A program made the position numbers and the translations under genes. From Charina bottae (lineage: Eukaryota; Chordata; Lepidosauria; Squamata; Charinaidae): a DNA stretch of 64,000 nt. Below the pieces are notes generated by a model. That model saw only the letters and a list, made by a program, of their open reading frames with translations. It did no database searches and was not told where the DNA came from. The stretch covers positions 57,430,914 through 57,494,913 of the forward strand of contig JALMGJ010000002.1 of NCBI GenBank assembly GCA_023362775.1. The letters are read 5' to 3'. This document shows positions 1-64,000 of the stretch, one piece after another. Each line of letters begins with the position of its first letter. Position 1 is the stretch's first letter.

Positions 1-216
1 GGCTGGAGCACACACACATCAGCCGGGGGGACAAGGGGCGGGGATGGAGGGGATGGAGGCCCACCACTGACCCATCCCCCTCAGGCTTGGCCGAGGGAGG
101 AAGGAGAGGCTTGGCTGAGGGAGGAAGGAGAGTCACTGCTGCTGCCGCCGCCGCCATCGCACAGTAGAAACAGGAGCTGGCCGAGCTAGGGGACTTCAGC
201 CACACCACTCCACCCC
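1..216. other. GC-rich stub, unassigned
   Basis: This stretch is GC- and purine-rich. It holds a short imperfect tandem duplication (GGCTTGGCYGAGGGAGGAAG type, about 84-128) and a run of CTG/CCG-like triplets near 138-157. No reading frame or known repeat is recognised. It abuts the truncated 3' side of a BovB copy, so it may be part of another element or older host sequence. Confidence 0.4.
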
Positions 217-2447
217 TTGCGTCTTTTAATTTCATGGCTGCAGTCACCGTCTGCGGTGATCTTGGAGCCCAAGAAAATAAAATCTGTCACTGCTTACATT
301 TGTTCCCCTTCTATTTGCCAGGAAGTGATGGGACCAGATGCCATGATCTGGGTTTTTTTAATGTTGAGTTTCAAGCCAGCTTTTGCACTCTCCTCTTTCA
401 CCCTCATCAAGAGGCTCTTTAGTTCCTCTTCACTTTCTGCCATTAGGGTGGTATCGCCTGCATATCTGAGGTTGTTGATATTTCTCCCGGCAATCTTAAC
501 TCCGGCTTGTGATTCATCCAGCCCGGCATTTCTCATGACGTACTCTGCATATAAGTTAAATAAGCAGGGTGATAATATACAGCCTTGTCGTACTCCTTTC
601 CCAATTTTGAACCAGTCGGTTGTTCCATGTCTGGTTCTAACTGTTGCTTCTTGACCCGCATACAGGTTTCTCAGGAGACAGGTAAGGTGGTCTGGTACTC
701 CCATCTCTTTAAGACTTTGCCACAACTGACCTTTTTCCAATCCTGTGGCCACTGTTGAGTTTTCCAAATTTGTTGGCATATTGAGTGCAGCACTTTAACA
801 GCATCATCTTTTAGGATTTTAAATAGCTCAGCTGGGATACTGTCTTCTCCGCTAGCTTTGTTGTTAGTAATGGTTCCTAAGGCCCACTTGACTTCACTCT
901 CTAGGATGTCCGGCTCAAGGTCAGTGACCACATCATCGTATTTATCAGGGATATTAAGATCTTTCTTGTATAGTTCTTCTGTGTATTCTTGCCACCTCTT
1001 CTTAATCTCTTCTGCTTCTGTTAGGTCCCTGCCTTTTTGGTCCTTTATCATGCCCATCTTTGCACAAAACGTTCCCTTGATATCTCCGATTTTCTTGAAG
1101 AGATCTCTAGTCTTCCCCATTCTATTGTTTTCTTTGATTTCTTTGCATTGTTCATTTAAGAAGGCCTTCTTATCTCTCCTTGCTATTCTCTGGAATTCTG
1201 CATTCAATTGTTTATATCTTTCCCTTTCTCCCTTGACTTTTGCTTCCCTTCTTTCCTCAGCTATTTGTAAAGCCTCATCAGTCAGCCACTTTGCTTTCTT
1301 GCCTTTCTTTTTCTTTGGGATGGTTTTAGTTGCTGCCTCCTGTACAATGTTATGAACCTCCATCCATAGTTCTTCAGGCACTCTGTCTACCAGGTCTAAT
1401 CCTTTAAATCTATTCCTCACCTCCACTGTATATTCATAAGGGATATGATTTAGGTCATACCTGAGTGGTCTAGTGGTTTTCTCTACGTTCTTCAATTTAA
1501 GCCTAAATTTTGCGATAAGAAGCTCATGATCTGAGCCACAGTCAGCTCCAGGTCTTGTTTTTGCTGATTGTATAGAGCTTCTCCATCTTTGGCTGCAAAG
1601 TATATAATCAATCTGATTTCGGTATTGACCATCTGGTGATGTCCATGTGTAGAGTCGTCTCTTGTGTTGTTGGAAAAGAGTGTTTGCTATGACCAGCATG
1701 TTCTCTTGACAAAACTCTATTAGCCTTTGCCCTGCTTCATTTTGTACTCCGAGGCCGAACTTGCCTGTTATTCCGTTTATTTTTTTGACTTCCTACTTTA
1801 GCATTCCAGTCCCCTATGATGAAAAGGACATCTTTTTTTGGTGTTAGTTCTAGAAGGTGTTGTAGGTCTTCATAGAACCGGTCAACTTCAGCTTCTTCGG
1901 CATCAGTGGTTGGGGCATAGACTTGGATCACTGTGATGTTGAATGGTTTGCCTTGGATTCGAACTGAAAGCATTCTGTCGTTTTTGAGGTTTTACCCCAG
2001 TACTGCCTTTCCCACTCTTTTATTGACTATGAGAGCTACTCCATTTCTTCTAAGGGATTCTTGCCCACAGTAGTATATATAATGGTCTCCTGAATTAAAT
2101 TCGCCCATTCCTGTCCATTTTAGTTCGCTGATTCCCAAGATGTTGATGTTCAATCTTGTCATCTCATGTTTGACCACATCCAGCTTACCTTGATTCATAG
2201 ATCTTACATTCCAGATTCCTATGCAATATTGTTCTATACAGCATCGGACTTTCCTTCCACTTCCAGACACATCCACAACTGAGCGTCCTTTTGGCTTTGG
2301 CCCAGCCGCTTCACTCTTTCTGGAGCTACTCGGAATTGCCCTCCGCTCTTCCCCAGTAGCATTTTGGACACCTTCCAACCTGAGGGGCTCATCTTCCGGC
2401 GTCATATCTTTTAGCCTTTTGATACTGTCCATGGGTTTTCTTGGCAA
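217..2447 (-). pseudogene. BovB endonuclease/reverse transcriptase pseudogene
   Basis: Remnant of the single large BovB protein: an N-terminal APE-type endonuclease followed by reverse transcriptase, which together nick target DNA and copy the element RNA. The open frame starting at 2447 includes the stretch ahead of the endonuclease and the first endonuclease motif (GIWNVRSM); a second frame carries GDWNAKVG (about 1790-1820), and a third SDHELL (about 1515-1535) and the fingers/palm start. Compared with the intact copy, about 95 codons around the first RT aspartate (FIDYSKAFDCVDH region) are missing near 730. The YADD box reads YAGD at about 453-465, which removes a catalytic aspartate. At least two frame changes are needed to follow it. 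It cannot encode a working enzyme. Confidence 0.9.
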
Positions 2448-2485
2448 GTATACTGGAGTGGTTTGCCATTCCCTCCTCCAGTTTT
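217..2485 (-). mobile_element. BovB (RTE clade) LINE, truncated and decayed
   Basis: A minus-strand BovB/RTE non-LTR retrotransposon. Its translated pieces closely parallel the intact copy at 29621-32842. The 5' side ends near 2485, inside the sequence shared with that copy. The 3' side stops at about 217, lacking the last several hundred bases of ORF and the ACAAC-type tail, so both ends are truncated. It is older than the 29.6-32.8 kb copy, with frameshifts, stops, an internal deletion and a mutated catalytic motif. Confidence 0.92.
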
Positions 2486-4077
2486 GTTTTGTTGCTGTAT
2501 ACTTTCTTCCAAATCTAATTTCTGAAAAGGAAGGATTTGTGAACCTTGGAATGCTTCTATGGTGAACATAGAATACTATGTATTCTCAGATTCCCTTGCT
2601 TAGAATGTTGTGGTGGATTCAAGAGTATAATTCAGACCTATAATAACACTTGCAAAATCAGTAACAACAACCAATAGCAAAATTAAAAACAACAACAGAG
2701 GAATAGACTTCATGGAAGCAAGGTTTTATACAATTTTCACATCCAATTTTTTTCCCATTTCCTCAGTGCATGTATCTCATTCATTAAATAGCAGGATGAT
2801 TTAATTATGCAGAAAGTTCTTGGTTATACATTTATTTTGGGGTGTGACAAGCAGGGATTTTAAAAAAAAAATTAAGTCAGTAAATCTGAATAGAAATTAG
2901 TCTTAAATAATTTGCAGTGAGAACTGAATGTGTGTGTGTGTCCTTGCATTAATAACTAAGTTGTTTGTATATTTAGTTAATAACTAGTAAACTTTTTAAA
3001 CAAATAACATCATATGTAAAAATGTTCTTCCCTTCTAAATAATCCAGGACTCAAGCATTTCTTTGCCTATTATTTTGGTTTATTATGGAGTAAATACATT
3101 TGATCTGCTCTCTGTCTCTGTATTTTCTATGAGACTGTGTGGGAATGAAAATGAATAATAATAAATGAATTATTCAGTACCCATAAATATCACTGGAGTA
3201 ATTGATTTTTATCACAGTTCTAAATTACTTGTCAGGCCAAGATGATGGGTAAAACATAAGTTCTTAATCCATAGCTGAAATCATGTTTGATTAAAGATTT
3301 TACCATTCATCCTGGAAAACATTTTTCAAGTGTGGTACTATAGTAAACATGTGCTTGTGTCTAAATTCCAGTGTTAAATATGTGTATGAACTTTTTCTCT
3401 AATTTTGCCACTAATATATATCCAAGTTTATTTGACACTATAATATATTTCATTGGAACTGAAGTTTGAAATGTAAAGCAAAAATATTCATAGCATAATG
3501 AGATTATGGTTGGAGAACCCCCAACGTATTTACTTATTTATTACTCTTAAAAGATGTGCCCTGCATATCCAGTACCAATTGGCAATTCCAGGGCAGCTTG
3601 CAGACTAAGAAATAAAAACCTCAGGTCTACAAAGTCATACCTATAATTACTATAATAGAAACTACAGCTGCACAAAATAAAATAAAAGCTCTCCAGGAAA
3701 GCTGCTTGTGTTCTCTTAAAGGTTTGAAAGATGTTTTTTTTAATTGAAAGTCTGGTAAAATACAAATGGTTTAGCTTAGTTTTGGAATGAAAATCAAGTA
3801 GGCATCAAGCAACCCTTTCTGGGAGAGAATGTTCACTAGGGAAGGTGGTCCCACCAAAAAGATTCTCCCTTTGGCTGCCATCTAATGTAATTATGACAGA
3901 AGTGGAGCCTAGAGAAGAGCATTGAGGGACGATCTCAATAATTGGGGGTCAGGCAGTCAAGAGATGTTTCATGTGTCACCCAAGTGGCTGGGGCGGGAGG
4001 TTGTATGTACCAGTCAGGCCTCTGTTTGGAAAGAGAGAATGAACGTATACTGCAGCTGTCTTTTTGTTTAATGATCT
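2486..4077. other. AT-rich DNA without recognisable gene
   Basis: Single-copy-looking AT-rich sequence. Frames are short and have no motif. A short TG run lies near 2929-2941. I see no repeat boundary, exon or regulatory site that I can support. Confidence 0.6.
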
Positions 4078-4489
4078 TTACGCTGATGTATCTGGAAAGA
4101 CTTGTACTCTTTACCAACTCAAGTTTACTACTGAAGTATCAAATCACATCAAACTGTCAAACTGCTTCTTTACTTGAGCAAGTGGGCCATGAAAGAGGAA
4201 GGGAAATCACCTTTAATCACTGCCAAAATCTGAAATTGGTATGAGCTATCTGAAAAACAGAAATAAAGGAAATTGTAGCAACTGTATATTCCAGGAAGAG
4301 GACTATCCCACTATAAACAAACAGAATGTGTTACTTTGAGGGTTGGGGTATTGATGGCCTCACTTCTCCTTTGACTGGATTTCTGGAGGCTGTATTCCAA
4401 AAAGTAGGTGGGGTCAAAAAGTATGTAAATCAAATCAGAACAAAAGCAAAAAATGATTTCATTTAAATATAATTAAAATTAATTAAATA

Positions 4490-4565
4490 TAATTTTATTT
4501 ATTTATTTGTTTGTTTGTTTGTTTGTTTGTTCAATTTATTCCCCGCCCATCTCCCATTACTGCCC
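4490..4565 (-). mobile_element. L2-type LINE 3' tail fragment
   Basis: A (TTTA)/(TTTG) microsatellite followed by CAATTTATTCCCCGCCCATC is the reverse complement of the terminal GATGGGCGGGGAATAAAT...AATAAATA shared by the L2 copies in this window. Only the last tens of bases remain. The duplicated counterpart lies near 9616-9690. Confidence 0.6.
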
Positions 4566-4800
4566 ATGGTTTGCTTTCTTTCATATTAAATATTACAGCT
4601 TGATGGAAACTTTTGTAGGGCAATATCCAAAGCTTTGGGGGGGGGGGGGGGGTCCATGCAGCTTTTCAGTCACATATTGTGCATCTCTGTTTTTTAAACT
4701 AATGAAAAAACATAACCTCCAAACAGTCTTCAAATCCACCAGAAAAATACAACAAATGTTAAAATAAGCAAAACACAAAAGGGACCCCCTCACCGCTGCA

Positions 4801-5145
4801 GTTTACCGCATACCCTGCAGCTGTGGACAAGTATACATTGGGACCACAAAACGCAGAATCCACACCAGGATAAAAGAACATGAAAGACACTGCAGACTAC
4901 AGCAACCTGAAAAATCTGCAATAGCTGAACATGCTCTCAAACAAATTGGTCACCAAATCTTATTTGAAAACACAGAAATACTGGACAACACCAACAGCCA
5001 CTATGTTAGACTATACGGAGAAGCCATTGGAATACATAAACACCAACACAGTTTCAATAAAAAAGAAGAAAGCCTAAAGATCAGCAAAACCTGGCTGCCA
5101 GTCCTGAAAAACACAGCTTGCAAAAGGTCAACAAACTCTACTTAA
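4801..5145 (+). pseudogene. PLE-B GIY-YIG endonuclease, C-terminal fragment
   Basis: An open frame of about 114 codons ending in TAA at 5143-5145. It begins inside the domain with YRIPCSCGQVYIGTTKR, where CxC-GQVYIG-T is the YIG half of the GIY-YIG fold. RIKEHERHC and SAIAEHAL follow, the usual helix residues of Penelope endonucleases. No reverse transcriptase remains upstream, so this is a 5'-truncated piece without its own start codon. In an intact PLE the domain nicks the target during integration. The frame has no stop, so truncation rather than slow decay ended its function. An equal copy is at 9927-10268. Confidence 0.85.
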
Positions 5146-5593
5146 CCACAGAAGTATACAAAGAACTCACACAATAGATGTGCTAATCCCACACACGACA
5201 GCACCACACCCCCTAATCACCACTAAAAACCCTTTCCCAATCTCTTGTAAATGACCTCTCATCAGCTTAGGCTGACCATACATCCCGTTTTGAACGGGAC
5301 AGTCCCGTTATTTAAGCATTTTTCAACCGTCCTGTTGTTTTGATCAAAATCTCAATTTTGTCCCTCTTTTAAACTCTGCGGGAAGGAGGACAGGAAGGAG
5401 GACTGGAGCCAGAGTTGCCATTCGAGGCAGCCCGGAAGAGGCCCTATCAGCACGGCAACTGGAAGCCCGGTTGCCACGTGCGAGCCCAGCACCAGACACA
5501 GCACTACAGTCCACCCAGTTCCTGCCTCCTTACCTGATCCTACCGGTGCTGCTTGCTCCGAAGCCGAGATTGTCTGCCCAGCAGTGGTGAGGC

Positions 5594-6236
5594 CAGGGAA
5601 AGCAGGCACAGGAAGGTTGTGGAAAGAGGGTGTGGGGTGTGCATCCATGCAATCCCTAGGAGGCTGAGGAAAGTGGGTGTGGTGTGTGTGTGTGTGTGAG
5701 TACTTGCTCAGAGAGGCGAGGGAAAACAAGTGCGGGTGCATTTGGTCGCAGGAAGGCTGTGGAAAGAGGGTGCAGGGTGTGCGTCCATGCAATCCCTAGG
5801 AGGCTGAGGAAAGTGGGTGTGGGGTGTGTGTGTGTGCAAGTACTTGCTCAGAGAGGCCAGGGAAAACAGGTGCAGGTGCATTTTGGTCGCAGGGAGGCTA
5901 TGGAAAGAGGGTGCGGGGTATGTGTCCATGCAATCCCTAGGAGGCTGAGGAAAGTGGGTGTGGGGTGCATGTGTGTGCAAGTACTTGCTCAGAGAGGCCA
6001 GGGAAAACAGGTGCAGGTGCATTTGTTCGCAGGGAGGCTGTGGAAAGAGGGTGCGGGGTGTGTGTCCATGCAATCCCTAGGAGGCTGAGGAAAGTGGGTG
6101 TGGGGTGCGTGTGTGTGTGAGTACTTGCTCAGAGAGGCCAGGGAAAACAGGTGCAGGTGCATTTGGTCGCAGGGAGGCTGTGGAAAGAGGGTGCGGGGTG
6201 TGCGTCCATGCAATCACTAGGATGCTGAGGAAAGTG
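5594..6236 (+). repeat. Minisatellite, ~140-bp unit, about 4.5 copies
   Basis: The landmark TCCATGCAATCCCTAGGAGG recurs at 5644, 5784, 5925, 6065 and 6205, a period of 140-141 bp. Each unit also holds a short GT run and a GAGTACTTGCTCAGAGAGGC-like stretch. Long frames through it on both strands are products of the repeat and are not genes. In the copied segment at 10.7-10.9 kb only the first unit and a half are present. Confidence 0.95.
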
Positions 6237-6478
6237 ATTTAGAGTTAAGGAATGAGGTTTACACCGAGCTCCCAAGGAAGGGCATCGCCTGCCACAGTGA
6301 CAAAGGGAGGATCTGTGCCCATGCAGCCAACAGGTGCCCTGCTGAGCATGGGCACCTCCTTAAGAGGGCTTCCTGGCAGGTCTTAATGGTCAGAGGGGTT
6401 CATATCCCAATGAGGCTGTTTAGGGTTACAGTAACTTGTGTGGTGGTCAGTGAGTAAATGAATTAGAATAAACCATAT

Positions 6479-6523
6479 AGTAGCTGCACAAACCCTCCCT
6501 CCCTCCCTTCCCTCCCTCCCTCT
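6479..6523. repeat. Pyrimidine-rich simple repeat (CCCT)n
   Basis: CCCTCCCTCCCTTCCCTCCC-type run inside the hAT-like transposon. Confidence 0.7.
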
Positions 6524-6880
6524 GTTCTTGCTCCCCAGCAATCTCCAAGCCAGAGATGGCCAAATCTGAAAGCTGTAAAATGAGTTGTGCTGAGCTTTGC
6601 AAGACATTTTTCCCTGGAAAAATTGCCAACAGATTAACCCATATTTTGACATTTGTCTTCCATTGTGAACTGTAACTGGGGGAGGAGGCCTGTTTTATGA
6701 CAAGTCTATGGGTGATGATTATCTAATAATGATGCAGATAATTAAAGATGTAGGATGATATATGATTTCACAGCACTTATAACTGCTTAATCTTAATCTT
6801 ATTATGATTTTATTTACAAAATATAATTTTTATACACTGGTTATTGAACTCCCACAAAGAATTTTTAAATACTTAATAGG

Positions 6881-7157
6881 GTTTGCAGGCAGGAGCCAAT
6901 CACATGGACCAGGGGGCGGGGTTTTCAGGCAGGAGCCAATTTTGCAGACCGGGGGGGTGGGGTTTGCAGGCGGGAGCCAATCACACAGATGGGGGCAGGG
7001 TTTGCGGGCAGGAGCCAATCACGCGGATGGGGGTGGGGTTTGCAGGCAGGAGCCAATTGCACGGACCAGGGGGCGGGGTTTGCAGGCGGGAACCAATCAC
7101 GTGGATCGGGGTGGGTTTGCAGGCAGGAGCCAATCACGGGGACCTGGGGGGCGGGGA
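6881..7157 (+). repeat. Minisatellite, ~37-41-bp unit with CCAAT and GC boxes, 7 copies
   Basis: Unit starts (GTTTGCAGGC or close variants) lie at about 6881, 6921, 6962, 7000, 7038, 7078 and 7115. Nearly every unit contains GGAGCCAATCAC, a consensus CCAAT box, and several end in GGGGCGGGG, a consensus GC box. The array is unusual because two promoter motifs are repeated at fixed spacing. It lies inside a non-autonomous transposon. Confidence 0.93.
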
Positions 7158-7296
7158 CCCCCGTCCCGTTTTGCCATCCCAATGTCCTGTTTTTGTCTCA
7201 AGGAAATATGGTCAGCCTACATCAGCTATAAACACCAGCAGGAACACACACCCTCCACTTGGGCACAGAGAGAATCTTCTAGCTGTGCTCCTGTCC

Positions 7297-7341
7297 TCTG
7301 AAGATGCTAGCCACAGCTACTGGCAAAACATTAGGAACCAA
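7297..7341 (+). ncRNA. Degenerate hammerhead-like motif of PLE-B
   Basis: CTGAAGA is followed by a hairpin (TGCTAG ... CTGGC) and then AAAA-CATT where the hammerhead core needs GAAA-CGTT. The first strand of the core is intact. The second has lost the invariant G, and stem II has a mismatch. Probably inactive. The better preserved form is at 42142-42176. Confidence 0.5.
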
Positions 7342-7395
7342 ATCTGCCAGAAAACGGCCACACAGCCCGGAAAACCCACAACAACCATCAGTTGA

Positions 7396-8684
7396 AGCGG
7401 AGATTAGAGGCAGCAACCATTGACTCAAATGAGGGGGCATTCCTCTCTGTGCAGTAGCCAAAGTGCAGGGGTTTGCCTTGAGAAAGAAAAGTGTAAGCAG
7501 GCAAATCAGACAACAATGCTTCAGCCAGCACAGTTGGAAAACACTGTTTTCAATTTGCAATAGGAAAAGATGGGCATTTCCAGCAGGCTGAAGGTGGGTA
7601 GAAGATAACTTCATCCATTCTTGCCCTCCAGGAATGCTTGGTGGCCCATACCAATGTCAATGTGGGTGTGCCCTTAATGGGTTTGCTTAATATTCTTTTA
7701 AGGTTTTTAACTCACTTGAAGCTGGATGGGGAGGTGTATGATTCATCCTGTCTCCAATTCAAAATCCTTCACAGATTACCACCTAGAATATGCAATTAAG
7801 TATCCTGGAAAGGGCAAGAAATCATGTCATGTGTCAAAAAAGGGAATTAAAGGTCAGTGTGGTGTAATTACTTTAACTGGGTGAAACTGATGAGTTCTGT
7901 CAAGTTTCTTCTTCTAGCCCAAGTGACGGAAAAACCATAAAACCTTTTTTTCCCTACTAGTTCTTAAGAGACAAGCTCTTGTCCATTCATCTTCCTCAAA
8001 ATGCTTCACTATGTATTATTAGCTTCTAATTTTAAAAATAATTTAAATGTTATATTATTGTCTGTGTCTGCTTCCTCTCATATTTGTCCTCAGGCACATA
8101 ATTCTCCCTGTTCCTCATTCCATTTCGTAACTACTGATATCTCTCTTTCTCTGTGTGTGCATTTGTGTGTTAGAATATCAGATGTTGTCATCCTAGAAAC
8201 TGGATTTGGATGATGATCTCAATTAAACTGCACTTGGAAAGAATTATTGGGAATGCTGCAGGAGTGGCCTGACAAAAGAACATATAATTTGAAAATGTCT
8301 GAAGTTATTTCTACAAACATTGTCATTCTTCCTGCGGAACTAATTACAATCTAACTTTTCTGCAACTGTCATCCCATTCTGAAAAAAGTCACAGCACCGT
8401 TAAATAATCATGGTTTGCATCAATCGGAAGTACCATATTCAAAAGAGGGAAGAAGTTAGACTGAGAGAAAATATCTTGCTTGAAACCACTCCATTCATAG
8501 CAGACAGAAGTTCCTAGTCCCAAACTTCCTGATTTACATCTCAGTTTCTTACCAGTTTGCCACATTGTTTTTATTGGGCTGTCATTATTGGTTTCTGCAT
8601 TATTGCTGTTTCCCTGAGAATACATCCTTTTTCAGCTACTCTAGGCACTGATTTAAATGGATGCAAAAAGATGAAAGGGCAATG
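7396..8684. other. No recognisable feature
   Basis: Mixed-composition DNA with only short frames lacking motifs. Nothing here can be supported as exon, RNA gene or repeat. Confidence 0.55.
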
Positions 8685-8880
8685 GGTAGCCAGCACGGCA
8701 GCATGTTTAAGGTGTTGGACTGGCACCATGGAGACCCAGATTCAGGTTCGTCTTTAGCTGTGGAAGCTCACTGGGTGACTTTGGGTCAAACACTCTCAAC
8801 CCAACCTGCCTCACAAATTTCGTGTGAGAAAAAAATGGGAGGAGTGAGTATTATGAACACCATCTTGAGTTCCTGAACAA
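8685..8880 (+). mobile_element. MIR-like SINE, degenerate
   Basis: A tRNA-like head (GGTAGCCAGCACGGCAGCAT, then a B-box-like TTCAGGTTCGTC) is followed by CACTGGGTGACTTTGGGTCA, the core of this SINE family, and CCAACCTGCCTCAC. The 3' tail is lost or changed. It is diverged from the well-preserved copy at 57503-57750. Confidence 0.65.
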
Positions 8881-9203
8881 AATGCAGAATCTGACAAATT
8901 GTTCATCCCCCCCCCCTTACCATTACCAGGATAAGTAACAGATGCATGAGTGAGTCAAGTGGGAAGGAAGAAAAGCTCTGAAGTCTGAGAGATAAAGCAG
9001 GGAAAAGTTTTTTTCCCTGCTTTGTCTTCTGTGCCTAGGAAGATTAAGACCATTTCACAAGCTCAACAGCAGCATGGTGATCTTAACGATCCTCCTTTAG
9101 ATGATAAAAGGACTTAAAATAACATCTCAATATAACCATGACCTAGCCCCAGGTGTAAGGTCACATAGCTACCTAGAAACATATTTAGGATTCCCTTACC
9201 AAC

Positions 9204-10918
9204 TTACGCTGATGTATCTGGAAAGACTTGTACTCTTTACAAACTCAAGTTTACTACTGAAGTATCAAATCACATCAAACTGTCAAACTGCTTCTTTACT
9301 TGAGCAAGTGGGCCATGAAAGAGGAAGGGAAATCACCTTTAATCACTGCCAAAATCTGAAATTGGTATGAGCTATCTGAAAAACAGAAATAAAGGAAATT
9401 GTAGCAACTGTATATTCCAGGAAGAGGACTATCCCACTATAAACAAACAGAATGTGTTACTTTGAGGGTTGGGGTATTGATGGCCTCACTTCTCCTTTGA
9501 CTGGATTTCTGGAGGCTGTATTCCAAAAAGTAGGTGGGGTCAAAAAGTATGTAAATCAAATCAGAACAAAAGCAAAAAATGATTTCATTTAAATATAATT
9601 AAAATTAATTAAATATAATTTTATTTATTTATTTGTTTGTTTGTTTGTTTGTTTGTTCAATTTATTCCCCGCCCATCTCCCATTACTGCCCATGGTTTGC
9701 TTTCTTTCATATTAAATATTACAGCTTGATGGAAACTTTTGTAGGGCAATATCCAAAGCTTTGGGGGGGGGGGGGTCCATGCAGCTTTTCAGTCACATAT
9801 TGTGCATCTCTGTTTTTTAAACTAATGAAAAAACATAACCTCCAAACAGTCTTCAAATCCACCAGAAAAATACAACAAATGTTAAAATAAGCAAAACACA
9901 AAAGGGACCCCCTCACCGCTGCAGTTTACCGCATACCCTGCAGCTGTGGACAAGTATACATTGGGACCACAAAACGCAGAATCCACACCAGGATAAAAGA
10001 ACATGAAAGACACTGCAGACTACAGCAACCTGAAAAATCTGCAATAGCTGAACATGCTCTCAAACAAATTGGTCACCAAATCTTATTTGAAAACACAGAA
10101 ATACTGGACAACACCAACAGCCACTATGTTAGACTATACGGAGAAGCCATTGGAATACATAAACACCAACACAGTTTCAATAAAAAAGAAGAAAGCCTAA
10201 AGATCAGCAAAACCTGGCTGCCAGTCCTGAAAAACACAGCTTGCAAAAGGTCAACAAACTCTACTTAACCACAGAAGTATACAAAGAACTCACACAATAG
10301 ATGTGCTAATCCCACACACGACAGCACCACACCCCCTAATCACCACTAAAAACCCTTTCCCAATCTCTTGTAAATGACCTCTCATCAGCTTAGGCTGACC
10401 ATACATCCCGTTTTGAACGGGACAGTCCCGTTATTTAAGCATTTTTCAACTGTCCTGTTGTTTTGATCAAAATCTCAATTTTGTCCCTCTTTTAAACTCT
10501 GCGGGAAGGAGGACAGGAAGGAGGACTGGAGCCAGAGTTGCCATTCGAGGCAGCCCGGAAGAGGCCCTATCAGCACGGCAACTGGAAGCCCAGTTGCCAC
10601 GTGCGAGCCCAGCACCAGACACAGCACTACAGTCCACCCAGTTTCTGCCTCCTTACCTGATCCTACCGGTGCTGCTTGCTCCGAAGCCGAGATTGTCCGC
10701 CCAGCAGTGGTGAGGCCAGGGAAAGCAGGCACAGGAAGGTTGTGGAAAGAGGGTGTGGGGTGTGCATCCATGAAATCCCTAGGAGGCTGAGGAAAGTGGG
10801 TGTGGGGTGTGTGTGTGTGTGAGTACTTGCTCAGAGAGGTGAGGGAAAACAAGTGCGGGTGCATTTGGTCGCAGGAAGGCTGTGGAAAGAGGGTGCAGGG
10901 TGTGCGTCCATGCAATCC
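9204..10918 (+). repeat. 1.7-kb duplicated segment, copy 2 (inserted into PLE-A)
   Basis: Near-identical to 4078-5795. It starts at TTACGCTGATG and ends abruptly inside the second unit of the 140-bp minisatellite (GCGTCCATGCAATCC). A 14-base filler, AAGTCCAAGTCCAT (10919-10932), then joins it back to PLE-A. It has neither a poly(A) tail nor terminal inverted repeats of its own, so it did not move as a standard transposon. Confidence 0.92.
9927..10268 (+). pseudogene. PLE-B GIY-YIG fragment, duplicated copy
   Basis: Carried inside the 1.7-kb duplication and the same as 4801-5145: GQVYIG-T, RIKEHERHC and SAIAEHAL in one open frame ending in TAA. It is a passenger of the duplication, not an independent insertion, because the flanking unique DNA was copied too. 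Confidence 0.85.
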
Positions 10919-10970
10919 AAGTCCAAGTCCATGAAACATATTTAGGATTCCCTTACCAACTTTGCTCAGA

Positions 10971-11006
10971 CTGAAGAAGCTCCTTGGATAAGGAGCGAAA
11001 CGTTTC
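10971..11006 (+). ncRNA. Hammerhead-like ribozyme motif of PLE-A
   Basis: CTGAAGA, then AGCTCCTT-GGAT-AAGGAGC (stem II, 7 pairs, loop around GGAT), then GAAA-CGTTTC. This fits the invariant hammerhead strands CUGANGA and GAAA. The sequence expected to form stem III is only the self-complementary ACGU, so cleavage would be expected from a two-molecule pairing rather than a single copy. Hammerheads are an established feature of Penelope-like elements; activity here is inferred. Confidence 0.65.
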
Positions 11007-11044
11007 CACTGAGAAAATAGAAGTCCAGTTGACATAATTCAAGC

Positions 11045-12145
11045 TACAGACAGGGAAAGTTGATTTGATAGCAAAGGGATATGCTTTACTAGCCTGGGGG
11101 ATCTATGCTTGATATCAAGCATTGTTATAAAAGGACAGTAACACAAACAAACTTAACACAGTCTAGTCCATGGCCCATGCTGCAGCAACAATTTTTAGAT
11201 TAAATACAAATTGTAATAATTTGGCTGCTATTTAACAACCAACACTGTTTTCATTAATTTAGAGATCGATTTGTTGTAATTATTATTGTACTGCAAGCTA
11301 CATAAATGTAACTAAGAGCCATCTTTAGTCATTGAATGACAGGATCTAATAGCTTAAAAATGGATGTCTGCCGCCAGTCTATAATGCAAATAACAGGAAA
11401 AGCAGGATAAATAGTCAATTTAGCTTTGGATGTTAAGAGGACAAACACCTGTTTTAAAGACAAGTTTGGGCTATTCGATTTGCATGCAAGTTATCCCCAT
11501 ATTGGCTACCAGCTGTTAGCATACTACAGTACTTATGTTAAATTGACTACTGAATTGCTTTACTAATAAAACTTAGTGGAGGTGTGCTTTCTGTGACAGA
11601 AGGGCTCTACATTTGAAATAATTGAAACCAATATAAGGGGATACTTCACACTGCTGTTCAAGAGGTAGGGCATTCTGTATAGTAGAATTAGGAGAACCAG
11701 AAGACTTTATAGTCCTTGTGCCCACCAAGCAGGATTCTCTGGACAGGAAACTCAAAAGAGTAACTCCTTCAGGTCTTAATAACTAGTGAGATATATAACA
11801 AGGCAGAGATTCCATTAGATTGCCAGATACCATGATGTACAGCTCTTTAATGGTTAAAAGTAACACAATTAACTAAGCTCAAAAAGTAATACTTTGAAAT
11901 AAAATTAAAGTGTACAGGTGAGTAAATGGAATAAATATTAAGCTCATTATACTATTTAATTATTTATATGCCATGGTTACTAAACAATTGTGTGTCTACC
12001 TCTGCTGTAGAAATGAGAAAGAAGTCATAATTATTGGAAGATCAGTACTAAAGCAATAGCAAATGACTGGCAATGCAAAACATTTAAAAGGGTGTCTAAA
12101 AGACTCTCAGTCCAGGAAGATATGAAAACGTGTTTCCATATTAAG
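11045..12145. other. No recognisable feature
   Basis: AT-rich DNA with short frames only; nothing assignable. Confidence 0.55.
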
Positions 12146-12159
12146 TTACTTTCCCTTTA

Positions 12160-12490
12160 AAGGTAAAGGTTCCCCCTGCACATTTGTGCAGTTGTGTCTG
12201 ACTCTAGGGGCCGGTGCTCATCTCCGTTTGTTAGCCGAAGAGCCAGCGTTGTCCGAAGACGCTTCCACAGTCATGTGGCCGCATGACGTGCGCGGAACGC
12301 TGTTACCTACCCACCAAAGTGGTACCTATTCATCCACTTGCATTTGCATGCTTTCGAAATTGCTAGGTTGGCAAGAGCTGGGGCTAGTGCAGGAACTCAC
12401 TCCGCACGCAGGGCTAGGGGTTCGAACCTCTGAACTTGCGATCTTCCAATCGACAAGCCTGGCGTCTTACCCGCTGAGCCACCACGCCCC
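12160..12490 (-). mobile_element. Sauria-type SINE, full length
   Basis: On the minus strand the element opens with GGGGCGTGGTGGCTCAGCGG (A box) and has GGTTCGAACC-type B box about 60 bases on, so a tRNA-derived pol III promoter. It ends with GAGTCAGACACAACTGCACA and a CCTTTACCTTT tail, which is BovB-related and suggests BovB mobilisation. The flanking 14-bp duplication TTACTTTCCCTTTA at 12146-12159 and 12491-12504 shows a clean target-primed insertion. Confidence 0.93.
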
Positions 12491-12504
12491 TTACTTTCCC
12501 TTTA

Positions 12505-13207
12505 CTTGTACTGAAATTAGCAGTACTTAACAGTGCTCAGTAGTTATGAGTGCTTTAATTCATCTGAATGGGGCTAAATTATGACTATTCTGAATCTGGC
12601 TTAGAGGAATTTGTTTTATTCCAGTGACACCATTGATCCATATAGTTTGGTATTATTAAACCCTGTCATTATCCAAGGTTTCAGGCAGGAGTCTTTTCCA
12701 GCCTGCCAGACATTGGTGGGATTTTTTTTTTACATGCAAAGAGGTGTACTATCTTTGAGCCACAAACATTCACCAGGCCTAGCTAGGATGGACAGATTTC
12801 TGAATTATGATCTATAATTTCTTCCAGTTAATAACAGAAATGCTTTGGAGTTTTTTTTTTTTTGGCACAGTCCTAGTTATAGGCAAAGCCTGGTAAGAAT
12901 GCTATCCTGGGGTCAGGATTTATTATTTAAATTGCAAGAGAAACTGCTAAAATTGTAGAGCACTATAGAACAGCAATGCTTATCTGCTATTAAAAACCCA
13001 AGAGGAGGTTTTTAATAGCAGAGGAGAGAATTGCAAAACTTTATAACATAACCAATGCTTTAAATGGCATTGAATTCAATGAGACTTATAGATGTACACA
13101 ATGGATGGCAGGATGGAATTCATATTTTTCCTCATTGTACAAGAGCTGTTTGAGTACTGATATACCACAAACCACAACTTCTAATAAAGCAAAAGCCATG
13201 TGTTAAA
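12505..13207. other. No recognisable feature
   Basis: Contains a short inverted repeat around 12990-13020 (TGCTATTAAAAACC ... GGTTTTTAATAGCA) that could fold, but no gene. Confidence 0.5.
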
Positions 13208-13388
13208 AAGTTGGCTGGGTGACCTTGGGCCAGTCACTCTCTCTCAGCCCAACTCAACACCCTGGGTTGTTGTTGTGGGGAAAATAGGAGGAGGAAGGAG
13301 CATTAGGTATGTTCCCTGCCTTGAGTTATTTATAAAAAACTAATAATAATAAAGCCAGGGTAAAAATATAAATAAATAAATAAATAAG
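13208..13388 (+). mobile_element. MIR-like SINE, 5'-truncated
   Basis: Starts at GGCTGGGTGACCTTGGGCCA (family core), continues through GTTGTTGTGGGGAAAATAGG and TTGAGTTATTTATAAAAAAC, and ends in AAATAAATAAATAAATAAGT. The tRNA-like head is absent. Confidence 0.85.
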
Positions 13389-13440
13389 TAGAAGACTAAA
13401 AGCATGTGTTTTAACAATCCCATTACAAGCTACTGTATTC

Positions 13441-13700
13441 ATTTTTATTATTTTATTTTATTTTATTATTTTTTATTTTATTTTATTTTACTTTTATTTT
13501 ATTATTTTATTTTATTTTATTTTATTATTTTATATTTTTTTATTTTATTATTTTATTATTTTATTTTATTTTATTTTATTTTATTTTATTTTATTTTATT
13601 TTATTATTTTATTTTATTTTATTTTATTTTATTTTATTTTATTTTATTTTATTATTATTTTATTATTTTATTATTTTATTTTATTTTATTTTTTTATTTT
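13441..13700 (+). repeat. (TTTTA)n microsatellite, ~260 bp
   Basis: Nearly pure TTTTA/TTTA pentamers and tetramers. The long Phe/Tyr/Leu-rich frame through it is an artefact of the repeat. Confidence 0.97.
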
Positions 13701-14590
13701 ACTAGTAGGCATGTAAGTGATTTAGGCCATGTCATCTATCATGTTAATCAAGATAATGTAGATGGCTTCTGTGCTTTGCCTGCAGGAATACACTTTTAAA
13801 AACGAGCAGATCTGGATAGAATCTAACCTAGGAAGACCTAATTTGACAAGAATGCTGTGCAAGTGACATATTCAATTTGCACTCCAAGCCATGTACATTT
13901 CAAATCTGATTTCAATTAGGAATGTCTAGAAAACTTTCAGTGATGGAAGCTTCTGTTTCATCCCACCTTATAAAAAATCAAAGCTTTTATCATCTGGTAC
14001 ACTTGTGAGGCACTGGAAGTAGAAAGTGGTTATTCACATTATACAAAGTTAGTGCCTTAAAGGCACTAACCACGGTATGAGCAAAGATGGCTATTCCCTC
14101 ATCTCCCAGAACTCTAAATGCACGAGGAGCAGCTGTCTGGAGCACTAGTGGGTTATCTCAAGTCCTCTCCTTGTCCAGAGAGGAATTATCTACTCTTCTT
14201 TTGGGTCCATCATTGTATTTTATTCTTGTTTTTAATTGTTATCTGTAATTGTCCAGAGTTGTTGGGAGTTGGGCAGCATATGCATTTAATAAATAATAGT
14301 AGGGGACTGGATCAAAGAACTGCACATTTATTTCCACAAACTCAAGCAAATCTTAAACCGTGATACCTAGATAACAGTTTGCAGTGTAATTTGAATGAGT
14401 TTGAAATGAAAACCACTTTTGAAAACACAAGTTTTCAAGTCCACAAATGTTTTCATTCAACTCGTCTTTGTTAGTTTCTATTTCTGCCCATTGTAAGTCA
14501 TCTAAAGTGTTGTTCTTGCTTTTGAAAATCACACTGACATTTGTATAGATCTGTACACATTTCAGCCAACATGTTATAAACAGCTTTGCC
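13701..14590. other. No recognisable feature
   Basis: No gene or family recognised. A short inverted repeat, TAGTGCCTTAAAGGCACTAA, lies near 14050-14070. Confidence 0.5.
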
Positions 14591-14594
14591 TAAT

Positions 14595-14899
14595 ATCATA
14601 TAATCATATGGTTGGAAGGTACCTTGGAGGTCTTCTAGTCCAACAGGACAAGGATCCTCAGACCTTCTCAGGCAGATGGCTGTCCAATATTTTCTTGAAA
14701 ACTTCCAGTGATGAAGCACCCATGACTTCAGAAGGCAGGCCGTTCCCTTGCTTATTAGCTCTCATAGTAAAAAAAAATCCTCCTAATTTCAAGCTTGGAT
14801 CTCTCACCTTATTAGTTTTTGTCTTATCCTCAGGTGCTCTGGAGAATAGATCCACACCCATTTCCTGGTGACATCCCTACATATATTGGAAGATGATGT

Positions 14900-14935
<36 letters not shown>

Positions 14936-15765
14936 ATTAAATTTCTATGACCTCCCATCTCCCCCTCAAGGAGGGACTCTGGGCAGTTCACAGCCACAAT
15001 AACATCATTAAAATACAATAAAAATATAGATTCAATAAATATAATAAAAACCAAGTGGCAGGTGGTTCATACAGTGAAGCTAAACATATTTAAAATATTT
15101 GAGGCGGCTCTAAGAAATCAGCCATCCCCAAGCTTGACCACTTTCCCTCTTGCCCCAGGTGAGATCACAGAGCCAAGTTTTTAATTTTTTCCTGAAGTCC
15201 AGGAGTGAAGGGGCCTGTCTTATCTCTGGGGGAAGGATGTTCCATAGGGCAGGTGCTGCTGCAGAGAAGGCTCGCCTCCGAGACCCCACTAGATGAAATT
15301 CTTTCATAGAGGGGGTCCGCAGTATGCCCTCTCTGCAAGATCAGGTAGGACGGGATGATGTAATGGGGTGAGGCGGTCCCTCAGATAACCTGGGCCCATG
15401 CCATGTAGGGCTTTAAAGGTGATAACCAACACCTTAAATTGGACCCGGAAGCAAACTGGCACCCAATGCAGCTCACGGAGCAGAGATGTTATATGTGTGT
15501 CTATCTTGGTGCACCTAAAACTGCCCACATGGCCGCATTCCGTACCAGCTGTAGCTTCTGGATATTCTTCAAGGGTAGCCCCATGTAGAGTGTGTTACAG
15601 TAATCTATATGGGAGACAACCAGATTGCTATCATGTCTCCCCTTAGCCTTCTCTTCTTTAGGCTAAACATATCAATTTGCTTCAGCCATTCTTTGTAGAA
15701 TTTAGTCTACAAGCCTTCTACTCTCTTTGCTGCTCTTCTCTGCAATATGCATTTTAATACATTAT
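14595..15765 (-). mobile_element. CR1 LINE 3' end, interrupted by an L2 insertion
   Basis: Reverse-complement CR1 signature: ATCATATGGTTGGAAGGTAC and TCTAGTCCAAC at the left (element 3' end), and TATCATGTCTCCCCTTAGCC and TTTAGGCTAAACATA at the right. The CR1 text stops at about 14893 and resumes at about 15629; the gap is filled by an L2 copy. CR1 is therefore the older insertion. Confidence 0.85.
14894..15628 (-). mobile_element. L2-type LINE, 5'-truncated, inserted in CR1
   Basis: On the minus strand, frames encode the RT C-terminal region. LLRELHWVPVCFRVQFKVLVI, FKALHGMGPGYLRDRL and AFSAAAPALWNILPPEIRQA give the pattern LHW-PV-R--FK---FKALHG---YL and P-LWN-LP typical of the L2/CR1 group. 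The 3' UTR follows and ends in a (GAT)n run on the plus strand (about 14893-14932) rather than the AATAAATA tail of other copies. The frame breaks near 15304. Confidence 0.85.
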
Positions 15766-16109
15766 TTTCACCAAAATACACATTTTCTGCATGCTGATTT
15801 ATAATGTTTGATATTGCAGTGGATTGGTGAACTGCACTGAAGAAATTTAGAGAAGTTTGAATTTCAAATGATAGCAGTTTTTGCTTATAGATTAATTCTA
15901 AAATGCAAAATTGGAGGTGCAGACATTAAATTGAAAATGTTATTTTGCATTTTTTTAAAAAAATAAAGTCATTTAATGTCATATTATTAATAAGGTTAAA
16001 TAGGTACAGATTGTATTAGCATTGGATTCTTCACCTGTAAAGGTGGTAGCTTTTCTTCCTGATATAAAGAAAATAATTTCTACTCTAAGAAATCCAAATG
16101 TATAACTTA

Positions 16110-17000
16110 GGCATTTGGAAATGATGGAAACAACCCTCCCTGTTCATGATCACCTCCCCATCATCATCTTCCATCATTGCTCATGGTATCATTCTAGACT
16201 AGGGTGTGTGTGGGGTGCCTCAGGGTTCAACACTATTTCTCCTTCTACATGGGACCACTGGGTGAGGTCATCCATTGATTTGGAGTCTGGTATCACAATA
16301 ATCTTTTGACCCTAGGCCAGCCAAGTGAGACTGTTGAAGCCAACCAAGTGAGGCTGTCCTGTTCCAGTTCCTGGGGGCTGTGTGAACCTGGATGGGGAGA
16401 AACCTACTTCATTTCAATCCTACCAAGACTGAGTGGCTGTGAATGTTGTAGCTACCTAGATCTGGGGTCTTCCCATCCTGTTGGATGGGACAGCACTTCC
16501 CCATTCCAGAGTGGAGTGTAATCTGATGGCCTTCGTAGATTGCAGCTGTGGATAAGAAGGCCTTTCCACAGATCCATCTGGTGTTTCAGTTGCACCCCTT
16601 CCTGGATTGAGAGATCCTTCACACAGTCACTCATGCCCTTGTCATCTCATGACTTGACTATCACAATGTACTCTACATGGGACTGCCTTTGAATACCACT
16701 TGGAAACTTCAATTGTTCTAAAATGGTGGCATGCCTCAGTATGCTCATGCGACACCCCTGCTTCACAAGCTGCTTCTGGGTGTGATTCAAGGTGCTGGTT
16801 ATAATGTATAAAGCCCTACATGGCATAGGGCCTGGTTATATGAAGGACTGCCTATATCCTATGGTTTCTGCCTGGCTGGGAAGAGCTGACAAAGTGAATG
16901 CACTCCAGGCCCCCTCAATTAAACAGTGCCATCTATCAGGGACCCAGGAAGCCAAAGCCTTATTTTTTAAATGTAACAGTCATATGTTCTTTGGATTCAT
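16110..17000 (+). mobile_element. Old L2-type LINE fragment
   Basis: Degenerate RT remnants on the plus strand: GGGGTGCCTCAGGGTTCAAC reads as the G-PQGS motif of the RT palm. Further on come an LQLHP-like stretch, TCATGACTTGACTATCACAA (HDLTITMYST, the decayed form of the SHIDYCNALY motif) and VIMYKALHGIGPGYMKDCL at 16795-16855. Many stops and frame changes. It shares the family of the better copy at 17490-18515. Confidence 0.75.
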
Positions 17001-17489
17001 AATACATTGTGATTTCTCATAAGTCAATGCAAAATTATAAGTTCATTTCTATTTTTTTCCCCACAATATAATTTTCCAGGTGTTTATTAATCCCTGAATC
17101 ATCTTAATATTTAAAAGAAATATGGAAATCTCATCAGCAAAGTGGCAGCTATATAATTATATTTGTATTCATAATGCAAATGTGGGTGATACTGGTTTCT
17201 GAAGCTGACCTTGTTCATCTTTTGTTCTTTTCTCTTTAGCGATTCATACCCTCATTTTGTTGTTTATACAAGTCTAAAGACTCAGTTATGGTTTGCTGAT
17301 GTTTGTCTTCTCTGGATTTAGATAGAATAATAACCACATTATTAATGATTATTATTGAAAAAAATCTATTTTGTGGACATCCATCTTTTTTAAAAAAAGA
17401 CTTGTCACATTATTGCTTAATCCTAACAAATCTTAACTTTCTGGTAAAATTTTCCCTTCCCCAAAATAGCATTTATGGATGCAGGCTTT
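17001..17489. other. No recognisable feature
   Basis: AT-rich DNA; no motif found. Confidence 0.5.
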
Positions 17490-18515
17490 TATACTTCTAG
17501 TATCTCAGTGTCTGGGGGCTACGGGGGTCTGGATGGGGAACAACTGGCTTCAGCTGAACCCTGGCAAGACCAAGTTCCTGTGGATTGATGGCCCCTCTAT
17601 GCCCAGGAAGTTGTCATCTTTGGTTCTGGATGGGGTGTCACTGCCCCATTCAGAGCCAGTGTGGAACCTGGGGGTCCTCCTGGACTCACGACTCCTGCTC
17701 GAAGAGCAGGTGGCAGTCGTGGTCAGGATGGCCTTCGCACAACTTTGAGTTGTGTGCCAGCTATGCCCATTCCTGGATAGAGAGGCCCTCCGAACAGTCA
17801 CTCATGCCCTTGTCATCTCCCACATAGACTACTGCAATGCTCTCTACATGGGGCTACCCTTGAAGAGTATCCGGAAGCTTCAACTGGTCCAGAATGCGGC
17901 TGCGCGGGCAGTTACTGGTGCCTTCAGATCGGCACATGAGACACCACTGCTGCACGAGCTGCATTGGGTACCAGTTTCCTTCTGGGTCCAATTCAAGGTC
18001 TTGGTTATCACCTTTAAAGCCCTACATGGCATGGGGCCAGGTTACCTGAGGGACCGTCTCATCCCCATAACATCAACCCGCCCCACCCGGTCGTGCAGAG
18101 AGGGCATGCTACAGACCCCATTGACAAAGCAATTTCATCTAGCAGGGTCCAGGAGGTGGGCCTTCTCTGCAGTGGCGCCCACCCTTTGGAATATTCTGCC
18201 CCCAGAGGTGAGGTGGGTTCCCTCACTCCCGGCCTTCCGGAAAAATCTGAAGACCTGGTTCTTCCGCCTTGCTTGGGATGGGAAAGGTAACAGCTCCTCC
18301 TGGGAGTGGCTAGCACCCCTAGTATCCTCCCTACTATATGATATCAATCACCACATGGATTTTATATTTATATTCACATTTATTTAACTGTATTATTATG
18401 ACTGATTTTATATTGTATGTTTTTAATTGTTGATTTTATTGATTTTATTGTAAACCACCCAGAGTCCCCTGTCGGGGGAGATGGGCGGTGATAGAAATTT
18501 GAACAATAAATAAAT
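17490..18515 (+). mobile_element. L2-type LINE 3' half
   Basis: A 5'-truncated L2 copy with the RT thumb and C-terminal region and a complete 3' UTR ending in CCCCTGTCGGGGGAGATGGG, GGTGATAGAAATTTGAA and an AATAAATAAATAAG tail at about 18505-18518. The same 3' end caps the copies at 38998-39368 and 42790-43780, defining one family in this window. Confidence 0.9.
17512..18330 (+). pseudogene. L2-type reverse transcriptase C-terminal fragment
   Basis: Encodes the part after the RT catalytic core. WLQLNPGKTKFLWI at about 17543-17585 is the LNP-KTE-L motif. LGVLLDSRLLLEEQV, then SHIDYCNALYMGLPLKSIRKL, LHWVPVSFWVQFKVLVITFK and ALHGMGPGYLRDRL follow, and the end is APTLWNILPPEVR plus FRKNLKTWFF. 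An in-frame TGA at about 17746 splits the fragment into two frames, and the catalytic YxDD region is not present. It is an inactive 3' remnant from truncated reverse transcription. In an intact element this protein would copy LINE RNA at a nicked chromosomal site. Confidence 0.88.
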
Positions 18516-18518
18516 AAG

Positions 18519-20312
18519 TACAAAATCATGCTTTTATTGGAAACTGTGGAAGCACTACTGCTTGTTTTCTTGAGAAATATCTCATTTGACTGTTTGCATT
18601 TTTCTAGAAGTGACATTTTAAGTGACTTTCTAGAAGGACAATGGTCAGTCCTATCTATAATTTGTAAGAATGTTTCATGGGGCATTTCATATAATGCTTT
18701 TTACCTAAAGTGTATGCAGGTGTTTATTCCCCAAGTAAACTAAAGTCATGATGGATAAGCTAACTGCAGTAATCAGTGATTTTACACAGCATATAAACTC
18801 CTACATTTTGCAAATTTAAAGGGACTCCAAAAGGGGAAAGATGCTGTTGGAAGTGTCCTTTCCATGAGGAGGAACCATTGTCTAGACTATAATATTAGGG
18901 TGAAAGATGGATGCTTTAGTGTGAAAATGTCATGTGGTGTGAATCATTCTTGTATCAATTTTAATTTATCCTAAGACAATCATTTTTGGTTTTGCACTAA
19001 TGGATGGCAATCATAAACTCTTACCCTGATATTGCTGAGTTGGGGATTAACTTTATGCCCATTGTCATAATGCCCAAATATTTTTGGGCCTCCCAAGATA
19101 CTGTTTCACATCCCAGGTTTTCTTTGAACTATACATGCTTGCACTCTCTGTACAGTTGGGCTTGATGAAATGTATGCATGGCTTCAAGCCCTCTTCATTT
19201 TACTAAGAACAACCATGAGGTTTTTGCATTCATCTACTGCATGGCATTTGTTTTCCCATGATTCCCCACCCTCTACATCAGCTTTGCAAGCATTTGATGA
19301 AACATAGACTCCACCTCAGTGAGTACATCAAAATTAATAAGATTGTCTTAACCTCATCTGCTGACTGATTTAAACCTTTGACCCTTTAGAAAATTGAAGG
19401 TGCAGTGAGGTGGTTCTAATAAAAACAAGTGTGAATGCAAAACCTGGAACTAAAGGAGAAAAGCAATTCTCCATTTAACAGCACAGGCTGAGACAGAGAA
19501 TTAACAGTAGAACACATTCAGATTTCCTTGTAACCACTGCAAATCTTCCATTATTTGGAAGTGGTGTATCATAACCAACAGATAAAAATAAAAATATAAG
19601 GCTTTTTTTCCAAATAGCTGGACAACATTTCGTCATAGTTTTAGAAAGGCATCAAGGAATTGCTATTGCTTTTTTTGAAAATTGATAAATGTGGCTCTGA
19701 GGTGTGGTGGGTGGCTCCTTCCAGTTGCAAGACACTGCAACCCTGCATTCCCCATATGATATTTTTCAAGACAGTAGATTCCCACAGCAATCACAGAAAA
19801 GACGTTTTTCTCTCCCCACCATGTCAAAATAATGCTAATGCATCATAAGGAATCTTTCTGCATCATCTGTTTTCTGTTTGTCAAATAATTAGTGGGTGCC
19901 CTTGACTCTAGTATGCGGGTAGTCTTTACTGCCATAGAATGCTATATATCCATGTGAAGTGCAATCAGTGGATCTTTTGTGTTTGCTAGCTAGCCAGTTC
20001 TGATAGCTAGAAGACAACACAGCAAATCAGACTTTTTTGTAATGCTAATAACCACTGATCTCTTTCCCTAGGAAAAAAAAGGAGAAGTCTGATGTCCTTT
20101 AGAGTTGTTCACTCTATAGCTACTGTTTTTATCACTAATACAGGACTATTATAGCAATGTTTCTCACATATTTCTCACATAGAGACAGGTCTCAATTAGA
20201 ATATGTAGCTATCTATATTCTAGCATTTAAGAACATTTATTGCTGTGTAATGGCTGAAAGATATTCACTGCCATTTTTTCTTGCTGCTTCAAGAATAATA
20301 AAAGCATTAGTG
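18519..20312. other. No recognisable feature
   Basis: About 1.8 kb of DNA with short motif-free frames. I see no repeat family, exon or RNA gene. Confidence 0.5.
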
Positions 20313-20408
20313 GTTAGTAACTGTTATATGTCTATGAAGGTTCTCAGTCATCCAGGTGGAATTGTCTGTAGCTTGAATCATGTCAACTGGATTTCTATTT
20401 TCTCAGTG

Positions 20409-20444
20409 GAAACGTTTCGCTCCTTATCCAAGGAGCTTCTTCAG
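20409..20444 (-). ncRNA. Hammerhead-like motif, left arm of palindrome
   Basis: On the minus strand: CTGAAGA, stem II AGCTCCTT/AAGGAGC with a GGAT loop, GAAA, CGTTTC. Identical to the right-arm copy. In one transcript the two arms would pair with each other, which should compete with hammerhead folding. Confidence 0.6.
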
Positions 20445-20445
20445 A

Positions 20446-20481
20446 CTGAAGAAGCTCCTTGGATAAGGAGCGAAACGTTTC
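20446..20481 (+). ncRNA. Hammerhead-like motif, right arm of palindrome
   Basis: Same core as at 10971-11006, with both invariant strands and an unmismatched stem II. It lies in the PLE terminal repeat, where Penelope hammerheads are known to occur. Confidence 0.65.
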
Positions 20482-20775
20482 CACTGAGAAAATAGAAATC
20501 CAGTTGACATGATTCAAGCTACAGTTAGTAACTGTTACTTTCTCCTCTTAACTTAGGAGGGCTAAGCATATTGAAAATTGAGCAGCAAAGGATGGTTGTA
20601 CTTTAAAGGAATATGAATCAGATGGTTTATCAGTTGCTGTTAACAGATTTTATTAATGACTTATGATATTTTATTGCTCTTTTTCTTGATTTTTTAGAAA
20701 TATTAAATGTTTTAAAACTGGATAATATAGCCAGAAAAGTTCAATTCCTAGGTAGAATATATGTCTGATGAATGA

Positions 20776-20845
20776 TGTGAATGTGCATATGTATGTATGT
20801 ATGTATGCATGTATGTATGTATACATGTGTATAATATATATAAAA
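20776..20845 (+). repeat. (TGTA)n microsatellite
   Basis: TATGTATGTATGTATGTATG with variants, grading into TA-rich sequence. Confidence 0.85.
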
Positions 20846-20880
20846 CATTTTACAAGCATGCATATATTGCAGAGCTTCAA

Positions 20881-22045
20881 ACATTAGTAGCAATTGTGGC
20901 AGATTCAGCCACGCAGATCAGGTGAAAGAGAGCACCCAATGAAGTGTGTGATGGTTAAGAATTTTTTCTAGGATGAAACAGTTTGTTTAAATTATTTTTG
21001 CTGCAAAATTGAAGACCGAGCTCTTCCTTTTATATATCACAGTCTGTCCCCTTGCCCCAGGAATTTTTGCTTGTTTAAACCATGATATAGCAGACATAAT
21101 CAGCATATAGGCAGGAATTCCAATATCAACAAAGGTTCAATATTCTGACAGCTGATTTAACACATGCGGGTACATCAGTCAGTATGTCCTTACTTGACGA
21201 CCTTCACACATTCTGGTCATGAATGGATCCTGCTAATTAAAATGTCAGTAAGGCTGTACCCCAACCAGGTAATCCATGTCACCCTGTAGTGCTTTCTACA
21301 GTATCTGCATTTAGGAATGGAAATCTGCAAGAGCTCCAGGGCACTGGGTTTGCTGGAACATACAACCTCTTCACATGTGAAGAGTTAAACGGTTGTTCTG
21401 TTACTGAAAGTTCTGACTCCATTGATACTCAACAGGCTGTAAGCTGATGAAAATTGCACTCTTTATCTCCAACCTAGAACATTATATCAAGGAAAAGACA
21501 TTGTCCAGTTTGAACAGCTATAGAAAGCATGGATCATCTTTTTGTCTGCCACAAAGAATGCTTTTCAGAAGTTGTACTTAATTTCTGAATTTGTTTTTCC
21601 CTTCCCTGTATTCTTTTAGTCTTTTTTTGTTTTATGTTGTGTCATTCATATTATAAATCAGACTTTCATTATTAATCTTGGAAAGACTGATTTGATTGAA
21701 GAGTGAGGAAACCCTTTTAAAAAGTTGCATGCCATCTAAGCTAGACTCAGTGGTATGACCCCAACTGTTAATTACCCAGATCAAGTTTATATAAACAATG
21801 TGTGAAGAGTACTTTAATAATCATATACATCATAAGCAAAACAGCTCACAGTGCTAATTTAGCTCTTTTAACTCACTGTTAGCAAAAGTGCTTTTTTTAA
21901 AAAAAATCACCCAAAATTGTTTGAAAAAAGAAAAATATAAACAATTTGACTAAAGTATAATTCTTGTAGAAATCTGGATTCTATGAATGAAATTTATAAA
22001 TAAATAACATTAAACTGTCTTGAATATGTCAATGTATTATGCTCT
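20881..22045. other. No recognisable feature
   Basis: No gene or repeat family supported. Confidence 0.5.
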
Positions 22046-22049
22046 AACA

Positions 22050-22215
22050 CAGGGGTCAGCAACTGCATAGGGGCCAGAGACTATGCTATTGCTGTCATTC
22101 CCTCTTCCTCCTTTTCCACCTCATGGCTCGCTCTCACCCAATGCTGGGTGGGGCACTTCTTGCCCAACCCATGCCAAGATGGCTGGTGAACCTGTCACCA
22201 AAATGGCACCTGAGG
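22050..22215 (+). mobile_element. Possible hAT-type fragment (one end)
   Basis: CACAGGGGTCAGCAACTGCA resembles the CAGGGGTC-GCAA terminus seen in many vertebrate hAT elements, and GGGGCCAGAGACTATG follows. No matching right end is found before the L2 fragment at about 22220, so the call rests on the terminus only. Confidence 0.3.
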
Positions 22216-22219
22216 AGGC

Positions 22220-22540
22220 AGTAAACACATACAAGAATGCAGTGGCACATGCATTGTTGCACACCTCCCAGTTTGCCCATATTGCACCACTGTTACGTGA
22301 GCTGCACTGGCTCCCAGTCTCTTTTCTGGGTGCAATTCAAGGTGCTGGTTATCACCTTTAAAGTCCTACATGGCACAGGGCCAGTGTATTTGTGGGACTG
22401 CCTCTCCCTGAGGGTATCTGCCCATTCTACCAGAGCACACTTCAAGGGTGGCCACATGTCAAGTTCCTTCTCTCAAATGTTGCTATCTAGTGGGAGGTAG
22501 GAAGCGTTCCTTCCCCATAGCAACCTCTGCCAGCATACAG
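22220..22540 (+). mobile_element. L2-type LINE RT fragment, degenerate
   Basis: The plus strand encodes LLRELHWLPVSFLG, shifts frame, then continues FKVLVITFKVLHGTGPVYLWD and a SFSQMLLSS-like end. This is the LHWLPV...FK...LHG signature of the L2 family. No 3' UTR remains, because the hAT MITE follows at once. Confidence 0.8.
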
Positions 22541-22545
22541 TATAT

Positions 22546-22904
22546 CAGGGTTTTCCAAACTTTTTCCGTGGTGACACACCAATGGCGGCACGCGAGAAAA
22601 CCCGGAAGTGCCACCGCTGCAGTGGCGTGCAAACACACGGAAGTGCCGCCACCATGGTGGCGGCAGCGCTTCCGGGTGTTTGTGTGCCGCCGCGGTGCTT
22701 TTGGATTTTCACGCGCCACAGCGGTGGTGGCAGCACTGTCCTAGTGTGCCGTGTGAAAACCCGGAAGCACTGATGGTCCGCCGCCGCGTGCACCGCCGCA
22801 CGTGGCAGCAACGCGCCATCAGTGCTTCTGGGTTTTGACGCAACACACCTGGGCCCCACAGGCGACACAATATTGTGTCGTGACACACAGTTTGGAAAGC
22901 TATG
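22546..22904. mobile_element. CpG-rich hAT MITE
   Basis: Ends CAGGGTTTTCCAAACT (22546) and AGTTTGGAAAGCTATG (to 22904) are imperfect inverted repeats. They are flanked by the 8-bp duplication CAGTATAT at 22538-22545 and 22905-22912. GTGACACACC follows inside the left end and CGTGACACACAG precedes the right end. The same terminal pattern is shared by 47490-47723 and 60283-60501. The 359-bp interior is very CpG-rich with several CCCGGAAGT-type motifs and inverted repeats, and no transposase. Confidence 0.9.
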
Positions 22905-22912
22905 CAGTATAT

Positions 22913-23985
22913 AATACTGTTGTTGTTAGTAAATATTTTTTTCAGACTGGACAGATGAAGATGGGGAATTGTACTTTTCAACAAATCTAGAAAGTTGCTA
23001 AATGAACTGTGAGCAGTCTAATGACCATCTAGCAGCCCTGAGCTCTCTGCAATTGTTTTTCCATTCTTTCCATTTTTATTTTGTTATAAGCTCTGGAGAA
23101 GAAAAAAAGACTCACTGCAAAGAACACACGTTGAGCTTTTCATAGGTTAACGAAAGCTATTGATCATCTTGTACCTTTCATTTTTTAAAGAGAAGGACAA
23201 ATGCTACCCTAACTTTGTTTACAGTGTTCTTAAAAAATAGAACCCCTGGATTTGTTTCCAGAGGACTCAGTAGCAAAAATATTTTGCTCCCTCAGCTGTC
23301 CTTCAGACAATGTGATTAATGGAAAGTATCATGTGATGGTTGCCATATAGAAACTCTGAGTGACATTTCCATTATTTTGAACATTAAAGATGATGTGACT
23401 GGAAGCAGTGAATTACAGATTTCTCAAAAAGCTTAATTTCATGTTAATAGGCCATTGGATACAAAAGTTCTGTCATGTTGATGACATTGCCAAAAACAAA
23501 ATGAAAGAGTTGGTTTTTGGCATACTTTTCCACAATAGTTGCTAACTTCTCCTGACTGCTTTATAATGAAAGCACCAATTAGAAAATGGTCCTAGTCATC
23601 ATTTCTCTCTCTTTCTTGCTTTCGAAAATACACTGAGAATATTGGCATACTGCAATTGAGATGATATGCAAAGTCTACTATTGCCAGTGCTTGCTTCTTG
23701 TTCACTAACAAGAATGAAAAGTGTTGTTACAGGTTACTTATGCTGCAAGTTACTTATTTCAGATTACATATTCCATTTTTCAACCATGTAAACAGTAACT
23801 GTAAAGTAAGTTGAGCCCCAAATGACTGTTCTTTATGTGTCTGAACTTTATTTGGCCAACTTCAGTCCCTGAAGAAGTTGCTGGGGAATATTATTGTCCT
23901 GTGAAATAATTTCCCACCTGCCAGCTGGAAAAAAAAACATCAATGCAATAAAGACTCTATGGAATTTAAATTATCATTGCAAAGA
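22913..23985. other. No recognisable feature
   Basis: No motif-bearing frame and no known repeat recognised. Confidence 0.5.
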
Positions 23986-23989
23986 AAAG

Positions 23990-24056
23990 ACATGTTTGTT
24001 TGTTTGTTTGTTTATTTATCATATTTATATCCCACCCATCTCCCTCTCAAGGATTT
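23990..24056 (-). mobile_element. L2-type LINE tail fragment
   Basis: (TTTG)n then TTTATATCCCACCCATCTCC, the complement of the L2 3' terminus. Only the extreme end is present. Confidence 0.55.
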
Positions 24057-24750
24057 TGCATCTCTGCATGTGTTACTGTTCTAAACTTCCATACAATCAC
24101 CTTGTACTAAGGAAGGATAATTAAATTATTTTGAACCTTTTCATTAGTTCTAACCCAATTGTGGCATCTTCTGCTGTAAGAGATTTGCCAGAGATTGGGC
24201 AAGATCTGAATTTAGCCATGTTTAGAGGAGACAGCCCCAAATTAAAGGAATTTAATTAGCCATGGCTATTTTCTCTCATTGATTTTAATGGGTTTCTTCC
24301 AAGCATGATTAAATCTAGATCCAACCCAAGAGGGCTTACTTTGCTACTTCTACTACATCCACCCAAAATAAGTTGGCATTGTTTTCTGAATGGTGTAGCA
24401 CTTTCTTCAACAAGATATTGGAAAAGGGAAACTGCAACTGTTGGTGGCTTGATAAAAACCATTTACTGTACATTGTTTGTCATGCCTAAAGTTGATCAAA
24501 TCTACCTCACTTAGATTCCAATATTGGAATATAAGCTTGGCAACTCTCATTTTAATTCCTTTAAACTTATAGATTTTGAGAATGTGAACAGATATATATA
24601 GAGATGGGAGCTACTATCTGCATATTTGCCCCTAGCCCCACGCAGCTGATTCAACTGGCCAGGACTGGAATAGCCCATAATTAAGAAAGTGATCAATGAC
24701 TATTTCTGGATGCTATGTGCTTTCCTCACCACATATACTGAATAACCCAG
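24057..24750. other. No recognisable feature
   Basis: No gene or repeat family recognised. Confidence 0.45.
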
Positions 24751-24754
24751 GAGT

Positions 24755-25110
24755 TCTGTAATAATTATAGACCAGCTGCAAATATTCATTTACTGAAAAA
24801 GGTGATTAAAAAAGTGTTAATCTCACATCTATAGATGCATCTGATTATCAAGTCCCATTTCAATCAGGTTTTCCACTGGGATTTGATACTGAGACTGGTT
24901 TGGTCATCTAGGTGGATGACATATGCTGAAAACTGAAATGAGGAAGTGTAATTTTAGGCCTCAAGGTGCTGTTTAATACCATGGGCCACAGTATGCTTCT
25001 GGACCTTGGAGGCATTTCTTTGCAGTTGATCTGCTCCTTCCATTTGGGCCAATTCAAGATGACACTGGAAACTACAGGATTCCATTAGCATGCCCAGTAC
25101 GGTTGCTTTT
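24755..25110 (+). mobile_element. Very old L2/CR1-type RT fragment
   Basis: Frame-broken traces of RT motifs on the plus strand: AATAATTATAGACCAGCTGC reads NNYRPAA (the NYRP motif), then a VIKKVL-like helix. CAGGTTTTCCACTGGGATTT recalls the QSGF-GF stretch, GGTGGATGAC reads VDD, and CTGTTTAATACCATGGGCCA recalls the F-T-DH palm motif. Heavily decayed. Confidence 0.5.
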
Positions 25111-25800
25111 TGCCATCCTAATCTAACTAATTATAAGGAAACAATTGGGATACTTAAATATTTCCTACATATTTTCTATGACTGATGAACCCCTCTTTCT
25201 ACACTTGGGTCTTGTGTGAAGATGCTGTCTGCAGCCAGCCGGGTCCCTTTTCCCTTTCTTGGGTCTTGGATGAAGATGTGCTCTCTCTGGGTCTTCAGTT
25301 CTGTTCTTCCAGGGAAGCCACCTGTGGACCTTTCTTCTCCCTCCCTGACCAGGAACTGCCAACTGGTCTGCATACTCATGTAACTTTATTCTCCAACTTT
25401 TCTCTCCAGCCACTCCATTTCACACAGTCCTCTCCTCCTCTCTCTCTCCAACTTTTAGTCAGACCGGCAGCATGTCCCCCAGCAACTGGGGAGGTGTGTG
25501 TCATCCCCAACACCTATATACGAGGCTGGGCCAATGGGACTACTGTCTCTACATCTTCCTACAACAATACTGGCTAGTAGCCAGGTCAGCTCATCAGCCT
25601 TGGGGCAGCTGTGCTGCCCCTCAAGGCCAGAACTGAGTTTCTTTCCCCTTTTCTCACTCCATTTGCTGACTCAGGCCAACAGAACAGCAGTCATACCAGG
25701 CCACTAAAAATCATATGCCACGCTCACAATTTAGTCATCTGTATTACTGCACCATACAATATGGGGTTAACCTTAAAAAAATATTGAGAAGTTCAAACTA
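25111..25800. other. Unassigned; overlapping frames of unclear meaning
   Basis: A 130-codon plus-strand frame (25185-25577) and opposite-strand frames overlap here. None contains a domain motif. A near-repeat CACTTGGGTCTTGTGTGAAG / TTCTTGGGTCTTGGATGAAG at about 25203 and 25257 suggests a local duplication. No coding claim is made. Confidence 0.4.
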
Positions 25801-26232
25801 GTGCAAAATGAGGCAGACAACCAGTCTAAAATACAGAAATTGCTATTTGCTTTCTAGGCATAATGCTCTAAATGGCTTAGAACAAGACTAACTGTAGGAC
25901 TACCTCTCCTGTCTGCCTATTCAATTTTGCAGGACAGGTACTTGAGACTTGTCTTTCAGTCACAAAGGAAAAGGCCTTCTTCCTACCTCACTTTCAGGCT
26001 GTAGAATTTATTCCCTCAAAAGTTCTTTTTACCCATCCCACTCTCTCATCATTTAGGAAGTCTGCTCACATATTCTTTTGCCAGGCTTTTAATTTTTCAT
26101 TGTGAATTAATGTTAATACTGAGTTTAATTTTTAGTTTTAAACTTTATGTGTTCTGTAATGCAATTACTGTAAGCCACCTTGAATCCAGTTCTAATCTGA
26201 ACAGAAAGAGGGATAGAGTTTGAATAAATAAG
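25801..26232 (+). mobile_element. L2-type LINE 3' end, old
   Basis: Decayed C-terminal text (a GLPLLSAYSI-like stretch, then KEKAFFLPHFQAVEFI in place of the family's RAFSAVAPALWN). A 3' UTR with GTAAGCCACCTTGAATCCAG and GAATAAATAAGAAATAA end follows. Confidence 0.6.
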
Positions 26233-27806
26233 AAATAAACTTGATAAGTTTTTTGTTGTTGTTGCCTGGAGTGAAACAACATATACCCTGCTCCCTGATT
26301 TCAATTTCAGAGTAAATTGTAGCCAAGGCTGTTTATTTTTCAATACTTGAAGTAGAAAATCACAGAGCCACCTTTCTCCTGGGAATAAAAACACAACAAT
26401 AATAAATTAAATTACTAGTAATTTTCTATCCAGACTGCCTTTATACTGTATTTGTTTAGGTGCCAAATGAGGGACACTGTCCTGTTTCAACCAGCTTTTT
26501 AAGATATTAAGATATTCCCTTCAATCTGATTTTTTTTACCTGGTGCTGGTTTGTGTTTTCAAAACTAGCAGTTTGCAATTTCATCATATTTGGAAATAAA
26601 TCAATTACACTGAGCAAGACTAGAAGTGAGCTGTAGTTCACAGTTCTCTTTGCCTAACAAAGGGGAAGGCTCTTGGTGAAGCATAAGCTTGGTCTCAAAG
26701 GACATTGATCCTTGATTCAATTCCACATGTCCCAAGAATGTCAGAAATTAGCACTGTGAAAAATTCTGGATTCTGAAACCCTTGGGAACATAGAGATTCA
26801 TTGCTTGTCAAAATGTACAATGCAACTATATAGACCCTTAAGGCGGTATCATTAATGGATTCTTTAGAAGGAATTTAAAAAGTCAGAATTCTCTATTTCG
26901 GGCCTGCTATCTTCATTAATTTAATTAACTTTTAGAGCTCTGTAAGGGTTACTGAATTAAACTGTGCAAAAATGATTGCACACTTAGGAGTTTTGTTGCT
27001 AATTTACTTAGGAAGTCCACAATATATGATGTGGTCGTTAGGTGAGATGCCTTTATTAAGTTAATTAGGTACATCCACAATGATTTCAGTTTGTTAATCT
27101 GTTATAGCTGAATTAAATTTTCAATATGCTACTGAGTATAATTTAATGGAGAAAAACTATGGAGTAGGCACTGTTGGCGACAAGATGTTTGTCTAGAAAG
27201 ACCTTTCTCTATTACATCGGGGATTCTTTTATGTTCCTATGTTCACAATAGCAATATAGTAGTCGCTGGAGGATTTTTATAAAATAATCTTACCCAAACT
27301 AGGAAAATAGTCTCATATTCCAAGCATTGAAAAGGAATAGTAACCTGAATGCAATTTTGAGTGAAATGGCCTACAGTATATTGGTGTACTGTATGTGCAT
27401 GTTTATATGTATGTCTATGAATATAGCTTTGTTTTCTACACAAACTATTTCTTCCCTATCCAGTTCATTCAGTTTGGAAAAGATTTTGTTCTCCCAATCC
27501 CTCTCAGCTTGTTCACTTTCCCTTCTTGTGTTTTATATGCAAATTGTCCAGAGTAGCTAAATGAATTCCAATTGCCCAAACCTTTTAAGTGACCCAGGCT
27601 TTGCCTGACCAGAGCATGAACCCTGGAACAACCATTCATATTAAGATTCCTTCCCTGGCCATGTAAATCAAATGTGTTATAAAGCTAAGTAGGACACTGT
27701 TAAACTTGCAGCCTTTTGTTAGAAAAGGCTTGATTTCTATTAATACTAGTGCAGTGATTTATAAATTGCTGCCTGCAGTGAAATGGATTTTCAGAAATCT
27801 CTGCTT
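26233..27806. other. No recognisable feature
   Basis: About 1.6 kb without assignable elements. Confidence 0.5.
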
Positions 27807-27997
27807 GATTTTATTTATTTATTTAATTTCTATCCCGCCTTTATTATTTTTATAAATAACACAAGGCAGCAAACATACCCAATACTCCTTCCTCCTCCTC
27901 TTTTCCCCACAACAACCACCCTGTGAGATGAGTTGGGCTGAGAGAGTGTGACTGGCCCAAGGTCACCCAGCCGGCTTTCATGCCTAAGGAGGGACTA
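27807..27997 (-). mobile_element. MIR-like SINE, 5'-truncated
   Basis: Complement of the family 3' half: TTTATTTATTTA tail, CTATCCCGCCTTTATTATTT, ACTCCTTCCTCCTCCTCTTT, GGTCACCCAGCCGGCTTTCA. The tRNA head is missing. Confidence 0.88.
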
Positions 27998-28284
27998 TTT
28001 TCATGCCCCTCTTTCATTCCTTTATAGTGGGCGTGAGATACATTTCAGCAAATATTGGATGATGGTGTTTTAAGTTGTAACATCCAAATGTGCACTGAAA
28101 AATTACACCAAGCATATATCATGTTGGAGTTGTAAGTGATGTGGGGCATCCATATTTGCTTTGTCTACTAATAAAAAAAAAGGTTAACGATGTGGCCTGG
28201 GTGACAGGGTCAGCTAATTAAAAATTAGCTGATCTTGGATAGAGCTTCCTTGACCTTCATATAGAACATAATAAGATATTTGAG

Positions 28285-28380
28285 TAAACTCCGAGAGACA
28301 GTGGAGGACAGGAAGGCCTGGTGTGCTATGGTCCATGAGGTCACGAAGAGTCGGACATGACTAAATGACTGAACAACAAA
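28285..28380 (+). mobile_element. BovB 3' terminal fragment
   Basis: GTCCATGAGGTCACGAAGAG, TCGGACATGACTAAATGACT and a GAACAACAAA end match the extreme 3' end of BovB on the plus strand. Short and 5'-truncated. Confidence 0.8.
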
Positions 28381-28552
28381 AAAAGAGTAATAATAAATTA
28401 ACAGTGCAAGACAGGAGTACTTTAGGCAGATGCACTCAACCCTGAAAAATGGTACTTCATTGAAATATTTTTCTATGAATACGGCCTTGATGACTGATGA
28501 TCTGCATTTTTGCATGCCACCTGTTTCCAGCTCTACCTTTAGCTTCATATGT

Positions 28553-28760
28553 TTATTTATTAATTTATTTATTTTCTATCCCACCTTTATTTTTATAAGT
28601 AACTCAAGGTGGCGAACATACCTAATACTCCTTCCTCCTCCTATTTGCCCCACAACAGCAACCCTGTGAGGTGAGTTGGGCTGAGAGAGAGGGACTGGCC
28701 CAAGGTCACCCAGCCGGCTTTCATGCCTAAGACGGAACTGGAACGCACAGTCTCCTGGTT
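28553..28760 (-). mobile_element. MIR-like SINE
   Basis: TTTATTTATT tail, CTATCCCACCTTTATTTTTA, GTGAGGTGAGTTGGGCTGAG, GGTCACCCAGCCGGCTTTCA and CAGTCTCCTGGTTT, so it extends into part of the tRNA-like head. Confidence 0.88.
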
Positions 28761-28811
28761 TATGTTGAAGCATCTGGATCTGCATTTTTGCATGCCATCT
28801 GTTTCCAGCAC

Positions 28812-28968
28812 TACCTTTACTTATTTATTTTATTTATTCATTTTTTATCCCGCTTTATTATTTTTATAAATAACTCAAGGCAGAAAACATACCTAATACT
28901 CCTTCCTCCTCCTATTTTTCCCACAATAACAACCTTGTGAGGTGAGTTGGGCTGAGAGAGAGTGACTA
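28812..28968 (-). mobile_element. MIR-like SINE, duplicated and truncated
   Basis: Second copy in the tandem duplication, ending at GCTGAGAGAGAGTGACTAGC without the core and head. Confidence 0.85.
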
Positions 28969-29221
28969 GCAGCTTCATATATTGAAGAATCTGGATGGAC
29001 ATAACATGATGTGTGCCAGTTGCAGTTAGGAAAATCTTAGCAACAGAATGTTGAATACAAGATAATGCACAAGCATCTGAACAACCTGTAGAAGCCCCCA
29101 TTGTCAGGGAGATAACGGGTGACGAAGGAGGGGGCTCCATCCAGGAGGGGAAGCACATGCGTAGTACTGAATTGCTATCTGTAGCTTGAATCATGTCAAC
29201 TGGATTTCTATTTTCTCAGTG

Positions 29222-29257
29222 GAAACGTTTCGTTCCTTATCCAAGGAGCTTCTTCAG
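29222..29257 (-). ncRNA. Hammerhead-like motif of PLE-A
   Basis: Minus strand: CTGAAGA, AGCTCCTTGGATAAGGAAC, GAAA, CGTTTC. One base of stem II differs from the other copies (AAGGAAC for AAGGAGC), weakening a G-C pair. The invariant core is retained. Confidence 0.55.
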
Positions 29258-29355
29258 TCTGAGCAAAGTTAGTAAGGGAATCCTTAAATATGTTTCTAGG
29301 TGGCTGTGTGACCTTGCACCTGGTGCTAGGTCATGGTTATTTTGAGATGTTATTT

Positions 29356-29620
29356 CTAAGTCCCTTTATCATCTAAAGGAGGATCGTTAAGATCACCATG
29401 CTGCTGTTGAGCTTGCGAAATGGTCTTAATCTTCCTAGGCACAGAAGACAAAGCAGGAAAGAAAATAGGGGAAAGATTGTGCCTGAGGCCCCCACCTCTA
29501 TTCAAGGAAGGATTTTCCAAGTTGGCATAAATGGATTCCTTGACCCCTCTCCCAAACCACCTATCTTCTCTGTCTAAAATGTGAACATTTATGTCCTCAA
29601 ATGAGTGTCCTTTTTCCTTT
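29356..29620 (-). pseudogene. PLE-A ORF C-terminus beyond the BovB insertion
   Basis: Directly after the 12-bp TSD the Penelope frame resumes with GHSFEDINVHILDREDRW and RGVKESIYANLENPSLNRGG, the conserved C-terminus of Penelope proteins after GIY-YIG. It ends at a TAG (29358-29356). With one TSD copy removed the two parts join without a frame change or stop, so BovB landed in an otherwise open frame. The same C-terminal coding sequence begins the fragment at 9006-9115. Confidence 0.88.
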
Positions 29621-29628
29621 GTTGTTGT

Positions 29629-32424
29629 TTATTCGTTCAGTCGTTTCCGACTCTTCGTGACTTCATGGACCAGTCCACGCCAGAGCTTTCTGTCGGCCGT
29701 CACCATCCCCAGCTCCCCAATGGTTGAGTCCGTCACCTCCAGAATAGCATCCATCCATCTTGCCCTTGGTCGGCCCCTCTTCCTTTTGCCTTCCACTTTC
29801 CCTAGCATCAGCTTCTTCTCCAGGGTATCCTGTCTTCTCATTATGTGGCCAAAGTACTTCAGTTTTGCCTTTAATATAATTCCCTCAAGTGAGCAGTCTG
29901 GCTTTATTTCCTGGAGTATGGACTGGTTTGATCTTCTTGCAGTCCAAGGCACTCTCAGAATTTTCCTCCAACACCACAGTTCAAAAGCATCTATCTTCCT
30001 TCGCTCAGCCTTCCTTATGGTCCAGCTCTCACAGCCATAGGTTACTACGGGGAATACCATTGCTTTAACTATGTGGACCTTTGTTGTCAGTGTGATGTCT
30101 CTGCTCTTAACTATTTTATCAAGTTTTGCCATTGCTCTCCTCCCAAGAAGTAGACGTCTTCTGATTTCCTGGCTGCAGTCAGCGTCTGCAGTAATATTTG
30201 CGCCTAGAAATACAAAGTCTGTCACTGCCTCCACTTTTTCTCCCTCTATTTGCCAGTCATCAATCAAGCTCGTTGCCATAATCTTGGTTTTTTTGAGGTT
30301 TAACTGCAACCCAGCTTTTGCACTTTCTTCTTTCACCTTCGTCATAAGGCTCCTCAACTCCTCCTTGCTTTCCGCCATCAAAGTGGTATCATCTGCATAT
30401 CTGAGATTGTTAATGTTTCTTCCAGCGATTTTAACTCCAGCCTTGGATTCCTCAAGCCCAGCATGTCGCATGATGTGTTCTGCGTACAGGTTGAATAGGT
30501 AGGGTGAGAGTATACAGCCCTGCCGTACTCCTTTCCCAATCTTAAACCAGTCCGTTGTTCCGTGCTCTGTTCTTACCGTTGCTACTTGGTCGTTATACAG
30601 ATTCCTCAGGAGGCAGACAAGATGACTTGGTATCCCCATACCACCAAGAACTTGCCACAATTTGTTATGATCCACACAGTCAAAGGCTTTAGAATAGTCA
30701 ATAAAACAGAAATAGATGTTTTTCTGAAATTCCCTGGCTTTCTCCATTATCCAGCGGATATTGGCAATTTGGTCTCTAGTTCCTCTGCCTTTTCTAAACC
30801 CAGCTTGTACATCTGGCAATTCTCGCTCCATGAATTGCTGGAGTCTACCTTGCAAGATCTTGAGCATTACCTTACTGGCATGTGAAATAAGTGCCACTGT
30901 TCGATAGTTTGAACATTCTTTAGTGCTTCCCTTTTTTGGTATGGGGATATAAGTTGATTTTTTCCAATCTGATGGCCATTCTTGTGTTTTCCAAATTTGC
31001 TGGCATATGGCATGCATCACCTTGACAGCATCATCTTGCAAGATTTTAAACAGTTCAGCTGGGATACCATCGTCTCCTGCTGCCTTGTTATTAGCAATGC
31101 TTCTTAAGGCCCATTCAACCTCACTCTTCAGGATGTCTGGCTCTAACTCACTGACCACACCGTCAAAGCTATCTCCAATATTATTATCCTTCCTATACAG
31201 ATCTTCCGTATATTCTTGCCACCTTTTCTTGATCTCTTCTGCTTCTGTTAGGTCCTTACCATCTTTGTTTTTGATCATACCCATTTTTGCCTGGAATTTA
31301 CCTCCGATGTTTCTAATTTTCTGGAAGAGGTCTCTTGTCCTTCCTATTCTATTGTCTTCTTCCACTTCCGCACATTGCTTGTTTAAAAATAATTCCTTAT
31401 CTCTTCTGGCTAACCTCTGGAATTTTGCATTTAATTGGGCATATCTCCCCCTATCACTGTTGCCTTTTGCTTTCCTTCTTTCTTGGGCTACTTCCAGTGT
31501 TTCAGCAGACAGCCATCTTGCCTTCTTGGTTTTCTTTTTCTTTGGGACGTTTTTTGCTGCCTCCTCCTGAACAATGTTGCGAACTTCTGTCCATAGTTCT
31601 TCTGGGACCCTATCTACTAAATCTAGTCCCTTAAATCTATTCTTCACCTCCACTGCATATTCCTTAGGAATATTAGTGAGCTCATATCTAACTGATCTGT
31701 GGGTCTTCCCTATTCTCTTTAGTCTGATTCTAAATTTTGCAATAAGAAGTTCGTGATCTGAACTACAGTCAGCTCCAGGTCTTGTTTTTACCGACTGTAT
31801 AGATGTCCTCCACCTTTGGCTGCAAAGGATGTAGTCAATCTGATTTCGGTGTCGACCATCTGGTGAAGTCCATGTATAAAGTCGTCTTTTAGGTTGTTGG
31901 AAGAGAGTGTTTGTTATGCACAGTGAGTTGTCTTGGCAAAATTCTATCAGCCTATGTCCTGCTTCATTTTGTTCTCCCAGACCATGCTTGCCTGTAATTC
32001 CAGGTGTCGTCTGACTACCCACCTTAGCATTCCAGTCTCCTGTAATGAAAATAACATCTCTTTTTGGTGTATTATCTAGTAGGTGCTGCAGATCCTCATA
32101 GAACTGATCTACTTCTGCTTCTTCAGCATCTGTGGTTGGGGCGTATATTTGGATCACTGTGATGTTAAATGGCTTACCCTGAATTCGAATTGAGATCATT
32201 CTATCGTTTTTTGGATTGTATCCAAGCACTGCTTTAGCCACTTTATTATTAATTATGAAGGCTACTCCATTTCTTCTGTGGTCCTCTTGTCCACAGTAGT
32301 AGATCTGGTGGTCATCTGATGTGAAGTGGCCCATCCCAGTCCATTTCAGTTCACTGACACCTAAAATGTCTATATTTAATCTTGACATCTCACCAATAAC
32401 CACATCCAATTTGCCCTGGCTCAT
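29629..32424 (-). CDS. BovB endonuclease-reverse transcriptase, open 931 codons
   Basis: Encodes the enzyme that nicks DNA and reverse-transcribes BovB RNA in place. APE-type endonuclease motifs: ELKWTG (about residue 25), TGDWNAKVG (about 125) and SDHELL (about 222). RT motifs: YRTVALISHASKVMLK, YFCFIDYSKAFDCVDH (about 570), GKGVRQGCILSPYLFNLY, and LRYADDTTLM with catalytic YADD at about 675 (30389-30400). The C-terminal part has AKLKYFGHIMRR and GRPRARWMD. No stop or frameshift lies between 32478 and 29629. The first ATG in this open stretch follows the endonuclease motif WNVRS, which is in frame upstream but cut off from the earlier ATG by a TGA at 32481-32479. As it stands the protein would lack the first endonuclease strand. 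Confidence 0.9.
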   Translation of the reverse strand: MSQGKLDVVIGEMSRLNIDILGVSELKWTGMGHFTSDDHQIYYCGQEDHRRNGVAFIINNKVAKAVLGYNPKNDRMISIRIQGKPFNITVIQIYAPTTDAEEAEVDQFYEDLQHLLDNTPKRDVIFITGDWNAKVGSQTTPGITGKHGLGEQNEAGHRLIEFCQDNSLCITNTLFQQPKRRLYTWTSPDGRHRNQIDYILCSQRWRTSIQSVKTRPGADCSSDHELLIAKFRIRLKRIGKTHRSVRYELTNIPKEYAVEVKNRFKGLDLVDRVPEELWTEVRNIVQEEAAKNVPKKKKTKKARWLSAETLEVAQERRKAKGNSDRGRYAQLNAKFQRLARRDKELFLNKQCAEVEEDNRIGRTRDLFQKIRNIGGKFQAKMGMIKNKDGKDLTEAEEIKKRWQEYTEDLYRKDNNIGDSFDGVVSELEPDILKSEVEWALRSIANNKAAGDDGIPAELFKILQDDAVKVMHAICQQIWKTQEWPSDWKKSTYIPIPKKGSTKECSNYRTVALISHASKVMLKILQGRLQQFMERELPDVQAGFRKGRGTRDQIANIRWIMEKAREFQKNIYFCFIDYSKAFDCVDHNKLWQVLGGMGIPSHLVCLLRNLYNDQVATVRTEHGTTDWFKIGKGVRQGCILSPYLFNLYAEHIMRHAGLEESKAGVKIAGRNINNLRYADDTTLMAESKEELRSLMTKVKEESAKAGLQLNLKKTKIMATSLIDDWQIEGEKVEAVTDFVFLGANITADADCSQEIRRRLLLGRRAMAKLDKIVKSRDITLTTKVHIVKAMVFPVVTYGCESWTIRKAERRKIDAFELWCWRKILRVPWTARRSNQSILQEIKPDCSLEGIILKAKLKYFGHIMRRQDTLEKKLMLGKVEGKRKRGRPRARWMDAILEVTDSTIGELGMVTADRKLWRGLVHEVTKSRKRLNE

Positions 32425-32478
32425 AGATCTTACATTCCAGGTTCCTATGGTGTGTTGATCTTTAGAACATCGGATTCG

Positions 32479-32661
32479 TCATTCACCACCAGCACCGTCG
32501 GCCGCTAGCCGTCCTTTCGGCTTTGAGCTAGCTGCGTCATCACATCTGGGGCTAGTTGAACGTATCCTCTGTTCCTCCCCAGTAGCATTTTGACCATCTT
32601 CCGACCTGGGAGTCCCATCTTCCGATGGTATACCGACATATCTTTGGTTGTACTGATCCAT
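32479..32661 (-). pseudogene. BovB ORF N-terminal piece ended by TGA
   Basis: Begins MDQYNQRYVGIPSEDG and runs through GQNATGEEQR and SSKPKGRL, parallel to the N-terminal stretch of the older copy at 1-2.5 kb (VQNATGEERR, GPKPKGRS). It ends in a TGA at 32481-32479, exactly in frame with the 931-codon frame downstream. The older copy reads through this point, so the TGA is a private nonsense change. Confidence 0.8.
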
Positions 32662-32842
32662 TTAGTTTTCATGGCAAGAATACTGGGGTGGGTTGCCATT
32701 ACCTTCCCCAGGGATCGTATTTAGTCTGACCTCTCTGCCACGACCTTCCCGTCTTGGGTGTCCCTTCACGGTTTAGCTCATGGTTTCATTGAGGTGCTCA
32801 AGCTCCAGCACCACGACAAGGTAACGATCTCCTTTGCTGGAG

Positions 32843-33621
32843 CCTTTTTCCTTTAGATGAAGATAAACTGCTGACTCTGGTCCTGTGGTGTTACTTCTCC
32901 TGTGTTGGGCCATCCTCCTGTACAAAGGTTGTTTGCTTTCTCCAATGTAGAGTTCAGAGCACTCCTCACTGCACTGGATTGCATAAACTACATTGCTTTT
33001 CTTGTGTTTTGGAGTTTGATCTTTGGGGTGTACAAGCCTCTGTCTCAGTGTGTTGGTGGGTTTGAAATATACAGGTATGTGGTGTTTGCCAAATATCCTT
33101 TTTATCTTTTCAGACACGCCAGCCATGTAAGGAATGACCAGGTTCTTCCGTTTACTCTGAGTCTCAGCCCTATCTGTCGCTGTTTTAGGTCTGGTAGATT
33201 TAGATTTAGTGAAGGCCCAATTTGGATATCCACAGGCCTTCAAAGCTGTTCTCAGGTGCTGATTTTCATTCTTTTTGGAATCCATGGAGGTGGGGATGGT
33301 TTCTGCTCTGTGTGACAATGTCCTGATGACTCCTAGTTTGTGCTGCAGTGGATGGTGGGAGTCAAACATCAGATATTGATCTCTGTGTGTGGGTTTCCTG
33401 TAGATCCCTATTTCTAGCTTGCCACCGGTCCCAATGAGGACTTCACAGTCTAGGAATGCCAGTCTGTTGTCCTTGGTGTCTTCTCTGGTGAACCTAATGT
33501 TGGCATCTATAGTGTTTATATGGTCCGTGAAGGCCTGTACTTCCTGGGCCTTGATTTTGACCCAGGTGTCATCCACATACCTAAACCAGTGGGTGGGCAC
33601 TGTTCCCTGGAATGTGACTCA
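32843..33621 (-). pseudogene. PLE-A reverse transcriptase end plus GIY-YIG domain (5' part of split ORF)
   Basis: The frame enters in the RT palm with HWFRYVDDTWVKIK, the YVDD catalytic box. It continues through FTREDTKDNRLAFLDCEV and IYRKPTHRDQYLMFDSHHPL (thumb region typical of Penelope RT). A linker precedes VYAIQCSEECSELYIGESKQ, the GIY-YIG nuclease, with RMAQHRR and SAVYLHLKEKG helices. It is truncated before the RT fingers, so it has no native start; the GTG at 33600 is not a true initiator. At 32854-32843 the frame runs into the BovB 5' UTR, adding about 20 foreign codons before a stop. It continues in frame at 29620-29356. Confidence 0.9.
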
Positions 33622-33670
33622 ATTCCACCTGGATGACTGAGAACCTTCATAGACATACTGAATTGCTATG

Positions 33671-34081
33671 TTTCCCTCCCAAGAGATTGAAGAAAGCCCC
33701 CCCCCCAGGTTTGTGGACTTATTCTTTGGGCATTGTCACTTCATGTTAGTCTAGATGGATTCTGTTAGGGTAGTAGGATAATAAATCACTAGAGATTGAT
33801 TCCAGCCTCAGCATGTTATTTCTACGCTGAAGTCAGGACACCCATATTGTCCAAGGAAATCTGGTTTCTGCCAGAACAATCAAGGAACGGGGCAAGGAGG
33901 AGCCCCTTTTACTGGGGTCAGGAAGGGTCCCTCCATGTGATAATTTTATTATCATTCAGAACCAGCTTGTGACTTGTGCAATCACAGGGTGTCAGTTGGT
34001 TGTGAGATGAGAAACAAATTGGGTTTCTTTGAAACTGAAGCAAAGCTAGCCCCCAACACTGCCACTCTGCAGATTTTGTAG
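33671..34081. other. No recognisable feature
   Basis: Sequence between the PLE-A and the copia element; nothing identified. Confidence 0.5.
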
Positions 34082-34086
34082 AATTC

Positions 34087-34514
34087 TGTCAGAGCACGCA
34101 ACGCTGGGGCGGACTGTTCTTCTCCAAGACATCAGAGATATACGTTCTATGCAGTAAACAGACACTCAAGCAGAGATTAGATAAAATAGTCTATTTACTC
34201 TATATACATACGCAGTCCAAAATACAGTCCAGTAATGTCCAACACAGATACAGATGAGATGAAGCAACAAGAAGAATCAACACTAGAATTGTTCTACTTT
34301 TATATAAATATTGACCAATCACGTTATAGGTCAAACAAATTATCTGCCACACCCAACTAAACTATAGCACCTGTAATATGAGTCACATCATACCTTCTAC
34401 AATGGCTGCTAATTGGATGACTTGCAGAATATATCAACTCTCACCTAGATAGCTCTAGCCTCTCCTGTATAATTAATCTATCTGTAAATTCTGGGTATTA
34501 TACAAACCCCAACA
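34087..34514 (-). repeat. copia 3' LTR
   Basis: 428 bp, TG...CA ends. I count six base differences from the 5' LTR at 41037-41464 (about 1.4%), which implies a moderately recent insertion. Confidence 0.95.
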
Positions 34515-34527
34515 CCCCTCCAATTTA
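34515..34527 (-). promoter_or_regulatory. copia polypurine tract
   Basis: Immediately internal to the 3' LTR, the minus strand reads TAAATTGGAGGGG, a purine run in the position used to prime plus-strand synthesis. Confidence 0.75.
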
Positions 34528-34679
34528 CAATAGATATTACATTTCAATTACACAATATAGAAGACATACACATATTGGATACACACATCCTATGTCTCTC
34601 TATACATAGAGGCTTGGTCATTACATCTGCAACGTTATTCTCAGATGGACAATATTTTAATACAATCAGAGATTCCTTT

Positions 34680-35870
34680 ACAGCATTCCTAACATTTTGT
34701 TACTTAATATCTACATGTTTGCTCCCCCCTCTGATTTTATCATTCTTTGCCATCTGTATACATGCTTCACTGTCTTCATATACAATTATAGGTTCCTCAA
34801 TTGTTACATTAACATCCCTTAAAAATTGCCTATACCATATGAGTTCTGAACATAGGTCAGATAGTGCAGCGTACTATGCCTCTGCAGTAGATACAGCGAC
34901 AGAACTCTGTTTCCAAGACCTCCACCCCACCAAGGTGTCACCAAACGTAATTATTAATCCTGATATTGATTTCCTATCATGCATATCATTGCCCCAATCA
35001 CTATCTACATAGCACTTAATATTCAATGGTTTACATGGTTTAATTAATAAACATTTATTAATTGTTCCTTTAAGATATCTAAACACACGTTTAATACCTT
35101 TCCAATGTCTCTGGGTAGGTTGTACAACGTACCTACTCAGTACATTCACCGCATTCCCGATATCGGGACGCGACCATTGTGCTAGGTATAACAAACTTCC
35201 AATTATAGATTGATATTGTTCTTGATTACATGATGTTTGGTCTTCGTCTCCAGCTTCTGCCTTAACAAAATCAGTTGTCATCGGGGTAGGAACCTCCTTG
35301 CAATGTTCCATATCGTTGTCTCTTAGCAGCTGTTCAATTTTCTTCCACTGCTCTAGAACGTAACCCTCATCAACCTTCTGAATACCTACGCCTAGGTAAT
35401 TCCTAATCTCTTCCAGATCTTTTACATCAAACTGTTGCCTGAGTTGTTCAGTAAATTCATTTACCCTCCTTTGATCCTTTGCTATAAAACATAAGTCATC
35501 TACAAAGATCAAATAGCAACACCTGTTCATCATTACATTGCTTAATATATAAACATGGGTTAGCCTTACTACACTTAAAATCCATTCTTTGCAATGCTGC
35601 ATCTAAACGCAGGTTCCAGCAACGTGCTGATTGTCTGAGTCCATACAAAGCCTTCTGCAATTTGTACACTCTTCCTGCCTCTTTAGATTCATAACCCGGA
35701 GCCTCTGCCATATAAATTTCCTCCCCCACCTACAATCTACTGCTCTCTGCCCCTCAGGCAGCCTGGTAGATTTAAACACCTTATGGGCATTTATGGCATT
35801 CATTTCCACATCCATAGCAGCTTTCCACTTTTTCTGCTCCCGTGGTGGCAACTCCACTACCTCTGAATAG
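34680..35870 (-). pseudogene. copia reverse transcriptase and RNase H
   Basis: Broken frames on the minus strand. KWKAAMDVEMNAINAH is the RT entry motif of copia (about 35790-35840). Then come VYKLQKALYGLRQSARCW, YLIFVDDLCFIAK (the FVDD catalytic box near 35500) and QYQSIIGSLLYLAQWSRPDI. RNase H motifs follow: CYVDSDWGND, KSISG and VAVSTAEA, where the frame meets TAG in place of a glutamate codon at about 34872-34874 before YAALSDLCSE continues. A frame change lies near 35600 and another near 35730. In an active element this enzyme makes cDNA inside the particle; here it cannot be made as one protein. Confidence 0.92.
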
Positions 35871-36037
35871 CTACATGGTTCATAATTAACAAAACATAAT
35901 TTAACATCACCTGGTTTGTAACGCTACAGAGGTATGCCCTTGTTAACTCTTTTAGATCTGCGCAATATAGTGGGCTCCTGTTTCATTGGCACACTAGGAG
36001 TTAATTCTTCTTCATCCTTAATTACATCTCTGGACAC

Positions 36038-37160
36038 TCACCACTCTGATAGCTCGATCTGTCCCTGACTAGGAATAAAAACCTCATTCCCTCCGTGTAA
36101 CTTCTGCCAATTGCTATGCTCACTGAAACTCGCTGATCGTGAAATAACAAGTCTTCTATGGCCATCAGTAAACCTATATCCCTTGGTTCCTGGCTCATAC
36201 CCCACAAAAATCACTTTCTGTGCTTTAGCCTGACCCTTCCTACGTACTTCCCTATGCACGTGAACCCAGGCTTAGCAACCAAAAACTTTTAAATGAGCTA
36301 ATGATGGTTTCTTGCCATACAAAATGTAATATGGTGTTTGATTCACCGACACACTCCACAACCTGTTAATTAAATAATTAGCAGTCAGTATAGCTTCTCC
36401 CCAGTATCCTCTAGATAACCCTGAGTCAGCTAACAGTGAATCCTTTACTGTCTGTAACGCTAAACTTCTTTGTTCTGCCACTCCAGGCTCTGATGAACTA
36501 TGTGAATTGGTTCTTCTGTGTGCAATGCTTCTCCTACTGAGCCATTGCTGAAAACTGCCATTCATAAACTCAGTACCCCGGTCAGTCTGCAAACTACACA
36601 CCTTTGTGTTGTACCTACGTTCTACAAACTGCACCCAATTCCTGAACTTATCAAATGTCTGGCTCTTAGCTTTCAACAAATAACAGAATCCAAAACGAGT
36701 GAAATCATCAACAATTACTAATACATATTTAGCACCACCTAATGTGGCTGGTAATGGGCCAATTAGGTCAGCATGTACTAACTCAAAACATTTCTGTGAT
36801 TTTCTATCACTTAGTTTGCTTACAGGATACAACTTTGACTTAGACATCTTACATGCCATGCAATCCAGATAAGCTTGGCACAGTTTCAAGTCCATTCCAG
36901 TACTTGCTTCAGACATCTTTTCAACCACTTTGAAACTTGGATGCCCCAACCTTCTGTGCCACAAATTTTCATATGAATTATGGTATGGTTTGTTGATAAA
37001 TGCTACATCATGAATTACATCATCTGTCTTGGGTTTCAGCTCATATAAATTGTTCTGCAATACACCCTTTCCACAGACATGATTATTTTGCATAATAATA
37101 CATTCACCATTAACAAACCTTACTTCATATCCCTTCCTATCTAATTGAGAAACACTGAGG
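36038..37160 (-). pseudogene. copia integrase
   Basis: Zinc-binding part: WHRRLGHPSFKVVEKM then CMACKMSKSK (H...H...CxxC). Catalytic core: ADLIGPLPATLGG and VDDFTRFGFCYLLKAK supply the first aspartate, LQTDRGTEFMNGSF the second, and SEPGVAEQRSLALQTVKD the glutamate (DDE pattern). GYWGEAILTANYLINRL and KKPSLAHLKVFGC are the GKKP region of copia integrases. A TAG follows at the next codon; beyond it HREVRRKGQAKAQKVIFVGY continues the family sequence. The upstream end is cut by the L1-like insertion. Confidence 0.92.
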
Positions 37161-37923
37161 GGACTCCGAGTCAGCTGCCAGCTCGACAAGTCAGGTTTTT
37201 TAGAGCCTGGCTAACTTTTCCCTGGTTTGCAGTGGTCTATGGAAATTATAGGACCACTGAAGTTCTCCCTGGAGAGGGGAGAAGTAGAAGATTACTCATA
37301 GGGTCGTTGGAGCTGCCCCCTCCTGCTTTTTCTCTGTGGTTTTCTGCTACGGAGAGAGCAGGGGTTGGAGACAGTGAAACGATCGGAGAGAAACAACAAG
37401 CTCTTACAGGGAATTGTAAGTTAGAGCTAAGCTGGCTTTTAGACCACTTTATTATATTTTTTCACTTAAATTGGACTGTTTTACCATCTAGGGTCTATCT
37501 TTGGACTTTGCACAAAATGTTGGCAATTTTGTCTTTCTTTGCTATAACAATCAAGATGGAAATATAATGGATTTTATGTCTGAAGCATAATAATGCTTGC
37601 ATTTTTTATTTTTTACTTTTTATCTTTCTAATTTACCAGAAGACTCAATCCCAGTTGGAAGTATAAGAGTTGATATTAAATAGCTTGTGAATATACTTTG
37701 TTGGATTAACATTTGAACTGGATTTTTCTTTTTCTTTTTCTTTTCTTTTTATAATGGTAGAAATTTAGTTTCTCTTTCTCTTTTTATGAACTGTTTGAGG
37801 TATTACCTTCTTGCCTATTTTTGATTATTGAAACTTTTCATCTTCCTTTATTTAAAAAAAAAAACTTTTTACTTAATGGACTATGCCGGTAATTTTCCAT
37901 GAATAGATCAGCTGACCATTTAT

Positions 37924-38394
37924 TTGTTTTGGCTAGAACGGCCGTTGTTGAAGCCTGAAAACAAGAGGGGGTGGAGAAGAATGGGTTTCTCAACAGTAAC
38001 TGCAGCAGTAACTCAAGCAATTCAAGAATTTAAGGTGGAGATTTGTGAAGCCCTCTCGGAAATTAAAAAATCACTGGAAATTTTAATTTTATTTTTGCAA
38101 GATCAGGAACAAAAAGAACAAAAAATAGAAATGGAAGCAGAAGAAAAAAACTTTGAGATAGAAGAAGGGCAAGAAGGGGGAATTTCAAACACATTGATTC
38201 AAAAAATCATTCCTACACCCGATATGAGACAGACAACAAAACAATATAACTTTGGTACAAACATATTGGGACAGTTGTGGTTAGGACAAAGGCTGAATAT
38301 GCAATTTGATAGATATTGTGAAACATGGGTTCTGACACACTATAAGAGATACAGAACAAAAAAGGTTACACATTATGACTTTGGTATAACTTGA
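37924..38394 (+). pseudogene. L1-like ORF1 fragment, coiled-coil only
   Basis: A 156-codon frame. MGFSTVTAAVTQAIQEFKVE and ICEALSEIKKSLEILILFLQ (residues about 20-60) give a heptad pattern suited to a coiled coil, and a Glu/Gln/Lys-rich helix (EQKEQKIEMEAEEKNFEIEE) follows. In L1, ORF1 starts with such a trimeric coiled coil before an RNA-binding domain; here no RRM motif follows and the tail is unlike it. The real start may be the internal ATG at 37981. It may be a decayed ORF1 or a short protein of an ORF1-only element. No homology is certain. Confidence 0.45.
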
Positions 38395-38997
38395 ATAAGA
38401 GATTTAACATTATGTGGGATATAAAGGTATTGAAACCATGGACTTTAACTGGATATTGAGTTTGTAAAAGTATTAACTATTAGTAATATAACTGTAGGGA
38501 ATATTAAATGTTAAAAATTAATATGTAAAACTTTATGGATGTATAAAATATGATATTTTAATCATAGATAAAAGGTTATAAAATTAGTGATATAAATATA
38601 AATTGTTGTTATAGAGTACTTGAAAAATAGAAAAAAATTTAGGGAGATATATGAAGGATGGGATGTTAAGTTTGAATTAGAATTAATATTATTATAGGAC
38701 TTATTTTTATAATTACTAGTATGAATATTATTGAGAACTGTTGTTAGGCTATGTATTAGGGGAATAAATAGATATAAAAATTTGTTAAATAGGTAAATAT
38801 GTAGGAGGATGTAGATTATGGTATAATTATAATCTAATTATAGATTAAGTTTAAATTAAGGTTGTTTTTATGGATATGTATGAATAGAATATATTTTATT
38901 TTACTAGAATTAGAATAAAATACAAATTACCGTAGAGATAAAATAAGGCCTTTACTTGCTATATATATGTTTTAAGACTAATTGGATTTTATCAAGG

Positions 38998-39368
38998 ATA
39001 TGATATGCCTTCTCTGCGACAGCGCCCGCCTTATGGAACATCTTGCCCCCGGAGGTGAGACTGGCCCCTTCACTCCTGGCCTTTCGGAAGGCCATTAAGA
39101 CCTGGCTCTGCCGCCTGGCCTGGGACAACGGAGGTGGTAGTGCCTCCTGGGGTTGGCTGGCCCCGTAGCAATATGACCTGTGCTATGGTCCCCAATACAT
39201 CTTGGATTTTATTTTATTTTATTTTATATTTGGATATATTTTTATACATTTTCTATTTTGTATGGTTTTAAATATTTTAAATTTTTGAGTTTTAATTATT
39301 GTAACCCGCCCACAGTCCCTTGTATGGGAGATGGGCGGGGAATAAATTAAATAAATAAATAAATAAAA
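38998..39368 (+). mobile_element. L2-type LINE 3' end nested in the L1-like element
   Basis: Encodes AFSATAPALWNILPPEVR-like text: CTTCTCTGCGACAGCGCCCG, TTATGGAACATCTTGCCCCC, then a FRKAIKTWLCRLAW-like end. The 3' UTR has GGGAGATGGGCGGGGAATAA and an AATAAATAAATAAATAAAAT tail. It is GC-rich against its AT-rich surroundings, supporting a secondary insertion. Confidence 0.88.
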
Positions 39369-39782
39369 TAAATATGAACATGGATGTAAAAATGGAAATT
39401 GATGCAGTAAAGAATATTTAAATTGATATTACCTCAAGGAGTGGAAATTACAGATGGACTAATGGAGAATTGATAGAAAGATGAAATTTACATGAAGATT
39501 AGAAGACTGGACTATATAAATTGAAATGTATATGACAAAGAAAGGTTCCTGTGCATTGTATGAAAGACCAACATTTAAAGCAAATATTGTACTTAAAGAC
39601 CAAAGACAGATTGGAGGCCATCTATTTTCTATACTTCTTTTGTATATTATTTTTCTTAACTTCACTTTTCTTTTACTTTTTTCTTACTTTGTATTTCTTT
39701 CTTTATTTCTTGTTCTACATTTTAATATGTAATTTAAAATTCAATAAAATTTATTAAAAAAAAAAAAAGAGAAACACTGAGG

Positions 39783-40795
39783 ATATTATCTTCCAGGTCT
39801 GGTACACATAACATAGTTAATTCAACATTCAAACTAGGTACAAAAACAAACCCCTGCCCAATAACAGATGCACAGTTTCCATTTGCCAGGCTAACATGAT
39901 CCCGTTCAGCCTGCTTAAAACCTTTAAACATCTTCCTGTCATTGGCAATATGTTCGCTTGCTCCACTGTCCAGAAGCCACATCTCCTTTAAATTCCTTCC
40001 AGTAGAATTTATCACTGACAGATGGACACCACTCTGTTGCTTAGCAATCTTCGGCTTGACTTTTGACTTACTTCTTTTATCACAGTCCTGTTGAAGATGC
40101 AACTTTGAGCCACAGAGAAAACACCATTTCACAGTTAAAACCTTCTTATCAGTACAGGAAAAATCTGCCCCCACAGAGCCACTCTGCATCGGCTTATCTA
40201 CAGTGCTCTTGCTATAAGCTTTTCTTCTTTGCTCTTCTTCCAGAAGCTGACCAGTTAGATAATTAACAGTCAAATCTCTTTCAGATAATGACCCGAAACG
40301 GGTTTCTAAATTATCCCACGTTTCATTAATTGAACTGAGAATAACATAAACCTTATGTGCTTCCGTGAATTGCATCCCGTGTTGTGCCAACTCCAAGAAA
40401 AGCTGTGTCATGTATTGCAAATGCTCAGAAACGCTGTCTCCCTCACACAAATTAGCACGATACAGCTTCCTGGTTAACATGACTTTACATAGAGGTGTGC
40501 TTCTTAGATATACATCTTTTAAAGCATCCCAGCACTCCTTAGCTAACTGTATTCCTCGTACATAATTTAATTGACTGTCCTCCAAACATAAAATTATGCT
40601 TGACAATGCTCTCTCATCCTTCACAATATCCTCATCCTGATCCAAATTAACCGGTGGATTACTCACTGCTTTCCAAATTCCTTCACGTCATAGAAATATT
40701 TCCATTTTATACGCCCACGAAAGATAATTGGAATCATTCAGCCGTTCCAGAGGGAAACCTCCTCCGATAGTTGACTGCATCTTTGCTGTGCTCAT
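39783..40795 (-). pseudogene. copia gag and protease
   Basis: The likely original start is the ATG at 40795 (MSTAKMQSTIGGGFPLERL), with LNDSNYLSWAYKME typical of copia gag. A TGA at 40690-40688 interrupts it. The frame then stays open: SSIILCLEDSQLNYV, AKECWDALKDVYLR and LYRANLCEGDSVSEHL, which is the gag capsid-like (UBN2) pattern. CFLCGSKLHLQQDC is a CCHC zinc knuckle (about 40090-40135). WLLDSGASEHIAND supplies the DSG of the aspartic protease (about 39955-39985). It runs into the L1-like poly(A) at 39768 after NILSVS. Gag packages the RNA; protease cuts the polyprotein. Confidence 0.93.
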
Positions 40796-41020
40796 CGCTC
40801 CTCACAGCCCCTCCTGGGCAAGACACCAATGAATAAACAGCACAGACTTATCAGAACGTCCTTCAGCTGCAAGCCAGTCTCTAGGAAAACACACAGCCAG
40901 GCATGGAACCTGTAAAAGCTCCAAATTCGCCCCAGATATCCACACGACTCCTGGATAGGCTTCCAACATCCTCACAGCCATGCCAGTGACCTGTTAAAGT
41001 CCCAACTGCACACATTCCAC

Positions 41021-41036
41021 TGCTGGGCCCAAAACC
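41021..41036 (-). promoter_or_regulatory. copia primer-binding site, initiator tRNA-Met type
   Basis: Directly adjacent to the 5' LTR the minus strand reads GGTTTTGGGCCCAGCA. Established knowledge: the anticodon arm of eukaryotic initiator tRNA-Met contains GCTGGGCCCATAACC, whose complement is GGTTATGGGCCCAGC. The match is complete apart from one base. Drosophila copia is known to prime with a half-molecule of this tRNA rather than the 3' end. Confidence 0.8.
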
Positions 41037-41464
41037 TGTCAGAGCACGCAACGCTGGGGTGGCCTGTTCTTCTCCAAGACATCAGAGATATACGTTCTAT
41101 GCAGTAAACAGACACTCAAGCAGAGATTAGATAAAATAGTCTATTTACTCTATATACATACGCAGTCCAAAATACAGTCCAGTAACGTCCAACACAGATA
41201 CAGATGAGATGAAGCAACGAGAAGAATCAACACTAGAATTGTTCTACTTTTATACAAATATTGACCAATCACGTTATAGGTCAAACAAATTATCTGCCAC
41301 ACCCAACTAAACTATAGCACCTGTAATATGAGTCACATCATACCTTCTACAATGGCTGCTAATTGGATGACTTGCAGAATATATCAACTCTCACCTAGAT
41401 AACTCTAGCCTCTCCTGTATAATTAATCTATCTGTAAATTCTGGGTATTATACAAACCCCAACA
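41037..41464 (-). repeat. copia 5' LTR
   Basis: 428 bp, matching 34087-34514 except for about six substitutions; TG...CA ends; AATTC duplication outside at 41465-41469. Confidence 0.95.
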
Positions 41465-41629
41465 AATTCAGTATTCCCATTGGTAGGAATGTTCCAATAA
41501 TGCTACTTCCTGGCTCTTGTTGTTAACAAGTGAATTTACTTCCCCTTTTACTTGGAGTAGGGATGAGGGGATTTTTGGTACTCCGTGATCTGAGGTGGTC
41601 AAAAAATTGATGGAACAACAGTGGTTATG

Positions 41630-42262
41630 GTTGTTGTGGGTTTTCCGGGCTGCGTGGCCATGTTCTGGCAGTTTTGGTTCCTAACGTTTTGCCAGTTGCT
41701 GTGGCTGGCATCTTCAGAGGACAGAAGCACAGCTAGAAGATTCCGTCTGTGCCCAAGTGGAGGGTGTGTGTTCCTGCTGGTGTTTATAACTGCTGAGAGG
41801 GTGTGTGTCTTCTGTGGGTCATTTACAAGAGATTAGGAGAGGGTTTATTGTGGTGATTAGGGGATGTGGTGCTGTCATGTGTGGGATTAGCACATCTATT
41901 ATGTGAGTTGTTTGTATATTTCTGTGGTTGAGTAGAGTTCATTGAATTTTAAGCTTTCTTCTTTTTTATTGAAACTGTTGGTGTTTATGTATTTCAATGG
42001 CTTCCCTGTATAGTCTAACATAGTGGCTGTTGGTGTTGTCCAGTATTTCTGTGTTTTCAAATAAGATTTGGTGACCAGTTTGTTTGAGAACACACCCTCC
42101 ACTTGGGCACAGACAGAATCTTCTAGCTGTGCTCCTGTCCTCTGAAGATGCCAGTCACAGCAACTGGCGAAACGTTAGGAACCAAAACTGCCAGAACATG
42201 GCCACAAAGCCCAGAAAACCCACAACAACCATTGGATTCCAGCCGTGAAAGCCTTCGACTAT
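41630..42262. mobile_element. Short PLE-B insertion with inverted 3' ends
   Basis: A 633-bp insertion with the 15-bp duplication ACAACAGTGGTTATG at 41615-41629 and 42263-42277. The left part (41630-41790) is the PLE-B 3' end inverted and the right part (42090-42236) is the same end in plus orientation. Between them the minus strand carries the last GIY-YIG codons and 3' UTR seen at 5000-5250. The right terminus has GCCGTGAAAGCCTTCGAC, the terminal extension of this PLE family. The two arms could fold back on each other. Confidence 0.9.
42142..42176 (+). ncRNA. Hammerhead-like motif of PLE-B
   Basis: CTGAAGA, TGCCAG-TCACAGCAA-CTGGC (stem II, about 5 pairs), GAAA, CGTTAGG. Both invariant strands are intact. 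The inverted copy near 41680-41712 has AAAA in place of GAAA and should be inactive. Confidence 0.6.
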
Positions 42263-42277
42263 ACAACAGTGGTTATG

Positions 42278-42785
42278 CTCTCCTACTGATTACCTAGAGA
42301 TGAGCCATGATTAGATCATGGTGATTTCTGCATATTCTCCACAATTTGTGGTTAGTAGAAGTGAAAATGATCACAAGTCTGCTTTGAACTGCTTTGGAGG
42401 AACTGGGAAGTAGAAACAGTTGTGATGTGGAAGGAACCTAAACCTACAAATTTATACACATTTAGTTAGGAATAAATACATCTTATTTAAATAGTCATGT
42501 ACAGGATTGCACTATAAATAACTTGGGCCAAGCTGATTTACACTTCCAATTTAATTCTTTTCCCAATAGTCCATCTAAGTCATTTTAATTTAGTCCATCT
42601 AAGTCACACCTTAGTCACTTTAAATTCAATGGTTCATCCATATAAGGTACTCTTCCTTGATAGTTAAATTCTCAATTATTTTAATGATGCTGATTTTCAT
42701 TTCATTTTCATTGTATTGAATTTACTGCTGTGTACATTTTGTATTTTGTAAGCCATCATGAGTGCTTAAATAAGCAAAAAGATGG
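42278..42785. other. No recognisable feature
   Basis: AT-rich DNA; includes an imperfect local repeat of GTCCATCTAAGTCA near 42570-42610. Confidence 0.5.
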
Positions 42786-42789
42786 AATA

Positions 42790-43780
42790 TTTATTTACTT
42801 ATTTATTTATTCATTCATTCATTCATTCATTCGATTTCTCACCGCCCAACTCCCTCAAGGGACTCTGGGAGGTTTACAAATCATCAAAATCATGAATATT
42901 AAACATTAAAACATTAAAATAACCATTTAAAATACCATAAATATAATAAAATTAAAATGGTGATGTGTTATTTCAACCTTGGAAGGGCTATTGGGCTATC
43001 ATACTATATTAGCCATCCCCAAGGGTTTCCGCTCTTCTTTCCGCCCCAGGCCTGTTGGCAAAGCCAAGTTTTAAGTTGTTTCCTGAAGCCCAGGAGCGAG
43101 GTGGACTGTCTTAACTCTGGGGGAAGGATATTCCATAGGGCAGGTGCTACTGCAGAGAAGGCATGCTTCCATGACCCTGTAAGATGGAATTCTTTAACTG
43201 ATGGGGCCCGTATCATGCCCTCCCTTCATGACCGGATGGGACGGGCCGATGTGATGGGGATAAGACGGTCCCTTAGGTAACCTGGTCCCATGCCATGAAG
43301 GGCTTTAAAGGTCATAACCAACACCTTGAATTGTACCCGGAAGTAGACTGGAACCCAGTGCAGCTCGCGTAATAATGGCGTCACATGAGTCCAATATGGG
43401 ACTTCTAAGATGGTTCACGCGGCCGCATTCTGGATCAGCTGGAGCTTCCGGATACTCTTCAAGGGTAGCCCCATGTAGAGAGCATTACAGTAGTCTATAT
43501 GTGAGATAACCAGGGCATGAGTGACTGTTTGAAGGGCCTCTCGCTCCAGGAAAGGTCGCAACTGGCGCACAACACAAAGTTGTGCAAAGGCCCTCCTGGC
43601 CATGACTGCCACCTGCTCTTTGAGCAGGAGTCGTGAGTCCAGGAGGACCCCCAAGTTACGTACCGGGTCTGTCTGGGGCAGTGCTACCCCATCCAGGACT
43701 AGAGATGACAACTTCCTAGATATCGAGGAGCCGTTAGTCCACAGCCACTCCGTCTTACTAGGGTTCAGTACTATTACATT
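42790..43780 (-). mobile_element. L2-type LINE 3' half
   Basis: On the minus strand: 43711-43415 encodes MSSLVLDGVALPQTDPVRNL, LGVLLDSRLLLKEQ and SHIDYCNALYMGLPLKS. 43216-43004 encodes EFHLTGSWKHAFSAVAPALW with NILPPELRQ, and a 3' UTR and ATTC/TTTA microsatellite tail follow (42790-42835). Two or more frame breaks between the pieces. Similar in extent to the copy at 17490-18515. Confidence 0.9.
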
Positions 43781-43904
43781 GAATAGTAATAATAATAATG
43801 AAAAAGTAACATATTAACATATTTAGTTATGTATCACTTGATAAATCAGTGTTGCTATCACAAATTTCTGCTATCTTCCCAGTGCCCTTTCAAGTATGCA
43901 GAGT

Positions 43905-43990
43905 TGTTTGCTTGCTTGCTTGTTTTATATCCCACCTTTCGCTCAGAAACTCGAAGCAGCGGTTATACTGAAATACCAAAGAGAATCTTC
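43905..43990 (-). mobile_element. Possible SINE/LINE tail fragment
   Basis: GCTTGCTTGCTTG microsatellite, then TATATCCCACCTTTCGCTCA, recalls the CCCGCCTTT... termini of the local families, but the match is short. Confidence 0.35.
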
Positions 43991-44594
43991 CTATATCCTC
44001 AGCTTCCTACTAAAATATAACAGAGCCTCAAGGAGGTTCATTATGCAGTCAGAACCCTATTGTGGTGAGAACCATGTCATCTAATTTCAGCCGTGGCTAA
44101 GCTTCAAAATCCATATGAAAATCTGTGCTGGCATCTAAAATGTAAGACACATGTCAGCAAGGTATTATTCCATTCTGTAAGTTGTCTGGAAAGGGGGCTG
44201 GGTACTTTTTGCCTGAAATTCATAGGCAAAGCTTTGGGGAGGGGAGGGGGGAATAGAATTGCTGGAATTGAGCAGTGATGCTTTCATATTAAATAATCCT
44301 CATTCCTTGATTCACCCTGATGATTAGAAGTGGAACTGCTAATTCTAAGTGGCATGCTTGCTCAGATAAGGAATACTCTTCTTAGGCTATTGCAGAAGGG
44401 ACCTGTAATACATTATTACTGTGTGGAGATACTCTATTTAGGATTCCAGCCAGCTATGCTTTCTTCTGGGATGCTTCATTCTATTTCCTCATTCTGTTTT
44501 CATAGTCTCCCAATGATCAGTCAGCAGTGCTTATGACCACTTAGCAAGTACAGTTCTCATCCTTACATTTAACAAACACACACATATTTACACC

Positions 44595-44635
<41 letters not shown>

Positions 44636-44996
44636 CCACTTTTGTCTTTTATTTGGTCAAAAAACAAAGGCAGTGCAACATCCTGCATGAATATACATAT
44701 TGCAGCAGTCAGTTTTTTAAACCATGTTCAACTCCATGCAGAATCCATAGTTTGTATCTATCCTGGAAGCATGTAGCTATAAGTGAATGTAAGTGAATGG
44801 TAATCTATCCTAGCTGTAGATCTGAGAAATATATGGAATTTACTAAGTGGGCAATATGTTATTAGACATTTGAAATTCAACATGTAATTTCCTTGCATAA
44901 GTGTTATCAGCCTGAATAAATGTAGCATGAAGCCTCTTCATGGAAGGTAATGGACTATCACTCCAATCTAGTGCAGGTTGGAAAAGTTATGTTTTT
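43991..44996. other. No gene; contains a (GT)n run
   Basis: Only simple sequence stands out: a GT dinucleotide run at 44597-44632. Confidence 0.6.
44597..44632 (+). repeat. (GT)n microsatellite
   Basis: About 18 uninterrupted GT units. Confidence 0.95.
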
Positions 44997-45012
44997 CAAC
45001 TTCCCAATCTAT

Positions 45013-45240
45013 GACTAGAGCCAGTTTGGTGTAGTGGTTAAGGCATCAGGCTAGAAACCAGGAGATTGTGGGTTCTAGTTCTGCCTTAGGCACAAAGCCA
45101 TCTGGGTGACCCTGGGCCAGTCACTCTCTCTCTCAGCCCCAGGAAGAAGGCAATGGCAAACCACTTCTGAAAAACCTTGCCAAGAAAACTGCAGGGATGT
45201 CAGCCCTTCCAGGTAAACCAGATAGGAAACATGACTAGAT
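45013..45240 (+). mobile_element. MIR-like SINE, variant 3' half
   Basis: Head AGCCAGTTTGGTGTAGTGGT and B-box-like GTGGGTTCTAGTTCTGCC, then the core CTGGGTGACCCTGGGCCAGT. Unlike other copies the 3' part reads GAAGGCAATGGCAAACCACT and CTTGCCAAGAAAACTGCAGG, so this copy belongs to a different subfamily or is a chimera. Confidence 0.8.
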
Positions 45241-45253
45241 GAACTAATACTTA

Positions 45254-45298
45254 ATGCTATATGCTATATGCTATATGCTATATGCTATACGCTATATG
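45254..45298 (+). repeat. (ATGCTAT)n heptamer repeat
   Basis: About six copies of a 7-bp unit, the last with a T-to-C change (ATACGCT). Confidence 0.92.
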
Positions 45299-45467
45299 GC
45301 TAAATTAATAGAACCTCTAAGTCTGAAAGTACAAATCTCCTGCCCTCCCTATTTATCACTTGACTGGTCAGGGCGGGTCTTTCCTAAGTTTCTTCTTTGG
45401 ACCGTTACCCTCCCATGGACTTCCTTTCCTTTTATCTAATCATTCCCTAGGCAGCATCTCTTTCCTC

Positions 45468-45762
45468 TGTTCTTGTCAGGAAACCAGGCCAAGAACCACG
45501 CTGAACCGTTATTCCAACTCTAGTTCTTTATTTTTCTTACCCTATAGACAGAATCTTGCCAGACTAAAGGCTACTCAACTAACCTAAGGGAAATAACCCA
45601 GAAGGGCTCTAGGGCAGAGCTACCTTGAACTTCTTAACCTTCCCATCAACAGAGTCCGGGCTGTGAAGCCTCTTATCAGTCTGGAATGCATTCTCCCCCT
45701 GGGAACCAGTGGCAGTGCCAGAATCCACATCATCCCCTCCTTCAGGAACACATTCCATCACA
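45468..45762 (-). repeat. LTR-like repeat, copy 1
   Basis: Minus strand begins TGTGATGGAATGTG and ends CCTGACAAGAACA (TG...CA), with AATAAAG near 45520. Matching landmarks occur at 50267-50873: TGTGATGGAATGTG, CTGATAAGAG, GCAAGATTCTGTC, AATAAAG, CTGGTTT-CC and GACAAGAA. No target duplication could be established. It may be an LTR or another short repeat. Confidence 0.5.
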
Positions 45763-45879
45763 GTTCTCCAAGGTCACCCTCACATTCCATCAGAAGGGAC
45801 TAGTCCAGGCAGTCTCCGAGAATCGGACACAATCAAAGGGATTAAAAAAAATACTATGACTAAAAGAGAATGGCTGGCT

Positions 45880-45966
45880 AAGGTCACCCAGCTGGTTTCC
45901 ATGCCTGAGAGAAGTCTACAACCTGGGTCTCTCCACTCCTAGTCCAGCATCTTAACCATTACATTA
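45880..45966 (-). mobile_element. MIR-like SINE 5' fragment
   Basis: GGTCACCCAGCTGGTTTCCA, AACCTGGGTCTC and CCAGCATCTTAACCATTACA are the complement of the core and tRNA-like head. Confidence 0.7.
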
Positions 45967-46001
45967 GACAGGCTTCTGTATAAGTGTATTTAAATATTTT
46001 A

Positions 46002-46337
46002 AAAAAGGTAAAGGTTCCCCCCGCACATTTGTGCAGTCGTGTCCGACTCTAGGGGCTGGTGCTCATCTCCGTTTGTTAGCCGAAGAGCCAGCGTTGTCCG
46101 AAGATGCTTCCATGGTCATGTGGCCAGCATGACGCATGCGGAACGCTGTTACCTACCCATTGAAGTGGTACCTATTAATCTACTTGCATTTGCATGCTTT
46201 CGAATTGCTAGGTTGGCAAAAGCTGGGGCTAGTGCGGGAGCTCACTCCGTCATGCGGGGCTAGGGATTCGAACCTCCGAACTTGCGATCTTCTGATCGAC
46301 AGGCCTGGCATCTTACCCGCTGAGCCACCATACCCCT
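46002..46337 (-). mobile_element. Sauria-type SINE, full length
   Basis: Minus strand runs from a GGGGTATGGTGGCTCAGCGG head through the GGTTCGAATCC B box to GTCGGACACGACTGCACAAA and the CCTTTACCTT end. Its structure equals the 12160-12490 copy. Confidence 0.92.
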
Positions 46338-47481
46338 ATCTAGAATAAATAGATAAATAGATAGATCTATCTATTTAAATATAGCAATACTTTTAACATA
46401 TTTCTCTACACATCACTGCATAAAGCCCATTCCTACATACAGGTCTTTTGAAATTACAAAAAACAAAGAGAAAAAACATTTCCCCTCCTTTAACATGTAC
46501 TAGTCAAACATATAGTTTATCTCTGCCCCAAGAAAAGGTCAGTTCACACTTAGCTTAGCAGTCGGTCCTTTATGCCCTTGAATAGCTTTCTGGCAGTTTT
46601 CATTATTCATTTTGGTGAATAATGTTCCCCAGAGGATGTGGCATCACCTACAGTATTGAACAGATTAGCAAAGCAAAATCTGCATTTTATATTATTCAGA
46701 ATTTTACATTAATAGCATGAGATACAAGAAATATTGGGCTACCTTGTACATTTGGCCTTACAATCCTATCCATGCATTGAATTTGCCTCAGGTTACACAT
46801 GCTGGTCCAACTGAATAGCAAGGGGGAACAGCACTACACTGGACTGAAGATACTGTATCTAGGGATGCTCCTTTTCTACCTTGAGAACTAGTGGAAAAAC
46901 AGAAATGAAAATATAGAGGATACATTTCTGAAGTGAATATTCCAGGTGGAAAAGTTTGGTCATCAAAATGAAACAAATTGTAAGGATAAGAGATGACTCT
47001 GAGGGCAATTTAATAGATATTTTCATAGTAAACTTCATCACAGACAAGTTAAAGTCAGTGGTTAACTTAATAATTATACCTTTAGTATACAAAGTGAAGA
47101 GAAACTAGAGTTACAGTAATACTATAACTTAGCAATCCATACAGTAGTTGAGGACAAGGGGATTTTACCAACAGTGTTCTTTGTGCTTGGTTAATAATTG
47201 ACAATCCATGGTCTGATCTACATTCTTTTTAAATGTGATACTACATAGGTAAATATTTTCCATGTTTAATTTCTGTGCAATTTTATTATTTCAGTAATAT
47301 CCATGGTTGTTAAAGCCTGCTGTGCTTTTTTGCTGACTGAAATGTTTCCTTTTAATTCAGTCATGCAGTCTTCCCTATCACTGCATCTCCATGACAAAAA
47401 AAGCTACATAGGCTGAATTTCTACATGTCCTGAAGATTCTCCAGGGAAATCTTACTTTTAGCAGCAAGATATTTTGACAGA
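46338..47481. other. No recognisable feature
   Basis: A short GATA run near 46345-46375; otherwise nothing assignable. Confidence 0.5.
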
Positions 47482-47489
47482 AGCTATAA

Positions 47490-47723
47490 CAGTGCTTTCC
47501 AAACTTTTCATGTTGGTGACACACTTTTTAGACATGCATCATTTCACGACACACTCTTACAGCAGGGCATCATTTCGCAACATGCTCTTACAGCAGGTCA
47601 CAAGGCAGGCACTAGGACCTGCATGGAATCCTGGCAGGGCTCGGAGGCAGCAGCAGCTGCGACACACCCAGACACTGCATCCGACACACTAACGTGTCCC
47701 GACACACAGTTTGGAAAGCTCTG
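47490..47723. mobile_element. hAT MITE
   Basis: CAGTGCTTTCCAAACTTTTC at the left and CACACAGTTTGGAAAGCTCTG-type complement at the right (to 47723). The exact 8-bp duplication AGCTATAA lies at 47482-47489 and 47724-47731. 234 bp, no coding capacity. The interior (CTTACAGCAGG, GGCAGGCACTAGGACCTGC) is shared in opposite orientation with 60283-60501. Confidence 0.92.
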
Positions 47724-47924
47724 AGCTATAACATTAGCTGAATTTGCACCATCTCTTCAGAGCATGTATTTCTCCAGACCTAGTCAACTGGTTTAGGCCT
47801 TCTGTAGCAATGGAAGGGTACAATCTCTAATTTAGGAGTAGAGTTATGAACAACCTCAGATGGAATATTTATGCAGATTCAACCAAAGGTTTTGAATCAA
47901 TCCGCAAATCCAAATGTATTTCTG

Positions 47925-47985
47925 TATTTCTGTATTTCTTTTCTTAATTGAATTTATATAGCCACCCATCTCAATATATGACTTT
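47925..47985 (-). mobile_element. L2-type tail fragment
   Basis: AATTTATATAGCCACCCATCTCA is the complement of the L2 terminal sequence (given in part). Very short. Confidence 0.45.
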
Positions 47986-48339
47986 AGGCATTGATATCTA
48001 CACTTTTCAAAATTTGGAAGCAGTGTGCAACTCCAAAAACGTTGGAGAGTGTGTTTTCTTGCACACGCAGAGTATCAGAAAGCGATCAGCACCAGAGACC
48101 AATTAATGATACCAGTCATTTAAGTAACTTAGTTGCAGTTATATTTGTTATTCATGCAAACAGGTATTATTTACAGTCCACTTCCAGATCCCTGGAAGTA
48201 TTACAATTCCACATACCAGATAGTAGTAACAAGCAAACAGAAGTAAAACAGAAAGAAGCAGGAAGGAGTCAGCAGGCAGGCAGGGCGGCGCAGGCAGGCA
48301 GGTTCTTTTATACTCTTCAGTCTGGATCACGTGCTGCCT

Positions 48340-48510
48340 GATCACTTCGGTGGGTAGGTAACAGCGTTCCCCATGCGTCATGCGGTCACATGACCGTGGA
48401 AGCGTCTTCGGACAACGCTGGCTCTTCGGCTAACAAACGGAGATGAGCACCAGCCCCTAGAGTCGGACACGACTGCACAAATGTGCGGGGGGAACCTTTA
48501 CCTTTTTAAA
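48340..48510 (+). mobile_element. Sauria-type SINE, 5'-truncated
   Basis: Begins at CACTTCGGTGGGTAGGTAAC and continues through CGTCTTCGGACAACGCTGGC and GTCGGACACGACTGCACAAA to CCTTTACCTTTTTA. It lacks the tRNA-derived head, as expected from incomplete reverse transcription. Confidence 0.92.
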
Positions 48511-50266
48511 ATTACTTCTATTTGATATTTTGGGCACCTGGTGAAACCCACCTCTAGTCCAGTCTGTTGTTCTCAAAGCTGTCTGATTCTGTTGTCATGG
48601 CCTGTTTGATTCTTCTGGCAATACTTCACTCTGCTTGACAGAGTACTGTGCTGCTACTCACCTCTCCATTTTTCCTGGAGGGAGAGCAAATGGCCCATGG
48701 CAGAGAGGAGAAAAGAGAGGTGGAGGCAGACCTCAAAGGGTATATTCACTGTGACATTATCCAGAAACAAGATAATATTTCCTCAAGTCTTTCACAGAAT
48801 CTGTTTTATGTAGCTAATACTGTCCTTTCCTGCTATGAGGGTTTGATAAGGTTTTTCTTTATGCTAAATATTGTGTAAGGAAATTCAAGGGGAAGAAAAA
48901 AAATGTGAAAAGAGGGAACAACACTTGGTTCATGTCCATACAAGAGACATCTTTATGAGGCTCATTTGCTGACATAAGCAAAAGGGATCACAAAGTCAAA
49001 GTCCATTCCAAGCTGATTTTCTCTTCTTATTAACCATGGCTGCATTTGAATTGATAACCTTGAGATAAAATGATCATTTTTTTGCATCACTGATATTTAA
49101 GGCCATCAGGCCTCCAGTGCTCCATCTAAAATCAATTTCCTATGCTATTTCTTTGGATACAATAATTTTCTTTATTAATTAATATTAATAACTGCAATTG
49201 TCTTGATGGATATACTCATTATTATCAGAGTACTTAAGTGTGTCATTTGTCTTATACCTATTTCCACATTCTTGCTGAATAGATAAAGATTTGATTTAAA
49301 AAAGAAGCTAAATGAACTAGATAACAAAGCTAGCTTTCTTTAGCCTGGCTAAATTAAACACTTAAGAGGATGGCAGTGAAATATGCCATCCAACAGTTTA
49401 AATAAGTAAGTAAGTAAGTAAGTAAGTAAGAATATAAAGGAACTTAGTCCCATGAAAGGTGGTGTGTTATTTTCAGTAAATTATAATTTGAAGTCCTATT
49501 TTGATGATGAAATAAGCATGACTGCAGAGTACTAGGTGAAAATGTTAAAAAATATGACTTAAAATAAAATTAGTGTGAATGTGCAATACAGCAATACAAA
49601 TCACCAGAGGGGGAGAAAAAAGAGATACCATGGAAGGAGGAAAATTACATGTCCTCAGTGTAATGTCTTTTTGCCCCAAGGAAATAGAAAGCAGGACAGA
49701 TTAATAGGTAGTGGGGGTGAGGCAGAAGGAACTTTAGAGAGCATTTATTTATATCTATGCGTCTTCTAAAATCAAAAAGTATTTTTATGGAGCAAAGAGC
49801 ATGACTAGAATCAAATCTTTCTCTGTAGCTTTAAAAAAATCCAGAAGGAGAAATGTGGTGCATTTAAGAAATTTAAAATAAATAATGCTCTACCAAGCAG
49901 ACATAAGCTGAGGTAACTAACGGATTATGTAGTAAACATCATCAATCATAGCCTTTCATAGAAATGGCCCACAAAGCCTGAATCTATAAACATCAAAGTC
50001 CAGTCACTAGCCTTAGACAGGAAAAGGATTTAAATAAGCTAAAATTACATCAAGGCTAGATTTTATAAGCACAGCACACTGTCCACTTGCTGAACTGTAC
50101 TACACTGTGGAAATTAAACAGTTTAAGGCCGACAGGTCACTGGGGGAGGAAGCGTTTGGACATTTGCCAGAGGAGATAAGGAATTACCAGGAAAGCACTT
50201 TCACCAATTTCCTTGAGGGGGTAGATTTCTTAGAGTAAACTGTTTGGGGTCCAGCCTGATCAGAAG
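48511..50266. other. No gene; short (AAGT)n at 49404-49432
   Basis: About 1.75 kb of AT-rich DNA. A tetranucleotide run AAGTAAGTAAGT is the only repeat seen. Confidence 0.5.
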
Positions 50267-50873
50267 TGTGATGGAATGTGGGAAAGACCGCTGGAGATTG
50301 GGCCAAGAGACACAGCCAAGGGAATGGTCTGATAAGAGACAGCATAGCCTGCAACTGGATAGTAGGTGGGGCAAGAGGCTCAGAAGGGACCCTCCCTAGT
50401 TTCTTGGGCTGTAAAGGAGACAGGGGCGTGTAAAGGGGCGTGGTGGCTCAGCGGGTAAGACGCCAGGCTTGTCGATTGGAAGATCGCAAGTTCAGAGGTT
50501 CGAATCCCTAGCCCCGTGTGACGGAGTGAGCTCCTGCACTAGCCCCAGCTCTTGCCAACCTAGCAATTCGAAAGCATGCAAAGCAAGTAGATGAATAAGT
50601 ACAGCGTTCCGTGCACGTCATGCCGGCCACATGACCGCGGAAGCAACTTCGGACAGTGCTGGCTCTTCGGCTTAGAAACGGAGATGAGCACCGCCCTCTA
50701 GAGTCGGACACGACTGCACAACTGTGCGGGGGTAACCTTTACCTTTAAAGGAGACAGGAGGAGAGATGTACTTTCAGACTTGCAAGATTCTGTCAATGTA
50801 GCTTTACAATAAAGTAGAATTAGCTCATCTGGTTGTGATTCCTATCTGGTTTACCCCATGAGGCCGACAAGAA
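50267..50873 (+). repeat. LTR-like repeat, copy 2, split by a Sauria SINE
   Basis: Starts TGTGATGGAATGTGGGAAAG; has GGTCTGATAAGAGACAGC, TTGCAAGATTCTGTCAATG, an ACAATAAAG polyadenylation-type motif at about 50808-50816, and ends CTGGTTTACC...GACAAGAAG. It shares landmarks with 45468-45762. The SINE at 50425-50746 splits it. Confidence 0.5.
50425..50746 (+). mobile_element. Sauria-type SINE, full length
   Basis: Plus strand: GGGGCGTGGTGGCTCAGCGG head with A box (about 50436), GAGGTTCGAATCCC B box (about 50496), then GGAGATGAGCACC and GTCGGACACGACTGCACAAC, ending CCTTTACCTTT. The duplication AAAGGAGACAGG lies at 50413-50424 and 50747-50758. Confidence 0.93.
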
Positions 50874-51712
50874 GCCCTATTGCAGATTTGCTTAACAATC
50901 CACCATAAAGAGATTGTAGACTCTGTATGTGATTGATTGATTGATTGATTGATTTTGTTCCATCAAGTTATTTTTTACTCCTAGTGACCACATCTTTACA
51001 TGATAATATGATGGTTGGTGATAGATATGCAGGGCACTTACAATAGATATCCTTCAACATTTTAATTCTCTGGTATGAAGAAGGATAGTATGACATACTG
51101 AAAAAGGCCTGTTCTTGTTTTCATTGTGGCTGCTAGCCCCTGGTACATGCCTAACCTTTTAATTAAAAAATGCCATTTCTGAATTCAGAATAAGGATAAT
51201 GTCTTATTCACTGATAATAAGTAAATTAGACCTTAAATCATGTTTTGGAAGGTTCAAGAAAAATAGCAAGTAGCATGCTTAACTATCAGTTTAAGGTAAG
51301 ATAAAATATTATAAAATAATGTTTGATGTACTACTCTGCACATGCCAGGTTAGGTATAATTTCCAGCATGCTTAATCTGAATGATGATTTCCATGCATCC
51401 AGCAATAGGATTTCTGTTCTATACTCAGGAGTATACAGCTCTTTAAAATGAGGCTGCAACAACCCTGACAGTTGTATCTGTCAGTTTTCTCGCTCTTTGC
51501 CCTCCATTTTCTGGCCCTTGTAATAAGAATATATAAGAATTAAGTATAATGTATGCAAATCCTTTAGCATTACCTGGGTTTGTTTTCCATCTGTCACTTG
51601 CTTGGAAAGGTAATGTGACATGTTGGTTAGAAAGATTGGTTACCTGTGATGTTATAATGGGCCATTATTTAGTAAACTGCTAACAGGTACATAAGATATT
51701 TTTTAAAAAAAA
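50874..51712. other. No recognisable feature
   Basis: Short (GATT)n at about 50931-50955; otherwise nothing. Confidence 0.5.
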
Positions 51713-51944
51713 TTTTATCCCGCCTTTATTATTTTTACAAATAACTCAAGGCGGCGAACATACCTAATACACCTTCCTCCTCCTATTTTCCCCACAACAA
51801 CAACCCTGTGAGGTGAGTTGGGCTGAGAGAGAGTCACTGGCCCAAGGTCACCCAGCCAGCTTTCATGCCTAAGGCGGGACTAAAACTCACTGTCTCCTGG
51901 TTTCTAGCCTGGAGCCTTAACCACTAGACCAAACTGGCTCAGTT
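51713..51944 (-). mobile_element. MIR-like SINE, full length
   Basis: Complement of the complete family: TTATCCCGCCTTTATTATTT, CTTCCTCCTCCTATTTTCCC, GGTCACCCAGCCAGCTTTCA, then the head CTCCTGGTTTCTAGCCTGGA and TTAACCACTAGACCAAACTG. Together with 57503-57750 it shows the intact structure. Confidence 0.92.
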
Positions 51945-53020
51945 AGACCATTGGTCCATCCCTCTTTAAATTATCTGCAGAAAAAACAGTAGCTCCAGGG
52001 TGTTAGTTAGGAAGCTTTTTCAGAGCTAGTTGGAGCTATCCGGAAATGAAACTGGATTGTCTTTACCTCTAAGCTACAATTGTTTCTCAGGTCCAGTGAA
52101 AAATTACCCATAGTTTGTTCATACAGCTCCTAAAGCTTTGGTGAATAATTAGAAATCTGGAAATGGTTATTTTTCCATTAATAACTAAAGATACATACTT
52201 TTTGGAGGTGTTCTGCTGCCAGACTGTTTTCTAAATGTAATTCCAAGGGCAGACTGTTCAATTCCTTCTTGGCAAATGTATCCAGCAATGTCTGTTAGCA
52301 AGATTTGCAATGGCTGGCAATGTCTTCTACAGACTCTGAATGGAGTTGGAAAACATCACTGAAAAGTGGAAAATCAGATTTTGGCCATGTGCCAGAATTC
52401 TGTAATAGAACAATAATTGGGTTCTCACTGTTAATAATCTTTGATGTAGAGGAGCTATGCTGCTCTGATAAAAGCCATTTTAGTTCATGAAGTTAGTCAT
52501 TTGTTTTAGAAATCTTTCTGGCAGTTGTAAGTTCACAGAGTGATAAACCAAAAATACAATAGATAGTACAATACTAAGCTGTAAAATAATAGATAAGCAG
52601 TAAATAGCACAATAGATCAACTACAAAGGAACAGATAAGCTGTAGTTAGTACAATAGATAAACTGTTTAAAAAAACCTAGATAATAATGCTATGAAGATT
52701 TTGCCACTGATATGGACAGCAGCAGCAAGACTGTACCTACTATTAGTCTTTAAAAAGGTAAACAAAATGGTTTGTATAGATATTTATTTGAACAAAATTT
52801 GAAGCATGATTAACTGTCTCATAAAGGAGATGCAAATGCATACAAGAAGTCAGTGTTATTCAGAATATTTCAACCTTTCAGTGTAATTTGACATATGATT
52901 GTCACTGTCTGGAAGCTGATGCTAAATTCCAGTCATTATGTGCTTAGCTACAAACATCCGCATTGATTTTCAAAATGCAAATATACAAAGACTTTCTGAT
53001 ATACAAATAGAGAGAGATTG
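51945..53020. other. No recognisable feature
   Basis: A diffuse repetition of AATAGATAA/CTGTAAA-type text near 52555-52680 was noted; no gene. Confidence 0.5.
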
Positions 53021-53193
53021 TTGTTTATTCGTTCAGTGGCTTCCGACTCTTTGTGACTTCATGGACCAGCCCACGCCAGAGCTTCCTGTCGGCCATCGCC
53101 ATCCCCAGCTCCCCTAAGGTCGAGTCCATCACCTCCAGAATATCATCCATCCATCTTGCCCTTGGTCGGCCCCTCTTCCTTTTCTTTCCTTTT
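53021..53193 (-). mobile_element. BovB 3' terminal fragment
   Basis: Matches the last ~170 bp of the BovB at 29621 onward: TGTTGTTTATTCGTTCAGT, GACTCTTTGTGACTTCATGG, CCATCTTGCCCTTGGTCGGC. 5'-truncated, minus strand. Confidence 0.93.
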
Positions 53194-53439
53194 TAGAGAG
53201 AGATACATAATCAGTATTATTACTTATAGGTTTTCTGGAAGTTGTTTGCACTTACAGCAAAGCCAGACTGATGGTTTTGAGATTACTTTTTGGAGTGCTT
53301 CTTTGAAAAACTAAGCAAAACTTTTTGTTTAATTTTTTAATTTTTTAAATGTTTTTTTAAATATTTTTATAGTTTATATTTTTATATAGTTTATATTTTT
53401 AAATTTTACATTTTTGCTTAAATATTTTATATTTTTATA

Positions 53440-53570
53440 TTTTTAATGATGATTGTTTTATATATTTATTGTTTTAATTAATTATTGTATGCCATCCAGA
53501 GTCACTTTCTGTGAGATGGGTGGCCATATAAATTTGATAGATTTGATAAATCAATCAATCAATCAATATT
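53440..53570 (+). mobile_element. L2-type LINE 3' end, old
   Basis: ATTGTATGCCATCCAGAGTC, GAGATGGGTGGCCATATAAA and an AATCAATCAATCAAT tail correspond to the L2 terminal region with an altered tail repeat. Confidence 0.7.
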
Positions 53571-53931
53571 TTAATGAGATACAGTAGCTAGAGTACAGTT
53601 CCGTTTGGTGATAGCAATCATAGGGAAAGGGGCTTCTGACTGCTCCAAAAAAGAGCCTTGGAAGGAAACTTCAAGTTGTCCACCCTTAGACTAAATGGAG
53701 TAGAAATGTTCTTCAACTCTCCTCCCACTGCTTCTTTTTTGGCACCTCTTTTGCCTATAGTGCTTTCTACTGAAATAGTCTTTGAGAAATTAGTGAGGTT
53801 CTCTCAAATTCCAGAGAGAAGAAAGATAAAGACAAAAACTTCCAAGGAGAGGAAGGTGCCCATATATAGAGAGGAAGGTGGGCATGAGACAGATGAAAAA
53901 GCTATTGTTGGAATAAATTAAGATCTCTCCC

Positions 53932-53997
53932 TGCCCTCCATGTTGTCTTCCCCCAGAACACTGTCTGCCCTCCATGTTGTCTTCCTCCAGAACATGT
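53932..53997 (+). repeat. 34-bp tandem duplication in LTR U3
   Basis: TGCCCTCCATGTTGTCTTCC followed by CCCAGAACA occurs twice at a 34-bp spacing. Duplicated blocks are common in retroviral U3 regions. Confidence 0.8.
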
Positions 53998-54287
53998 AAA
54001 GGAAGCCGCAATTGTTAAAAAAGGTTACAAAATAGAACGAGTTTGATAATGCCAGAGATTAAGATGTAAAAGGAAGCCCAACTGCTTAGACAAAGGATTC
54101 CCTTCCGATTCAATTGGAAAGCTTGGAACACAAAAGGTCAGCTCATTCACAGAACTTAGCCAGCCCATTCAGGTAGACCTTCTTCCCCAGCCAAACACAT
54201 CTCCATCTAAATTAAAACTAACCCATAGGGCAGACCAATCAAACCTTCTGATATTTCAATCAAACCCAAAGGACAAAAAGAACAAAA

Positions 54288-54625
54288 GTAAAGTAAAGGT
54301 TCCCCCCGCACAGTTGTGCAGTCGGGTCCGACTCTAGGGGCCGGTGCTCATCTCCGTTTCTTAGCCAAAGAGCCAGCGTTGTCCGAAGACGCTTCCACGG
54401 TCATGTGGCCGCATGATGCGCGTGGAACACTGTTACCTACCCACCGAAGTGGTACCTATTCATCTACTTGCATTTGCATGCTTTCGAATTGCTAGGTTGG
54501 CAAGAGCTGAGGCGAGTGCGGGAGCTCACTCCGTCACGCGGGGCTAGGGATTCGAACCTCCGAACTTGCAATCTTCTGATCGACAAGCCTGGCGTCTTAC
54601 CCGCTGAGCCACCACGCCCCTCAAC
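54288..54625 (-). mobile_element. Sauria-type SINE, full length, inside solo LTR
   Basis: Minus strand head GGGGCGTGGTGGCTCAGCGG, B box GGTTCGAATCC, tail GTCGGACCCGACTGCACAAC then TTTACTTTAC. The 11-bp duplication AAAGAACAAAA at 54277-54287 and 54626-54636 shows it inserted after the LTR. Confidence 0.94.
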
Positions 54626-54906
54626 AAAGAACAAAACCCACCCATTAAACATAAGAAAAGGAGAGAAGGCTTTCCCAGAAACTGACAAAACAAACCCAAT
54701 GGGAAAACCTGAGGCACCGGCAGTGTGAAAGTAGCAATACAATAGAGGGCGCCAAAACGAGGAATGACTTCCCTTTCTAATAGTGAAAGCTTTCTAAGAA
54801 ATCCTAGAGAAAGCTTTCTCAGGAACCAATTAAAACAAAATAAATGCCATCTCCTCATATTTTTCTTAACAAAACCTGTATTTCTTTAACAAAAGACCTC
54901 TGTGAC

Positions 54907-54912
54907 TATAAG
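54907..54912 (+). promoter_or_regulatory. LTR TATA-like box
   Basis: TATAAG about 85 bp upstream of the AATAAA signal, the usual LTR arrangement. Confidence 0.5.
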
Positions 54913-54992
54913 AAGGACTGGTTGGAGTGTGCTCGCGTGGCCACCTTCCAACCAGCATACTCCGTACTTTGTACTCTGTATATGCTCTTGGG

Positions 54993-54998
54993 AATAAA
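54993..54998 (+). terminator. LTR polyadenylation signal
   Basis: AATAAA followed by a T/C-rich stretch before the LTR end. Confidence 0.6.
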
Positions 54999-55082
54999 CA
55001 GCAAACCTCTGTTCCAGCTACTGCCTGCGTCTATTCATTCCCGGCTTGGGACTAACCTTGGTAAGATTCCTTCTAACACTAT

Positions 55083-55614
55083 CATGAGGGACAGTGCCAT
55101 ATAGATAGATAAAAATGGCAGGAAGACAGGCATGAAGAAAGTAAGGAATTGATTTTCTGAAAATCTAGCAATTTGGAATGCTAACTTCAGCTTGGATCTT
55201 ATTAAAGTAGGGTAAAGTATTTTATGAAATCAATTTTCAAATTTACTTACACCAATACTGAATATATATAATTAGCACAGGTCAGTTCAACACACTTTTA
55301 TTTTTTTCTGTGAATGTAGGTGATAATGTATCTATGAAGAAATCTATAGATACGGAGAGAGAGAATAGTAATCATCATGGTTCTGCAAACTACTCTGAAG
55401 TGATAGCTCTTGAAGGCTTAGTGGGCTGTGTTGAGGATCTCACCACATAGTCTGAATGTATAAAAGTGTGTATGCACAAAGGACAGCTCCACTGCATTTA
55501 CAATTGAAAGCACTGACTATCTTCTACTGCTACCTACTGTTCTGGGAGGAGGTGATTTTCAGCTAAAGCACAAAATATATGGGAATTAGTATACCTATAC
55601 TTACAATCCATTTT
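55083..55614. other. No recognisable feature
   Basis: Nothing assignable. Confidence 0.5.
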
Positions 55615-56060
55615 AACTTAGTTTGTGCCTATGTCTTATTATGCCATTAGCTCTTCATGGCATAAGGCCTGGTTATCTGTGGGACTTCCTATATCCAATA
55701 ATTTCTGCCCACCCGGTACATTCAGGCAGAGTAGGTGAGCTCCAGGTCCCCTTAATTAAACATTGTCATCTTATGAGACCAAGGAAGCACACCTTCTCTG
55801 TTGCAGCCCCAGCCCTCTGGAATAGCATCCCCCCAGAAATAGGTATCATGCCCACTCTCTTAAAGTTCTGGAAGGCTCTTAAAACCTGGGATTAATGTGT
55901 TAGTGGAGCCATTGTTAAGCCCTGTTTTGCTATGGCTGTTGTTGTCTGGGCGGTTATGCTGTGAGGTTAGGTTTTAAATGTTTTAAATTGTATATTGGGT
56001 GTTGTAAGCTGCCCAGTCTTTTCAAGTGGGCCAGCTATAACAAATCTAAGTAATAATATA
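55615..56060 (+). mobile_element. Old L2-type LINE 3' fragment
   Basis: Encodes LALHGIRPGYLWDFLYPIIS and HTFSVAAPALWNSIPPEIG in one 90-codon frame (55623-55895), then FWKALKTWD. The 3' UTR has GTAAGCTGCCCAGTCTTTTC. The motif order equals the other L2 copies, with more divergence. Confidence 0.82.
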
Positions 56061-56820
56061 CAGTAATAATGATGATGATGTATTATAAGCAGTGGGGGTT
56101 CAATGCTTCAACAATAATGAGTGGCTTCACACATTATGCTAAACCAAATGTGTTTTGTTTGGGTAAGTATGTTAACACAACCATAGCCATTTATTTAACA
56201 GTTTATGATTAAATAAACAATACCTTAGCTCAACAGGGCAATGCATCAATCGACTCCAGTGGCAATAGTGTTTATCTGTGGTATCCATACATATACTACT
56301 CTACTTGTACAGGGATAGCATTTCTATTCATTAGAATGGCCTGTTCTTCAGCTGTCCTTATGATGATTCACATAACTAAATATACTTGGTTAGTATGTAT
56401 ATTTAACAAGATATTTAATTTTAGTTGTTATCAGGAAGAAACCATCTCATTGTTTCTGAGTACAATAATAATTAAAATGTTTGCATTTTTTTTTGTTTTA
56501 TCTGTTTGTAAATTTTGATCAGTGTTTTATTTGAAATGACTTGGAAGAGGTTTCAAAGCAATTATTCATTATGCTGACTTCCCAGTTACTAGAAACCTGC
56601 TGTCTTTGCTTCTATATATTTAGTTTTCCATTGCCCAGTATGGAATTATATTATACCTCTCCCCACCACCACCACCAAAAAAAATCTTGTGTAGGCTGTA
56701 AATGTACATCATAGAAACTTCCTTTATAGCTCTTAAAAAGCACACAGTGAGCAAATCTGTGCTTGGTGAATTTTTTTGTGATGAGAATCTGCTCATTGAT
56801 TCTTAATGGTTCTCATACAC
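56061..56820. other. No recognisable feature
   Basis: No gene or repeat family seen. Confidence 0.5.
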
Positions 56821-56824
56821 ACAC

Positions 56825-56886
56825 GAGAAGAGAAGAGAAGAGAAGAGAAGAGAAGAGAAGAGAAGAGAAGAGAAGAGAAGAGAAGA
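56825..56886 (+). repeat. (AGAAG)n pentanucleotide
   Basis: About 12 tandem units of GAGAA/AGAAG; creates an Arg/Glu-rich artefact frame. Confidence 0.97.
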
Positions 56887-57502
56887 GGCCATGCTGCTTT
56901 AGACAGCCTAATTCTTGTTCAGTATTTTGATCCCATAGTGGCCAACTGGATGCCTATAGGAAGCCCAAATAGAAGACATAAAGGAAATGGCAACTTTGCT
57001 CCTTTTTCTGTGTGTATGTATTGCAAGCCAGATGTCAGTATGTTTCATAATAATTTCATTTTCTGGTCTTAAAATTCAAGTTGAATGGAAAACCTATCAG
57101 TACTGCTACACAGTAATTGTTGAATGCAGCACAAAATAAGGGAAAGCTATTTTATGTTTAGCTCCCTCCCCTCTTCCTTCTCTTTCATTAGCTAGCAGAA
57201 ACATGAAAGGAAAAGCAGAATGCTATCATCTCATGAGATAAATTTGATTAGGTATTAAAGGGCTGTCGCTGTTTTGAATAGCTTGGTCATAGTTGCCATT
57301 TCTTTTGATTTCCACCATCTGTTCTGGCTACAAAATTCTACTATTAACTGAATCAATTGTGAGTCAGACTACTGAATCAAAACACTCAGAGTTTGTCAGA
57401 AACCATGAATAAAGAGACTTAATTCAAGCAGCCATGAGTAAACTTCCTTTTTATAGGTTTCTGCCTGCATCTGTATTAGGAAAAAGAAAGCAGCATGAAT
57501 AG
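56887..57502. other. No recognisable feature
   Basis: No gene or repeat family seen. Confidence 0.5.
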
Positions 57503-57750
57503 AGCCAGTTTGGTCTAGTGGTTAAGGCAACGGGCTAGAAACCAGGAGACTGTGGGTTCTAGTCCCGCCTTAGGCATGAAAGCCAGCTGGGTGACCTTGG
57601 GCCAGTCACTCTCTCAGCCCAACCCACCTAACAGGGTTGTTGTTGTGGGGAAAAGAGGAGGAGGAAGGAGTATTAGGTATGTTCCCCACCTTGAGTTATT
57701 TATAAAAATAATAAAGGCGGGATAAAAAATAAATAAATAAAATAAATAAA
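57503..57750 (+). mobile_element. MIR-like SINE, full length reference copy
   Basis: tRNA-like head GAGCCAGTTTGGTCTAGTGG with A box and GTGGGTTCTAGTCCCGCC B box. The core GCTGGGTGACCTTGGGCCAG is comparable to the mammalian MIR core GTGACCTTGGGCAAGTCAC. GTTGTTGTTGTGGGG, GAGTTATTTATAAAAATAAT and an AATAAATAAATAAA tail follow. The tail resembles the local L2 terminus, suggesting L2 mobilisation as in MIR. Confidence 0.92.
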
Positions 57751-58056
57751 TATGCAGGGAGAAAGTAGTACCGTAATCATTTCCAACTATGAAGATATCT
57801 TTAGAAGATAAAGTAATGTTGATGGGTGTATGTTGATGGTACAGTATGAGAAAATAAGAGATGCAGTGAACATTCTTGAAGTGGGTGAGGACCACAGTGA
57901 TTGAAGCAATGGTTGAGGATTTTTCTTTCTGTTTTTCAGCTAGGTTAAACCTATTTAACTGCTTACCCTTCAGGTCTGCATGTGTGTTTCCCACCTCAGA
58001 ACAATAGGAAATAATGAAAGCAATGTTCATCAATTGTGTTGGAAGAAGCTCTGGTA

Positions 58057-58138
58057 AGAAGGAAGGAAGGAAGGAAGGAAGGAAGGAAGGAAGGAAGGAA
58101 GGAAGGAAGGAAGGAAGGAAGGAAGGAAAGAAGGAAGG
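58057..58138 (+). repeat. (GGAA)n tetranucleotide
   Basis: About 20 GGAA units with one interruption (GAAAGAAGG) near the end. It creates a Phe/Pro/Ser frame on the minus strand that is not a gene. Confidence 0.97.
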
Positions 58139-58271
58139 TCCATCCAACTTGTTGCATAGTCCTGGTTTATATAATAGTTGTAGTTAAGTCAGTTGCCAGA
58201 TAAATTATACAACTAAAATTGTTGGATCAGATTTGGAAGATATGTAAACTGACCAGTGGTTAGTATCACAA

Positions 58272-58500
58272 AGTTATAGCTAGTATGGTACAGTGGTGAA
58301 CGTAATACATTGGCACTAGGAAGACCCAATTCAAGTCCATCTCAGCCATAGAAGTTCTCAAGGTGATCTTGGGCCAATTCTCTCTCTCAACCTTAAACCA
58401 CCTCATGGATTTGTTCTTGTGGAGAAAAATAGAAAGAAATGGAGTATTAGGTACACTGCCTTTGCTCCTAGTACAAAAAGCAGGATATGAATCTAACAAA
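58272..58500 (+). mobile_element. Degenerate MIR-like SINE
   Basis: TAGCTAGTATGGTACAGTGG head, CAAGGTGATCTTGGGCCAAT core and GGAGTATTAGGTACACTGCC match the family at reduced identity; the tail is lost. Confidence 0.75.
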
Positions 58501-60200
58501 GCAATCCAATCAAAGTAGAAAATGGTTCTAAGAAACTTTGACTAAGGAAATAATGGTAGCATGCCATACTCTCTTTGTGCTTATATGTTTCAATATTAAA
58601 CTTAGGATCTCATTATTTATTTATTTTAATTTTAAATTTCTAATTTTAGTTTTAATCAGTAGATGTTCTGGATGACCTATGATCTCCTTCTGGTATATGT
58701 CTCTAACACTATTCTAAGGGGTCTTTGTAAACTGGTGATTGCTCATTTCTCTGGCCTTCTCAAAAGGCAGTCCCACTCCTTATCTAAGGAAATAATAATC
58801 TCCTTCTTTGAATTACCATTTTAATATACAGTCACTTTACCCAAAGTCTCATTTACTAGATCTCCCAGACACAACACAGTACTTCTACTATGTTACTTGG
58901 CAGTGAATTACATCATTTTCTTTCCTAAAGACCATTATAAATTTGTAAATGTGGATATGGATTTGCAATTTGTACTCTTATCTGTATATCATTAGTCAGA
59001 TTTTTTAAAATGTCTCTATTGTGAAGGGGAAATGCATAATTTAATGCAACTGGTTCTAATCAGCATGCATGTCAATGCCCATCTGATGATGAATAATGCA
59101 AAAATTGCTTTGATATTCTAGATAATTGCTGGCCTTTATTGCCATTGCCTTGAAAGTCCCACTTGCATTGTTGTGACATTGTATGACATGGATAAACCCA
59201 AAGTCTGTAATTGCATTTGGAAAAAAATAATAATTCTTGAAAATGAAGGATCATGCATATTATTACATGAAAGTAGACAATGTAATATTCCCATAATTAT
59301 ATAAGCTTATAGCTCCACAGAGTTTCCTTGAAGGCTGTGTAATGCAACACTATTAAGGACTTCTTTAAATGCCTACCTGCCAGTGCATGCATACAAACCA
59401 AAACAACATGATTTTATTATTCACAATAAAATGAGTTCAGCATCAGGAAAGTAGAAGCAAATTTCATTTATTTCAGTATTCATGTACGTACTATGATTTA
59501 AGTTAATTTAAGATGAAAGTGTATTTAGATGGCTTTTTAAGTAACATGCCTGGTAAATAGTCTCACCAGTCCAATATAACAGATACATAGAAACATCTGT
59601 ATGGAACAATAGTAATGGTGAAGACAAAATAAAACACAAGACTTTTTACAGAGAACATAGCAGGATCTCATGGACACAGCTGTTCCTTTCATTGTGGCAG
59701 TTCAGTTGAAAAGCTCCATATGATCAGTTCTTCCAGGTTGTGTTCTTAACACAGGTTCAAGTCATATGGAATATAATATAACTTTTACAGGTTCAAGTCA
59801 GGTTCAAGTCATATGGAATATAATATAACTTTTCTGCAAGATAAAGTTCACTCTAAATATAACGCATTTCAGATGATCAGTCTGGTGTTGCTTTGATGCT
59901 TATCTGGGTATCCAGATAGTCTCATCCCACAAGTATGGTCATGCAAATAGACTAAGAATCATTTGTTAAATATTTATGCATATATTTCTGGAATGTTGAC
60001 AGTCTAAATTTCTAATCACTCTCATGCAAGATTAGAGCACTGGAATTTAATCATTTCACTATCCAATAATATTTGGGGATATGAACAGTTGACAAGTAAC
60101 TGATATTCAATCCTTTGCTTGAAGACTTTGAATAAAACATAGCTCGTGTATTAGGGGTTAGAAAACACATTCCACCTCTAGGCTTGACTTTGATTAGCAG
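58501..60200. other. No gene; one 47-bp tandem duplication
   Basis: GGTTCAAGTCATATGGAATA plus the next 13 bases occurs at 59754-59786 and 59801-59833. No other structure found. Confidence 0.6.
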
Positions 60201-60282
60201 AGGCAATACAGAATTGTAGAGTTCCAAATAATCTTAGTGGTCATCTAGTTCAACCCCCTGCTCAGAGCAGGTTCCATTAGAC

Positions 60283-60501
60283 CAGAGCTTTCCAAACTGT
60301 GTGTCATGGCTGCTGCTGCCTCCGAGCCCTGCCAGGATTCCGCGCAGGTCCTAGTGCCTGCCTTGTGCCTTGCTGCCTCCAAACCTGCTGTGATTCCGTG
60401 CAGGTTCTATTGCCTGCCTTGTGCCCTGCTGTAAGAGTGTGTCGCGAAATGATGCATGTTTAAAAAGTGTGTCACCAAAATGAAAAGTTTGGAAAGCTCT
60501 G
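60283..60501. mobile_element. hAT MITE inside CR1
   Basis: CAGAGCTTTCCAAACTGTGT at the left, AGTTTGGAAAGCTCTG at the right. 8-bp duplication CATTAGAC at 60275-60282 and 60502-60509. 219 bp; internal sequence is the reverse of 47490-47723 with a local duplication of the CTGCCTTGTGCC block. Confidence 0.93.
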
Positions 60502-60659
60502 CATTAGACCATCTCTGACAGATAACCATCCAGCCTCTGTTTGAAGACCTCTGATGAAGGACAGCTCACTACTTCATATGGTTGCCTTCTATTGGCTGAA
60601 AACTTATACAGTCAGGAAGTTCCTCCTGATGTTTAGCCTGAATCCACTTCCTTGTAGTT

Positions 60660-61000
60660 TTAGCTCACTGATTCCTGTCTTGACCTATGGAGCAATAGAG
60701 AATAAGTCAACTTTCTCTTCTGAAAGACTGCTCTCATATATCCCCTCAGTGACCTTTTATGTAGGTTAAATATATCCATATCCATTAACTGTTCCTTATA
60801 GGGTTTGGTTTCCAGACCCTTCACCATCTTGGTAGCCCTCCTCTGAACTTCCTCCAATTTGTTACTCTCCTTTTTGAACTCTGATGCCCAGAACTGTACC
60901 CAGTAGACCAAATGGGGTCTGACTAGGACAAAGTAAAGTGGAACAATAACTTTCCTTGATATGTTCTCTCTCTTTCCCTCCTTCCCTCCCATTAATACTC
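60660..61000 (-). pseudogene. CR1-type RT C-terminal fragment
   Basis: VLVRPHLVYWVQFWA, KLEEVQRRATKMVKGLE, DIFNLHKRSLRGYMRAVFQ: the stretch after the RT core in CR1/L2-group LINEs. One open frame of roughly 110 codons remains, but the upstream text does not match the family. It is a 3' remnant with no catalytic motif. Confidence 0.82.
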
Positions 61001-61070
61001 CCCAAGATATTTGCCTTTTGAGCAAATGACCCCATTGGCTCATGATTAACTTGTGATCAACAAAGACACC

Positions 61071-62530
61071 CGTTCATATATACTACTGCCAAGCCAAGTC
61101 TCCCATATCCTATACTTGTGCCTTACACAGATGCAGAACTTTACATTTCTCCCTGAAAAATTACACTGTATTCATTTCAGCCCAATGTTCAAGCTTCTCT
61201 AGCTTCTGAATCTTCTTTTTCATCTAATGTATTAGCTACCCCAATCCGTTTTGTGTCATCTCCTTTCTCCCGTTTTTCCATCTTGTAAGGATTGATGGTA
61301 ACTGTGTCTTCAGTATCTCATTTTGTAGAATTTCTCATCTTACCTGGATACTTTTCTCCTTAAGTATTTGTGGCCAATGGATCCAATCTACCTTCCCTTG
61401 GAGTACATCAAAATCTGCTCTTCTGAAGTTCAGTATGCAGGTCTGATTTTTATCCATTCTTCTTTCCCTAGATATAACACATTCAGGTATAACATTATCA
61501 CTTTCCCCAAATTGCTGGCTGGTTTAACTTCTTAACCAATTCCTTCCTGTTGGCTAAGATCAGGTCCAGCATAGCAGACCCCCTTGTTATTTATTCCATC
61601 TTCTGATAAATGAAGTTCTCAATGATGGAAGGCAGTAATTTATTGCACTTTTGACTCTTGGCAGAGTTAGATTCCCAGCAGATGTCAGGATTACTGAAAT
61701 CCCCCATTCTTATTATCACATATCTCTTTCAAAGGAAGAGTAAACCTTGTCTGTATTTTCCTGCCCATCTGGTCTATAATAAACTCCCACAACAGTATCA
61801 CCTTTGTTTTTCTTTTCTTTTATTTTTACCTAAATTATTTCAACAAGTTGTCCATGCTGCATTTCCTGGATTTCTGTGCAAGTATTTTTTTCCCCTTTCT
61901 GTATAGTGTAACACCCCCCATCATTTCTATGGGATCTATTCTTTTTGAATATCTTGTAGCCTTCCAGTGTTCTGTGACAATCATGAGTATTATCCCACAA
62001 AGTTTCAGTGATGTCTATCCCATCATATTTGTCTTCCTGAATTAGATCTTTAGTTCTCATTGTTTATTTCCCAAACTCTTCCTCTGTTTTCTTCAGCCCA
62101 GTCCTTGGCTGCATATTTAGTTCTGAGCTATTGACACACTCCCCCTTTTGTTTTAGTTTATTGATCTGATAAGACTGACAAGGTGCCTGGCATTTTTCTT
62201 TATAATTATTGGCAGATGTTCCCATCTCTTCCCAGGAGTCCTTCATGAAAGTAGCACAGGTCACTATCATAGAATCCAAACCTTTCTAAGTGACACCATT
62301 TGATAGACAGTTGCTGACTTCCAGAGTCCTATGTTGTCTTCTTGTACTACGGCCCAAAACTGGACGATTGATGTAAAAGCTGTGGACCTAATTTCTTCAC
62401 TTTTCTGCCTAAGGCTTCATAATCTCCAGAGACTTTCAAGGGCCATGTCATTCATCTCCATATGGATCAGAAAGAAAGGATGTGTGTGGTTGATCATCTA
62501 ACAGATAGTAAAAATAGAAATTATAAGAAT
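61071..62530. other. Unassigned; possible old repeat, minus strand
   Basis: Phrases such as CTTTACATTTCTCCCTGAAA, TTTTGTGTCATCTCC and GGTCCAGCATAGCAGACCCC resemble dispersed reptile repeats often next to CR1-type 3' ends, but I cannot name a family. All frames are short and broken. It may be an old LINE body continuing from 61070. Confidence 0.35.
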
Positions 62531-62539
62531 GCCATGGAA

Positions 62540-64000
62540 AGCTAGGTAAAAGACCTTGCGAGACCTTGGCGCTGCAACAAGATGGAAGAGCAGAGCAGCG
62601 GAGCGTGTTAGATCTTAAGGCACGCCGACTTGGACGAACTCTTGGTGGGCCTGGTGGTCTTTAACTGTGGGGGAGGGGGTCTAAGGGGGGACGACGGGTT
62701 CAGGAATGGGGGACCAGCCATAATATCCCCATGAAATCAACAACTGTTGAAGGTTTTTTATTGGACTTTTAACTTTAGTTTAACAACTAAGAGGAAGCCC
62801 CCATCTACACCCACATTTATTTATAGGCGGCAGAGACTTTTTAGGGTCCCTGTAGTGTGAATGTGGCCCCCCCTGGAAGTGAGAGAGTCAGGGGGGAGTC
62901 CAAGACTGTGTGATAGTATGTATGAGTGCCCACACCTGAGTGGGAGACAGGTGGAGGGCAGGAGTGGATGATATCTCTCTGCGACCAGTGAGAGTGGTTG
63001 TGGGGGGATATTGCAGGTGTGGTTGTGGTGGTTAGGCCCTATCAGTGCTGAGAGCTTAGGCTGGTGCGCTGGGGGGGCCCTACCATCACTAGAAGTTGAT
63101 TGAGCTTGAGAGATGTGTGTGTGGGGGAGGGGACCTGTGTTTCAACCTAGGGTCTTTGAAGGTCCGGGAGTGGAGGCATCTGGACCTGGAAGCTCTGGGG
63201 GTTACGGAGTGGGCTGCCCTATCAAAGTGGTGACGGGCCGGGGATGTTATGACGGGAACCGGAGGGCGGGCCATCGTTGGGGAAGACGCCCCCAGTGTTT
63301 GTTACCGGTGGTGTGTTCCGGCCCTCCAGGTTCATACCCAGGTCCTGGTCAGCAGATCCTTGAGGGCCCTGGTTTCCGGCTGCTGCTGCTTAATGCCAGG
63401 TCTGTTAACAACAAGGGCCACCTCATATGTGATTTGATCACGGAAGAGGGGGCAGACCTGGCATGTTTCACCGAGACCTGGCTGAGCTCGGAGGGGGGGG
63501 GGTAGCCCTCTCTGAAATATGCCCAGCCGGGTTTCAAGTGTGGCACCAGCCGAGACTCCAGGGCAGGGGAGGAGAGGTGGCGGTTGTAATTCGAGAGTCT
63601 CTAGTGGCCTTCAGGGGCACTGCTCCGCAAGTGGCCAGTTGTGAGACCCTGTTTTTCAAGTTGGGTTCTCGAGAACAGTTGGGAGTGTTGCTGCTGTACC
63701 AGCCTCCCTGCTGCGTAGCGACATCCCTGCCTGAGCTGCTGGAGGCCGTCTCGGGGCTGGCGGTGGAATTCCCTAGGCTTATGGTTCTGGGGGATTTCAA
63801 TCTGCCGTCCCTGGGACGTGCCTCTGAGGCGGCTCGGGAGTTCATGACTACCATGGCAGCCATGGGCCTGTTCCAGATTATTCGAGACCCAACTCAAGAC
63901 AGTGGACTCACCCTGGACTTAGTTTTCTTGTCGGAGCAGTGGCAGTATGCTCTGAGGGGAGAGTTACATCTTTCCCCTTTGTCATGGTCAGATCATGCCC
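62540..64000 (+). mobile_element. L2-type LINE, 5' end, continues beyond window
   Basis: GC-richer DNA from about 62540 reads as a LINE 5' UTR (GAGACCTTGGCGCTGCAACA, GTGGGCCTGGTGGTCTTTAA), followed by the endonuclease coding region from about 63360. The endonuclease motifs and family resemblance to the 3' halves elsewhere point to the L2 clade. It is cut by the window edge, so completeness is unknown. Confidence 0.82.
63360..64000 (+). pseudogene. L2-type ORF2 endonuclease domain, one frameshift
   Basis: APE-type endonuclease that nicks DNA for LINE insertion. GFRLLLLNARSVNNKGHLIC (N-containing first motif), then ADLACFTETWLSS (TETW, catalytic Glu), up to a run of ten Gs at about 63493-63502. 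There the frame ends in TAG (63503-63505); in the next frame it continues VALSEICPAGFQVW, VAVVIRESLVAF, LGVLLLYQPP, RLMVLGDFNLPS (GDFN), DPTQDSGLTLDLVFLS and SWSDHA (SDH) to the window end without a stop. So a single-base indel in a G homopolymer is the only break seen, either a real mutation or a sequencing error. The 5' extension of the frame to an ATG at 63113 is probably UTR. Confidence 0.85.

Follow-up and report, generated by a model that had tools for sequence, protein, structure and literature searches.

LINE-1 twin priming, in which both target strands prime reverse transcription on one RNA, gives rise to inverted segments; only a minority of insertions take this course, and where the second primer lands varies. 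The described systems closest to the locus considered here are Penelope-like elements. In Anolis carolinensis, the protein of the element Poseidon (PAc) cuts and extends both strands of its target, and the element possesses two adjacent internal RNA start sites, with the intervening sequence forming its tail (PMC11167929). Target priming was demonstrated in vitro in that 2024 study, and the accessible part of its text leaves the later steps unvalidated (PMC11167929). Penelope copies of the rotifer Adineta vaga are described as having terminal repeats in inverted orientation, one of them with a tail, together with an inverted repeat 37 bp short of full length, palindromes at the junctions and target duplications of 8-10 bp (PMC3846280). 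The 2013 report on these copies, in its accessible portion, favors self-priming on an antisense template and calls for deciding experiments (PMC3846280). The insertion mechanism of Penelope-like elements is therefore unsettled, with self-priming advanced for the rotifer and target priming observed in vitro for the anole.

Inverted ends and a tail are already known for Penelope, and the locus that we describe here, from Charina bottae, adds copy-by-copy evidence on the mechanism. It lies in a stretch of 64,000 nucleotides that was analyzed as a whole and is referred to below as the window. The locus is a short palindrome, and it is probably a Penelope-like insertion produced by dual target-primed reverse transcription.

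Anatomy of the Palindromic Insertion

The palindrome comprises two arms of 79 nt (20366-20444 and 20446-20524) that are 100% complementary, free of mismatches and separated by 1 nt, as found by a repeat search and by direct reading. By the same two means, identical 14-bp target-site duplications, GTTAGTAACTGTTA, were located on both sides of the insert, the left copy at 20313-20326 and the right copy at 20524-20537 (both on the plus strand). An earlier note on this DNA had claimed a perfect palindrome with a 14-bp duplication of its own, and in this it was borne out. The duplications enclose an inserted unit of 197 bp (20327-20523), since positions 20327-20365 are a 39-nt extension of one arm; base 20524 both ends the right arm and starts the right duplication, so that either 78 or 79 nt of that arm are element sequence. 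The insert is accordingly asymmetric: one arm runs on for the 39 nt of 20327-20365 before it meets its duplication, and the other abuts its duplication directly.

In element sense, which is the minus strand, the tail-bearing arm (20366-20444) carries the CTGAAGA...GAAA motif, reads CTGAAGA...CTACAG and continues into ACAATTCCACCTGGATGACTGAGAACCTTCATAGACATA. The extension, hereafter the tail (20327-20365, minus strand), contains the 25-mer CACCTGGATGACTGAGAACCTTCAT. The centre base at 20445 is T in tail sense by locus reading, and the tail-less arm occupies 20446-20523 on the plus strand, as delimited by the repeat search and by the palindrome loci considered below. An outer start of reverse transcription would lie at the 20327 end of the tail, and an inner start at the 20523 end of the tail-less arm. 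The earlier description of two head-to-head hammerhead ends was thus correct as to the core motif in each arm and overlooked the one-sided 39-nt tail.

Family Identity and Other Copies in the Window

The terminal sequence of the palindrome recurs in the window as three further pieces, at 10971-11052, 29169-29257 and 33620-33657. The latter two are the ends of a single insertion (29166-33669, minus strand), which is bounded by duplications of ACTGAATTGCTAT at 29166-29178 and 33657-33669 and consists of two arms, a long one that is antisense and tail-less and one (33620-33656) made up of tail alone. This copy matches the palindrome at 95.5% over 89 nt of the arm and at 100% over 38 nt of the tail. 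Within it, a 275-aa ORF fragment (32773-33600, minus strand) encodes a domain of the GIY-YIG endonuclease type (PF01541, above cut-off at E 1.6e-5) together with RYVDDTWV, a string that we take to be a reverse-transcriptase motif; a Pfam search of this truncated ORF gave no reverse-transcriptase domain match, the string itself being present. Because this copy carries both the GIY-YIG ORF and RYVDDTWV, we regard the family as Penelope-like. Several attributes of endonuclease-bearing Penelope elements are found here, namely a GIY-YIG ORF in a copy with the same terminal sequence, terminal repeats that are often inverted and have a tail on one, and a target duplication of about 10 bases (14 bp at 20313-20537, with a mode of 13). 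The view that the palindrome is a minimal Penelope-like product without coding sequence, which entered its target in one piece and has its own duplication, is supported.

The same copy is interrupted by a LINE (window 29620-32843, minus strand) with a 931-aa ORF containing RVT_1 and exonuclease-endonuclease domains; this LINE looks BovB-like. An internal-deletion derivative was considered and rejected, as the jump from -3585 to -362 on the window copy is this inserted LINE; element coordinates were converted arithmetically. The third copy (10933-11052, plus strand), recognized by its match to the terminal sequence, is a tail-less arm alone, for which no visible partner arm or clear duplication was found in the 64-kb window; it is either an exception to the rule of one tail per insertion described below or the remnant of a later deletion.

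Hairpin and microRNA families were likewise rejected, all 65 listed matches (E<=10) falling below the gathering score; such matches arise because perfect palindromes attract microRNA models. Elsewhere in the window there is a further inverted repeat (41627-41769 and 42090-42232) of 143 nt, 95% complementary and 320 nt apart, and a tRNA-like match at 57504-57576 (plus strand) of 34.7 bits (gathering score 29).

One Tail per Insertion in the Sampled Loci

A search of the Charina bottae assembly (1.80 Gb, 278 contigs) returned 31,006 exact copies of the tail 25-mer, 55,338 of the inner-end 19-mer and 438 of the 25-base palindrome centre, with 0 for reversed controls. As the exact centre recurs 438 times and its reversed but not complemented control is absent, a chance origin of the palindrome is excluded. 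Loci were then sampled from one contig (C1), the window excepted.

The palindrome sample consisted of 50 of the 438 centre places together with the window locus. Exactly one tail was present at 50 of these 51 loci and two tails at none; the remaining locus, L024, has no tail, and on one side it shows neither tail nor inner end. L028 and L029 are one palindrome insertion lying in a duplicated stretch of C1, with some 0.39 Mb between its two occurrences, and the 51 loci therefore represent 50 distinct insertions (49 of 50 one-tailed) when this pair is counted once. A terminal-inverted-repeat DNA transposon or MITE was rejected on these grounds, since symmetric ends are required and the ends differ by the tail at 50 of 51 loci. 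Around a second centre, GAAACGTTTC, 25 places with the exact centre were listed on C1, and the first 20 of these gave one tail in 20/20 and a duplication in 19/20. The earlier note had proposed a genome search for other insertions of the same inverted form with target-site duplications, and this architecture proved common, with 50 distinct examples at the same centre and 20 at the second.

Two further samples were not chosen for palindromes. Among 90 loci chosen by the tail (30 with 1.5 kb upstream fetched, 60 with 0.6 kb), an inverted, tail-less inner end lay upstream in 54 and a duplication directly at that end in 51 within the stretch fetched; in none of the 54 did one insertion have two tails. 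With 1.5 kb, 24 of 30 loci show the tail-less inverted partner, three more (L052, L059, L060) have a head-to-head neighbor farther off, L064 has an inverted arm, and at L053 and L073 neither a duplication nor a partner arm was found within the 1.5 kb. With 0.6 kb, the partner is present in 30 of 60, and the other 30 have none in reach. An apparent two-tail insertion at L100/L101 was rejected, as it is one insertion nested within an older copy.

The second of these samples took the first 100 inner motifs and scored neighbors within 5 kb; it overlaps the tail-chosen sample in covering the same first megabases of C1. Neighbors were head-to-head (-+) in 36 cases, (++) in 2 and (+-) in 1. In retrozymes, hammerheads bound repeats arranged directly in tandem, and this preponderance of inverted neighbors differs from that arrangement; a retrozyme or circular-RNA origin was rejected because the arms are inverted, not direct. 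Exactly one exact tail accompanies 31 of the 36 head-to-head pairs, and two accompany none. Duplications confirm 25 of these 31; in 5 the other end was checked in part, and 1 is a mis-pairing (1113750/1117753). In each of the remaining 5 pairs, a duplication accompanies a single mutated tail, so that one tail is shown by duplication in 30 of 36 (the 25 plus the 5 with mutated tails).

Symmetry of the Target Site

The duplications have a modal length of 13 bp (48 of 84 sites), compared with 14 bp at 20313-20537; one duplication analysis was restricted to the 40 that are free of mismatches. Where the duplication is 13 bp long (48 loci), its flanks follow the form AAC|13 nt|GTT, with A in 32, A in 33 and C in 29 on the left, and on the right G or C in 39 followed by T in 30, 27 and 25; in drawing the edges, bases equal to the first or last base of the element were excluded. 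The target is therefore close to dyad-symmetric, and since both nicks would then look alike, the asymmetry between the arms probably lies on the RNA side.

Evidence for a Shared Template of Both Arms

At four positions that distinguish subfamilies, the two arms of one insertion agree in 45/45, 33/33, 29/30 and 25/28 cases in the tail-chosen sample, counting only letters that match one of the two subfamily bases; arms drawn independently would be expected to agree at a rate of 0.50-0.68. The position with three disagreements (25/28) is a CpG. The arms also end near the same point of the template. A table of junctions, from which L067 (the same insertion as L001), L100 and L101 were left out, has 48 rows, 45 of them with both ends mapped, and the offset between arm ends is at most 25 nt in 33 of these 45; shuffled pairings reached this in a mean of 9.9 and a maximum of 22 in 100,000 shuffles. 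To judge from the subfamily bases and the shared end position, both arms derive from the same template.

The junctions themselves (n=45) show an overlap of at least 1 nt in 19, filler in 21 and neither in 5. Where the offset is 3-25 nt, the tail-less arm is the longer in 20 of 26, and where it is larger, in 9 of 12. L070 and L080, both within the count of 20/26, have one common inverted junction that includes a 4-nt filler, which may indicate that an inverted copy was transcribed and re-inserted. At L055, L121, L025 and L045, the fillers appear to have been copied back and forth from neighboring arm sequence, and they look like the products of template-switching end joining.

Proposed Mechanism of Insertion

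The architecture, the single tail per insertion, the same-subfamily arms with nearly equal template stops, the duplication and the target symmetry can all be read from the sequence itself, and we propose the following route to them. The endonuclease would cut both target strands about 13 nt apart, and each target 3' end would prime cDNA synthesis on the same sense RNA, one cDNA beginning at the inner start (the tail-less arm) and the other at an outer start some 37 nt more 3' (the tail arm). Both cDNAs would proceed toward the RNA 5' end, and their 3' ends would be joined through short complementarity or by end joining. Should both cDNAs have stopped at the self-complementary TCAGaCTGA, they could anneal and form a perfect palindrome such as that at 20327-20523. 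We infer that both target strands prime, that they do so on one RNA molecule, and that use of the inner site comes first, in which order the outer cDNA must displace the inner one. The use of each start once would then be natural, because after a first cDNA has been primed at the inner site just the outer region of the RNA is free; displacement by the second cDNA also agrees with the existence of a tail-only arm (33620-33656) and with tail arms being the shorter.

The Palindrome Centre and Alternative Explanations

The element reads CTCAGaCTGA in the copies at 10933 and 29179, and an antisense cDNA would therefore end in TCAGtCTGA. Two such cDNAs would anneal save for one T.T mismatch, and T or A should consequently be equally frequent at the centre. 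This was examined in 45 distinct well-formed palindromes, from which the 5 of 51 loci with at least 10 arm mismatches (including L024) and also L028 had been left out. In tail sense the centre base is T in 24 and A in 21, a ratio as expected of a T.T mismatch between two annealed cDNAs; with L028 retained, the ratio is 24:22 (n=46). Four positions in the arms divide the palindromes into nine haplotypes, and T and A centres are mixed within all six haplotypes that have at least two loci. The earlier note read a perfect palindrome as a young one, which is a weak argument: 29 of the 45, including 20327-20523, have identical arms over 76 compared bases.

Self-priming, in which the 3' end of a single cDNA (or an antisense RNA) snaps back and is extended on its own strand to give the second arm, is the alternative to which we give most weight, and we nevertheless judge it unlikely. 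Identical arms would follow from it automatically, many junctions have loop-like offsets of 6-21 nt, some with 2-3 nt of terminal pairing, and a loop could also produce the offset asymmetry by which the tail-less arm is longer in 20/26; the rotifer report, moreover, favors self-priming that starts from palindromes at inverted junctions (PMC3846280). Yet just one arm has the tail, which abuts the opposite end of the target, so that a second priming event seems to be needed anyway, and the 1-nt spacer of the 438 palindromes is too tight for a hairpin loop. The single polarity of snap-back further predicts mostly one centre base, against the observed T:A of 24:21 (P <0.001). With the polarity of the other junctions assumed, the probability of T in at most 24 of 45 is 4e-4 for a bias of 20:6, or 8e-4 for 19:6 with L070/L080 counted once.

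Far less probable is a palindromic master copy that was transcribed and retroposed as a unit, such that the 438 palindromes would form one non-autonomous family. The same centre throughout speaks for it, as does the common junction of L070/L080 with its 4-nt filler, a sign that inverted copies can be re-copied on occasion. A master copy is at odds with the haplotype diversity and the mixed A/T centres just described, with the tail-less end, which varies over the same few bases, and with the duplications, which differ between loci save at the one segmentally duplicated pair.

Among the points in favor of dual priming is the concentration of palindromes at particular centres. The second centre, GAAACGTTTC, accounts for 169 copies of a gapped pattern, with the exact centre in 39 of the 50 matches listed. 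Two control sites, queried with patterns close to, though not formally identical with, that of the main centre, gave 68 and 47 junctions, compared with 438 at TCAGaCTGA and 169 around GAAACGTTTC, and no single dominant centre among the matches listed. Both hot centres are among five short segments with self-complementary arms of at least 4 in the region -340..+80 of the window copy. A hot spot was predicted at a third self-complementary site, CCAACTTGG (-263), and the genome count there was 2 palindromes only; self-complementarity alone therefore makes no hot spot, and frequent template ends seem to be needed as well.

The Hammerhead Motif

A hammerhead core has the form CUGANGA ... stem II ... 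GAAA. Direct reading finds CTGAAGA, stem II and GAAA in each arm, which confirms what the earlier note had reported as CUGAAGA - stem II - GAAA; the arms thus contain the core, with a stem II of 7 bp in the predicted fold. A search of Rfam (E<=10) detected no hammerhead family in the palindrome or in the copy 10925-11060. By analogy with the anole element, the cleavage site is predicted between arm positions 34 and 35 (PMC11167929).

The earlier note also suggested that the insertion was possibly primed from a processed terminal-repeat RNA; that a hammerhead-processed RNA of this kind was the template is an explanation that we find hardly credible. Both arms run through 34|35, so that the template RNA would have been uncleaved at the predicted site; indeed, at 20327-20523 both reach about 34 nt past it. 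The GAAACGTTTC centres likewise require template upstream of that point, and catalytic mutants of the anole ribozyme are reported to leave insertion in vitro unaffected (PMC11167929). On the other side, 7 of the 66 arm ends within -60..80 in the tail sample are at positions 33-35, adjoining the predicted cleavage; this observation, made post hoc, hints at occasional use of cleaved RNA as template. The tail-less arm of the palindrome at L048 begins inside the element next to the predicted cut, and the 3' terminus of a cleaved RNA may have been where it was primed. The accompanying proposal that the halves were joined by a template switch survives in part, as a switch from strand to strand, without the processed terminal-repeat RNA.

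Although perfect palindromes are a known assembly error, a fold-back artefact has a negligible probability, as direct duplications bound the insert, one arm has an extra tail, and the same form recurs in 50 distinct sampled insertions at this centre and in 20 at the second.

Comparison With Known Systems

The same account may extend to Penelope-like elements as a rule: a symmetric double cut, both strands priming one RNA and two fixed starts used once each, with inverted repeats and an optional tail as the direct footprint of insertion and not of self-priming, ribozyme processing or rearrangement. We regard this generalization as moderately probable. Points against dual priming are the -263 site, the asymmetric offsets, the loci L024, L048, L053 and L073, and the partnerless copy at 10933-11052. 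In addition, no start-site difference between strands was seen for the anole element in vitro, according to the available text, which counts against a model in which each start is used once (PMC11167929). A literature search, which covered titles and abstract openings and had most subscription papers outside its coverage, returned among the matches listed no report of once-each start use, a shared template end or the centre-base test.

Tens of thousands of Charina bottae copies seem to record the mechanism in their ends, where it can be counted by anyone. If the mechanism holds, it would explain the abundance of inverted pairs in such genomes, and these, if transcribed, could form double-stranded RNA.

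Animal retrozymes resemble the palindrome in being non-coding and in bearing a hammerhead-type motif (PMC7229834). They are described as direct tandem repeats of about 300 bp, whereas the Charina bottae pair is inverted (PMC7229834). The contrast with LINE-1 twin priming is that the second start of the Charina bottae family is a fixed site and that most of the closely examined copies are inverted. Like the Adineta vaga families, it displays inverted repeats, a one-sided tail, duplications and junction palindromes, its duplications (mode 13) being somewhat longer than the 8-10 bp of the rotifer (PMC3846280). The rotifer copies, as described in the accessible text, are few and were read as antisense self-priming, whereas the statistics of Charina bottae favor priming by both strands on sense RNA. 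PAc has in common with our family a GIY-YIG ORF (here in the sister copy), a terminal repeat with a hammerhead-like core and an optional tail of 30-40 nt (PMC11167929). Its terminal sequence differs from that of the Charina bottae element, and tailed and tail-less inverted arms and palindromes are not described in the available PAc text (PMC11167929). The extension of both strands by PAc and its two adjacent start sites nonetheless match the model that we propose for the Charina bottae family (PMC11167929).
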